Positions 1-64,000 of a DNA stretch of 64,000 nt are shown here, piece after piece. The stretch is from Tausonia pullulans. Taxonomy: Eukaryota > Basidiomycota > Tremellomycetes > Cystofilobasidiales > Mrakiaceae. The position numbers and the translations under genes are program-made. Under the pieces are notes generated by a model that was given only the letters and a program-made list of their open reading frames with translations, had not been told where the DNA came from and did not search any database. Numbering within the stretch: the stretch's first letter is position 1; each line of letters begins with the position of its first letter. The stretch covers positions 558,001 through 622,000 of the forward strand of contig OX637621.1 of NCBI GenBank assembly GCA_951802195.1. The letters are read 5' to 3'.

Positions 1-1106
1 GCGGGCCGGGCCAAATCAAACGGCCGTCCACCCCCTACCGCTGACGCGCGAGGCAGGAAGACGGGCAACAAGAGCGAGCAAGCTATCCTCCAGGGGCCAT
101 CGGCACTTTGACACTTTTGGACGATCGGCCCAGTCGGCCATCGCATGCCGACATGGATGGAACGAGAAGACCGAACCGGCCGCCTCAAGTTGAGCTGAGG
201 CTGAGCCCCCTTGACTGCTGCCACGGCATCCTCCTTCCTTTGTGACAGGCGAGCCAGGCAGATCCCGATGCACCAGAGCGGGCATATGAGAGACTCACCC
301 TTGTCTCCGTCGTTCGTTGAGCCACCGAGGGCAGATCCTCCTCCTCCGAGGCCTGTCGACGACGGACCAGAGGATCCAGGCCGAGATTGGAGACCGGCGC
401 CAGCAGCCGCCCCCGCAACCGCGGCCGACGGCGGCGGGTGGGAGGATGAGGCGGAGGAGAGTGGCTTGCCGTCCTGAGGCGGAAGCGACATAGCTTGAGG
501 GGGAGGGGCTGAGAGGCAAGACCGGTAACGACAAAGGGGGAGGAAGAAAGAAAGATAGGAAGGAGGGGATGGATCGGGTTGGAGGACAGAGGACAGACGA
601 GAAGGGGGCAATGGACGGAGTGTGCGACGCGGGGAAGAAGGCGCTTGGATGAGGCGAAGAGCTGCCGATGTGTTGCCATGGCGATTGCGGCTCGATGCAC
701 TCAGAAAAAAAACTCATGATAAACCCTAAGATCCCAATTAGACTAAATAGTGTATAAGATATCACTAAATTCCTTGACGTTGCCATCATCATCGAACTGG
801 TGCTGCCTTCACCGCTGTGGTCTCCTCCCATTCCCCTCCCTTGACCCAGAGCCGGACTGATCCTAGAGCGACGTCGATTTCTGTGTTTCCCTCGTCACTA
901 TACCGTGATTGGTGCTTCAGTGTTGTTGATGGTGGGGCGGGCGGAGCGACAAGAAACACTGCTTCGAGTGCACGCGGCGATGACGGAGACGAGGTTGTGT
1001 TGTTGAGTGATAGAGCTGGGACTGGCGTTGTTGCCGGTTCGACCCTGGATAATGGCGATGACGGTCCTGAACTCGGCGTTTTCGGTAAGACGTAGAGCGC
1101 GACGGG
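1..1106. other. No supported gene at left edge
   Basis: Short open frames exist on both strands, but none has a conserved-looking product or a consistent exon chain. Around 705-780 there is a locally AT-rich patch inside GC-rich DNA. The stretch probably contains the 3' flank of the minus-strand gene that ends at 1107, and perhaps regulatory DNA for a gene beyond the window. Confidence 0.4.
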
Positions 1107-1865
1107 CTAGCGATCATCCGCATGATGAAGAGCAGGGCGCGTCAGTGAACAGCGCGCGCAAGGGGCGCGAAGAGAATAATAGATCAGGCCAGCGTCCGAC
1201 ATGTCTCCTTCATCGAGATAAAAAGAGGCTTTCCAGGACAAGCCAGGGCAGGGATCAAGAAGAAGCTCTTTTTCGACGTGCGACCAGAGACCAACCACCA
1301 CAGCAGTCGTCTGAGCGAACGACCGAGGTGGGCCCCGCCGGATCAGGCCGAGAGCAAGAGGAAGCAGGAGGTTGACTGACCTTCCAGGAATGCTCCCCTC
1401 CGCTATCGACCCTCTCACTACTGCTACGCTCCTCCTGAAGGATCTCGTGCATGACGGGCCTCTCGCCAAATCCCGGCTTTGTCTGCGTACCGCCTCCGCC
1501 GTTACTTTGCTGCCAGTACCCCCGCAAGAGGTTATCATACGCCTCGATGTCTGAAGGGTCGAGTCGCCTGCCGAACCGGCCAGAAAGGTAGCCGCCGACG
1601 ATGATGATGCCGAACAAGCCAACACCAGCGAGGACGCTGACCTGGAGGGAGGAAGCGCAAGAGGAGAACAAGCGAACGGAGGAAGGCGCAGCGGATAGAG
1701 GAGGGCAACGAGGAGGGCCGGGGAAGGCTGATCAGAGGAGCGAAGCTGGCATCTGTGTTGGGGAAATCGGGACTAGAGACACACGAGGAAGGTGTTCTGA
1801 CGAGGGCGAGATGATGAGATCCGCGCGAGCACGAGGGAAGGTGGGATCGACGACGAGAGTCGCAT
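1107..1865 (-). CDS. Hypothetical small membrane protein, three exons
   Basis: Predicted exons on the minus strand are 1865-1785, 1641-1381 and 1310-1107, all joined in phase 0, giving about 181 residues. The start is the ATG at 1865, whose exon leads in frame to a GTGTGT donor. Exon 2 opens with a clear hydrophobic segment (VSVLAGVGLFGIIIVGGYL), likely one membrane span or signal anchor, followed by a basic and then acidic soluble part (SGRFGRRLDPSDIEAYDNLL). I do not recognise the family. It is transcribed divergently from the macrodomain-sirtuin gene with about 0.6 kb between the starts. Exon 2 is the best supported part; the first exon and the C-terminus, which is cysteine-rich and of ordinary composition, are less certain. 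Confidence 0.45.
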
Positions 1866-2459
1866 GGCGACGAGCTCGGTCAGCAGCGGCGTAGTCGAGT
1901 GGGCATCCCAGCCGAGCTCACCATTTTTCTCTCTGGGTATGAGAGGGGCACAGGCCTGAAGGATGCTTGTTGTCCCAGACGCGAGCGAGAAAGCAAGGTG
2001 GAGGTCGACTGAGTGAGAGCATAGCCGTCGCATGCTTCCTCGACCTTCCTGGGTCAGCCCGGCACTCGCTCGCCCCTGCCGATGACTTGTAATGACGAAA
2101 TCCGCCGATTAAGCTGCCGGTAAATGAGGATTGGAACACCTCCTTTTCCTGTTGCACCTTGCTCAAGATGAGTTAGGTGGCTGGAGGCGATGAGTTGTGT
2201 GTGCAGCGTGTGGCTGCCTGGCCTCTTCTCGTATGACCCTTGTAACAACCTCTGCGGTCCCAGGCCTGGCCCATCAGCTTCACAGAGTCCGAAAAAAAAA
2301 AGCCTCCTGGCGGATCACTCATCAAACCGCCAGCCGCGAGGTTCTCGTCCTGGGACAGCGAGTCCCACGAGCTCCTGTCTAAACCACCATCATGTAAACT
2401 CTTTTCTCGCTATCCTGGTTCTTCATCAACCGTCACAACCAACTATCATCAGTAGCGAT
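1866..2459. promoter_or_regulatory. Divergent intergenic region upstream of the macro-sirtuin gene
   Basis: This is about 0.6 kb between two divergent starts. It contains a ten-base A run near 2293. A pyrimidine-rich stretch lies just before the ATG at 2460, as is usual for promoters or leaders in such fungi. No specific factor site can be named. Confidence 0.4.
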
Positions 2460-4555
2460 ATGCTCTCCATTTACCGCGGCATCCTCTTCGGCCCTCATGC
2501 TTCCGTCAAGGCGGTAGACGCTCTGGGCCCTGTCTCTCTCGAAGACGCGCACGTCTACGCGTCCAAGGTGCTCAACTTCCTCTGGCAAGATTACCAGGCA
2601 TCCCGGCATGGACACGGGCATATGCATGGCACCGAGGGCAAGGTGGCCGCTGTCCCATCTCCGTCATCGTTAGACGAGTGTGCGAACCTCGTCCGGCAGC
2701 TCCTCACCATCCGCTTCCCAATCGCGCCTCTCCCGGACGACGTCCTGGCCGATATCGATGCCCTCTTAGCGTTCCAGTCGGCAGGCATCTCAGCAGGGCC
2801 CCTCGTCGCGGTGTCAGACCTTCAACCGCTGGCCTCTCTCTTGCCCTCATTGCCAGAGCAGCCCTTCTCTCGACTCTCCATCCATAAGGGGGACATCACC
2901 CGACTGGCCTCGCCGACTCTCGCCATCGTCAACCCGGCGAACCGAGCAATGCTGGGCTGCTTCCAGCCAACCCATTTGTGTGCCGACAACGTTGTCCACG
3001 CGGCTGCGGGACCTCGACTAAGGCAGGAGTGCTCCGACGTCATGAACGCTCTCGAGCTCGATGAGCTCGACGTAGGTGAGCCGATTGTCACCAATGGATG
3101 GCTCCTCCCGGCTGGCTTCGTCTTGCATGTGGCGGGGCCACAGCTTTCCCGGGGCACATATCCGACGGAGGAGGACAAGCAGGCTCTCGCTAGGTCCTAT
3201 GAGGCGTCCCTGGATCTGGCAGAAGAGGTGAGTTTGTGCCGCGCTCGTTATTGTGATCTCGTTCCTGACGGCTGACAAACACCTCCATTTTCGGCTCCCT
3301 TGGTCTCATAGGTCGGCGAGATTGACACGGTCGCCTTTCCATGTATTTCGACAGGGCTCTTCGCCTTCCCTTCGGACCTCGCAGCCTCCATCGCTCTCCG
3401 GACTGTTTCTGCCTGGTTGGACGCCCACCCGACCTCGACCGTCCAACGCGCGGTCTTGGTCCTCTTTTCCCCAAGTGATGTCGACCATTACGCCTCAGCC
3501 CTCCTTCAAACTTATCCATCTCTCTCGCTCCCGGACAACAAGAAGCTTGCCAGCCACTTCGCCCTGCCCCCACGCGTGCCAGGTCACGTTAGGGAGTGGG
3601 TCCGCGACGCCGACGCCGTCATCATCCACGCCGGAGCAGGTCTCTCTGCCGACGCTGTCTCGGTCAAGTACGGCCTTCCTCTGGATTACACCTCGACCAA
3701 TGTCTTCAAGGAACTCTACCCAGCGCTGCTCAATTCTACGGATATGAGGAGGCTCTACGACTCGATCGGATATCGGTTCCAGGATGTGAATCCGCCGTCG
3801 TCCGTTCTTTCTCGCTTTCCATCTCGCTGACTCTTTCTTTCGTCCTCTTCCCCCAGCCCCTCATCCAGTGGGCCTATATTCTAGGCCATGGCGCTGCTGT
3901 CACCTCCTGGGGTCCCACCCCCGTCTATACCCGGCTCCACGCGCTTGCCGCCTCGAAATCCAGCTACACCATCCTCACCTCCAACGCCGACACCCTCTTC
4001 GCCCAATCCGGTGGGTTCGACCCCTCCCGGATCTACACCCCTCAGGGCTCCTACGCCCACTTCCAGTGCCTCCGCCCCTGCTCGCCCGACAGCTTCTTCC
4101 CCTCCGCGCCCTGGATCGAGCGCGCGCTCGCGGTCTTCGACAAGGCCACGATGCGAATCCCCCCGGACCGCGCCGGCGAGCTCATCCCGCGGTGCGAACG
4201 CTGCGGCGGGGAGGTCTTCTACAACGTGCGCGGTGGGAACTGGTTTCTCGAGACACCGCAGGCAGGTCAGAGGGAGCGGTATGAAGCCCAGGTGAAGGAG
4301 ATGGTAGGGCGCGCGAGGGAGCGGGGGAAGAAGGTCGTCGTGCTCGAGTTGGGCGTCGGGTTCAACACGCCGAGTGTCGTTCGGTGGCCGAGCGAGCGGC
4401 TCGTCGAGGACGATGATGTGGACGGGGAGGTGGTGCGACTGATCAGGGTCAATCAACAGAGGGCGGAGGTCCCACTCGAGTTGGCAGGGACCGGGAGGGC
4501 GGTTGGGCTGAAGATGGGGGCGATGGAGTTCCTTCAAGCTCTGGATCTGCCATAG
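2460..4555 (+). CDS. Zinc-macrodomain / class-M sirtuin (SirTM) fusion protein
   Basis: Exons are 2460-3227, 3312-3785 and 3857-4555 (all phase 0), giving 646 residues. Residues 1-300 form a zinc-type macrodomain: an ADP-ribose-binding NPAN at 158-161, the zinc ligand motif GCFQPTHLC (C167, H172, C174), and the second loop CISTGLFAFP in exon 2. Residues of about 350-646 form a sirtuin: NAD-binding GAGLS at 364-368, TSNAD at 455-459 where deacetylase sirtuins have TQNID, glutamine 477 (TPQGSY) where they have the catalytic histidine, and zinc cysteines C485, C489, C527 and C530. These replacements mark class-M sirtuins, which ADP-ribosylate proteins in bacteria, and zinc-macrodomains remove such marks. 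Writer and eraser would therefore sit in one chain. Bacterial homologues act on lipoylated GcvH-like carriers; the fungal target is unknown. No targeting signal is obvious. The gene converges on the kinase gene at 4913. Confidence 0.93.
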
Positions 4556-4912
4556 ATGGAAGCCTTGTGAAGACAGGATATATGTGTACATCCATAGAGA
4601 GAGCGCCAGATAGAAGAGACAAGGAGTCTAGAAACCATGTGAATGAAAGGCAACGTGAGACAGACTCGACACATGGATGAGGACAGAGGACACCGCTGAG
4701 CTGAGCACGTGCACAGGACAGAAAGAATGAAAAGGAGAAGGACAGATATGGAAGGGTGGCGAATAAGTAGATACGTAGAGACGGGGCGAGAGTCCGAGGA
4801 GAAAGACATGGACGAGAAGGAAAAGTGAGGGGGGTCTGGAGGGCAGGGTAAGGATGAACAAGAGAGCAAACATGCAAAAACAACACCAAGTGAACGAGGG
4901 AAGGGCGTGAGA
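4556..4912. other. Convergent intergenic region
   Basis: This is about 357 bases between the stop of the macro-sirtuin gene and the stop of the Gin4-type kinase. It presumably holds both 3' untranslated regions. Long minus-strand reading frames run through it, but they only continue the kinase frame past its final intron. Confidence 0.5.
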
Positions 4913-7900
4913 TCACTGAAAGAGCAGACGATCAAGTCAGCATCACCCTCGAAGACTAGACAGACAGAATCGCGTAGACTCACAACGTAGACGAATCCCT
5001 CCCGCATCGGACTCTCCGCCTCCGGGGGGAAGCTCGCGGCCCACTCCCTCTTGAGGATCCCGTGGATCCATTTGAAGCTCGAAAGGGCGCCCTTCTCCTG
5101 GACCATGGTCATCGCCCCGCTCTTGCTGGTGAACTCGCACCGGAACCGCACGGCCTTCTGGACGGCGTTACCGCGGAACTCGCACCGGAGGGCGCTGCCC
5201 TCGTGCGGGTGGTGGCTCCCAGCGACATGGACCGAGAGCGACTCCAGGAGCTCGCGGGCCGTCGCGCGTGCCTGCGGGTGGTAGGGGAGCGTGTAGTGCG
5301 GGGCCTTGAAAGAGAAAAGGTTGTGGAACCACGAGGCCGACGAGTTGCCCTTGTCGCCTCCTCCGCCGGAGGACGACTTGCCAGAGTGATATGAGCCCGA
5401 GGAGTGCGAATGGAATGTCGACGTCGTTGTCGGTGTTTGGAGGCCAAACGTCGAGGCCGCGCTGAAAGGTGTGAATGGGGTATTGGGCGACGACGGGTAC
5501 CGGTCATGATTGTGGCCCGAGGTCAGATCGAGACCCTGAGTGAGATCCAGCGGGACTGGCTTGCGCGTCCGGGACGTTTTGACGGGAACCGTCAGAGCGA
5601 ACGTCGGCGAGTTGTTGCCCGTGGAGGTCGCCCGGATAGTTTCCCCAAGGGGAGGCCTCGGCGAGGTCGACGCAGATGATGACGCTGAGGCTCCGCTCTG
5701 TGCTGATCCCGTCCGGTAAGCTGCCGGGGGAGGCGAAGGAAGGGCAGAAGCAGACGAGGCCACAGGCGCGGGTGGGGCAGGCCTCGTCGGGTGAGGCTTG
5801 GTCGGGGTTCGCTCGATCGAGTGACGGACATGCGAAGGATACGAGGACGAGTGATGCGAGCTCGCCGACCCTCTGCGCGAGTCAGGCCCCATTCCATTCT
5901 CCTTCTCGCTATCATGGGCGCCATATGAGGACCCAGCGGACGGCGTCCGGTACGGCGCGTGCGGAGGTTGCTGCTGCGCCTGCGAGGGCTGATACGGCGG
6001 CTGCTGCGACTTGCCCGTCGACGACGACGCGACCGACGACGCAACCGACCACCGGGCGTTCTTATGCGGCGAGGGGGCCGGACGCGCTCCGGGAGGCAGG
6101 AGTGTCTCCCTTCCAGGTCCACGGAAGGACGAGGGAGGGAATGCATTGCCTCCTGCCCCGCCGATGCCGAGGCCGATGGCGGACCCGTGGTCGGAGCCGG
6201 CGTCCATCCATGAGCCTCCCGAGTTGTGCCGCGAGTCGTAAGTGTGCGCGTTTGAGTGAACGGAGCAGACGTCCGAGTTGTCGTTCTCGGCATCCTCAAA
6301 CTGATCGTCCGAAGGTAACGCGGACGAGTGAATCGAGGAGAACGCGGGCGTCATTGGCGTCATTGGTGTTATCGGCGCTGACCCAGGTGTCGCTCCAGTC
6401 GTTGCCACCGTCGACGTTCGGAAGGACGGCTGCTGGAGATACTGGGACGTGCTGACGGCACTGGCGGCAGGGGATGTCGCGCCGTAAGAGGAGTTGGAGA
6501 GGAGCGAGGACCTGTCCCCAGCCTGAGCGCCATTGATGCGCTGAGCGATGTCGTGGAGGAAGAGCTGCAGCTCCTCATTCTCGACATTCGGGACTGATAT
6601 CGGTGAGGGCGATGCGGGCGCACTCGACGCGAGGGGCAGGGAGAGGTGGTGCTGCTGGTGATACGAGTGACCGCCGTGCTGACTGCTCATGCCGTAAGGG
6701 TCGTGAGAGGTTGTTGACGACGAGGCGGAGCTCGAGTCAACGTTAAGAGGTAAGCGGTTAACGGGATCGCTGACGTGCCGGTGGTTGGGGCTTGGCTCCT
6801 GGAAGATAATCGCCGGGACGATGGCGCTGCCAGTGCCGAGGTCGGTCTGGGCCCGCGGCGAGAGCGGAGGTCGCGGTCCGACGGGGCTGCGCGGCGGAGG
6901 TGCGTGCTGCTGCTGCCTCGTCGTAGGCGGAGCGATTCGAAGCGGGGATAGCTGAACATCCCTCACTGCCGCGGGGGCCGAGACCGTTGCCGCCGATCCA
7001 GCGCTCGCCTTGGTCGGCGTGGGTCCCGCGGGACGGGGAGGCCGGACGGGCGACGAGGGTGTTGACCTTTCGGCTTCCTCGATGCGAGCGACTGCCTGCC
7101 GAGCGGCCTCGGCATGATTGACCACCGTCGCGCTTGTCTTGCGGCGGTGCTGGGAGACAACGTGCCTACGGGTACCCTTGTCGGGAGGCGGTTCCTTGTC
7201 CATGTTAAAGTTCTCGAAATTCTTGGCCCGGTACTCCTGAAGAAGGTGGTAGATAGCCTTCTCCCATGTAGACTCGCGGCTGAGGAGACCCTCGACGATG
7301 CTCGTGTCCTCCTTGTTGTTTGTGTGGAAAAGCGTTCGGAGGTTGCGGAGGATTTCGGGGTCAATCTCATCCGCACTGTTGACGGGCCGTTCAATCTCCT
7401 GAATCGACGGTGGGCGGACGACATCCCGGCCCTGGATCCGACGGGGGGCAACCGAGAGGAAGAATGGATGCCGGATGATGCCCTCAATCTGAAGACGAAG
7501 CGTGCGAGTCAGCAGGGAAGGTGTTCTGTCTGCCTCGTGGAGGCAACAGGCAAGGCAAAACTCACGGTGATGCGCGTGTCTGGGTTGCTGTCGAGCATCC
7601 GGTAGAGCAGGTCCCGCGCAGACCCCCGAATCTCATCCGGCATCTCGAATCGGCCAATCTTGACCTTCTGGAGGAGAACCTGGATGTTCTCATCGTCGAA
7701 AGGCAACCGGCCCGAGAGAAGCGCGAAGAGAATGACACCGCAGGACCAGATATCGGACGAGGCACCGTTGTACGCTTTACCCGCAACAATCTCAGGGCTC
7801 GCGTAGTGAGGGCTTCCGCAGGACGTCTCGAGGAGCTGTTCACCGGCCTGCCAGGCGGCCATGCCAAAATCAGCAACCTTGATGTTCTTGTCCTGGTCGA

Positions 7901-9162
7901 GAAGGAGGTTCTCAGGCCTGGAGGGGTCGAAGTCAGCTGGCTGTCTTCAGAGCAAGCGGGTGAAAGGGGCAGGCGAGCGAACGACGCACTTCAAATCGCG
8001 GTGGCAGATGTTGAACCGGTGACAATAGTCGACAGCGTGGATGAGTTGCTGGAAGTAATGGAGTGCCTCGGCCGGGGGGAGCCGTCCCCGTGAGACGAGG
8101 TAGTCGAAGAGCTCGCCGCCCGAGACGTACTCCATGATAATGTACCTTTTGGGGAGAGCTAGTTTCAGTACACGCCTGCACGGTCGAAACGATCGCAGCT
8201 CACTGACAGGTCGCCATTGGTCTCCCAGACATCGTAGAGGTTCATCACGTTCGGGTGGTCAATAAGCTTCATGATAATGATCTCGCGCTCGATGCCGAGA
8301 AGGATCTTCTCGGCCTTGTTGCCGGCCTCGTTGATCGACATCCGCGAGTTGATGAGAGCGTGTTTGGGGACGATCTTGATTGCCGCGAGCTGGCCCGTGA
8401 CGGCGTGCTTGGCTATCTTGACGCGGCCTGAAGATGAGAAATGACCGTGGGCAAGCCAGCGCGCGTATGCATGCGTGTGGGCATGGGTCAGCCTGCAAGA
8501 TCCACGGTCCAAGAGCAAGAGGGACATGGACAGGGCCATCCACCCGGAGCCAGAGAGACCGCCATCCTCCGTTCGTTAGATGAGCAGGACTGCACCAGAC
8601 ATGGATGACATGACGGGGACAGCTCGAGCGATCAAGCAGCTGGGAAGGTCGGGGTGTCCCAGCCACCATCGCGCTATCGCCCTCCGCCCGCCTTCAATCC
8701 GCCTTGCCCGCGCCCGTCAGGCGCGCGTCCATCCATCGTTCAGGAGCGAGGGAAGGGCGCGCGCGAGAGGAAAGCGGACGTTATCGAGCTCGCACAGTTG
8801 AGCTTGATCACAGACAAGAGCAAGCAGCCCCAAGAATAGAGAGAAATGAACAAGCAACGGAGATTTACGAGGCACTCACCCGACGAGCCCTTGCCAATAG
8901 TCCTGCCGATCCTCCACTGGCCGATCTTCCGAGCGTCTTCCTTCTTCTCGCCGGCCTTTTTGAGCGGTCGAGTCTCGACTGGAGCACGAGGCTTATTGCT
9001 TGAGTGGGGGCGAGGCTGGTCATGCTGCTGTGGTTGGTGTTGTTGTTGTTGCTGCTGCTGCTGCTGGGGACGCGAACGAGGCTGGTGTTGTGACCCGCTG
9101 GCCGCTGGAGGGGCTGGTGCCGGCCGTGGGGGGGCATAGGTACTGGTGCCGGGACGGGACAT
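4913..9162 (-). CDS. GIN4: Gin4/Cdr2 (Nim1-related) serine/threonine protein kinase
   Basis: Six coding exons: 9162-8880, 8427-8208, 8145-7990, 7917-7566, 7488-4984 and a last piece at 4915-4913 consisting only of the TGA stop. The product is 1172 residues. The N-terminus is glutamine- and proline-rich. The kinase domain (about 82-345) has GKGSSG, HRDLKPENLL, DFGMA and [10 protein letters not shown] long disordered S/P-rich region follows, and the C-terminus (about 1075-1172) resembles a KA1 membrane-binding domain. In yeasts, Gin4, Hsl1, Kcc4 and Cdr2 link septin assembly and cell size to Wee1 control at the bud neck or cell middle. The exact paralogue (Gin4 or Hsl1) cannot be fixed from sequence alone. 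The start is the first ATG of the kinase frame. Confidence 0.9.
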
Positions 9163-10233
9163 AAGGAGAAAGAGCAGGCAGACGAATGGGCGAGTCTCTC
9201 AAGTTAGGGGGGTTTAGGGGGGAGGGAAGAGAGGGGAGTTCTCTGAGGAGAATGGGGATAGAGCGAGGGAGCGAGGGCTGAAGGGGGCGGGCGGGCTGGC
9301 TGGCTCAAAGAGGTCGAGGCCCTACGGAGGAGCAAGCGCGCTCGGACGGCGGAGGAAAGGGGGGTAACGTGGCGAAGATGACGACCAGCAGCAGTCGACG
9401 ACGATGCGCCAGGCGAGGTGATGGGTAGAGGAGAAGATGGAAGGGAAGGGGAGAGGGCAGCGGGCCGGATGAAGGAGAAGGTTAGGAGACTAAGGAGGGT
9501 TGAGAGAAAGGGAAGAGGCGCCTTCTTTCTCCCGTCCCCACGCACACACGCCCGCACACCCTTTGGTTCCATTGGTGTTCCCCTTGGACGCGACGCGACC
9601 GTGGGCGTCATTGTTTTTTCTCGAGCTTTCTCCCGTGGTGCTCTTTTCCGGGCCCAGGCTTCACCCGAGCTTGTGCGTGTTTGGGTCGAGCTCCAACGTC
9701 TACCCAGGTGGCCACACTTGCTAGCAAGAGGCCACCGCGAGCCCAGCTTGCAAGCCAGTATAAAGAGCTCGACTGAAGACGCGTCGGCCACGACTTAAGC
9801 CGACGGCTGTCGGCGGTTTAGATCGAATTTGCGGAATAGGGGGAGGATCTCCGCCGTTCAACATCATCTCGCTTCTCCGCTCCTCGTGACGCACACACAT
9901 GAGAGCGAGCGCAAGCCGAGTGTAACTCTACTGCGGTGGTCGATGGATTTGGGAGGCGCACGCGCGCTGCCATCGCTGAAAGAAGCGTTGCACCCCACGT
10001 GGTCTACCTTTCTCGGCGCATCATCTCGACTTACGCTTGTCTTTTTCGGATGCGTTCATGCATGCATGCGATCGCTCTTCCCTTCGGCTCGATCCGGCGA
10101 GACGCTTCGCGTTCGCAAGTACGTGAGAAGAGCGAAAGAAGATAAGATGAGAGGTTCAATCAACCCGCACGCACCACACATGAGACTGTCCGTCTCTCTT
10201 CCGCTATCGATCGTCGATCCATCGGCCATTTCA
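9163..10233. promoter_or_regulatory. Upstream region of the Gin4-type kinase
   Basis: About 1.07 kb separate the kinase start from the stop of the CSN12-like gene, both on the minus strand. It includes a purine-rich plus strand (pyrimidine-rich on the coding strand) from about 9200 to 9500, typical of a leader or promoter. No coding sequence is supported. Confidence 0.45.
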
Positions 10234-12168
10234 TCATGCACCCGCAGCGACCCTCGTGTTCAACGGCGGGAACGCACTCTTTGCGCTCAGGACAACCGTC
10301 TGGTGGCCGTGCGAGATATAGCCCTTGATGTACCCCTGCGAGCGAGCGCGAAGCGGTCAAAGAAATGATTCGGCGCACACGGCCGAGCATGACGACGGAC
10401 GCACCTTGTAGATCATGTTGGCTACCATACACTCGACCTCGGCTGAATCGACTGTCACGCCCGAGAGCCTCAGTCCAACTTGAAACGCCTCGACTGTCAC
10501 ACGCGACGGCTTGTCAAGGGCGAGCCAGCTGATAACACAGCACAAGGTACATCGTCAGCAGCGTAACCACTGCTGTTCGAAATCAAACTGCACTCACACA
10601 TCCTTGAAGACTCCCCTCACGACAACCTCTCTTCCCCGCTCAAGCGCCAGCCAGACGCCGCCCTCTACGAGCCGCTTTTGATTCTCAAAGAGAGCGACAT
10701 CATACGCTCGAAGGTCGGCCGTGCGAATTGCCTGAAGGAAGGGTGCGTACAGAGATGCGAGGGACGGGAAGAAGGCGAGGAGTCGGGGTGAGGGGAGCTG
10801 ACCGCGAAGGAGGCGGAGGGGGAGGAGGTAGTGGAGGATTTGGCTGGGAGGGTCTGAGTGTCAAAAGGTGGGGATCTTGAGCATGGAAGCTGATAACGCA
10901 CGAGAGATTCCGTGTCGCCTGGTGGTGGCAGTTCTGAAAAGCGAAGAGGAGATTGTCCTCGGCCTGGTGCCCTCGCATCAGAAGACAGAATGACATCAGT
11001 GATGATGACGAGATAAAGATACGGACCTTGACGTAGTCCTCCTCGAGGAAAGCCAGAAGCCCCATGTAGTACCGCCACGTGACACGGTGTCCGATCGGAT
11101 ACGAGTCAAACGGCTGTGGATTCGCCGACGAGCTGATGGCGCGGATGATGTTCTTGCAGAGCGACTGGCGGTCAACCTGGAAGCCGCAGGGATCGTCAGA
11201 AAACATGCGAGCACCATCAACGTCAAGACAAGGAGTACTAGCCTTGAAGTAGCACTTGATGGACATCCCCGCAACGTAATAGATTCCTTGTTGCCGCGAT
11301 GCCTCTCCAGAGTTCGTCCTGCAGGGAAGGGCTGGTCAGAGATTGATGTTCACTATCGGCTGACGATCGACTCACCGGTCTGTCGCGACGATTGTAAAGG
11401 CTTTGTTGATATGCCGAGCAGTGTCCTCCAGCATAACCGGCCCCTTTTGTGCCCCAACTGAGAATAGGTGGTCATCCGCCTGTATGAGGGGGTGGTACAA
11501 CGTCAGTTGAGCTATATGCAAGAGAAAGACAGAGAGATTAAGCGCCTTTTCACCGATCTCCCGGAGATCCCGGCAGAGTTGATAAAGAACCTCGAGTGGC
11601 CACGAAGTCTGCGAGATGAGGTAGCGGTTCATGAAATTGCTGTAGTCGGGCAGTGACAGTCAGCAACCATCGGCGCGCGCACCCTGACATCCAGTCGCAC
11701 GTCGACAACGCACGTCAAGCAGGAGACCTGCTCCTTGTAGCTGTGAGGCGATAGATGGTGTCAAATCCAAACTCTCGCACGACCGAGCAAAGACTCTTCA
11801 CCCACGCAGCAACCCAGCCCGAGCCATCTTCGGACGCGGCAGCCTGTCTCGCGAGGACGAGGACCTGGATATGGGCGATGACAATCTCGCCAAAGGGCTG
11901 AGGCAGCGTGGATACTGCAGGCGCAAGGACGTTTCTCTGCGTGACCTCGGTTGCTCAAGCGCTCAGTGTCTAGCAAGGAGCAAGGATCGAGAGGAGAGAC
12001 AGGACTCACCGACGAGCCGGTGAGGCCGGCGACGACACGGTCGGGCAGCTCACCCTTGACGGTGAGCAGTGCAGCGAGTCGGTCCCCATTGTGCTCGTAA
12101 GTTGACTTGGCAATCTGGGAGACGTAAACAGGGAACCGAACCGGCGAGGAGGGGGCGATGCCTTCCAT
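10234..12168 (-). CDS. CSN12: PCI-domain protein, Csn12/PCID2/Thp1 family
   Basis: Nine exons: 12168-12010, 11936-11728, 11639-11376, 11318-11243, 11176-11027, 10963-10902, 10843-10598, 10528-10405 and 10335-10234, giving 463 residues with all phases closing. The conserved C-terminal half matches human PCID2 along its length: YFK-VDRQSLCKNIIRAI, the RYYMG segment, and the ending GYIKGYISHGHQ..FPPLNT, which corresponds to GHVKGYISHQHQ..FPPLST. Family members are winged-helix PCI scaffold proteins in TREX-2 (Thp1/PCID2), in the Csn12-Thp3 complex linked to mRNA processing, or beside the COP9 signalosome. The sequence does not decide which role applies. Intron 4 (11242-11177) begins with GC instead of GT. 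The intron 2 donor (GTCTCC) is weak and is the least certain junction. The gene is divergent from RPT4. Confidence 0.88.
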
Positions 12169-12531
12169 GGGAGAAGGGCGAGAGAGGCGCGCGTGCAAAG
12201 ACGGAATGGTGATGGATGACGACGGCGCGAGGTGCACGGTCGTGGCTGAAGGACGATGAAGCAGGGGCGCTACAACCAGCAACTGTACGCGATCGTGAGA
12301 GAGGGCTGATGTTGGAGTCGAGGTGGTCGTGGGTTGAGGGAGGGTCAGGCAAGCTGTTGTCGCCTTGGTTGACGGTCGTCGCGTGGAACGGGGAACGGCG
12401 CTCTCGCTGCCCACTCTCCTCGAACCCCCACCATCGGACCTACATTGCAGCCAGCTCCTGGATCGTCCCCCTCGCCTCATCTCTTGCCTACTCTTCCCCC
12501 TCCCTTGCCCCGTACAACGACCTCCAGACTC
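12169..12531. promoter_or_regulatory. Shared divergent promoter of CSN12-like gene and RPT4
   Basis: These 363 bases lie between two start codons facing away from each other. The RPT4 side ends in a pyrimidine-rich leader. I could not see a convincing Rpn4-type element in it. Confidence 0.5.
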
Positions 12532-14712
<2,181 letters not shown>

Positions 14713-15327
14713 GAGACGATTCCGACGGTTCTCGAGATTCTAGATGGACTACTTTGGGCTGGAGGGCGCTCCAAGGCTTCCAGCGGTCCTCTTAATGACT
14801 CTGGACTCCTAGCTACTTGGTGAATTAAGATGAGCCCAAGAAGCTGTTTCATTTAGGTAAATGACCATGACACCCACCCAATTCAGAGGAGATTGAGTTT
14901 AGGCCTAAAGATGAGAGCTGTGAGAAGGCTTTAGACTGCCAAAGCGGAGGATAACAGATCCGCAGTACGTGGTGTGTGGTTGACAAGGAGATTGAAAGGA
15001 AGGAAGGTGCGCGTTGACGCACGAGGCCGAAGGCCCGCTCGCCTCTCGGGCCTTCGCGATGCTATTCAAGACCCACTTTCCCTGCCAGTTGGTCTCGCTT
15101 CCCACACTCCCACCGCAAGGCAGACTTCGCGGGGCATCTCGGCTCCCACCTCATACGTGCTTCTGTGAGTGGCAGCCGCGACGTGCCGGTTAAGCGGACG
15201 GCCCATCAACTGACACGTCGACGGTGTGACCCCTCCTTCCCATATCGGTGACATCGCTGTATCAAGGCTCTCAGCAAGACACCACTTTCATTCCCTCAGT
15301 CCATACCACGACTTTCTTCTCGCCCTT
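14713..15327. other. Intergenic region between RPT4 and BOS1
   Basis: This 615-base tandem intergenic region holds the 3' region of RPT4 and the promoter of BOS1. No additional gene is supported. Confidence 0.5.
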
Positions 15328-16476
15328 ATGAATTCGCTCTATTCGCTCGGAGTTCGGCAGACGACCTCGCTCAACTCGGACCTCGACGTCATGGCCGCCT
15401 CTTCCGAGTCGTCCTCAGCCTCACTTCAAGGTGAGCACCTGGTCACTGCAGGAGCACTCGAATCCTTGCTTTGGGCACAGTCACTGAATGAGTGCTTGTC
15501 TTTTTCTTATCTCGTTTTGGCTGGTCCGTCGTCTTCCCTCAACAGGCCAGATCGCAGCCTCGCTGGCAGCGCTCTCGCGGACGATCGAGGACTACGACTC
15601 GATGGCCAAGAAGGAAATGGTCTCAGCCAAGCAGGAGAAGGCCCTCATGTGCGTGAAGGTCGTAGTGATAGGCGGGAGGCTGAATTCCTTTTGCGGCCCG
15701 ACGCGTCGCGACTGACTCTGATCGCGTCGTCCCACGTTGTGTCAACATCATCTTCTTCTAGTCGGGTGGCCAAATTCCGGGAAGACTTCAAGCGGATACG
15801 AGAGCGCTTCGCAGAATTGAAAAAGATGCAGAAGCTGCAGGTGCGGCCAGAAAAACACATTCCCCAGAGGCGCCAGTCGCGTCACACGTGTCATGCAACA
15901 GTGCTGATCTCTACCTCTGCTCTCTCCTCTTATTCTGTAGGCCGAGTCGACGGCCCGCTCGACACTCCTTGATGAGCCTCCCACACCATCGTCAGCAACT
16001 CGCCATCGCGGAGCTGCCGCGACCTCTGGCCCTTCCTCACCAACGCACGAGTCCCCCTTCCTCTTCCGACCCAACAACCCTCGACCGCATCAGCAGCCGC
16101 ACTACCAAGCCGGCAGCCGGACGGAACACGACATTCGGGAGGCCCAGTTCGCAGACCAGGCTGAGAGTCAGATCGACCTCCTCATCGCACAGGGCCAGGC
16201 GGTGTGGGGCGACATTCGCGACCAGCGTGGATGGCTCAAGGGGACCCGCAAGCGACTATTGGATGCGGCGAACGGCATCAAGGGTGGTAGGGAGGTTGTC
16301 GGTTGGGTCGAGAGGCGAACGTCAGTCACGGAGTGTCAAGTCTCATTGCATTCCGCGTTTCTGGCCCCTAACACTCACTTTTGCTCCACCACAGCAAGCA
16401 GGACACGGTCATCTTCTTCGTTGGCGTGACCGTCACGGTCTGCTCATTTTTTGTGATATGGTATTATCTGGGTTAG
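15328..16476 (+). CDS. BOS1: Golgi SNARE Bos1 / membrin (GOSR2)
   Basis: Five exons: 15328-15430, 15546-15648, 15762-15840, 15941-16320 and 16395-16476, giving 248 residues. The N-terminus (MNSLYSLGVRQTTSLNSDL) and the helical Habc-like part (REDFKRIRERFAELKKMQ) fit the membrin/Bos1 family. The SNARE helix includes QIDLLIAQGQAVWGDIRDQR. The protein ends in a tail anchor (VIFFVGVTVTVCSFFVIWYY) with only two residues after it. Bos1 is a Qb-SNARE in ER-to-Golgi vesicle fusion. The region between Habc and SNARE is proline- and serine-rich, as in other fungi. Length is close to yeast Bos1. Confidence 0.92.
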
Positions 16477-17756
16477 CAATGACATGACCCGTCGCCTTGC
16501 CGTTGGCCTGGAGGAATAGGATTCATCCCATCAGCCGCGCGGTTATGAAGCAGGAACGCCCATCCAACCTCAACTTGCGCAGAAACAGGGGCGGAACGGC
16601 CATCAAAAAGGCTATGTTACTAATCCATGCATGCAAGTATGGCTTGGGAATCGACTGTCCCTTCCCTTACCTCCAGGGATCCTCCAATCTCTCCCTCAAT
16701 CTCATTTTCTCGTTCCCTATCCTCCCCTACGCCTTTCCTCCGGTAATACTACCGCGTGATACCTCTTTGTGCCGCCTGTACCCGGGAGCGCTGAGCTCCG
16801 AGCTCTGATGAGAAGACAATCTGGCGAGGGACCGAAAACTGCCTGTCAGCAGTCGGCCTCTGTTGCATGAGGGATTAGAGATGACCCCGCTCCGTCGCTC
16901 GGGAGAGGCAGGCAAAACTCACCGTGAGCAGGAAGTGGTATTACAGGCGTGTGTTCACATCGTTCTGGTATGATAATTTTGCGCGCCCGTGCGCCGGTCA
17001 TTTAAACAGCTTCGACTCCATGATGACATAAGTAGATGCCTTTTCTTCGGGGAGTGGCAGCTTTTTTCCCGATACCTGAGGCAACATGCCGAGCATGCTG
17101 AAAGAATCTTGTAGAGATCTCAACTGCGTTCCCGGGGCACATACCCCACGAGTGTCAAGAGTGTCACACACCCCCGAAGAAACATACTGAGGGGTGGCGT
17201 TGTCTTGACTCCTCTGGAACTATAATGTCCCAAAAGAAAGAGACCTGCGAAGATCCTTGAACTTGGCCCTCCGCCAACATAGATAGGCCTTAATCCCATT
17301 GATCTTCGAGGAATATATACTAGTCAAGTTATGTGCATGCTGCCTAAGACGTCGGAGTCGGTCGGCGCGAGAGATTGTAAGGACCCGGGCCTTTGCTGCG
17401 ACATGAACCCGGACCTTCCCCAAGGGGCTTTGCCTGGGCTCTCTTTCTTACCGTGATATCAGGCATTCGGCAGATGTCGGAAAGAAGTACGGCACTTCGG
17501 CCCGGCCGATGATACTCTAAAACCACGCTAAGAAGAGAGGGAAGGACCTGGACTTACTTGGGTCAGCAGTCGTCGGATCCGTACATGAGGGAATCCCCGA
17601 CTTCGTTGGCCGCGGCGCTCCTCAGTCAGAGGGATATATAATGCGTCAGCAAGTGAGCAGTGGGGCTGTTGATCAAGCTAGAAATTAATGCAGGCTCATC
17701 TATGCCTTGTCACTTTCCGACCCCCATCGCTCTCACACACTCACTTACCCGCCGAC
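16477..17756. promoter_or_regulatory. Long intergenic region upstream of the MFS permease
   Basis: About 1.28 kb without a credible coding region. Its base composition is lower in GC than neighbouring genes around 16960-17340. The right part is likely the promoter of the permease gene, which would suit a conditionally expressed transporter. Confidence 0.5.
17635..17641 (+). promoter_or_regulatory. Possible TATA box of the MFS permease
   Basis: TATATAA lies about 115 bases before the ATG at 17757, in otherwise GC-rich sequence. Position and strand suit a TATA element, but no transcript data are available. Confidence 0.4.
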
Positions 17757-20700
17757 ATGGATGATTCCAAGAAGATCGACATCCAGCAGGACGAGTACGC
17801 TCTTCCGGTCTCTGCGACGGACACGCCCACCCCCGTGCTCCCTACCCATCCTGCATACAACCCCAAGGGCCTCGACGAGAAAGCCCTCGTGCGCAAGATC
17901 GATTGGCGTCTCATTCCTTGGCTTTCGGTCCTCTATCTGCTGTCCTTCCTCGTGAGCTGCCCGCCCCCTTGCCATCTCTCCTCTCTCTCGTCCGCTCTAG
18001 ATGCTGATTGCGTGTCAATTTAACTCTGGTCAGGATCGAACCTCGTGGGTGCCTTTCTCACAACGATACGCCACGAACCTTCCCTGTCGAATTGTTTTCT
18101 CACCATCGGCCTTCCTTCCCTTCTTCCAGCATCGGCAACGCCAATACCTTCCACCTCAGCAAAGACCTCAAATTGAGTGATCAACAATATCTGCGTGAGT
18201 GTTCCATCCTATGACATTTAAGCCTCCCGCGATCGCTGCGGTCATTCAATACGCGAGATGTCGGTCATTGACCCGGGTCCTCCTTTGCCTTCCCTAATCA
18301 CTGTGTGACAGTCTGCCTCACCATATTCTTCATTCCCTACGCTCTTTTCGAGCCCATCTCGTTAGTGCTTGTCTCGCTGCCCTCTTTCTAGTAAAAACTG
18401 GCGTAGGAAACTGTCGAGGGCGACCCGCCCACCCGCGCCAGCTCCCTAATGCGAAGCGCCACACAATAACCTCTTGCTCACGTCTGTTAACACTCGTTTT
18501 ATTTACCACAGAAATGTCCTCCTCAAGCGACTGAGCCCGAGATGGTGGCTCTCAGGGATTGTGAGTCCAGGCACGAACGCAATGTCAGCCTTCATTCATC
18601 GCCTGACTGACCCCTTAACCTGCCATTTAGATGGTCCTTTGGGGTGTCGCCATGCTGGGTCAGGGCTTCGTGACGAACTATCAACAACTTCTCGCTGTCC
18701 GCTTCCTTCTGTTCGTCTCAGCACCAGTGCTATAGCCTCGGCGTGACGGTTCCTGACGCCTATGATCTGCAGTGGTCTCGCCGAGGCGGGCCTCTTCCCG
18801 GGAGTTACCTACCTGCTCTCCTGCTGGTATTCTCGAGGAGAGATCGGTCTCAGGACCTCTGTTTTCTTCAGTGTAAGCATTTAATCAAATAGACCAACTA
18901 GATCTGGTGCTGACCCGGCCTGGATTTCCTTCAGGCCGCCACCGCCTCGGGTGCATTTGGGTCCCTGCTTGCCGTAGCCCTCCAGAAGCTGGGAGGGACC
19001 TTCAATCGTCCTGGGTGGGCTCAGATTTTCATATGGGAGGCATGTATTTGAATCCTTTACTTCATAAAAGACGAAAACTCGCGTTTGTGCAGGGCACAGG
19101 GCTGACTCAAGCCCTTCGCTTTTCATCAGGGTGTCCTCACGATCGTTTGCGCCCTGGCCTCCCCCTGGCTCATCCCTGACTTCCCAGAGGAGGCTAAATT
19201 CCTCACCGAAGATGAGCGTAAGTGTTTAGGAAGAGTACTGGCGGCTTTGTTTCTCTCAGCTGACTCAAGGGGTCGCACTTCCACTAGGCGACGTCGTTAT
19301 CGGCCGTCTGCAGACTGACTCTGTTGAGGCCACGGGAGAGAAATTCTCCTGGAAATCGATGCGTGCCTCGTGCGTTATGTCTGCCTACTCTTTCAATGAG
19401 GAAGCCGTCTATGTCTGACGTTTGGCGTGCCGCGAATACAGGCTCTTCGACTGGAAGACCTGGGCGTACGCTCTCATCTACGCGGGTTCGGACATGCCTC
19501 TCTACGCATTTTCGCTCTTTACGCCGACTATTATCAGTCAGGTGAGGGTTTTCATGGCTGAATTATTTACGATACTGAGGACTGACAATGATACTCGCTA
19601 CCGCAGCTTGGCTACTCGGCCGTCCGCGCTAACCTGGTAGGTCTACTCTCTTGTGTGAGCTCAGTTGCTGCGAACTGACGCCTCGCTCCTTGTTCCCTTA
19701 AGATCTCGGTGCCCATCTATGTGAGAACCTTGTTTTGATTGGAGATCCAGCTGTTTTATTTTACCTGAACTAATGCGTCGACAATCATCCTCACAAGGTC
19801 GTCGCCTGCATTGTCACTGTCGCTCTTGGCTTCGTACGTCCTCAGACTCGCTCAGACACCAACTGTTTTCAACCTCCTAACGCCCGACCCTCCATGATTC
19901 AACAGTACGCTGACAAGACCCGCACCCGCGGAAAGTGGAATCTCATCCTGAGTGCGTCCCATGATCGGTTCCTTCGAGGTTGTTGCGCCGCTGACCGTCA
20001 TTTTCGCCTCGCTTCCTTTCAGTGGGTGTCGGTATTATCGGCTACATTATCCTCATCGCCTCTCCGATTCCGGGGCTCAGCTACGCGGCCGTCTTCCTCG
20101 CTGCTTGCGGCATTTACCCTTTGGTGCGTCGTCAACGCAAGCGTTCTGAAGTGAGCTTAAATAACTGACGGTAATCCCTGCCTGCCCTTGATAGATCCCG
20201 AACACTGTGAGCATTCTGCGCGCGCTGTCTCGAGATTTGCATGAAGTCGACTGACTCGTTTATCTCCCCTCAGATCGTCTGGTTCAGTCATGCTCACTCC
20301 CTCCGTCTTACTCAGTGATGAATGCTGACGTCCCACCTACTCTCTCCGATCCTACAGGGCTGCCAATAACACGCAGAATGCCTACAAGCGATCGCTCACG
20401 ATGGGTCTTATCATTGGCTTTGGTAATCTTAACGGGGCTGTGAGTGCAACCTTCACTTCTTCCCCGAAAACTCGATCTGACGCGCTTTTTCTCCTCCCAC
20501 TCTAGGTCAGCAGTAACGTCTACCGCAAGGCAGATTCGCCGAGATACCGCCTCGGACACGGCCTTGTCCTGCTCTATCTGGTGATGGGATGGGTTGGAAC
20601 TGCTCTCGTCATGATCATCCTTAAGCGTGAAAACGCCAAGCGCGATCGGGGAGAGGTACGCTCATCTCAGCCTGCATGCCCGACCGCGCCTATCTATATC

Positions 20701-20866
20701 CAGCTGACTGACCTTCTTGGATCGTCCACCACAGCGCGACGAGATCATCTCCGCCGATGCGGACGAGAAGACGAGGACCGCTGAGGGAAAGCGCATCTAC
20801 TCGAGCCACGAGGAGGCCAAACGCGTTCTCGGCGACCTCCATTCGTCCGTCCGCTATGTCCTCTGA
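17757..20866 (+). CDS. MFS permease, Dal5/Tna1 (anion:cation symporter) type
   Basis: 21 exons: 17757-17951, 18034-18044, 18130-18194, 18312-18360, 18512-18560, 18631-18710, 18773-18872, 18935-19039, 19130-19217, 19288-19369, 19442-19541, 19607-19636, 19703-19720, 19798-19833, 19906-19951, 20023-20123, 20195-20206, 20274-20281, 20358-20439, 20506-20655 and 20735-20866, giving 512 residues with every phase closing. Family marks are KIDWRLIPWLSVLYLLSFLDR, the LAEAGLFPGVTYLLSCWYSR loop, IPNTIVW..NN...KR, and the SNVYRKADSPRYRLGHG loop late in the protein. About twelve membrane helices are expected. Relatives import allantoate, nicotinate, biotin precursors or other carboxylates; the substrate is not deducible. 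Four exons are 8-18 nt long. Intron 8 (19040-19129) starts with GC. Confidence 0.9.
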
Positions 20867-22809
20867 GGCGAGAGTTTTGAGATGTAACGAACGGCGCGGC
20901 GTAATTCCGCCTGCGTCGGGTACCCTCATGATATCTCTTTTCTCTCTTTCTCCCCAACTTAGTTCAGATTGATATGACCTGCTTGTCCACTGGGACTTTG
21001 ATAGTGATGCCATTTTGATGTTCACTGTCGTTGTGCACCCCGTAGATCCATTCGTGCACATGAGCGCAGCCGACAAGCGAGCTTACCCCCCAAGGTCTCA
21101 AGGTCTGAAGGAGACCGTGCCTCGGAGAAGCCAGTCTTCAGCAGTCCAGTCACGTTGACGCTTCTGATGTATTGAGTTTCTCCAGTTTCGGGTGAGGCGC
21201 CCAAATTGGCCCGGTGAAAGGGCCGTAACGATCGACCGTAGTTATGGCCCTACGCCGCTTTGGACAGCTTGCATCCCCTTTATCTTCCACACTCGCCACC
21301 GAGGACCACCGAATGTTCCTCCCCGTCTGACCGTCCAGCCGCAGCGCGTCGGCCAGAAGGGTACACGAGGGAGGGTCTGACGTGTGACCTTGCCGATGCT
21401 GGTCGGGCCTAGAAGGGCTCAACGTGAGGAGAGGAAGGGAGAAAAGACCCAAGAAAGGAGACGAAGGCTGAGAAGGGTGAGAGAAATATGGAGAGTGAGA
21501 TGGGCACGGGGAGACAAGGAACATCGCCTTTGCAAAAGAATTAGCACGTGAAACCGATTGACAACATGGCGCTTCCAAGCAAAGCTGGTTCCTCGCAGCT
21601 ATGTATAAAAAAACTTACTCATCAACCCATAGCAGACTTCGTTCTGCTCAAGGTTGTTCTCTGATCAGCTGCTTCCAGGACAGGTGCGCGAGTGTGGGAG
21701 CTGAATCTCGAGCGTCGGTGTCGACGGGCCGCCAGCTTCTTATCTTCTTTTCCGACGATAAGTGTTTATCTTTCCCGTCGTCGTCTCGTGAGCTAGCAGA
21801 GGGTGACACCAAGGAAAAGAGGAACGTCCCAATGACAATACGCAAGTTAGCGTTGCGCCCCTGAGTGGTCCTGTCGCGCGCGTTTGCGAGAGCCGACGCG
21901 GGAAGGGCAACTGTGTGGTCTGCGTGGTGGGTCTGTTGTGATCGGCTCCGCCGAATTGCAGCAATGGGTGAGGCTTTCGAGGGGCGTCTTATGATCCTTG
22001 GCTTGAGGATGAGAACCGCGGCGCTGGCGTGCGTGGCTTCCTGCCACCTGCCGACCCGAGGGGCGTCGAGATCGGCTCGCCTCGTTCACGACGAGCGAGA
22101 GCCTGGCGGGGCCTAGATCGCTGTCGACGGACCCCAGAAATCAACCAAGACGCGCGGCTCGCACCCTTGGCCCTCCCAGCCAGTCGAACGCCCGGGCGCG
22201 GCCTCTTCGTGGCTACTCTTCCGTCTTCAATTACTGTTCCCTCTTCCCCCCTAGGACCGACTGAGTCCAATTCCGTCCCATTCCCCACCCATCCACCGTC
22301 GATCTCGCTCGCCCAATCCTGGTCGACCACCCCCCACCATCCCGTTCATCATCCTCCCCCACCGTCCACCTCCGCCGTCAGCCCGCCGCCCTAAGCATTG
22401 TCCCACTCCTTGACACGCGCGTTGTAACCTGAGCCGTCCTATCCGGCTCTCGCTCCCGCCGCCCACGCAAGCGTCGCTTCGAGCTCGACGTCTGCTCTCT
22501 GCATCGGTGTAAGTAATCTTGGTGATCTGTGTGCTGCTACTGTGGGTTCAATGGGAGGAGGAGGGGCTCGAATCAAGCTGTCAAAGGGGGAGGGTGGCGG
22601 GACAGGCGAGGGAGGGCCTGTCAGCCGACATCCCATCCACTCTTCGGCGGCGGATGAGCGCGACATAGGCTGATGATGCGCCAGTCAAAGGAGGGGCAGG
22701 AGAGACGACCATACAAGCTGACGTCGTCTCGCTCTCGTTCTCTCTTGCTTACACACACTCTCTCTCCTCCCCTTTTGACCAAAAGACGACCGGACGTCCG
22801 CCGATTCCC
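20867..22809. other. Long intergenic region between the permease and the serine-rich orphan
   Basis: About 1.9 kb with no convincing gene. From about 22180 to 22400 the plus strand is very pyrimidine-rich, and a GTAAGT donor-like site occurs near 22509. These could belong to the leader and a 5' untranslated intron of the downstream gene, but no acceptor pairing is certain. Confidence 0.4.
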
Positions 22810-25022
22810 ATGCTCCTCTCCCCTCCACCTTCTCCATCCGGGGGGGGTTCGTCGCCGTCGACCTCCGCGTGCCCACTTCCGGCCGTCCTCAAGCCCGTCC
22901 CTGCGCGGGCATCCTCCAACGGTCGTCTCGAAATCCCGTCATCCTCCTCCTCTTTCGCTCGGCGGCGACGATCCTCGGCAGGCGACTCTGTCGCACCAGA
23001 CAGGGACGCGTCCGGGCGCCGAAAGTCGAGCACGTCCCTGAAAGGGGGTGCTGGCGGGAGGCCCGGTCTCGCTGGCAGTGGCGGGGCAGCTGGAGGAGGT
23101 AGGAGCTCGTCGAGGCCCGGGAGCCCTTTGAATGCCGTCAGGTGAGTGTTTTTCAATCGTGGCATGATGGCCTCCTGTCGCAGCAAACCCACATTGTTGA
23201 CGCGCGCCTGGCTTCTCGCCCCAGATCGAACGGCGCGCGATCCATCCCTCAACGGTCCGCGTCAGCCTCCGCCCATCGGCCTCTGCTGCATGCTCCGCCC
23301 CGTGCCGAGCGCCGTATCGTCGAGACCGCCCCGACGCCCTTATCAACAGCCTCGCCCACCTCTTCCAGTGCCCGCAGGCTCCCAATGAGACGCATCGCAC
23401 AGACGCCGCCGCTCTCCCCCTTTCCTCAGCGGTACCAACTTGGCTCCAGCCTTGCGCCGCCACCGACACAGCAGCAGCGGTCTGCATCCACATCGGCCGT
23501 GCCTCCGACATCTGCATTCCGGACTCCGCCTTCGGGTGCTGGCCGCCGAAGCGCCCCAGTACTCCAGTCGTACCCACCTTCCCCCAAATCGAGCGTCCGA
23601 CCAGTTGCAGTCGTCCATCATCAGATCGACGGCAGCAGCAGCGGCGCGACAACCCACTCGTCGTCATCATCATCGTTGTCCTCGTCTTCTTATTCCTTCG
23701 CCGCTACACGGCCGCATCCGGCCAAGCGGTCCCATATCTCGACGCTATCCCGCCGTCAGATCTCGCATACACTCCCGCCCGAGGAGTCGCTAATCCCGCA
23801 GGGAGCCTTAAGTTCGCGCTCGGCGTCGGCCTCGCAACTCAAATTCCCGGCTTCCTCCTTTTCCCTTCGCCGCCGGAGCTCCTCCGCCGCCGGGTCTCCC
23901 ACTACGAGCGAGGCCGAGACCCGCCTCCGGGATCTCCTCTCCAACGACGAGCGCGCTTTATATGACGGTGGCCTCGCCGCGGGCCTGACAGAGGATGAGC
24001 TCTTCCGTGAGCTCGATCCGGCGAGGCAGCTCGCGAAAGCACGCGAGACGTTTGAGGACGACATGGCTCGATGGGCCGACGGAGCGCCGGAGGTGCCTCG
24101 TGCACTGAGGATGATAGAGGAGGTTACCACAGCATCTGTGTTGGTCTCGAGAGCTCACTCGTCGTCTCTTGCGAGCTCTCCCTTGACCTCCCCTCAAGGA
24201 GCGTCCCTCAAGCCGCTTCCGTCTCGCCAGACGTCGCTTACGCCGTCCCCGGGTGACCGGCTCTCCGGTTTTTCTCCATCGTCCTCGCCTCTCTCAACAT
24301 GCTCGCACTTGCCGATGGCCGTCTCGCCCCTCTTCGAGACGCGCTTGGCGCTCCCCGCCCTCACCAACAAGAAGCGGACTCATTCAATCTCGTCGTTCCC
24401 CTCAGTGCACTCCCTCAAGGCGTGCTCGCCCCTCGCCTCGGGCGCGACGTCACCGAAGCTCGTTCCGTCGTCCCCCTCGTCGCCGTCGCCATACGAGGAC
24501 GCCTCGCCGGTGGCTTACCACTATCCGCGCCAGCCGATGGCCTCGGCCAACCACGCCCGACTCATCCGCGCCGTGACCGCGCCTGTCTTCCATCACCAGC
24601 ACCCTCAGCAGGCTCACGCTCAGTTTCCTCACTCGCCCCCACCCTCGACCTGCCGTTCGACCTCGAACCCGCTCCTCTTCCATTCGCACCATTACTCGTC
24701 GTCCAGCAACTCCGGCTGGTCGACCCCAGCTCCTCTGCCGCCGACGACGACGCCCGCGACGGCAACGACGACGAGCCCTACGCCTACAGTCGAGTTTGAC
24801 CTCGAGCAGACGCTTGCGCGGTGTCGCGAGATCGGGGCGGGCCAGTACGTGAGCTTCCAGGACGTTGGGATCCCGCTCCCGGAGGGAATGGACGAGGATG
24901 AGGCGGGACATGACGCTGGCCAGGGTGGCGAGCGGGGGAAAAGGGGGAAGGGGTGGCTCGTTTGGATGGGGCTGAGCAGTGGCGGCAACACCATGGCCCA
25001 TCAGGAACAGCAGCGCCTTTGA
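22810..25022 (+). CDS. Serine/proline-rich protein of unknown function
   Basis: Two exons, 22810-23141 and 23225-25022, joined in phase 2, give 709 residues. Most of the protein is low-complexity Ser, Pro, Ala and Arg, and so predicted to be disordered. Two short parts look folded: a charged segment near the middle (SNDERALYDGGLAAGLTEDE, then an acidic helix) and a C-terminal segment (EFDLEQTLARCREIGAGQY). No signal peptide or membrane span is seen. I do not recognise the family. RRxS-type basic/serine sites suggest phosphorylation, which is inference only. The intron has a perfect GTGAGT donor and removes an in-frame stop, which supports the model. The ATG at 22810 is the first in its frame. 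Confidence 0.65.
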
Positions 25023-26498
25023 TGGCGCAGCCTCTCTCACCTGATTTGTTCAATTTTTTTCTTCCTTCAATTCAGTTTCATTTCCCTTCGACTTTCTCCC
25101 CAGTTTGTTCTCCTTGCATGTTTCTCGGCTTCTCCTTCACTTCCAAGGACTGTTTCCTCGTCGCTTCCTTACACACGGACTTCACCTAACCTACATCCAT
25201 ACCCACACTCCTTCGGCCCTCATTCATCTTATCCCGACTCTTCCAGCATCGTGACACTTGGTCTCCCTCTCGCTCCCCTTCCTTGCTCAGCCGCTATTTC
25301 TTTTGCGGAGACTGAGATGGCCATGCGACCTTCCTACCTTCTTCTCCCCCCCTCGTACATATCCTCCCCCGCCCCATGCATACCCTTCCTCCTCTCTTGC
25401 CCATGTTTTTCCTGAATGTCCGCGGCTCATTGTCATGTAAGACGAGCGCACGTAAGGGTCGGGGCTATCTTGGGCGCGCCTCTCGACCACAAGGAAGCCC
25501 CTGTGAAACGCGGCTGCGACCTCCCATCGCAACCAAGGAGGCAACCGCTACTACCCTCGTTCTCGTTTTCATCCTCCCTCCTAGAGGATTGAGCAAGAGC
25601 CCACCTGTCCACCCACCATCAGCTTCCGAGTCCCACACCCTTACTCCTTATTATTTCCTCCTTATCACTGCTTAATCCCCCACGGACTACCAAACTCCGC
25701 CCACCATCTTGCCATTTGCCTCGGATGACCCCTGACTCAACCGACTCCTTTTCGCTCACTCTCGATCGGTTCACCCTCACTCTTGCTCCCTCATTCAGTC
25801 CATACGAGCCGCCCGCTCGACACGTACTTCCGCCCTTCTCTCGACCGCTAGCCCGGTTTCTAAATCTTCGTTCTTCTTCTTGGTCGCGGCACGGCTGAGC
25901 GCACGCCTGCCTTTCTTTCGTTCTGGTTTTCTCCTTATTTTTCTCGCCAGGGTGGGACCCATATCTTTCCCTCTCCCTCTTTTCTTCTATTGACCTCGCT
26001 CACGCCACCCGACTCTCTAGTCGTCGTCGCCAGAACGCGCTCATCGCTGCTAAGGCGGAGGGCCACGTGAGCGTCTTGGTGGAGGAGACGAGCTGGAAGG
26101 AAACGAGGGCTTGGATGAGGGTCGAGGTTCGGATGACGTAGGTGTCGTCACGCTTTCTGTTACATAGATAGGATAAAGGAGCTAGGGGCGGGGTCGTGTC
26201 TTTTCGAGGAGGAGAGGGCGAGGGGGTGTCGAGAGCCGGGACGGGGAGGATGGAGAAGTAGGATAAGAGCGACTTCATCCGTCTTTCTCGAGTGGAGAGC
26301 GGCGGGATGTCAGGCTCGCCTGGTTGGGCGAGAGACTGGGAAGGATGTGTAGGAGAGGTCTGGGATGGTAGATAAAGAGTACGGGAGGGGGAACTTGCAT
26401 CGCCAACATTGAGGATGAGGGGCTTGCAGTACACTGATGCTGCTCCTATTCTCCCTCTCATCAGCGACAATGGCGTCACGACCGAGACGTTGTTTTAG
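25023..26498. other. Pyrimidine-rich region after the serine-rich orphan
   Basis: From the stop at 25022 to about 26000 the plus strand is strongly C/T-rich, with many short frames and no conserved product. It likely includes the 3' untranslated region of the orphan and a leader for whatever is encoded further right. Confidence 0.4.
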
Positions 26499-27458
26499 GC
26501 CATTGTCAATGAGGACCCTTCCGCGGACGTTGTCGACATGTCCGAGCGCTCCGTCTCGATCGCAATGAACGCGCCCATCCTGGGCGCTGCAGAGGCGAGC
26601 GATGTCGCTGCGCTGCTGTCGTCGATCTTGCCGCATCGGTACGCTTCGGCATAGAGGTAGTGAAGAGATAATTGCTCTTCGGCTGACGCAACCTCTCAAG
26701 GCGGCCACCCCGGCCCCGACGCCCGCCATAACGTTCATCGTCAACCAGAAGGTGCCTCCGGCCTTGCCTCGGCCGCAAGCGCCTTTGTCGATGCGAGCAT
26801 CTCAGCGGCAACGGAGACCTTTCGTAGTGCTACTAACGTCGCCTCTGAGACTGCCTCCACGATGGCGTCCGCGATTGAGGTGAGCCGTCGTCGACGCCTG
26901 AGCGAGGCGTGACGAGAGGCTGATCAGTTCGGCGCGCTCTCTGCCTCCCTCGCAGTCGGGGCCTGCGAGTGCTTCTGCCCTCGAGCCCGCCGAGATAGCT
27001 CTTCTTATGGAAGCTACCATGGCTGTCGGCAAGGCTGCTCCGGCCGCGGAGACCGCTGCGGCCACTGCTGGTGAAGCGCCCGCTACGATAGGCGCAGAAA
27101 AGAGGCCACGGCTACCACTGCCACCGCCGAGGAGGCTCTTGTCACCACCATCGCCGCCCCCATGGCCGCTTTGCTGCCCTTGCTGGCACATTCTGTGCTC
27201 TCCCTTCGCCCTTTCTTTCTCTTTTGTGCATCTGCTGACTTTCACGCTCAGCCCAAGCTCGACGACCACTGTCGCGACCGCTGCGGCCGCTGCATTTGTT
27301 CTTCCGGGCACGCAGTTCTAGGTCCTCGTTCGTCTTTGCAGCCCCTGTTCCTTGTTCGAGGGGTCTCTCTGACGAAAAGATGAACAAACACTACATCTAG
27401 GGGGCCATCTGGCTCGGCGTCTTCGCCGGCGTTCCCGTCATCACCCTCGTTGTCGTCG
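26499..27458 (+). CDS. Possible alanine-rich, single-span membrane protein, structure unresolved
   Basis: Several plus-strand open blocks are flanked by plausible splice sites: 26499-26638 (after TTTTAG), 26752-26879 (ends at GTGAGC; reads SGLASAASAFVDASISAATE), from 26956 (after CTCGCAG; Ala/Glu-rich) and 27401-27458 (after ATCTAG, before GTGCGT; reads AIWLGVFAGVPVITLVVV, a good membrane helix). Block 2 and block 3 join in phase 0. The other junctions do not close cleanly, the first exon and the end are not found, and the frame after about 27080 is ambiguous. The blocks suggest a short Ala/Ser-rich protein anchored by one helix. No family is recognised. Confidence 0.28.
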
Positions 27459-28203
27459 GTGCGTCCTCCAGTCTTACCTTGCCTTGCCGCCCGCCAATCT
27501 CCTTCTTCGATCCCGTTTCGGATCAACAGTTACGCTGATGCACCTCACAACCATCTCCACGCTCGGGCGCCGCAAGCTCCCCAAAAATCTTCTGCCAGCG
27601 CAAGATGAAGGACGTGGACCTCGCAGAGGGTGCGTCTTCGTCGGTCACTCTTCTCTTTCTCTCTCTCTCGTATGGTAAGGTGGCGGTCATCCTTTCGTGT
27701 GGGGGCGATACAGCCCTACCCAGGGTCGCTGACGGGCCGAGTCTTGTTGTCTTCATCGGCGCAAGATGAAGGAGGATAGAGAGAGGCAGGTAGGCGGAGC
27801 GACGGCCTGTTCCGTATAGTAAATCCATAGATCTTGTCTTGAACTTCTCATGACCATTATAGGGTCTTCGCGGAATCATGTTCCCTTGTGTAGGCATGCG
27901 CGTAATCATCATCTCCTGTTTGCTCTTGTCGATCGGGAAAGTGCAGGGTGAGAACACGATCTTGCATTGAAATAGATAGAGGGAAGGGCACGCAAGACGC
28001 GTCATAGGGAGAGAGTGATGATGCAGACGAGGAAAACTGGGTGAGAAACAGACAAGGATGAAGCAAGACCGATTGGAGGTATGACGACAACGGACAAATG
28101 GACAGACAAGAAGAGGAGGACGGCACTGATGCGACAATGGCAGTAAGGACAAGTGAAAGGCAGAGAAGGAAAGCAGAAGAAACCCGACCAAGCCCACACT
28201 TGC
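27459..28203. other. Convergent intergenic region left of the HECT gene
   Basis: No supported coding region. It would hold the 3' flank of the unresolved gene and the 3' untranslated region of the HECT ligase. Sequence from about 28000 to 28180 is purine-rich on the plus strand. Confidence 0.4.
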
Positions 28204-30791
28204 TTAAGCCTGGCCGAACCCCTCCGTCTCGCCCACGGCAATCTCCAGCGCTCTCGCCAACTCAGCCTGGCTCGTATACTCCGGGAGGACCAGCTCACTG
28301 AAGCATGTATGCGACGTCGGGAGCCGCCCGCCTCCACCCAAAGGGTCGAGCGCAAGCGTAAAGCCGAGCTGAGGGAAACCTCCCGCTGGGAGCCGAGGCG
28401 AGCCCGTCGCGAATTGAAGGAGCGCGGCTCGGCGGGTTGGGGTTAGGGATTGGAGGTGGGTGAAGAAGAGGAGGACAAGCGGGTGGGCCGGATGAAGGCC
28501 GTTCTTCTGTGGAGGCGAGACGATGGCACTCAGTATGGAGGCGACGGGGGAGAGTTCAAAGAGCGAGGGAGGGACGAACGTAGGAGGTGTAAGCCTGCCA
28601 ATCTGAGACGGAGAGCGTCGTGATGCCCGTTATGAGAAGCTGCAAACACGACGGACATATCAGTCTATTGAACGAGGCCCATGTACGAAGGAACGACGCA
28701 CCTCAAGCTCTTGAGGGCTGAGCGTCGCGAGGATGTCCCTTGGGACAACCTCGTGCACACCGCAGAGCATCGCCTCTGTCTGTGGGCGAACCGAGTCCAA
28801 TACGATGTATCGCGCGAGCTCCTCAATATACTCGTGCCTGCAGCGTCACACGTCAGTCAATGATGCAAAACAAGAAGAGGCGCAAAAGGACTAACTTGTT
28901 CTCCTCCGTAACCTCGATTGACTCGCCGTTCGGCCGCAGAGCAAACGTCCGCTCGACGCCAAACGAGTCGATGTGGTGCGTGAATGATCTGCAGAGTACC
29001 GATGGGTCGTTCGTTCGGACCCATTCGAGCGATCGGGCGAGCTCGTCGTCCACGCCGCGCAGGTCCTCGACGCTGATGTCGGACCGGCGGCGGCGCTTGA
29101 CGGGCCCATCGCCATCGCTAGACTCACGTCGCCGTCTTCGGGAGTTACTGTTAGTCGGGGTGTTCGCCCCCGTGGTTGCGGAGGAAGTTAATGGCGAACT
29201 TTCAACGGCGGGGTGAGGCGCTGGTGGGAGGCCGGCGGCGAGCAACTTCCAAACGACCCCAGCAAACGCGCAGCCGACGCGTTCGCCGTTAAGCAAGGCG
29301 AGGCCAATGAGGCGTCCAACGACGCGGAAGTAATCTGGGTGTCGTGGCCGCGTGAGTGGGAAACGACAAGGAAACATCGACGGATGGGGCTCACCGAGAT
29401 GGCCTGGGTTGGCCGCTCCGCTGAGCGGGCTGATGGAAAGCAAGTTGGCGTTTGAGCTAGGCGAATGGAAGAGGCCATAGCTAGGGTCGGAAATCTGTAT
29501 GGCCAGTGATCAAGTCAGGAATCGTGTCTCATGGTCAGATATGGCGGGCCAACATACCTGAGTCGACACAAGATGGAAGAACTCCCGCGAGAGCCCGCCA
29601 GCATCGATGCCCTCCTCGCCCTCGAACCGAACGACAACTCTCCGCCGAAGCTCCTCGGGAGACTATAGCGTGATTTCACCCGTCAGACGCCGTTATTCAT
29701 CTTTCTCTCCTCGTCTCGAAGCGCCACAAGATGCATGACGCACCTTCCGGCTGATCTCGGCGCAGGCGCTCTCGAGCAAATCGTCCCTCCTCACGCTGAG
29801 CAAGCACGGTCGGCCAATTTCTGCCGGTCGGCCGACGCGGCCAACGACCTGTTCTCGGACATACTTGATCTTGCGGCGGAGCGTCTGCTTGCGAGGCTTG
29901 TATCTGGTGGCAGAAGGAGGGGAGAGCAGGCAGGAAGGAGGGCCATGCTCAATGCGTCAGCACCACCGTGTGTTTCGGCCTGCTCGCCTAGAGAGTAGAA
30001 AAGAACACACAGCTCCCAGGCCGTCGTTCGAAGATGATGGTCGACGTAGTACGCCTGACCAGAAGGTGCGATCCGCCGTTCGAAACGCCTAGGATCATCT
30101 GGACCAATCTGCTCCTCGTCATCATCGTCCATCGACTCATCCTCGTCCTCCAGGAGCTCGACCGCCGAAGGCCTGAAGGACGAAATCAAGTCTGACGACG
30201 ACAAAGTGGTCGGTGGGACGGACGGTGGGGGGCTCGGCGTGGGCGAGACAGCCGAGTCGGACACGGGCGAGTCGAGGAAGGGTCGACGCGACGCCGCGAG
30301 AGGGACGCTGATCATGCTGCCGGCTCCCATGGGATGCGGCCGGGTCGGGTTGAGGTAGTATGATTCTGGTCGGAGTGGAGAGGTCGGAAGTGCTGGCGGC
30401 TGGGGAGTCTGGTGGTGGTGAAGCGATTGGCGGTGAGGCGTCTGGGGCCAGGGCGAGGAAGTGGGCGACGAGGGAGCCGGCGACGCGACGGCGGAGGACG
30501 ACTGGTGGTACCGCGGGGAGGAAGGCGGCCCCGCCGACGACGACGACGACGAGTGCTGCTGGTGCTGGTGGTTGGGATCATTGCCAGCCAGGGACATGGA
30601 AGAGCACGTCGAGGCGCCGGACGACCAGACCGGGCGCGGGGTGCTAGAAAGGAGGACAGGAAAGAGCCGTCATCAACCGGAGTCAGCAACGAACGGTTGG
30701 GTGATCCGAGGACCCGAGGCAGGGAGGATGGAAAGAGGGCTGACCTAGTGAGGAACTGGCCGGGCATTGAGCCCCAGAAGGAGGAGGTCAT
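28204..30791 (-). CDS. HECT-type E3 ubiquitin ligase with one degenerate WW-like motif
   Basis: Eight exons: 30791-30745, 30643-30011, 29903-29744, 29662-29558, 29494-28896, 28837-28702, 28639-28580 and 28506-28204, giving 680 residues. A Gln/Ser/Pro-rich N-terminus and an acidic patch precede a WW-like motif (RIAPSGQAYYVDHHLRTTAW) whose first Trp is repl. by Phe and whose final Pro is absent. The HECT domain fills the rest: FEGEEGIDAGGLSREFFHL, RLIGLALLNGERVGCAF, and the catalytic cysteine in LPTSHTCFSELVLP, ending EGFGQA. It should take ubiquitin from an E2 onto its own cysteine and pass it to substrates. An insert of about 50 residues in the N-lobe carries two basic clusters (SRRRRRES, KRRRRSD) resembling a nuclear signal. 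There is no C2 domain and no further WW repeats, so it is not a normal Rsp5. The ATG at 30597 is an alternative start. Confidence 0.9.
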
Positions 30792-31078
30792 GCGGTCGCT
30801 CGTGGGCTGGGTGGGACGACGAGTGTTGCAAGAAAGGGCAGGCGGGCGGGCAGACAAGGGAAGGGAGGGTGATGTTCGAGAGGGAACAAGGTGTGCGGCA
30901 ACGCGCAACTTTCGATTCCGAAGCCCGAGGTCATCGACGCGGGAAAAACCAGGCAGGCAACAAGTGCGCAGGCAAGGCGTGACCGAAACATCATGATGAG
31001 TTTGTAGAAAAAACAGGCAGAGTAATGTTTCGCAGAGAGCACGCGGTAACAAAGAGAGAGACATCCATAACACCGTTA

Positions 31079-33367
31079 CTACTCGACGCGCTCCGCGCCC
31101 TCCGGGATGACCTGGTTCTTCCCCGGGACGAGCGTGATCGTCTTGTAGCTCGCCTCGGCCCTCTTCTTCATCTCGGCCTTCCGCTTCTGCTTCATCTCCG
31201 TCTTGATCTTGCCCCGGAAGGGCGCTCCCCAAGCAGCGTGCTCCGCAAGCTGTTTCGTCCGGTCCCTCTCCTCGAAGAGCCGCTTGTTCTCGCGCCACCT
31301 CTCAGCGACCATCTCGGCGAAGCGCCTCCTCGTTGTGAGGACGACCTCGTCATACGTCATCCGCCGTCCGACACGCGGCTCAAGACCCTTGCGGACCCGA
31401 CGCTCACGCTCACGCCAGTTGGCGACCGTCTCTTCGATAAGCGCCGCCTCCTCAGCGTCACGCTCCTGCTGGCGTGCGATCGCCTGGAGGCGAAGCTTGG
31501 GCTTCGAGAATGGGTTCGCGAGCTCCTTGGACGCAAAGAGCTCCATCGGAAGCGCCAGCGGGTCGACTGACGAGCTCGACGAGGCAGCGAACGTGGCGTC
31601 GACGTTCGGGAAGAGCTTCTTGTGTCGGTTCTTGGACTCGGCCATAGTTTTGTACGTCGACCAGAAGTTGGTACCCGCAAGATAGGCGTCCGGGACCCGC
31701 ATGGCGAGCTCATCCCGCGGGGCAACGAGGTCATCGTCCACGGGCGGGGTGTACGTCTCAGCGCGAACGACCTCTGGCGGCGTCGCAAGCGCGAGGACAT
31801 GCGCGTTCGGGGCCGGGCGAGGAGCGTCGGTCTTCTCTCTGTATGCCGCCGAGATCTCCTCCTCTGTCTGACCCTGCGAAATCCGCTTACGGAGGTCTGC
31901 CTGCTGCTCTTCCGGATCCCTCGCTGGTTCGGTCCGCGAGACCTTCTTGGGCCAGGGTGCGATCATCTTGGCGCCCTTGTAGGCATACTTGAGCGATGGG
32001 AACGTGTTCTCGACGACGCGGTCCCACTCGAACCGGCGCGAGGTGCCGTCCGCCGAGGTCTCGCGCGCGAGTTCGATCGAGTTGAGATCCCGGTGCCTCA
32101 TGTCAGCAGGGAGTTCCCAGTCATGGATCCGGTCGAGGGCGAGTGGGGCTCGGATATTGGCGCGGTGCAAACGGCGGGCGAAAATCCTGGAGAAGTGCTG
32201 CTCGTTAGTCTCGTAAAGATTAGAAGTCGAAGAGAAGTGACTCACTGGACGGGAAGCTGCTCAGACTCAAGCTTGGCGAGCGGCTCGTAGGCAATATCAT
32301 ATGCATCCTCGCCAGCCTCGAGAGCAGCCTCGCGTGCGGCGGCGCGCTGGGCGTTCACCTGCTCGACGTGTTGGTTGACCGACGCGAGGACGAGGTCGTT
32401 GTCAAGGAGGACCTGAACATTGTGATAGCCAGTAGTAATCTCGTTGAGGTACGTGCTGTCGCCGTCCTGGCGCTGCGGAGGTGGAAGCATGCCAAGCGGC
32501 GTTCAGCCAGGTTCCGCGATATAGAGAGGGCTGCTAACCGACTACGTACGAGGAAGAGCTTGTTCTGGACCTTGTCCACCCGGGTGACCTGCCAGATGAC
32601 GTACGAAAGCGTCTCGCCGAGGTCGCCGGCGCTGCGGAGGTAACGGTCCTCCTTGTGGGTGAGGAGGCGGACCTGGTCGCCGACGCGGATATTCCAAAAC
32701 ATCACACGCTCTCGGATGGGGACATACTTGATGCCTTGGATGAACATGGACTTTTTCTGTGTTCATGGCAACCGTCAGGGAAGGGTGGCGGGTATGGTGG
32801 AGGTGGTGTGAGAAGATGGTTGAGGTCGGTAGATGAGCCCAACAGCGGGAGAGAGAAGACATGGACAGCCTGGTCAACATTATTCCTGCCTTTCGTCCTC
32901 ATCTGTGTAGTAGAGGACAATGCTAGGGAGCTCACCATGGCCCTGGAGGTGCACTTGTCGACCATGTGCGGGAAGTGGGTCCTGAGCGCAAGCTTCTGCT
33001 CCTTGTAGCGCCGATCAATTTCCTCCAGGTACGCGTCCTTGTCCATCTTACGGCGCACGCTCCTAGGCAGGAGCCGGGTGAACTCCGGGATTGACGACGG
33101 GTGGAGCGACTTCTTGTGGTGCCGCTTCATGAGCAGTGTCCGCGAGTGGATCATCTCCGCGATCCGGCTCGCCCGCTTCCGAAGGCTCGTCGCAAACTCG
33201 ACGCGCCGAGCGGGGTTTGCCGAGATAGAGCTCTCAATGGCGGCGCCTTCGACGGAGGCGGTCGTTGAGAAGGACGGTCCGGCCTTCCTGGCCGATGTCG
33301 AGGCGACTGCGTGTCGGGCGGCGCGAGGGAGAGACGCCCGGAGAGGGCGGTAGAGAGCGGGGCGCAT
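31079..33367 (-). CDS. MRPL40: Mitochondrial large-subunit ribosomal protein uL24m (Mrpl40-like)
   Basis: Four exons: 33367-32936, 32756-32550, 32472-32246 and 32186-31079, giving 657 residues. The N-terminus (MRPALYRPLRASLPRAARHA) is basic and hydroxylated, a typical mitochondrial presequence. The KOW-like segment (NIRVGDQVRLLTHKEDRYLR) is the L24 signature. A long charged C-terminal part follows. uL24m is an early-assembling 54S subunit protein near the exit tunnel. The product is much longer than yeast Mrpl40 (about 300 residues), because of the basic C-terminal extension. A fungus-specific mL-type protein with a KOW motif is the alternative. The ATG at 33367 fits a presequence and avoids an unlikely upstream extension. 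Confidence 0.68.
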
Positions 33368-34294
33368 GACAGTTGAGAGAGGAGAGAAGCTGATGGGCGC
33401 AAGGTCAGGCGAGCTCCCGACGAGCAATGAAGGGTAATTGGACGCACAGATAGGGTGAGAGGAGTCGGTACGATCAGAGTCGGGGCGAGAGACGCGAGCC
33501 AGCTGTCGTATAACGAGTCTGTCCAGCGCTGAAGCAAAGTGCGATCGAGTCCAGGAAGTGCATGTCAGTTGACTTAATGATCCTTTCGTGCGCCGTTCTC
33601 TCCAGACCAGGTGGTAGAGTCGGGCTTGCTCCAGAGAGAGCGAGGCCGACGCGGACTACCGCTGCAAAAGACGTACGCGGCGGGAGGGGTCGGGCGAGGT
33701 GGAGGGAGGTGCGCGACCGAGCGAGCGACCTTGAGGGTAGCGAAGGGGCTGCGGGAGCGGGGTAGGCCTTTCAGTCTTAAGGTTTCGACGGTGGTGAGAG
33801 TCGCAGGAGGGTCTCGGACGGACGAGAAGGGCGTGAGAGAGAAGGGCAGGCGGTCGACGTCGAGAGACGCGGCGGCCCTTTTCTCGCCTGGCTTCCTCCC
33901 GCCAGTCCCCTTGCTCGCGACGCTACCTGCCTTCTAGGCCCGTGCACCTCACAACGACTGGAGCGTAAGAGATTGATCATGAAAAGAGAAGGGCAGGGCT
34001 TGCAAGAGAGGATGGACTAGAGTGTATATGCCTCAGGGGGGGGGTACTCGAGCCGGCCTCAGGCAATGCGTCAGGAGTGAGCGTCGGCTAGAATCCTGAC
34101 AGGCCTGTATACCGGATCATGCAGTGGGCGTCCATTAATCGTCCAGTATGATAAACTTTCGATCTCGTCAATTGAGGTCATCAAGGACGTCCAAGCGGAG
34201 AGAGATTGCGGAAGCTATCGATGTCGGGGATGGGTGTTAGCTGCGCCACAAACAACCACCAACCAAAAGTCGAGTCGGATACTACAAAAACATT
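33368..34294. other. Upstream region of the uL24m gene
   Basis: No coding region is supported. The first 550 bases are GC-rich and probably the promoter and leader; composition drops towards the tRNA gene at 34295. Confidence 0.45.
34286..34290 (-). terminator. Pol III terminator of left tRNA-Asn
   Basis: Five A residues on the plus strand give TTTTT on the transcribed minus strand, four bases beyond the tRNA 3' end. Confidence 0.75.
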
Positions 34295-34367
34295 CTCTCA
34301 GCGACGGGTTCGAACCGTCGACCTACAGATTAACAGTCTGACGCTCTACCAACTGAGCTAGCCGAGA
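34295..34367 (-). tRNA. tRNA-Asn (anticodon GTT), left copy
   Basis: A 73-base cloverleaf: acceptor stem TCTCGGC/GCTGAGA with one G-T pair, discriminator G as expected for asparagine, D-arm AGCTCAGTTGGTAGAGC, anticodon loop CTGTTAA with GTT, and T-arm GGTTCGAACCC (A and B boxes intact). No intron. It is identical to the copy at 35721-35793 on the other strand. Confidence 0.97.
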
Positions 34368-35720
34368 AAATTCGGGCACAATCCGAAAGCGGTGTCAAAT
34401 GCTGCGGAGTGTGTCAGCCAGTGCACCTAAGTCCGCTACAAGAAATTCCAGACCGACCTTTCTCTCCCCCTATCTAGCTACGACTCACCATCTCTCAATG
34501 GGTTAGCTCGTCCTCTACGTATGACTCATGACTTAAATACAAAAAAACCTTTCACAGCAACGGCACGCGATGTTCTATCTGTCTACCTACTCATATTGAG
34601 TCTTTCTTTCATTTCGTCAGAGAGCCCTGTCTATGGGTCCCGCTCCCTCCCATTGACATGTTCGTTGTACTTTTCACTTGCGGGTGGTACGGTGATCAGA
34701 ATACAAAATGATACTCTCAGCTATCCGTTTTCTCTTTGTGTTTCCCCTCTTCTATCCCTACTTTCTGTACTTCCATCCACCCCTCCCCCTTTTCCCTTCC
34801 TCACTTTTCTTCCTCATCGAACCGCTTTCGGGAGGCCGCGAGCGATAGCGCTCCTTCCTCCCCATCCCTTCCACTTTATCCCATTGGCCATCGTCAATAT
34901 ATTTTTAAATTTCAAATGAGTTGATGGTTAGACTACACAAGGGAAGGATGGGAGAGTGAATGAGCCAGGCGGGAGGCGACACGTTGGGCGGGCTTGCCAA
35001 GGATGTGATGTCGAGGCGGACGCGTATTGCACGAGGAGGCTCGAAGGGGTCTATGATAGCAGAGAGGATATCGCTGTTTACAGAGTAGACCGTTCTCCCC
35101 CATGGCCACACGTCCTAAAAGCTAGCATCTAGGTAAAGCTCATTATCCCAGGCGTCCGAGAGTAGTCGCGCCATCGGGCGGAGAAGATAAGTCGCCGCTG
35201 GCAGCTTAGGCGTTGATATTCTGCTTAGAGATTAATGCTTCATATTCGCTCGTACGTAAATGATGGAGGTATAGAACGGAAGTGTTCGTTTTCGACGATC
35301 CACCCTTGGTTCAAGCGACGGATCTGGAGGTGGCGGGTTGAGACCCGCAGGTTCAGGAATCAACCGGGTGGCAATGGAGCAGAGCATCGAACTGAAGACG
35401 CGATGTTTTTTTTGTATCCAGGTCACGAGTTATACGTAGAGGACGGGATAACCCTATGAGAGATAGCGAGTGGTAGCTAGATAGAGGGAGAGCGGACAAG
35501 ACCGAGCGCGAGAACGTCGGCCGAGGCGCCATGGGAAGGGGGTTAGTCGAACCACTGGGGATGGTGGTTGGCGATGACCTGAAGCATTGTGCCGCCAGAC
35601 CTAGTCCATTGTGACACGTCTACTGAGCACAGCAGCTGACGAAACCTGGTCCGAGTAGACCCGAACAGACTTGAATCTGCCGCAGCGCTGGACATTTATT
35701 ATGTGAATCGTTTCAAGTCT
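34368..35720. other. Spacer between two inverted tRNA-Asn genes
   Basis: This 1.35 kb holds no supported gene, no terminal repeats and no element that I can identify. It is less GC-rich than the gene regions, especially 34500-34920. Confidence 0.5.
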
Positions 35721-35793
35721 TCTCGGCTAGCTCAGTTGGTAGAGCGTCAGACTGTTAATCTGTAGGTCGACGGTTCGAACCCGTCGCTGAGAG
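35721..35793 (+). tRNA. tRNA-Asn (anticodon GTT), right copy
   Basis: It has the same 73 bases as the left copy, on the opposite strand, with intact internal promoter boxes and no intron. The flanks of the two genes are not similar, so only the gene body is duplicated at the level I can see. Confidence 0.97.
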
Positions 35794-37429
35794 GTATATT
35801 TTGGTCCGAGACCCTAGCAATTCGGTGCAGAGAGGAAATGAATGGCTCGTTGGGGGAACACCATTTAGCCTTCCGATTGGGCTCAAAACAATGTATGGAA
35901 GGCATAAAAGTCCTGCTTGGAAGGGCCCGCGAGACGGAGGCAGAAACGGTGAAGTTGAAGGGCATGCTTGAGAAACAGAACGGCCACGATAGCGCTGGAT
36001 CGAGCAGGGTGAGTGAAAAGAGCCGATTGCTGACCAAGTACAAAGCGGGAGAACAGGACCAAGGGAACACGAATCGGAAATGGGTGACCAGCTGGCCCTC
36101 GATCCATCGCTTGATTCATCGTTTTCAGAGCATTCTGCCCTTCCACCATTCTGCCGCACACCAGGTCAAGCAGCATGCCATCCAACCCCGTCCTGATTTC
36201 CAATAGGAAAGAAAACAGGACAGCGCGGCATGGAAGGGCCTGGCAACACAAGGCTACAGTGCAGCGCCGAGGTCATCGTGCCGGCGAGTCGTGCAAGTAG
36301 AGGACGCCGCCAGTGGGCAAGGCAAAAAAAAGATGGAAACCAAAATGGGCTCGGTGGACCTATATAAGTGATTGAAATTATAATAAACTATACTACACAT
36401 GATCTAGGCCAAATGGCCAGAGACCTCTCCACCCTCCGATTCCTCCTCCCCCTTCTGTCCACTCTTTCTAAAATGGAAATTCTTGCATTACCATCCCCTC
36501 ATCCACCCCCTCCCCATCTGTATAGTCCCCTCCCCTCTCCCTAGCTAGGTTATCTCTTCCTTCCCCCCGCTCGCTGTCTCTCATAGGGCCATACTGCCCT
36601 CCACGCTTGATCAATGACTGAAATACGGAAACTTTGGACGCCATATATCAACTAGCCTAATCTGGCCTACGAGGACAGAGAGTTGTGGACCTCCCACCTT
36701 GATCTCGACGTTCATACAGGACCTCCTTGGTGACCTCGATTCTCGTCAGAGAGAAGCGTATTCGGCATGTCCTTATCAGACTGGATCTTCTTGGCCCTGA
36801 TCGGCAATCCAGGAGCGGGGCCTAGTGGGTCTGGGCCTGCACACAGGGGGAGAGCACAGCCGCGATCTGAACCTCCTGTTGAGACTTAAACTCGTCCGTA
36901 AGATCCCATCGGCTTGCAAGGAGGAGCCAGCCTTCAACTTTTACATAAAGAATCTGGATGACTGGACCTAAAGAGACAAAGGCGGGAAGATGGACCAGAG
37001 AGAATAACCACTTCGTTGAGCAGAAGGAGATGAGCATAAGTGAGTCCTTTGATGAGAGACGGAAATGGAGACGTCGTGCGTGCGAGGGCATCAGTTATCC
37101 GCAGCCGACGTGTACATTTGAGAGGACCTAAACTGCCTTTGCTTGCTCATGCCAAAGGCTACGTGCCCACTGCGGGAAGAGACCTTATTTTCAGTTGATG
37201 ACCAGACATCGGGTGATTATTGCACTCTATTGAACATCCTCATGGTGCCTCACGCGACCCGCTGATCCTTTTGTCCGTCCATTCGTTCTTAGGTCGGTGT
37301 TGACTTCCCCTTTGCTGGAAGTACCCCCAGCGTCTTCATACGCAGATATCGCACACCAAGGCTCAGTACGACGGGACGTCACGACCCTGTAATCTAGTAA
37401 GCAAACAAGCGTCCTCCAACCGATACATC
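35794..37429. other. Gene-poor region right of the tRNA pair
   Basis: About 1.6 kb with only short chance reading frames. There is a TATATAA near 36361 with no gene that clearly belongs to it, and a pyrimidine-rich patch at 36420-36600. The right end is the 3' flank of the methyltransferase. Confidence 0.45.
35799..35802 (+). terminator. Pol III terminator of right tRNA-Asn
   Basis: A TTTT run lies five bases after the tRNA 3' end. Confidence 0.65.
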
Positions 37430-38469
37430 TTATTCACGGTCCAGCGCGCAGACGACGATCCAGTTTTCCATCGAGTCCTCGATCTCGCCTCCCATCGCTT
37501 GCCCAAGCGCACGCCATCCCTCGACGAAACGTTCCCCAGCTTGGACAAACTGCTCGGTCGTGATGGCACCGCGGGAGAGGGCCTCGAGGAAGGGGTTCAT
37601 GTTGGAGATCTGGCACAGAAAATCGTCAGCGCGAACTCTGGTGACACACGAGGACGGCTGTTCGACGGACCTTGAGTGACTCCTCCCAAGTGGCTTTGCC
37701 CTCGGCAGCGCTGAGCGTCTTGCGGCTCAAGATGCCCGTCGGCGTCAGACTCTGGACGACGAGCCTGCCGGTTCCCTCGACTGCAGCACGGATGCTCGCT
37801 TCGGACGTCATCCACGATCGATCGAACCGAGGGGTAAGGCCGTAGTCGGCGGCGAGACGGGCGAGGAGGAGGTTGCGCGGGGACGACGTTGGGGAAGGGA
37901 CGTCGAAAATGATGGTCGAGTCGGGCGAGGGGGAAAGAAGGTGCGACCAAGAGAGGAGAGAAGTCGTCGGACGGAGGACTGGGGGTATAGCGATGTTAGC
38001 GTATATGCAAGCCAGATCGAGGGACAAGGTGACAAGACTGACAAGCAATCGCGGAAGAGCAGACGATCCGATCGAACCCATCCCCGACGTCCTCGTCCGC
38101 GAGACAACTCCTGACATCCTCCGCATCCCCTTCCACAAACTTGACACCGCTAATACCCTTCAAAACAGCCTTCTCACGAGCGACGGAGAGCATCTCCCGA
38201 CTGGCGTCCAAGCCGATGATCTTGACCTTGTCGCCAAAGCGTGCTGCCAGATCGAGCGCGACGAGACCCGTTCCCGTCGCGATGTCGATGATCTTGAGCG
38301 GCTCGGCCGACATCGAAGGCTGGCCGAAGGCCTTGACGATAGCGGCAGCAAGCTTCTGATGGAACGTTGACTCGTCGTATTTTTCGGCGCGCGCGGTCGT
38401 GTAGAAGCCGAGGATTGACTCGAGCGACGTGGGCGACGATCGAGGCCGCATCTCGGGCGGAGGGGACAT
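37430..38469 (-). CDS. Class I SAM-dependent methyltransferase
   Basis: Three exons, 38469-38043, 37978-37671 and 37609-37430, give 304 residues. Motif I is IIDIATGTGLVALDLAARFG (about residues 60-80), followed by the acidic motif II (KIIGLDASREML) and VKFVEGDAED. This is the Rossmann-fold Methyltransf_11/25 type. Such proteins methylate small molecules, lipids or proteins, and the substrate cannot be told. Yeast relatives include the Tmt1/Crg1 group of small-molecule methyltransferases, which is only a suggestion. No signal or membrane segment. The ATG at 38469 is chosen because it precedes the first conserved segment and the frame upstream lacks another ATG nearby. It is divergent from DBP4. 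Confidence 0.85.
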
Positions 38470-39413
38470 GATGGCGGAGGGCAAGCTAGAGAGGAACGGC
38501 CGAAAGAGGAGTCGGAGACGGGAAGTTGTTGGGAGTAAGCCTTTGGCTTCTCTTCTAGGAGCAAGGTTGGGCGGGGCGTCCGACGGCGAACGCCGATACC
38601 AACAGTTTGCGGTGGCCAGCCGTCGAGAAGCGCGATGATCAGTCTCAGATGACGAGCCACATTGAGAAATTGAGGAGAGAGAGGGGGCTCATCCTTGAAG
38701 AAGAGATCCTCGGACAGATCATGAACAGAGGAGAGGGCGGCAGCGGTCATGATGGAGAGGTTGAAGGGAGGCTAAGAGGAATGGTCAGGGACGAGTAGGG
38801 ATGAAGCTGCGTGCCGTCGGCTGAGTGGCCCGGAGCAAGGGGCGCTGGCGAGGGTAAGAGAAACGGAAGGGAGAAAGAGTTGCATTTGGCGTTCAGCCCC
38901 AGGAGCAAGCCAGGATCGACATCATCGTCGCCCACATTCCAGCTCAGCCCTTCATTTATCTGGATGACGGCAGCCAGAGTTGGCGTTTGATCTGTCACAG
39001 GGGACAGTACGCCGGACGCCTTGTCGAAGGAGCGTAGCACGGGACGACGGGCGAGCACCTTCCGCCTCCGACCTATCTCCATGCGAGCCAGATGGTAGCT
39101 ATCTGCGGAAGTCCAAAGCAATGGTAAGTACGTCAGCCTGCGCGCGCTGAGACCCCTGGCCGGGGTGGTGGCAACGCAACCTGATGACGATGGAATCTTG
39201 GCAGCAAGCATGATCCCGTTCAAAAAATTGACATGTTCTTTGCACGTTCACATACACCCCACTACTCTTGAGGTCTATAAATCCAGGACACCATCACGCC
39301 ACGAAGGAGGCCAGACGCGCGGGATTGCGCATGGGACTTCTGGGCGCGCCAGATTTGGGTCCCAGCCCTCTCTCACTCTCCTTCAACCTCCACCTGCCCC
39401 CCTCCCGCTCGGC
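38470..39413. promoter_or_regulatory. Divergent region between the methyltransferase and DBP4
   Basis: About 0.94 kb between divergent starts, with only chance frames. The last 100 bases before DBP4 are pyrimidine-rich. Confidence 0.45.
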
Positions 39414-42400
39414 ATGTCGTCCACGCCTGGAGCATCGACATCGGCTTCTGTGCCGCCAAAGGCGAAGAAGATTGACAAGTCGCGCAAGTCCAAGAGCTCT
39501 GGCTCGAAGCTCGAGAAGAAGAAGGAGGTCACGGACGAGCTGGCCACTCTCGACCGGCTTGTCGCCGAATATGTGTGTAACGGTATTGCGTTTCCTTGTT
39601 GAGGGCTCTCAGAAGGGACTAGCTGTTCCTAGGCTTCGACAGCTGATCTCCTCGTGGCTCTTTGTGTCTGCTGCAGGCTCCCCCCGAGGATCTCGCCGAC
39701 TTCTCTGAGTTGCCTATCTCTGAGAAGACGAAGAAGGGTGAGTCTTTGTCTCTATCTTGGTTTGAGCTCCATACAGAGCCGACGCAATGGCGTGATCCCC
39801 GTTTATTGCGTCTGCTCTACTGGGCGGCGGCCGACACGAGCGCGGTTGACTGGCCGGGACGCGTTCAGTGGGATAGCGGCCCTCGCTCAACCTCTCTGAG
39901 GTGTCTGAGCCAGTCCAACTAACATCACCCCTCCACTTATTCAGGTCTCAAGAAGGCCTTTTTCACCGCTCCGACTGGCATCCAGTCTCTCGCTGTCCCT
40001 CTCGCGCTCAAGGGCCAGGACATCCTCGGTGCCGCGCGGACGGGATCGGGCAAGACGCTCGCATTCCTCATTCCTCTGCTTGAGTCGCTTTACCGGAAGA
40101 AGTGGGGTCCGCAGGATGGACTTGGAGCGCTCGTCATCAGTCCGACACGAGAGCTTGTGAGTGGCTCTCTTTTTCGCCTTGTACTTGTCGGGAGGTGAGT
40201 CGCTGACAGCCTTGACTGCGCATGTGCGTCTTCGTCCAACCAACTCTCTCTTCCTCAGGCTATCCAGATCTTTGAGGTCCTCCGCAAAATTGGACCATAC
40301 CACTCTTTCTCGGCCGGACTTGTCATCGGTGGCAAGAACCTCAAGGACGAGATGGACCGTCTAACGCGGATGAACATCCTGATCGCCACGCCCGGCCGAC
40401 TGCTTCAGCACATGGACCAGACGATCGGATTCGACTGTGACAGTCTTCAGATGCTCGGTGAGTCTTCGATCCCATTCCCTCAATCGATCTTGTATTCTTC
40501 GCCTGACCTTTCCGCCCGCCCCCGGCTAGTCCTCGACGAGGCCGATCGTATCCTCGACATGGGCTTCTCCCGTTCGCTCAACGCCATCCTGGAGCACCTC
40601 CCCAAGTCTCGGCAGACGCTGCTCTTCTCGGCGACGCAGACGAAGTCGATCAAAGACCTGGCCCGGCTCTCGCTCAAAGAGCCCGTCTCGGTTGGCGTCA
40701 ACGACAAGGAGCACGAGGAGGCCGGCTACACGGCGACACCCAAGAACCTCGAGCAGCACTACTCGGTCGTGGAGCTCGACCGCAAACTCGACGTCCTCTT
40801 CAGTTTCGTCAAAACGCATCTTAAGAGCAAGATCATCGTCTTCATGTCGAGCTGCAAGCAGGTGCGTCCTCCCGTCGTGGTTGTCTCCATCCAGTTCCTA
40901 TGACTCACTCTGCTCGTCTCTTACTCTCCAGGTCCGTTTCGTCTTCGAGACTTTCTGCAAGCTCCACCCCGGTATTCCTCTCCTTGAGCTGCACGGCAAG
41001 CAGAAGCAGACCAAGCGGCTTGACATCTTCCATCGTTTCACGACGACCTCAACGTGCTGTCTATTTGCGACCGACGTCGCTGCCCGCGGTCTCGATTTCC
41101 CTTCGGTCGACTGGGTCATCCAGCTCGACTGCCCGGAGGACGCCGACACTTACATTCACCGCGTTGGGCGAACGGCGCGGTACGAGGCTAAGGGCCAGGC
41201 TCTGCTCTTGCTCTGCCCAAGCGAGGAGGAGGGCATGATTAAGGCGCTCTCGGAGAAGAAGGTCGAGGTTGGCAAGATTAAGATCAAGGAGAGCAAGACG
41301 CAGAGCATCAAGAACCAGCTGCAGAGCTTTGCCTTCCAGGATCCGGAGCTCAAGTACCTCGGACAGAGGGTGCGGCTTTGCCTGACGCACTTTCTTTACT
41401 TTTAGATGGTGCCCGAACTGATTACAAGGATGCTTCCTATTTTCAGGCCTTCATTTCATACCTCAAGTCTGTCTACATTCAGAAGAACAAGGAGATCTTC
41501 CAGGTCGCCAATTTACCCGTCGACAAGTTCGCCGAGGCTCTTGGTCTGCCCGGAGCGCCCCAGATCAAGTTCATCTCGCAGGAGCAGGCGAAGAAGAAGA
41601 AGAATCGTGTCAAGGTCGTCGAGCTTCAGGGCGACGAGAGGACAGAGGAGGTCAAGTCGGACGAGGAGGTCGAGACGGTCATCGTGAGTGACCGTATTAT
41701 TTTCATTGGCCCCTTTTTCCAAGGTTGACAGTTCTCTTTTCCACTAGCCCAACCCAGACCAGGCCGCCGAGGCTACGCCGTCGACGACACCTGCCACCGC
41801 CGCCGGTGTCGTGCGGACCAAGTACGACCGAATGTTCGAGCGCAAGAACCAGAACATCCTCTCGGAGCACTACGCCTCGATCATTGACCACTCAGCCGAC
41901 GGCGACGACGGCGATGACGACTTCCTCACCCTTAAGCGGGCTGACCACGACCTCGGGGAGACCGAGGGACTCCCGACGTCGGCGGACCTCTCGAAGCGCA
42001 AGCTTAAGATGGGGGAGTCCCGTAAGGCCGCACTCAAGCTTAAGGGCGTCGGTTCCAAGCTCCGGTTCGACGACGAGGGCGAGGCGCACGAGCTATACGA
42101 GCTCGTCGATGAGACTGAGGAGAAGAAGACCAAGAAGGGTGACGAGAAAGAGCGGTTCGTTGAGGAGGAGAAGAAGCGACTCGCCGAGCGGGACGTTGTC
42201 GATCGTGAGGTGGCCAAAGAGAAGAAACGGGAGAAGAAGCGGAAGCGCAAAGAGCGCGAGCGCGAGGAGGAGGCTGGCTATGGCGGTGGAGGCGGAGCGG
42301 AGCTCGCTGGGTCGGACGACGACGAGGACGACGATGGCGGGTTCCCGGAAATCGACATCACCGGCTGGGAGTCAGGTGAGGGCGAAGAAGGGGCTGCGGG

Positions 42401-42518
42401 CAGCGGGATGGACAGCGACTCAGACGACGAGGCGCCGAATGGTGAGCGGCCGGCCAAAAAGCAGCGGAACGAGGAGTTCGATGAGGACGAGCTGGCCCTT
42501 CGGCTTTTGGAGGGCTGA
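39414..42518 (+). CDS. DBP4: DEAD-box RNA helicase Dbp4 (Hca4), ribosome biogenesis
   Basis: Eight exons: 39414-39572, 39677-39737, 39945-40156, 40259-40457, 40530-40861, 40932-41369, 41447-41683 and 41748-42518, giving 802 residues. Helicase motifs appear in order: Q-motif region FFTAPTGIQ, motif [10 protein letters not shown], Ia SPTREL, Ib [41 protein letters not shown] and [11 protein letters not shown]. Downstream are the Dbp4-specific segment ([13 protein letters not shown]) and a charged Lys/Glu/Asp-rich tail with [13 protein letters not shown] at the end. Yeast Dbp4 releases U14 snoRNA from pre-rRNA in the nucleolus. Length and tail match Dbp4/DDX10 rather than other DEAD-box proteins. 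Confidence 0.95.
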
Positions 42519-43001
42519 GCGGGCGGCGATGCATGTCACTTCACGTCTCCCTTCTCTTCGTGTCATGAAGCATATGAGGAAGGACAGACATGGCCAGAGA
42601 CAGCAGCGCCACCAAGTAAGAAAAGGAAGACAGAGAGGAAGTAAACCCAGTAAAAACAGAGGGAGAGAGGGACGAGAGCAGTGTAAGAGAGGAAAGGAGG
42701 AGACAAGATAGAAGGAGAAGACAGACACGCCGCTGGAACGAAGAGTGAGTGGGGGAGAGAGGATATGGCAAGGAGAAGAGGGAGGATGAGAGTAAGAGCA
42801 AAGAGAAAAAGAGAAGGGCAAATCAAGTGACAGAAGGATGGATCGACAGACATGTCGACATTGATGCAATCAGGATGTGCCGCCGCTGAGTCAAGACAGA
42901 AGAAGGAGCGAGGCGATTCAAGCAAAGTGAGCTGAGGACACGTACAGAGAGAGACATATCAGAGTAGCAAATCGAAGAGAAGGAAGGATAAGAATAGGCT
43001 C
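42519..43001. other. Convergent intergenic region
   Basis: These 483 bases between the stops of DBP4 and the LIM-binding gene are purine-rich on the plus strand and hold no supported gene. Confidence 0.5.
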
Positions 43002-45347
43002 TCAGCCGCCAGCTCTCCTTCCTCCTCCTGTTGATTTGCGTTTCCGTCCGCCAGTCGCCGGCGGTGCTGGTCCAGCGTCTCCATTCTCATCGGCTTCGTC
43101 CGCGCCTCCATCCTCTACAGCGCCTCCGGCAGTCGAGCCGGTGAGCTTGCGCTTGAGGCCAGGTCGCTGCTGCTGTTGGACCGCTGATGGCGATCGGCCA
43201 TCTTCAGGCGGCGGGAAAGCGTGCTGCCCATTGCGAGGTGTCGGCGGCTGCGAAGAGGGCATCGCTGCCGGGTGGGGCGACGGAGCATGCGAGAGGGGCT
43301 GCTGCTGGGAACAGCGCTGTTGCTGTTGGGGCGGGTACGAGTGCTGCTGTTGGGAGTAGTGCGGGGGTGGTGGTGGTAAGGGCGAGGCGTGCTCTCCTCC
43401 AGCCATGGATGAGGATGAGCCGGGAGGAGGAGGGTACGGGTAGGTGTAGCCGGCATTCCCTGCTGGTACTGAGTAGGTAGCCGGTGCATTTGGCGGGTAC
43501 GCCGAGGCAGGCGAGTTGGGTCCGAAGGGTGGAGAGGGGGTGGTCGAGCCGAAGCCGCCAGCAGATGTGGGCGCAAGCGAACGAAGGTGGTCGGCATACC
43601 GACGGAGGCCCTCTGATTGTTGTTCCAAGAGGATCAGACGAAGAGAAAAAGAGGAGAGAGCGAGCGAGACTGGAGAGCGCACCTTTCGGCCCGCAACCCT
43701 CTTCGGCGCAGAAGGCCAGGAGAGGCTTCATCTGGGCGATACTCTCGGCGAACTGGGGCATTCAATGTCAGTCTTCGAACGGGCGACAACGAGACAAACG
43801 ATATAGATGAGGGAAAGCGCTGACTTCGAGGCACCGCATCTGCGCGAATGGGATCCCAAAGTCGTTGACCGCCGAGACGGGGAGTACAAAGCTCTCCGGC
43901 TCCTTCGGACTGACCGCCGCTGCCTCATCGGCGCCACCCGTGGCGCCACCCTCGCCCCCTCCCTCCTCACCACCGGCCTTAGCGACGCCCTTCCCCTTCC
44001 CGTTGCTGCTCAATCCTGCTGTGGTGCCCGTCGTCGCGCCTGGAGTCATGCTCGGAGTCGGAGCCTGCGCCACGGGCGTATGGGCGATCTTCGGGTGGCC
44101 GTTCTCCTCGCCTCCAACCCCTCCACCAGCACCGCTGCTTGCCGGTGCGCTTCCGTCCTGGCTAGCAGCCATCAACGACGAGGAACTGCCTGAAACGCCC
44201 GACGCGTTCGATGCCACCGCTGTTGCTGAGGCGGCGAGAACAGCCTCCCTCGGGACCATCGCCGCCCTTGAGATGTATTCCGTGTGTTCGAGCGCGACAA
44301 ACTCGATCCGATCTATCAAGAGCGTCGCCCCTCCCTCCGGGTTGTACAGCAGCACACATTTGAGGCTCCCAGACGTGACGATCTGGGTGCCATTCATGTA
44401 GAGCGACGTCATGGACGCCTTGGAAACATCCACGGTGATGGTTCGGTAACCTGGTCGTGGAGAGGCCGTCGTGGCTGCGGCGGAGTGCGCTGGTCGGGAT
44501 TCGCGCGGGTTCTCGAGATTGAGCGAGATGGAGCGGAGGCCCGTCTCATAGGCTACGAGGAAAAAGCGCGGAAGGATCGTCCGGTCGATTTCAAAGTACC
44601 GGTTGCCGTACTTCTTATCGTTGGACAGCGTGAGCGCGAACGCTCCGGTATCCATGAAGTAAGTCGCGATGTGCTCCTGCCAGTACTTAAGCTCCTTTCT
44701 CTGAAAATCAGAACACGCTCTCGGTCAGTCCATCGAACGTCCTCAAAGCAAGACGCGATGAATGCCACGCACCCGGTCGCCATCAGCGAAGCCAGCGAAG
44801 TATTGCAGCAGTTTGAGAATCGCCGCGCCATGGGCAGGTTCAGCTTTCGGCCTGAGGGAAGGAAGGATGCGGTGCGTTCAGTCAGTTAGGGGGTACATTC
44901 TTCTATACAGCTCGTACAAATGAGAGAAACTTACATCATCCCAGCCCCCATCCGCATGCCAACCGTCGGCCGCACGCCTGGTCGCGCGCCGACAGGCATC
45001 TGCAGCTGCTGCTGCTGAATCTGTGCCGACATGCCCGCTTGGACCTGTGCTGGGGTCATGATCTGCGCCGGTGGACGAATGTGGAGAGGTCCGCCTGCGA
45101 CTTGCTGCTGCTGCTGAGATAGCAGCGGCCTGTACTGAATCTGGCCGGGAGGGCCGAGAACGGGCGTACCACTGCCGTCAACGCCCGGCTGCTGCTGGTG
45201 CCCGCCACCGGCACCAGTCTTGGACGGCGTGTGCTGCTGGTGAGAGTGCTGCGGGTGGTGTTGAGGGTGAGGTTGCTGGTGAGGATGCTGGGGGTGTGGT
45301 TGTTGAGCTGAGACGAGGTGAGGAGGCCGCATCGGCGAATGCGCCCG

Positions 45348-45386
<39 letters not shown>

Positions 45387-45648
45387 GTGGTGGTGATACA
45401 GCAGATGCTGCTGCTGCTGGATGGGCGTCGGCGGTGTCGACTCTGGCCGGTGCTGGAGATGCTGAGGTGTCGGAGGCTGCTGACCCTGCTGCTGACCTTG
45501 CTGCTGACCTTGCTGCTGACCTTGCTGTTGCTGCTGTTGTTGCTGTTGCTGCTGTTGCTGCTGTTGCTGCTGTTGCTGCTGTTGCTGCTGTTGCTGCTGT
45601 TGCTGCTGTTGCTGCTGTTGCTGCTGTTGCTGCTGTTGCTGCTGTTGC

Positions 45649-45701
<53 letters not shown>

Positions 45702-46733
45702 TTGCTGCTGTTGTTGCTGCTGCTGCTGTTGCTGAGGCGTATATGCATACACCCCGGGGACGGACGCGCCCGTCGTCGAAGAGGACGCGATGCCGGAAGG
45801 GCCGACAGCTGCCGACCCCGGATGCGGATACGAGAGTTGCTGGGCGTGCGGCGGCTGGGGGGAGACTGACCCGCTCGCTGACGCGACTGACAGCGCCTGC
45901 TGTTGCTGCAGGACCGAAGGCGGCGCCGAGCGGTTTGGGTGCGCGGGGCCGGAGGAGCCGTAGGGGTCGAGCGGATGCCGTTGAAGCTGCTGCTGCTGTT
46001 GGGCGGCGGCGTGCGGGTCCGACGAGGGAGGCTGTTGCGGCTGCTGGCCTGGTTGCTGTTGAGGATGGTACTGCATCCCACTGTGGACCTGCTGCTGCTG
46101 CATCTGAGGAGGGGGGTACTGCGAAGGCGGTGGCCGGCCATGCTGCTGTTGCATCTGGCCAGCCATTGTCCCGTTCGACGGTACGGGGGCCCCTCCTCCT
46201 CCGTACGAGGGAGCAGGGGGGTAGCCCATCGACTGTTGTTGGCCGACGGGACCGCCGTTCGCGGGTCTTCGGATGAGCGGCCGCATCTCCTGAGGCTGCG
46301 ACGATGGTCCTGCTTGAGATTGCATCTGCTGATACCCGGCCGGCGGCGGCTGCTGCTGCTGCTCGAGCGGGCCCGGCGGTCTGCGAACGGTGATGCCGTT
46401 GCCGCCAGCGGCTGCGCCGTAGGAATGCGGTGGGGGCGCGAAGCCAGCTTGCTGCTGCTGCTGAAGATGCTGAGGGTGCTGCTGCTGGCCCTGAAGAGAC
46501 TGCTGTTGTTGAGGATGGTAGTGGCCCGTCGTCGAATGGCCGCCAACCGACCCCGGGACGAGGCGCGAGCCGTCATCCATGTACGCGACAGGCTGTGGTT
46601 GCTGGGATTGGGCCTGCTGCTGTTGTTGATACGGCGCGTGTGGCTGCTGCTGTTGAGACGAATAGGGGGCCGAAGGTTGCTGGGCGAGGGCGTACTGGCT
46701 GTCGAAGGCAGTCGGGGTCGCGACGAGCGACAT
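43002..46733 (-). CDS. LIM-domain-binding (LDB1/SEUSS/PtaB-type) transcriptional coregulator
   Basis: Five exons: 46733-44935, 44851-44773, 44700-43825, 43752-43683 and 43612-43002, giving 1144 residues. Residues 1-600 are extremely glutamine-rich, with about 71 consecutive Gln. The LIM-binding domain starts around 600: ILKLLQYFAGF, KELKYWQEHIATYF, GNRYFEIDRTILPRFF, LIDRIEFVALEHTEYISR and FGIPFAQMRCLE. The C-terminus is disordered and ends in a basic cluster (GGRKRKSTGGGRRAGG), likely a nuclear signal. Animal LDB1 dimerises and bridges LIM-homeodomain complexes; plant SEUSS and fungal PtaB/Mfg1 partner LUG- or Flo8-type LisH proteins to control adhesion and development. That partner role is expected here by homology. 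Confidence 0.88.
45522..45734 (-). repeat. CAG/CAA polyglutamine microsatellite
   Basis: About 71 uninterrupted Gln codons in the LIM-binding gene. Much of the tract is a regular 9-base repeat (TTGCTGCTG on the plus strand, CAGCAGCAA on the coding strand), merging into 6-base TTGCTG units. Immediately left, four units reading GQQQ occur. Perfect length should be checked, as such repeats are prone to both natural variation and assembly error. Confidence 0.95.
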
Positions 46734-47553
46734 AAAGAGGAGGATGGGGGGATCGGCACTGCTGGGCTAGCGGCAGACGGGCGGGAGAACGAACGACTCG
46801 CTAGCTTGGAAGGTGAGGCAAGGCGAGAGAGAGGCCGTGCGGTCCCGAAGGCGTAGAGAACCTTGGAAGGGAGGTCGAGGAGAAGATGAAGGGAGAACGA
46901 AGTGAGAGGGGAGTTCAGGGGAGAGCCATTTGCCTGCGTGTAAGTATGCGTTAGCCCGTTGAAGTTGGAGGGGGGCGAAGCGGGTGGAGTTCGGTGGGCT
47001 GGACTCGGCTTGAAGACGCAAGAGGCAGGGCGAGCGAGCGACGCGGGGCCGCGGCCTCGGCAGCGCCTATTGAGCGCGGCGCTGGCTCTCCCTCCTCCTT
47101 GTTTGTCTTTCGGAGTCCGCTGCAGCCGCTCCTGCTCAAATAAATTATATGCCGCCTCTCAGTATACGAGGCAACCCTTCTTCTTCTTACCAGTGCCATC
47201 AGTCATTGAGGGAATTGTGACTCAGTGTTGTTGATGAACGCCAAATGGTCAAGGATCGTGGATGGACGGGATCGTCCTTGCGCGCGTCGAATACTCATTG
47301 AACGGACTGAGGAAAGATTTGAGCCCACAAGGCACTCTGTGGGCAATAACAAGGGAAACTTGGGGTTGTAAAGAAGAGGAGTACACGAGGGGAGAAAGTG
47401 ATGCCGAAAGAGTCAGGGAGGGAGGAAGAGAGGAGAGGTGGAGAGATGCAGAGAGTGTCGTCAAGAAAGCGATTACGGTGGCACATAGAGATGGAGCGTG
47501 AAGTTAAGCGAGTGTTTATGGAGGGCAGGAGGAAAGCGAATTGACTTCCGACC
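46734..47553. promoter_or_regulatory. Upstream region of the LIM-binding gene
   Basis: About 0.82 kb to the stop of the next minus-strand gene. No coding region is supported. A locally AT-rich AAATAAATTATATG lies near 47140. Confidence 0.45.
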
Positions 47554-50500
47554 TCACGGCAACCGACGGATTTTGTTTCCAGCGAGCGTGGCCGTCGCTC
47601 CCCATTCGGCAGCGGCGGGATCCGCAAAGACGGCGCCGATAGGAGAACCGGCGAGACTGTTGTATGCCGACCAGATGGCACGGTCTGGTAGGGAGAAACG
47701 GAAGATCAGGACTACAACGAGGGATGAATCCTGAAGCCAATGCACGCACCGGCGGCCAGACGGAGCTCGAGCGGATCCAAGCCTCTCGAGTTAGGGGAGG
47801 CGGCGTACCAGCCAACTGATTAACAGGAGATAGGATTCAGCGGACTGCCACAGGACCCACTAAAAGGCGAGAGATACTGACTGATGAAGGAGAGCGCGAC
47901 GACACCGACGATGAACGGCGCGTACCGTTGAAGCGGGTGGCGAGGCACCAGCCCCTTGTCGTCGTCCGCATCCGGAGCGAGCGAGCGGAGGCTGTCGAAA
48001 AAGTTCTTGACAAGCGATTCCGAACCTCCTGACTGGCGCCGGCTGTTCCAGGATGACCGACGGGAGGAGATCATGGTCTCGTCGTCGGAGAGCGCTTTTA
48101 GGTCGAGGCATCGATGAGCCACGGGTCCCCCACATAAAACAAGCGAGCGAGAGACCAGCCACTCACTCGCAGAGCTTCCCTTGGGCGGTCGCGAATCCTC
48201 CGGTCGCGGCGTGTAGGCCGGCAGGTTGGCCATTGACGACTCATCCGTCTGCGTTGACATGCCCATCGAGTGCTTGGGCTCGGGCGTCGCCTGGACAAAG
48301 GCATCGGCGTAATCCTTGATATCCTCCTGACGAACCACCACGGTCGGGATCTCGCCTGGGTGGATGAGGATCTAACAAAGAAGAGACGAGCACGCATCAG
48401 ATCCTGCCATTCGCTGGCACCTAGACCCAAAGACTCACCCTCTTCCGCCTTGTCGTAGTGATGTACTCCTCGACGTAGTCCTCACCCGGCTGCTCCTCCT
48501 CAGCGCTCCGATTGTCTGCTGAGCTTCCACCGAGGTCGTCCTCTGGAGCCTGCTCCTCCATCTTGACGCGGGCGATCTCATTGCTCAGGTTTGACGATCC
48601 TCCGGCCGTCGAACCCTCGCGAAGGCGGACTGAGCCCGAACGTGAGACTGAGCCGCCCTTGTCGGATCCGCCGGAGAGAGTTCGGAGCTCGTCGAGGTCG
48701 CCACGAAGTCGATCTGGCAAAAGGCAGCCCTCAGTAAAGAAGCAGTAGAAAAAGATGGGCTCAACGCACTAATGGTCTCCTTGAGAAGAAGGTTCTCCAT
48801 CTTCTGCTCCTCGAGGCTGGGACGAGAGGGGAAAGCCGTCAGTCTGGAGCCCCAGATCGTAAGCTCCAGGTCGACGCACAAAGTCTCGGCTTGCCGAGCA
48901 GTAGCAAGATCCTGAGCAAGTAGTGCGTTGGCCTCCTCGATGAGCTTGATGTCCCGGGTCCACTGGTGGAAGGTAAAGTATGTCAGACCGTCGGTCGAGA
49001 AGAGCGGGAATTAGAGAGCGTGCACCTTTTCGACGTCGCCCTTGAGGTTGTCGATGGTCTCTTGCTCGCTGCGAAGATCGAGATCCTTAGCCCGGATGGT
49101 ATTTCGCAAGTCCTCCGACACGCCTGGAGATCCAGAATCTGTCAGCGAACTTCCTAGCCGACAAGCGCAAGGGAACGACCACTAACTGCACTGCTCGGTG
49201 TAATTCTTGAGCAGCGTCGAATATGTCGCCTTGGACGTCTCGATGGTCTTGTGGAACTTGGCAACGTCTGCCTCGAACTGGATAATGTCACGATCGTCAG
49301 CTAAGCTGGAGGAACAAGAAAAAGGCAGACCAGGGTAATGCACCGTCTGGATCTGGCTCAGGTAGCCTCTCTCCTTGCCCCTCAGCTCCTTTTCCTCCCT
49401 CCGCTTGGCGCTTAGCTCCATCTTGAGCTCCTCGATTTGGTCCGTGTAGTCCGCGGCGAACCGTTCGCTGTCCGTTGCCGTCTGCTCAAGATCAAGCTGG
49501 GCAGCCTGGAGCTTGCGCGTGAGCTCGGCGTTAACTTTCTCGAGCTCAGTGATGCGGTCGTGGAAAGACGACAATGAGCGTATCGAAGCGGACGAGCCGC
49601 GCTGGAGAGGAGAAGTTTCTCAGCGGAAGGCGTAAGCCGAGTGAGAGGAAGCAAGAAGTAACCTACGTTCGTCCTCATACCTCCCTCCGAGGCCTCCCCT
49701 GCACCCTCAGCGCCATCGACGCCAATGCTGGACTCCCTCCCGTGGCCACCCATCGAGGGGAAGAGCATGACCTCTCTTTGCATGTGTGCAAAGTCGCTGT
49801 CGTCGTCGCCTCCCGTCGGACTCCCACGAATCAGCCCAGAAATGGAATAGAAGCTCCGCTCGTCAATCGTCGGGGACGCCGCGCGAACAGCAAATGACTC
49901 GGCCCTCTGCTGGTAGAGGCTATCATCCGACATGGTCCTTCCGGCCGCGCCTGCTCCGCCGAGCGCACCCGGCCCTCCTCCTCCTCGGCTGGGCGAAATG
50001 ACGACCGGCTGTGAGGTCTTGCGTGCGCGGATGTACTGCTTCTGTCCGCCGAGGCCTTTGGTCGGCGTCGACGGGGTGGTAAAGATGTTCTGCAGGGAGC
50101 CATGTCGGGATCTTGCTTCGGCAAGCACGGGAGAGTCGGGCGCAGCACGACTCACGTCCGATCTTGTTGTCCCCATAGTTGCTGCTGCCGCCTCGTTCTC
50201 GCTACCAGCCTCCGACGTCCCACCGACACTTGACCCACCCCTCGACCTCCTCCTCCGCTCCCTGCTGGGAGCCTCGGGCCGCTGGAAGCGCTCCCAGCTG
50301 CTTGGAGGCTTAACCTTGTCGCCGCCGCCCCCGCTCGCCGCGTCCGCCACAGTCGCTCGGACACGCGAAATCCCTCCTCCACCTGCCGTCGCCGCGACTG
50401 AGCCGTCAGAGGACGTCTGGGAAAGCGTCTTGTTCCTGACGGGAATCTGTGATGGTGCTTCTACTGATGTCGAGGACGATGACGAGGCCGACCCCGAGGC

Positions 50501-51542
50501 GACGAAGTCGCCGAACGTCGAGCCGGGAAAGTCGAGCGATCCTCGCTGCTCACCAGAGGGAACTCGACGTTTGACGGTTCTTTGCTTGCTGCCTTCGTCT
50601 GAGGACGACGACGACGAATCCGAAGCAGACCGGATTCGGTCCGAGACTCGTCGGCGGTGTGTCTGGCGGACGGGTGGAGCGGAAGGAGGAGGAGGGGCGC
50701 CGGCGATGGACGACATCGAGGAGGCTGGGGTCGGAGGATCGGAGTCCACCACGGACTCGGAATTGGGCGTTGTCGGTTGAGGTAACTCGCTAGCAGCACT
50801 GGTTGTGGACGAGGCGTCATCATCCTCGCCCTGCTTGTTGGAAGAATCTGGAGCGGCTGCCATGATTTGCCTGCGAGGTGAATGAGACGAGACGGATTGT
50901 CAGCCGCAGCTCCCCAGAAACGCCTGCACGCATACATCGAGCTTGCAGGGGCGACCGGGCACGGCTTGTTCGAAGCTCATGGCAAAGGAAGGAATGGAGA
51001 CCAAAGACGAACATAAGCAGACCGAGGAGCTGGTCCTGGGTGACAGGAAACTCAGGCATCGACGCTGCCAGGTCGTCGAATGCGCCCTTCTCGTAGACGC
51101 TGAAGATCTCGCGGGCCTTCTCCTTCTCGAGGTTGGTGATCACTGATATCAAGGAAGCGAGCGAGAGAGCAAAAACAAGAGCAAGAGGACTGGTCCGTCA
51201 GAAAACGTGACACGAAAGCGGTGGGGTAGAGAAAACAGGGGGGTGGAGGAGGAGGCGAATGGGTCCACTCCGCTGGCTGGCGGGGTCGCGAGGGAAGAGA
51301 GGACGACGCACGCGTTGGTAGGTCCTTGATGAAGACGCTTCCCTCGGCAGGGAAGAGAGACGGAAGGACATCGGAGAGGTCGCCTGGAACGAGAAGAGAG
51401 GGACGAGTCAACGATGGTTGTCCGACAAAGGCAGACGGAAGAGCAAGAGAGGGGGTCTGAGCGAGGAGTCGACGCTCGCTCTGACGAGGGACAGGGAAGG
51501 AGACACACCAATGCTCCTCCGGTCCGTGGCAAACTCAGTCAT
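47554..51542 (-). CDS. Coiled-coil protein with C-terminal membrane anchor, KASH-like layout
   Basis: Predicted exons: 51542-51509, 51383-51312, from 51142, then a long exon ending at 49667, and 49601-49344, 49277-49187, 49123-49026, 48962-48880, 48816-48770, 48713-48439, 48371-48167, 48094-47882, 47815-47750 and 47684-47554. Phases close for all except the junction after the third exon, which I could not fix; the long exon also has its own ATG at 50863. The N-terminal segment (LITNLEKEKAREIFSVYEKG) is helical and EF-hand-like. A disordered Ser/Arg-rich region, about 200 residues of coiled coil (FHDRITELEKVNAELTRKLQ onwards), an acidic stretch, and one membrane helix (FIVGVVALSFIS) follow, with about 66 residues beyond it ending in RRLP. 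About 950 residues in all. The family is not recognised. The layout recalls outer-nuclear-membrane KASH or organelle-tether proteins, which is inference. It could be two genes split near 50863. Confidence 0.62.
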
Positions 51543-51956
51543 GTGTCAGACGTGATGGAGGAGAGCTGGGGTAGGCGGCTCTCTGCTGTGTTGGTGTCGA
51601 GGCGGAGGAGAGGACTGGGAGAAAGTCGGTCAGTTGTTGATGGTTGTTGGAGCTAGGCGAGGCGAGCAGCCGGCGGGGAGAGGCGGGTCGACTTCTCGCC
51701 GGCGGCCGCGAGGCGCGTCGCGTCCTTCTCTCGGGCGAGGCGAGGCCAGAGGAGGGCACGTGGCGTGTGCGGCGCGAGAGAATTCAAGCGACCTCAACAG
51801 CACGGCGAAGAGAAAAAGAAGAGATTGTCGAAAGATAGAAGGAGACGCTCTCGGATGCCAACTCAAGAAGGCAAGGGAAGCCGCCTTGCACAGAGAAGGG
51901 AAGGCGCTCGCGAGTAAGATCCACCACGAGCAAGAGATAACGTTTCATAGCATAGA
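51543..51956. other. Intergenic region between the coiled-coil gene and SER1
   Basis: These 414 bases lie between the start of the coiled-coil gene and the stop of SER1, both on the minus strand. No further gene is seen. Confidence 0.5.
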
Positions 51957-53533
51957 TCACTTTGCCTGGGCGGCAACAAAGCTGTTGATATACTCGACGA
52001 GGGCTGCCACCGACTCCTCCGAGACGGCGTTGTAAATGGACGCGCGGATTCCTGCAAAGAAGCGCAATGGAGAGGGTCAGCTCGAAAGCGGCAGGGATCT
52101 CATCAAACCAAGAAAGTGGTATGAACCTCCAATCGAGCTGGCAGAAGAGGCGGAGAGAAGGACCTTATCGTCAGCCAAAGCTTCCATGCAGATACGAGAG
52201 ACGACACTCACCGGTGGCCCTTAAGCTGCCTGCAACTCTTGGCCTCGGCACCCTCGAGGAACAGCTTCTCCGCGTCATCGCCGCCCTTGATCTTCCAAAC
52301 AACATTCATCCAGCTCCTCGCGCTCTTCTCAACGTTTAGCTCGAGGACGCCCTTCTCTACACCACGTTCAAGCGCCTCGTAGAGGAGCGTGGCCTTGCGG
52401 GCGTTGAACGCCCGCTTGGCCTCGAGGCCACCCTCATCTGTGAGGAGCTTGACGACGAGCGAGGTGATGTAGATTGGGAAGACCGGTGGTGTGTTGTAGA
52501 GCGACTTAGAATCGGCGAGGGTCTTGTACGAGAGGATCTCCGGGATCGGAATCGGCGTCGCCGGGTGGTTCGGGTCCGTCAGGAGATCGGACCGGACGAT
52601 AAGGATTGTAAGACCGGCGGGAGAGAGGTTCTTCTGAGCCCCGGCCCAGATGCAGGCGTAACGCTCAATGTGAGGGATCGGCCGAGAGAGGAACGAAGAC
52701 GAATAGTCGGCGACGAGCGGGGTGCCCTCCGGGACGAGGTCCAGAGGAAACGCGCCCTCGGTCTCCTGCGACTCAGGGAACTGGACGCCATTGATCGTCT
52801 CGTTCTCACAGTAGTAGACGAAGGCGGCCTCCCCGGGAGCCGAGAACTTGTACTCCTCGCGGGAAGGCAGCCGGGTGAAGCCCGTCGGCTTGGTCGTCGC
52901 AATGATGTTGACCTCAGCAACCTTGGACGGGTGGGCGAGTCTGGCGGCCTCCTGAGCAGCCTTGTGGGACCATGTTCCAGTTACGACGTAGTCCATCTTG
53001 GGCGGCGTCGTCGAGCCGTTCTTCTGGGCGTGGGTCGAGAGGAGATTGAGGACGGTCGCCGAGAACTGGGTTGTTCCTCCGCCCTGGGTAAAGAGGATGT
53101 GGTGGGACTCGGGGACCTGGAGGAGCGAGCGGATGCCGGCTGTTCGTGGAGCAAGCGTCATTAGAGAAAGATTTGAGAAAAGGACAAAGAGGGGAGAAAG
53201 GAAGGAAGAGTGACTGGAAGGATAGTAAGAAAGGCGACTCACCCTCGGCGTCCTTGATCACCTTGGCAAACTCCTTCCCACGGTGGGAGACCTCGCAGAT
53301 ACCGATTCCGGTTCCAGAAAAGTCGAGAAGAGCAGTGGCAGCCTCCTGGAGAGGTTGTAAGCGAGCAGGCGAAGAGCGTCAGACGGAGGGACCTTTGACA
53401 GAACAGAGAGACGGGCGTCGTCGTCTTCGGTCGAGCATGCCAAAAGGAGGGAGAGACGACGAACCTCGAGGACAGAGGTCGGCAGCGGCGAGGGGCCAGC
53501 AGCAAAATTGTGCGTCTTAGAGCGGAGAGACAT
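51957..53533 (-). CDS. SER1: Phosphoserine aminotransferase (serine biosynthesis)
   Basis: Five exons: 53533-53465, 53345-53243, 53139-52212, an 11-base micro-exon at 52137-52127, and 52051-51957, giving 401 residues. Family marks are HNFAAGPSPLP at the N-terminus, EVSHRGKEF, TGTWSHKAAQEA, ADYSSSFLSRPI, the PLP lysine in IWAGAQKNLSPAGLT, and LKGHRSIGGIRASIYNA near the end. The micro-exon supplies the centre of that last motif; without it the frame breaks. The enzyme converts 3-phosphohydroxypyruvate and glutamate to phosphoserine and 2-oxoglutarate in the cytosol. Length matches the family. Confidence 0.96.
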
Positions 53534-53820
53534 GGCGATATGGAGGGAGAGTGGTTGTTGATGGCAGGAAAGAGGCAGGGTCTGTCGAGTCACGGGAGGC
53601 GGCGAGAGGAAGAGGAAGGTGCGCCTCCTCTCTCCGAATTGTTGCTGATCGCGTCATGAGCCTTTCTCTCCCCGAGTCTAGCACGAGAGGTGCCACCTCT
53701 CCAGCTAGGAAGCAATTCAGCTTGAGGCATTGAGAGAGAGAAAGAGTGGCGTGAAGTCATGATATCCGCGACCGAAAGATAGATAAACTCTCTCTGGCGC
53801 GCAGCCTGCGACCCGATCGT

Positions 53821-55084
53821 TTAGACAGTCGCCGTCTTGCTCAGGCCCTGGAGGTACTCCTTCCGGTAAGGGTTCTCGTCGACCTGAGATGGAGAAGTAG
53901 ATTAGACTACCTGCTTTCAGAAAGAGAAAACGATGGTTGTGTTTCCTCACCTCGGCCGACTTGTTAAGCGGTGTCCACTTCGGGGCGTCCTTGAAGAGCC
54001 TCATCGCCTTGATAACGTTCTTCTCGTCAAGCGTGAATCGGTGGTAGATCTGAAAGTAAAACACAAACAGAGCCAGGCGGACGCCCAGTGATCAGCAACG
54101 CTTCGGACGAACGCGCGCAATCTCTGCCACTCCCCTCCCCCCCCTCTACTTTTTTTACTTACTCCAGGAGGAAGAACGAGCAGGTCACCCTTCTCGAGAG
54201 CAACCCGGATCCAACGCTCCTCAGGCGGAGGCGTCTGGACGTCGAAGAAACCCGATCCGTCGAGGATGAACCGAATCTCCTCGTCCTCGTGCAAGTGATT
54301 GTGGTAGAAGTTCTAGACGAAGGAAGGTTAAATAAGAGCTCTCCCCAAGAAATATGATGAGAAAATCTACCTTGATCTTCTCCTCGTAGAGGTCGCCGAG
54401 ACCGGCCTTGGAAACGTTGATCACGTCCCGGTTCTTGTAGTTACGGGAAGCAGCAACGGCGTCTGGACGACGAGAGCGAGGCCAGTGATGAGCAATCTCT
54501 CTTTTCTCCCGTTCCTGCGCTTCGAGGACGGCGGGACACAAGCTCCCATTCTGACTGCTGCCAGGCCGATGAGACGGACAAGCGAAGGCCTCCCGCCACT
54601 CGCGTTGACGCCATTCCGTCGTTTGTCGACGAAGCATCCGGGGCACTCCGACACGAAAGCGTCGGCCACCGGATCTCACTCCAATCCTTTGTCCATTTGA
54701 ATAACTCCTCCTTCGTGTGCCAGAGCAGTAGACTGCCGGCGACAGAGCGCCACAGCACTGGCAACCCAGCATCGGACAGCAGCCGGACAGAGAGAAAGCA
54801 AGTAGGCAGGGCGGGAACCTACCGATGTCCTTGGTCCACTCCTCCTCCGACCGGCCCTCGACCTGAATGTACTGAGAGAAGAGGCCGAGCTCCTGGAGCC
54901 GAGCAGTGGGGACCTCCTCGCCCGAGTCGTGGGCGAGCCGCTGGTCACCTCTGGCGAGCAAGAGGCGGAGACGGCCGAGGAGAGGGGGAGTAAGCACGAG
55001 AAGCGGTCACGACGAAGCGGGAGGGGGTGGGGGCGGCACAGGGGAAGATACTTGCTCGATGTTGTCAAAATAGTAGGCGCGCAT
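53821..55084 (-). CDS. ADI1: Acireductone dioxygenase (methionine salvage)
   Basis: Six exons: 55084-55056, 54950-54823, 54462-54371, 54312-54163, 54049-53951 and 53883-53821, giving 186 residues. The cupin metal site is HNHLHEDEE plus the histidine of [12 protein letters not shown]. Other marks are MRAYYFDN at the start, [11 protein letters not shown] and [16 protein letters not shown]. The enzyme oxidises 1,2-dihydroxy-3-keto-5-methylthiopentene to the ketoacid precursor of methionine when iron is bound. The first intron (55055-54951) uses a GCAAGT donor. Only this choice gives the conserved [12 protein letters not shown] junction; the nearby GT donor would shift the frame. It lies downstream of no gene and is divergent from the HIRIP3-like gene. 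Confidence 0.95.
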
Positions 55085-55566
55085 GTCGAGGGAGGCCGAG
55101 TGGGAAAAAGTACGTCTTAAGAGGATGAGTGTTGCGAGAGAGAGAGAACGAGGAGGGGCCAAATGCGAGCGAACTCGTCAGCGAGAGAAGCGCATGGCGA
55201 CACGTGCGCGGCGGTCTCCAAGGGGAATTGAGATCAGAATGAGAAGTACGGACAGGAGTGGGGCGAGAGAGACTGATCTATGCAGGGCTGCTCGCAGTGA
55301 AGGACAGGCGAGAAACATGTCAAGCTATGGTTGGGATGCAGAAGAGTCGACGAGCTGTCAATGAAAGCAGCGCGTCATCATTCCTCTTCCTCAACCTCCA
55401 CTCGCATACCATTGGCGTTCGCCTTGACGACCCTCAGGTTCCTGACGCGTCACAATCGGTCATCCATCCGCTCGTATATCCATACGTTTTTTCATGGAAG
55501 CGTCTCCGTAGTCTGCGAACGCCCACCCACCCACCTCGACCAGCCACCTGTCTCTTTTCCCCGATC
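55085..55566. promoter_or_regulatory. Divergent promoter of ADI1 and the HIRIP3-like gene
   Basis: These 482 bases lie between two divergent starts. Sequence is purine-rich on the ADI1 side and pyrimidine-rich before the ATG at 55567. Confidence 0.5.
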
Positions 55567-57704
55567 ATGCCTCCACACGAAGTCGCCCTCTCCCACGCCT
55601 CACGTCTCCTTCCGAAAGTCGTCCGCTCCTTCTCCAACCCAGCCGATCTTACTCTCAAGAACGTCCGCCACAAGCTCGCCCATGCTGTGGGACTCGCTGA
55701 GGACGCGTTCGATGACGATGCGTCCAAGGAGCGTCTGCGGTCGCTCATCCATCAGGCTGTGGATGTATGTGTTTTTCTTTCTTTCGTTTTTCCTGAAGTA
55801 CGCTAGATTTACTTACTTGGATTCTGTTGGTCATGAATCAATCATGCGTAGGATCTCGGAAAGGACGAGGGTAAGCAGGTAAGGTCGGCTCTCAACAACC
55901 CCCCCGCCTGTTCTTCTCGACGCATTGCTTTCTCGCGCCATGAGTCTGGCAGGACGACCTCCTCAATAAGTTTTTAAGCTGACGTGAGCTTTTCATCGCT
56001 CGCATGTGCAACTGAAACAGGTATCTTCCCCCGCCATTGGTCTCTCAACTCAAGTCCGGTCTCCCCCGACGGCATCTACGATGGTCAAGGCAAATGCGTC
56101 TAGTCCGCGGATGGTGGGGGAGGAGGAGGAGGAGGAGGAGGAGGAGGAGGAGGAGGAGGACACTGTCACTTCATTCAGGAGAAAGAAGCATGGGAAGCGC
56201 ATCATGAGCGATGAGGAGGAGGAGGAGGACAAGCATCCCGTCACCTTGAAGAAAGAGGTGCGTAGTGGATACACGTCGCGTGGCTGCCCTTCAGCTCGAT
56301 GGGCTCATACTGACCTCCCTGACCTCATGTAGAAATCGGAAAGCAAGCGTCGCGTCTCCCGCTCCTCAGATATCGAGGATGGGGAAGAGCCCGACCTACT
56401 CCACAAGAAGGTGAGTATAGTTCACCACATCCCTTTCTTGCTCCCACTCAGCCATCACCCCTTCTCACTCGCATGCAGAAGAAGTCGGTGATGCCCAACA
56501 GAAGAAGCAATAAGGAAAATCGAGCAGCTGAGCGCAAGTCATTGGCTACTGTGAGTTGGGCAGGCTCATCTAACACTCGGCAGTGGCAGGCTAAGACTGA
56601 ACGCCGATGTCCTTCTTTCTCGGATTGACAGATGATCAACTCCGATTCGGATGAGGAAGCCAGGCCGTCGTCTCGCTCTGTCCCGACGGAAAAGAGGAGA
56701 AAGATGCGCGCTAATCACTCGCCTGACCAGCAGTCCTCGCGCGCTCATCGTTCTTCCGCGCAGCACTCTGAGCACACCACCAACCTTGATGCTAGCGAGA
56801 GCGAGTACTCTTCGATGCTTGAGGATGAGGAGGCATCTACTACCAAGAAGCTCACGAGCTCCTCCAGCAAGCTAAAGATCGCCACCATGCGCGCAGATTC
56901 TACGGGTCAGCCCCTTGCTGCGAAGAAGGTCCGTCTCGACTTGCGTTGGTTGATCGATCGAGTGCGTACGACGACTGATGGTTGCTTGGTCCGACTAGGT
57001 CGAGCCCTCGGCGGCCGGGGTGAAGGTCACACAGCTCAAAAAGCTTGTCATCGCCGCTGGAGCGCGCAAGATGTGGAAGCGCGAGTTCGCCGGATTCGAG
57101 GATAACGTGAGACCAGTCTCCTCCTTCTCTCCTCCCATCCCGCTGCTATCTGACATGCGTGTGTCTGTATCAATGTATGTGTGTAAAAATAATCAGTTCG
57201 CCCGCCAACAAGCCCACATCCTGCGCATTCTTCGCGATCTTGGGATGCAGGGCGTTCCGTCGCTTACCAAGGCCAAGAAACTTAAGGAGGAGAATGAGGC
57301 GAGACAGGAACTCGGTTGGTCCTTTTTCTCTCTACCTCGCTTCATACTCACATGGAGCTGATGATGACTCACAGCGGACGTGCTCGAGACGGAAAAAAAG
57401 TATGGGATCCGGTCGTCGCGGACCGATCGGGTGAGCGGAAGTGAAGGTGCGGGAGCCGCGGGGTCAAGTTCGCACACCGCTGGTGCGAGGGAGCACCTCG
57501 ATGACAGGAAGGAGTCAGAGGGGTCAGAGGAGGAAGTCTGGTCGAACGGGAAGCTTGTGGAGAGAAGCAAGGGACGGGTGAGAAGTGAGAGAAAGTGGCT
57601 GCAATCTGTGATGCGAAGCTAACACACCGTTCCCCGTCCCTCCTGTCCAGAGCGCAATGCAGGACATCATGGCTTTCCTGGGTGACGAGAGCGAGAGTAG
57701 CTGA
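55567..57704 (+). CDS. HIRIP3-like protein (putative H2A-H2B chaperone)
   Basis: Ten exons: 55567-55764, 55852-55878, 56021-56257, 56333-56410, 56479-56550, 56632-56928, 56999-57106, 57197-57314, 57375-57577 and 57651-57704, giving 463 residues. The N-terminus (LTLKNVRHKLAHAVGLAED) resembles a DEK-C helical bundle. The middle is acidic and basic low complexity, including 13 Glu in a row. The conserved C-terminal unit reads QLKKLVIAAGARKMWKREF, then ILRDLGMQGVPSLTKAKKLK, which parallels the HIRA-interacting protein 3 domain (LKR.I.ACGVR.NYKK...LGM.G.PSL.K). HIRIP3 binds HIRA and histones. The second exon end (GTAAGG used, leaving GKDEGKQ) is uncertain because a GTAAGC donor lies eight bases upstream. 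Confidence 0.72.
56120..56158 (+). repeat. (GAG)13 trinucleotide repeat
   Basis: Thirteen GAG codons encode an uninterrupted polyglutamate run in exon 3 of the HIRIP3-like gene; the acidic stretch may contact histones. Confidence 0.95.
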
Positions 57705-57837
57705 TAGGAGACTCTTGAAGATATTCATGCCTGACGACCTAGGGTTCTTACCCTCTCGTCGCATGACCAGAGTACGATATAGGAAGCATACATAGGTCGG
57801 CACTCAAGCAGGCAAGCCAACTCGACGCGCTCCTCCT

Positions 57838-59741
57838 TCACTTCTGGCAGTCAACAACGACAGACCCCACAAGCCTCTTCCTCGACATCTCACGGAAGAC
57901 CCTCGGGATGTCCGGGAGCGTCTCCACCTTGGCGGAGACTTTGACCTGCCCGCGGGCGGCGAGGTCGAGCGCCCTGAGTGCAAGCAGAGGAGAATGAGTC
58001 ACGGCGACTTGTGCAGGGAGAATTACTGTGGAAATTCTACTCCACTCGAAGACATCCTGCCGGTTTCCTTGGAAGGATCCGATGACCCTGAGGCCGAGTT
58101 TGATCGTAGGGAAGATCTCCAGCTTGATCTCGCCGTCTAGAAAGGGGGTAAGCCGTCATTAACTCGCGCGACGTAGTCCAAGAGAGGGGCAGGCGGAAAG
58201 AACTCACGGACGGGCATGCCAAGGCAGACAAGCGTACCCCTTGGGCGAAGGTAGGTGAGCGCTGTGAAATGATGGACACGCTGCATCAGCCGCCGAGCTC
58301 TTGCATAGTGCACCTTTCCGACTTGCCTTGGTCGTAAGCTAGCGCAGCACCCTTATCGGCGCAGACAAGGGCAGCGTGGGCTCCCTCACCGTGGGTGAGA
58401 AGCTTGACGTCCTTGGCGACGCCCTAGAGAAGGAAAACAATGGCGTAAGAAGGTAGTCTTGCGGAGAGAGGACCAACGGCCCACCTTAACCTCCTTGTAG
58501 TCGACCCAGTAGACCTCGCCCTCGATCGACTCAACGAGGTCCTTCTTCGCGGGCCCAGTGTCAATGGCAATCACCTGCCGAAACGAGGGCGAGCACGAGT
58601 CAATTTTATCGCTCTAAGCGGCGAATCCGCGGCCAGGGCTTACTCTGTAGCCCATGGCAAGCGCGTATTGAATAGCGAGGTGGCCGAGACCGCCGATGCC
58701 TGCTACCCTTTAAGAGGAAAAGAGATATTGTTGTCAAAGGGTGTGCTTATGCAGTTGAAAGTGTCGCCACTCACGCGATCGTGTCACCAGGATTGCCCCG
58801 GATCTCCTTGAGAGCGTGGAGGGCCGAGACCTGGTCGGGAGTAAAAATGTCATCTCGGGAAGTGGTGAATGAAGGAGAGATCAACGCACTCCAGAGCAGA
58901 GGAGGGGGGCCGCGTTCTCGAGGCCGAGGTTCTTGGGGATAGGGAAGAGGTGGTGGACGTAGCCTGGAGGAGAGAGCTGTCAGCCACCCTGCGTCTCTGA
59001 TTGCATAGAGAGATACCACTTACCGACAGCGTATTGCTGGAACGTTCCGTCAATCGTCGCCCCACGGAGCTTGGCTCTCGCGCAGTGCTGCTCGTGCCCG
59101 CACCTGCAGTGCTCGCAGTAGTGGCACGTATTGGCGACCAAAGCTACAAGGGACGAAGTCGAGACACCATTAGCGCAAGCAAGAGGTAGCCGGGCAACGG
59201 GGTACTGACAGAGGCCGACAGCATCCCCGACCTGCAGAGCCGTGTGGCCCGTGTGTTGGCCGATCGCGACGATGTGGCCCGCTGCCTCGTGGCCCTGGCA
59301 GACGGGGAGCTGCTTGGTCGGGTAAGCCTGGGACGGCCAGTCGCCGCGGGAGGTGTGACGGTCGTCTTCGCAGACTAAAGGTAGGGAAGGGCCAGTGTGA
59401 GATGGACGCGGAAGGAGCGAAGGGAGAGGGCGTGACTAACCTCCCGAGTATGCAATCTTGATGAGCGCCTCGCCGGGCTTGAGATCCTCCGGGCGGACGA
59501 CGGGCCAGTCCTCGACGAGTTGGAGCGGCTGCCCGGTCGAGACGCAGAGCAAGGCACGCTCTGGGTGGAGGTGAGATGGAGGTGGAGTGGAGGTGAGATG
59601 GAGGTGGAGTGGAGGTGAGATGGAGGTGAGATGGGAGTGAGAGCAAGCAGAGGGGGAAATGGAGGGAAAGGCGGACGCACGGGTGAGGGGAATCTCTTGG
59701 GGCGCGGCGATGTTGTTGTTGTGGTGCGATTTGTCGGTCAT
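57838..59741 (-). CDS. Zinc-dependent alcohol dehydrogenase (Adh1-like)
   Basis: Twelve exons: 59741-59681, 59560-59441, 59374-59210, 59143-59024, 58963-58890, 58830-58775, 58707-58644, 58574-58485, 58423-58327, 58261-58208, 58136-58046 and 57973-57838, giving 375 residues. The catalytic zinc site includes the cysteine of SGVCEDDRH and GHE; the structural zinc site is CHYCEHCRCGHEQHC. The NAD fold has AGIGGLGHLAIQYA. It ends LVGSVVVDCQK. These are marks of the fungal cytosolic tetrameric ADH family, interconverting alcohols and aldehydes with NAD. Substrate range is not predictable. Intron 9 (58326-58262) has a GCAAGT donor. Intron 11 (58045-57974) is 72 bases and open in frame. Confidence 0.93.
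59568..59633 (+). repeat. Intronic minisatellite, 22-base unit
   Basis: Almost three copies of a 22-base unit starting GAGGTGAGATGG lie within the first intron of the alcohol dehydrogenase gene (59680-59561). Confidence 0.85.
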
Positions 59742-60162
59742 GTTGCGATTGAGGTGGTGGTAGTGGTTGGAAGAGAGAGAGGGAGAAAGGAAGCGGCGAG
59801 AGGAAGGAGGAGGGAGAGAGAAAAGGGTGAGGTTAATGAAGAGAAGGTGGCTTTGTTCCTCGATCTTCCTTATTTCAGCGCGCAGCAGTGACGTATGCAT
59901 CAGATCAGAAGAGAGAAGAAGAATGGAAAGAAAGAATGGAAACAGCAGTGAAAGGAAAAAGAGAAACAAACGAGGCGGGAGAGATTGGAGGCAACAAGAG
60001 GAAAAGGAGAGAGGATGAGGGGGTCGATTCGTGGGATCTGCGACGGATGCAAGAGCGTAGAGATGGCATTAAGGAGAGACGGAGGGGAGATGCGTGCCGA
60101 CGTGGAGTTGGTGAAGAAAGGACAGAAAGCAAGAGAGAACGAACGGGGTACAGCGGTGAGGC
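59742..60162. promoter_or_regulatory. Region between the ADH start and the cullin stop
   Basis: These 421 bases form the ADH promoter and cullin 3' flank. The plus strand is purine-rich throughout. No gene is seen. Confidence 0.5.
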
Positions 60163-63100
60163 TCAAGCGAGCTGGAGGAGACGGGAGGGAGGGCAAATCA
60201 GCCGAGGTCGGGTAAAACAGACAAAGACGATGACAACGCACGTAGTTGTACGTGTCCCTCTGGCCCTCCTGACGCTCAAGGTACTCCTTCTCGACGAGCG
60301 TCTCGATCTGCTTTTTGATCATGCTGATATTGGGCGTGAATCGCTGGGATGAGATGGAGACGACTTCGTTGACGAGCGCGCCATGCTTCATCGTTTTGCG
60401 CGACTTCATTATCCGGACGATGGTCGCCTGGATGAGGAATTTGCGGTCCTCGTCGACGTCCTTGAGCACTTGAGCATTCTCCGTCTTCTGCTCGGCGCGG
60501 ATTGCCTGGTTGAGGTTGACGCGGACCTTCTTGGACTTGAAGTCTGGCGAGAGAGCGGGGCATGGAAGGTCAGCTCTGACCTCCCTTTTTCTCGAGTACA
60601 AGCCAACACCCACTGTAGTTGAGCTCGTAAGAGTCCTCCTCGCCCTCCTCCTTAACGAGGTTGAGGACCTTGGACTTAGTGAGCAGTCCGAGAACACCCT
60701 GGAGCGTTGTGTCATTGAGCGAGGTCGCCGTCTGGAGTTCCTTGTAGGTGAACGCGTCGGCGGCATTGTACTGAACGAGGACCGCCATCTGATACATCGA
60801 CGTCATAAAGATGAACGACGTCGAGAGGTAGCGAGTCCGGAGCTCCGTCTTGGAGACGTGCCAGAGCCAGTCGAGCTTGCGGCCGCTGATGGACGAGGAA
60901 GAGGGACAGGTAAGCATCAAGTGAGAGAGGAGAGAGAAGGAAAGGACCACGCACGAGTGCTTCGACTGGTAGTACCGAACGAAGCGATCGTATGTCTTCT
61001 GAAGGTCCGTCGGGATCGTGAACTCAGTCTTGGGCTTCTCGAGCGGCCAGAAGCCCTGACCGAGGACAATAATATTGAAGTCAACTGGAGGTGGTAAGAA
61101 GGGAAGGCGAGTCAGTTGAGATATCCAGGAAGGTGAGCAAGTTGGAGAGAGCACGACACGCACTGTCAAGTTCCTTGGCGTCGTGGGTCTGTTGCATCTT
61201 CTCATTGTACGTGTCGCTGAGGTCTTTGCTGAGGCTCATGTCTGAGAATGGGAAGTTAGGTCAAAGATGAGCCAACCTAATACCTCGCGCCTAAGTGACG
61301 CACCTGTGAACATCCTCTGGAGCTTGGTCGTGTACTCGAATCCGGCGGCCTCCTTGAGCTTCGTAATCATACTCGCCTCGGCCTCATCGGAGATGGATGT
61401 GCCACCAATGAGACGCTGGGAGAGCATTCGCCAGTAGAACTTTTGGAACACATCCTTGTCCTCGATGTACTTGAAGACGACCATCTGGACGAGAGAGAGA
61501 AGAGTCAGCTCGCCGTTCGACCACTGAATGGATGACGAAAACACCTACGACTTGGTTGAGCCCATCTTCGAGCTCGTTCCCGTCCCCCATAGCGCGGTTC
61601 GACTTCTTGAGCATCCCGTTGACGTGCTGAGCCAGGAGGTGAGGGCTCTTGCTCGCCACCTGAGCGCCTGACGGATCCCTCGTCACTGCGTTGGAGTTAA
61701 CAAAGTCACGGCAGGCCTTATCGAGACTGGCAATGAAACCGGCCTCTCCGCGGAACGATTCGTTGGCGACGTCAAGGTTCTTCTTATGGACGGCCAGGAG
61801 GGCTTCGACATACGCCTTGGGATCCTGTCAGTTGCAAAAGAGGAGGGGTTAGTTCGCAAGTAGAGAGAAAGCGAGAAAGAGAGAGCGCATGCGTACGAGA
61901 GCGGCAGATGCCTTGGCAGGCCCCTCCTCCTCTCCACCCTCCTCGCCGTCGCCTCCCTCGCCGTTGGCGCCAGCCGTATCCTTGCCGGAGACGAGTTTTT
62001 CGACGGCGGCGAGACCCGACTTCTTGACGTGCTCCTCGAAGCGCTTGCGCAGAGGCTCTAGACCTTCAGGGATCCGCGCGAGGAGAGCGTACATACGCGC
62101 CAGGTCTGATATGACGTGATCAGAAGACAGCTCTCTCATCGAACGCCAGAACTGGACGCACCATCGGCTTTGTCGTAGTCGAGGAGGTTCTGAAACTCCT
62201 CCTGCATGAGCTCGGCGTGCGCGCGGATGAGGACGTCCTCGCACGTGCTGATGAGCTGTGGCGGCAAGCGACGCGATCAGCCCTCAATCTCATTAGGACA
62301 AAAGGACAGGCGAACTTACGATCTTCCTCGTGTCCGCATGGAGGTACCGCTGGATGCGCTCGTCCTCTTCCCGAAGACGCTTCTCGGCCTTCTTGAGATA
62401 GTCGCTCACGCTGTTGGCCGCAACGAACGCCTCCGACTCGGCCTTGTAGTATTGTCGGGTGGCCTCGATAAAGGAAGCTTCAAAGTGATCCTTGTAGACG
62501 TCGAGGTTCTGCCGCTTGGTGTCTGAGGCGTCGAGGCCGAGCGAGACTGTGGGTGGAGGTTTCATGTCGAACGACGTCAGTCTCCTCCCTCCTTCCATGC
62601 CTTTACGATTGCAAGCCACGCACCAAAACTGTCGATAACCTTCTTGACGAGCGTGGTATCGATGTCCTCGCCCTGGCGCTGCTTCTCAATCATCTTGAGT
62701 AGCGCCCCGGCGAGCTTCTTGTTCTTCGACTGGACGTGGGTGAAGTAGACGGCCATCCACTGGACGAGCGCGAGCTGAAGGGATGGGGCCCGGGCGGTTG
62801 TCCTGGCGTCATCAGAAAAGGATATATAAAAAGAAGAAGGGAGCCACTAGACGCACCGTGTACACATCGTAGATCCCCTTGCGGCCCTCGTCTTTCTCGC
62901 GCTTGACCCAATGCCGATTAAGGTACGCGAAGAGCCGGTTGACGTAGTTCGCGCCCGTTGTGTACCGATCCCACTCCTTGGCGTAGTACTGGAGGAGAGC
63001 GAGGTCATGGAGCGGCTCGGACGCCTGGGTGTAAGAGGGAGAAGTGAATGCGAACGTCAGTGGGCGAGCTGAGGCAGGAGGGACGATGGACGGCACGACA

Positions 63101-63896
63101 AAGGACGAGGCTCTCACCAGCTTGAGGGTCGAGAGATGGCTGGAGAAATAGGCTTTGAGGTTCTGATAGAGGTCCGAACCCATGAGGTTGGCTCCGCCTA
63201 AGGGAAGAATGAAGGGGAGAGCGTAGGTGGCTCAGAGAGGATGTGCAAGGGAGAGGGAGAAAGGGAGCCGAGGCGACTCACTTCTGGTGGAGGCAAGGCC
63301 GAGCCCATCGGACCTGCCTGCCGGGAGGGGGGTGTTCGTACAGTAGTTGTACAATACGGTGTAGAGAGACATGTAGTACGAGTATGACATGCCCTCCTGA
63401 AGCCTGGTAGGTGAGGGAGGGGATGACGCGAGTAGCGACGGGGACATGCAGTCAGCACGCGAGCGAGAGGGACAGTGGGCGCGACGCGAAGAATGAGCGA
63501 AAGAGCAGCTAAACGTCGTCGCATGCTAGTCGTGAAAGCGGGCCACAACGATCGCCCAGTCAGGTACCAGCGGTGGGTAGGCGTCACCCGAAGCGAGATC
63601 GCGGCGAGGCATCGTCGCCTTCTCGCGTCAGACGGCTCCCTCCACGCTGACAGACAACGATCCACGAGGGTACGGAGGCCCGCGAAGGAGAGGGACTGAC
63701 TGCATCAATATGTGCTCAACTCCATCCTCAAGGAATGCCCAGCACGTCTTCAGGTCGGCTGAGGCTCTGGGGACGCGCCCGGTGAGAGGCGGAGGGCCGA
63801 GCCGGTCTGTCAGCTTGTACAAGTGAGCGAGGGGGGAAGCCTTGGAGCGTGGACGGACGGCGGGGCGACAGGATCCGGGCGGCCGGACGTGGACAT
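60163..63896 (-). CDS. CUL1: Cullin-1, scaffold of SCF ubiquitin ligases
   Basis: Sixteen exons: 63896-63859, 63766-63701, 63403-63282, 63197-63118, 63024-62857, 62774-62624, 62546-62320, 62255-62162, 62105-61897, 61824-61549, 61484-61304, 61241-61164, 61084-60955, 60885-60614, 60543-60242 and 60171-60163, giving 800 residues with all phases closing. The N-terminal repeat binding Skp1/F-box proteins has [20 protein letters not shown]. The cullin-homology domain has [20 protein letters not shown] and [12 protein letters not shown]. The neddylation lysine is in [13 protein letters not shown], and the protein ends YNYLA like other Cul1/Cdc53. It bridges substrate adaptors to Rbx1-E2. The last coding exon has 9 bases. 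An acidic glycine-rich insert (about [17 protein letters not shown]) lies mid-protein. Confidence 0.97.
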
Positions 63897-64000
63897 GGTG
63901 GCTGCTGGGTGCTGGGGAGGAAAGGTGAGCGGAGGGAGGAACGGCTCGAGGGAACGCGGGCTCGACGAGCGAGATCGAGACGGATCGCAGGGTTGGGTGG
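63897..64000. promoter_or_regulatory. Start of the cullin-1 upstream region
   Basis: About 100 bases of leader or promoter before the cullin ATG, cut by the window edge. Confidence 0.4.

What the first reader, a model, noticed from the sequence alone, without database searches (positions are those of the whole stretch)
2460..4555. One polypeptide joins a zinc-macrodomain to a class-M sirtuin
Seen: both signature sets in a single three-exon gene with phase-0 junctions, NPAN and GCFQPTHLC in the first half, GAGLS, TSNAD, TPQGSY and four cysteines in the second. Known: in bacteria such as Streptococcus and Staphylococcus these two proteins are encoded side by side with GcvH-L and a lipoate ligase, and SirTM adds while the macrodomain removes ADP-ribose from the lipoylated carrier. 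Inference: this fungus has a self-contained, reversible ADP-ribosylation switch. Fusions of this kind have been noted in some fungi, so the architecture may be known while its function is not.
Basis: partly seen in the sequence, partly recalled or inferred. Interest (0 to 1): 0.85.

Follow-up and report, generated by a model that had tools for sequence, protein, structure and literature searches.

The report
Fungal Mfs1 writer-eraser enzyme fusion
This fungal gene encodes one protein that joins an enzyme adding ADP-ribose tags to an enzyme removing them; this fusion, called Mfs1, is already described in other fungi, and the one unusual point is an extra loop beside the active site in this branch of the family.

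Summary
Window 2460-4555 (+) holds a three-exon gene for a 646-residue protein: an N-terminal zinc-macrodomain and a C-terminal class M sirtuin (SirTM), with the published catalytic and metal-binding motifs that I checked intact. The joint lies inside exon 2, so the fusion does not depend on splice prediction. It is not new: Rack et al. 2015 named this architecture Mfs1, and the Fusarium protein is crystallised (8RSN, E 1.1e-100 here). Published work weakens the GcvH-L idea: macrodomains of fused Mfs1 proteins did not demodify streptococcal GcvH-L, and here no match to GcvH, lipoate ligase or old yellow enzyme falls in the window. Most likely it is a mono-ADP-ribose writer plus eraser with an unknown target. 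One detail not seen in the passages I read: a seven-residue extension of the loop after GAGLS, present in the measured Microbotryomycetes and Mycena Mfs1 sequences and in stand-alone bdelloid rotifer SirTMs, absent from the measured ascomycete, oomycete, chytrid and bacterial ones. Its function is untested. New member of a known kind; modest interest.

The parts
2460..3227 (+). Mfs1 exon 1, residues 1-256: N-terminal helical part and most of the zinc-macrodomain
3228..3311 (+). intron 1, 84 nt, phase 0
3312..3785 (+). Mfs1 exon 2, residues 257-414: macrodomain C-terminus plus SirTM N-terminus in one open exon, so the fusion joint is inside it
3786..3856 (+). intron 2, 71 nt, phase 0
3857..4555 (+). 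Mfs1 exon 3, residues 415-646 and stop: rest of SirTM
2706..2708 (+). Thr83, at the position of SauMacro Asn46 / Foc1Mfs1 Cys61 that supports the zinc loop
   Evidence: (alignments); position mapping is my reading of the pairwise alignments
2931..2942 (+). NPAN (NAAN-type motif)
2958..2981 (+). zinc loop CFQPTHLC, ligands by homology Cys167, His172, Cys174
2985..2999 (+). Dx3H dyad, Asp176 ... His180
3633..3647 (+). GAGLS, sirtuin NAD-binding motif
3657..3677 (+). seven-residue extension of the NAD-side loop (about residues 372-378), lineage-specific
3977..3991 (+). TSNAD: Asn457 and Asp459 align with SpySirTM Asn118 and Asp120
4037..4054 (+). TPQGSY: Gln477 replaces the catalytic His of other sirtuins (SpySirTM Gln137)
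4067..4081 (+). first cysteine pair of SirTM, Cys485 and Cys489
4193..4204 (+). second cysteine pair of SirTM, Cys527 and Cys530
4229..4231 (+). Arg539, aligns with SpySirTM Arg192 (contacts Gln137)
4352..4372 (+). GVGFNTP, class M GVGx[NT]TP diphosphate motif

Best explanation
The gene is an Mfs1: one polypeptide, probably cytosolic, carrying an ADP-ribosyl writer and its eraser. Inferred working: the SirTM half binds NAD+ and, with Gln477/Asn457/Arg539 instead of the deacylase histidine, moves ADP-ribose to an acceptor side chain (probably Asp/Glu) of a target protein; the zinc-macrodomain half binds the tag, its Zn2+ (Cys167/His172/Cys174) polarises the glycosidic bond and a phosphate-bound water cleaves it. 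Joining both fixes a 1:1 ratio and lets the tag be set and cleared at one place, probably under oxidative stress. Shown here: architecture, motif set, fold of a close homologue. Published for relatives: chemistry of each half and a redox link in Candida. Inferred: activity of this copy, target, regulation, cell compartment. The target is probably not a GcvH-L-type lipoyl carrier.
Against: No activity, expression or target data for this species. The Fusarium Mfs1 macrodomain holds zinc weakly (about 75% less than SauMacro), so the eraser half may be weak. The NAD-side loop extension and Thr83 differ from the characterised Fusarium Mfs1, so the chemistry may differ. The structure was predicted for a homologue, not for the window's own spliced protein.
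Confidence: 0.8

Rival explanations
1. [quoted passage not shown]
For: The bacterial system does this; the genome has GcvH matches at one place and lipoate-ligase-type matches at two.
Against: Macrodomains of fused Mfs1 proteins did not demodify SpyGcvH-L; no local gene linkage: GcvH on contig C20, lipoate ligases on C7 and C8, the nearest listed old-yellow-enzyme match about 117 kb before the window on C2; no conserved mitochondrial presequence seen by eye in the alignment (no predictor was run).
Confidence: 0.08
2. The SirTM half is mainly an NAD+ hydrolase, with the macrodomain as a reader or cleaner of ADP-ribose, and no protein target.
For: Certain other sirtuin relatives work mainly as NADases (passage in PMC12700824); the loop next to the nicotinamide pocket is altered in this clade.
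Against: Residues tied to transfer in SpySirTM are kept and the bacterial SirTMs tested are transferases.
Confidence: 0.1
3. Two neighbouring genes wrongly read as one.
For: No transcript evidence was available.
Against: Exon 2 encodes both the macrodomain end and the sirtuin start without a stop; full-length fusions in many fungi and a crystallised one.
Confidence: 0.02

Closest known systems
Mfs1, macrodomain-fused SirTM 1 (Fusarium oxysporum f. sp. cubense Foc1Mfs1, PDB 8RSN; Candida albicans orf19.2285)
   Same: Same order of domains; zinc loop, Dx3H dyad, QG, GVGxNTP and four SirTM cysteines; E 1.1e-100 to the Fusarium protein
   Different: Seven more residues in the NAD-side loop than Fusarium; Thr83 instead of Cys61; NPAN instead of NAAN-type
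Bacterial extended SirTM operon (GcvH-L, Zn-Macro, SirTM, LplA2) of Streptococcus and Staphylococcus
   Same: Both enzyme halves are homologous (8rsm, 5kiv, 5a3a)
   Different: One polypeptide; no carrier or lipoate ligase linked; fused macrodomains do not act on SpyGcvH-L
Stand-alone SirTMs of bdelloid rotifers (P0193, P0195, P0199, P0201-P0203, P0205)
   Same: Same-length extended NAD-side loop, GAGLSASAVNPQYGVGLDYT-like; beta-bridge predicted at the same place in P0195
   Different: No macrodomain in the same polypeptide; common origin of the loop neither shown nor rejected (p-AU 0.499)

Membership tests
Mfs1 (macrodomain-fused SirTM) | Zn-macrodomain and class M sirtuin in one polypeptide | tested here: met
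Mfs1 (macrodomain-fused SirTM) | full-length fold like 8RSN | tested here: met
Zn-Macro subfamily | eight-residue Cys/His/Cys zinc loop | tested here: met
   CFQPTHLC 167-174
Zn-Macro subfamily | Dx3H dyad | tested here: met
   D176-NVV-H180
Zn-Macro subfamily | zinc-dependent hydrolysis of ADP-ribosyl proteins | not testable with these tools
   needs purified protein
Class M sirtuin (SirTM) | QG replaces the catalytic HG | tested here: met
   Gln477, aligned with SpySirTM Gln137
Class M sirtuin (SirTM) | GVGx[NT]TP motif and Asn118, Asp120, Arg192 equivalents | tested here: met
   GVGFNTP 580-586, Asn457, Asp459, Arg539
Class M sirtuin (SirTM) | protein ADP-ribosyltransferase activity without deacylase activity | not testable with these tools
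   needs assay
Extended SirTM operon | linked GcvH-L and lipoate ligase genes | tested here: not met
   matches only on other contigs, C20, C7 and C8
Canonical deacylase sirtuins | catalytic histidine | tested here: not met
   Gln477 in its place

The most novel reading that the evidence does not exclude
Mfs1 of Microbotryomycetes and Mycena, and the stand-alone SirTMs of bdelloid rotifers, form a separate long-loop type of class M sirtuin: a conserved seven-residue beta-hairpin, next to the residue that contacts nicotinamide, acts as a lid that selects a different acceptor (or changes NAD use), inherited from one ancestral long-loop enzyme and partly spread by gene transfer.
Probability: 0.15. 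Interest if true: 0.55.

Novelty: new member of a known kind. Interest (0 to 1): 0.3.

Why it matters
As of 2024 the natural target of fungal Mfs1 was not known (Ariza 2024, passages and section 11). Yeasts of the Microbotryomycetes include genera that are easy to handle in the laboratory (recalled, from no call), so a copy there gives a plain place to look for it. The long-loop clade gives a natural comparison of two active-site shapes within one enzyme family. The fusion itself is already described and would not surprise a specialist.

Tried and rejected
Two separate genes: rejected, the joint is inside exon 2. Upstream in-frame start near 2190: the frame is open, but homologues start where ATG 2460 does. 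Deacylase sirtuin: rejected on Gln477. Local operon-like gene cluster: not found; a Pfam scan of four neighbouring minus-strand ORFs gave a protein kinase in two (one of them under the curated cut-off) and nothing in the other two; the rest of the window was not scanned gene by gene.

Common ancestry of basidiomycete and rotifer long loops: not settled. The quick tree of 138 rows put a supported branch between them (SH-aLRT 95), a 71-row quick tree joined them with support 10, the careful 55-row tree did not join them and the AU test did not reject joining (p 0.499). The four metagenome fusions P0082, P0092, P0094, P0095 sat beside the long-loop group (support 84) but with the stand-alone SirTMs. 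The trees used chosen subsets of 284 aligned SirTM domains.

Limits: one search listed 103 hits, one search listed 120 of 439 and one search listed 120 of 1557, so loop counts are of a sample. In one search, 17 of 301 sequences had no measured loop (fragments, non-family hits, odd motifs); of these P0093, P0108 and P0109 show the long loop and P0039, P0062 the short one. A first count by a text pattern misread some rows (for example P0003, P0006 and P0227) and was replaced by the alignment count. In one search, 13 of 181 rows (4 with other loop lengths, 9 unmeasured) were left out of the totals quoted; Gln477 is present in 4 of the 4 and 3 of the 9, the rest of the 9 being mostly gaps.

Papers: PMC4518038 (abstract, outline, sections 8, 15, 20 and found passages), PMC11490716 (sections 5 and 11 and found passages), PMC12700824 (found passages); all others only as search listings. 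That the loop extension is undescribed rests on those passages and on the listings of searches; no held paper had SirTM together with basidiomycete or rotifer. Supplements were not readable and figures are not held.

Full report
What is there. The gene at 2460-4555 (+) has three exons, 2460-3227, 3312-3785 and 3857-4555, joined in phase 0. Its 646-residue product has an N-terminal helical part and macrodomain (Pfam Macro E 1.2e-22, residues 157-284; NCBIfam protein-ADP-ribose hydrolase NF003163 E 4.2e-55 over 63-321, but 187 bits against a curated cut-off of 272) and a C-terminal sirtuin that Pfam SIR2 does not score at E 0.001 (the genome-wide SIR2 search also missed it) but that aligns with SpySirTM and with the SirTM half of Fusarium Mfs1. 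The start, both introns and the joint fit the alignment with basidiomycete homologues. Because exon 2 holds both the end of the macrodomain and GAGLS, the fusion does not hang on a splice call.

Active sites. The zinc loop, the Dx3H dyad, the QG that replaces HG, the equivalents of SpySirTM Asn118, Asp120 and Arg192, the GVGxNTP motif and the four SirTM cysteines are present. Among 168 aligned sequences with the two main loop lengths (24 long, 144 short; 13 further rows of 181 left out), Gln477 is kept in 166, the SirTM cysteines in 168, and His172 in 165.

What it probably does. From published chemistry of relatives, the sirtuin half should mono-ADP-ribosylate a protein and the macrodomain half should remove the tag. 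The target is open. Macrodomains of fused Mfs1 proteins did not act on SpyGcvH-L but did act on Glu/Asp-modified PARP1. In this genome (23.86 Mb, 21 contigs, unnamed) GcvH matches sit at one place on C20 and lipoate-ligase matches on C7 and C8; the window lies on C2, and of the listed old-yellow-enzyme matches the nearest is on C2 about 117 kb before the window. The macrodomain search found this gene and one other locus, on C1. A redox role is suggested by C. albicans, where mfs1 deletion improved growth in peroxide and the gene is induced by oxidative stress. Function of this copy is inference.

What is different. Between the Ser of GAGLS and the Tyr of LDY this protein has 13 residues. Of 284 measured sequences (of 301), 229 have 6, 18 have 7, 2 have 9, 1 has 12 and 34 have 13. 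The 34 are the window protein, 11 named Microbotryomycetes (Meredithblackwellia checked; the class of the other genera is recalled), 10 named Mycena (for M. galericulata), 4 unnamed metagenome sequences, and 8 stand-alone SirTMs: 7 from named bdelloid rotifers and 1 unnamed. The one with 12 (P0206) is an unnamed metagenome sequence that groups with the basidiomycete ones. Three other Basidiomycota (Exidia, Auricularia, Neolentinus) have the short form. By the alignment the extension lies just before the position of SpySirTM Phe42, a nicotinamide contact. Two models put a short beta-bridge there: P0001 residues 363-364 with 369-370, block pLDDT 93, and rotifer P0195 residues 34 and 39, block pLDDT 95. 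The basidiomycete long-loop rows are one group on each tree: SH-aLRT 100 on full-length proteins (23 rows, thinly filled columns dropped) and, with the loop columns cut out, 100 (27 rows) and 100/100 (11 rows). Joining them with the rotifers is neither shown nor rejected (p-AU 0.499). At the place of SauMacro Asn46 and Foc1Mfs1 Cys61, long-loop proteins mostly have Thr (20 of 24), short-loop ones mostly Cys (114 of 144) and the oomycete-like group mostly Val (8 of 10), so the published Asn-to-Cys exchange does not hold for the whole Mfs1 branch. That mapping is read from pairwise alignments.

Verdict. A sound observation of a known protein type. The long-loop subgroup and its rotifer counterpart were not seen in the passages read of three papers or in the listings of seven searches; whether the loop matters is untested.

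Noticed in passing
proteins P0193, P0195, P0199, P0201-P0203, P0205: Bdelloid rotifers (Didymodactylos, Rotaria, Adineta) encode stand-alone SirTMs with the long loop; Didymodactylos also has a fused short-loop Mfs1 (P0039).
   Followed up: partly
proteins P0119 and P0123: Mfs1 of Exidia and Auricularia (Basidiomycota) falls inside the ascomycete group beside Lasiodiplodia, Diplodia and Macrophomina (SH-aLRT 99, quick tree), which hints at gene transfer.
   Followed up: partly
proteins P0064, P0134, P0144, P0178: Some Aspergillus entries of about 1010-1060 aa join a zinc-cluster transcription factor (PF00172, PF04082) to the macrodomain; this may be a gene-model merge.
   Followed up: no
proteins P0082, P0092, P0094, P0095, P0185-P0189 and others: A separate SirTM group with a GAGMSVKxGEMVY-type loop (7 residues), partly fused and partly stand-alone, includes the diatom Pseudictyota (P0187).
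   Followed up: partly
window about 4950-8900, minus strand: Protein kinase gene (Pfam Pkinase on the ORF 7509-7946, weaker on 8165-8575), convergent with mfs1; the extent is estimated by eye.
   Followed up: partly
window 34294-34368 (-) and 35720-35794 (+): Two tRNA-Asn (GTT) genes on opposite strands 1.35 kb apart.
   Followed up: no
own genome contig C1, 1126276-1126764 (-): A second macrodomain locus, seen as two matches.
   Followed up: no
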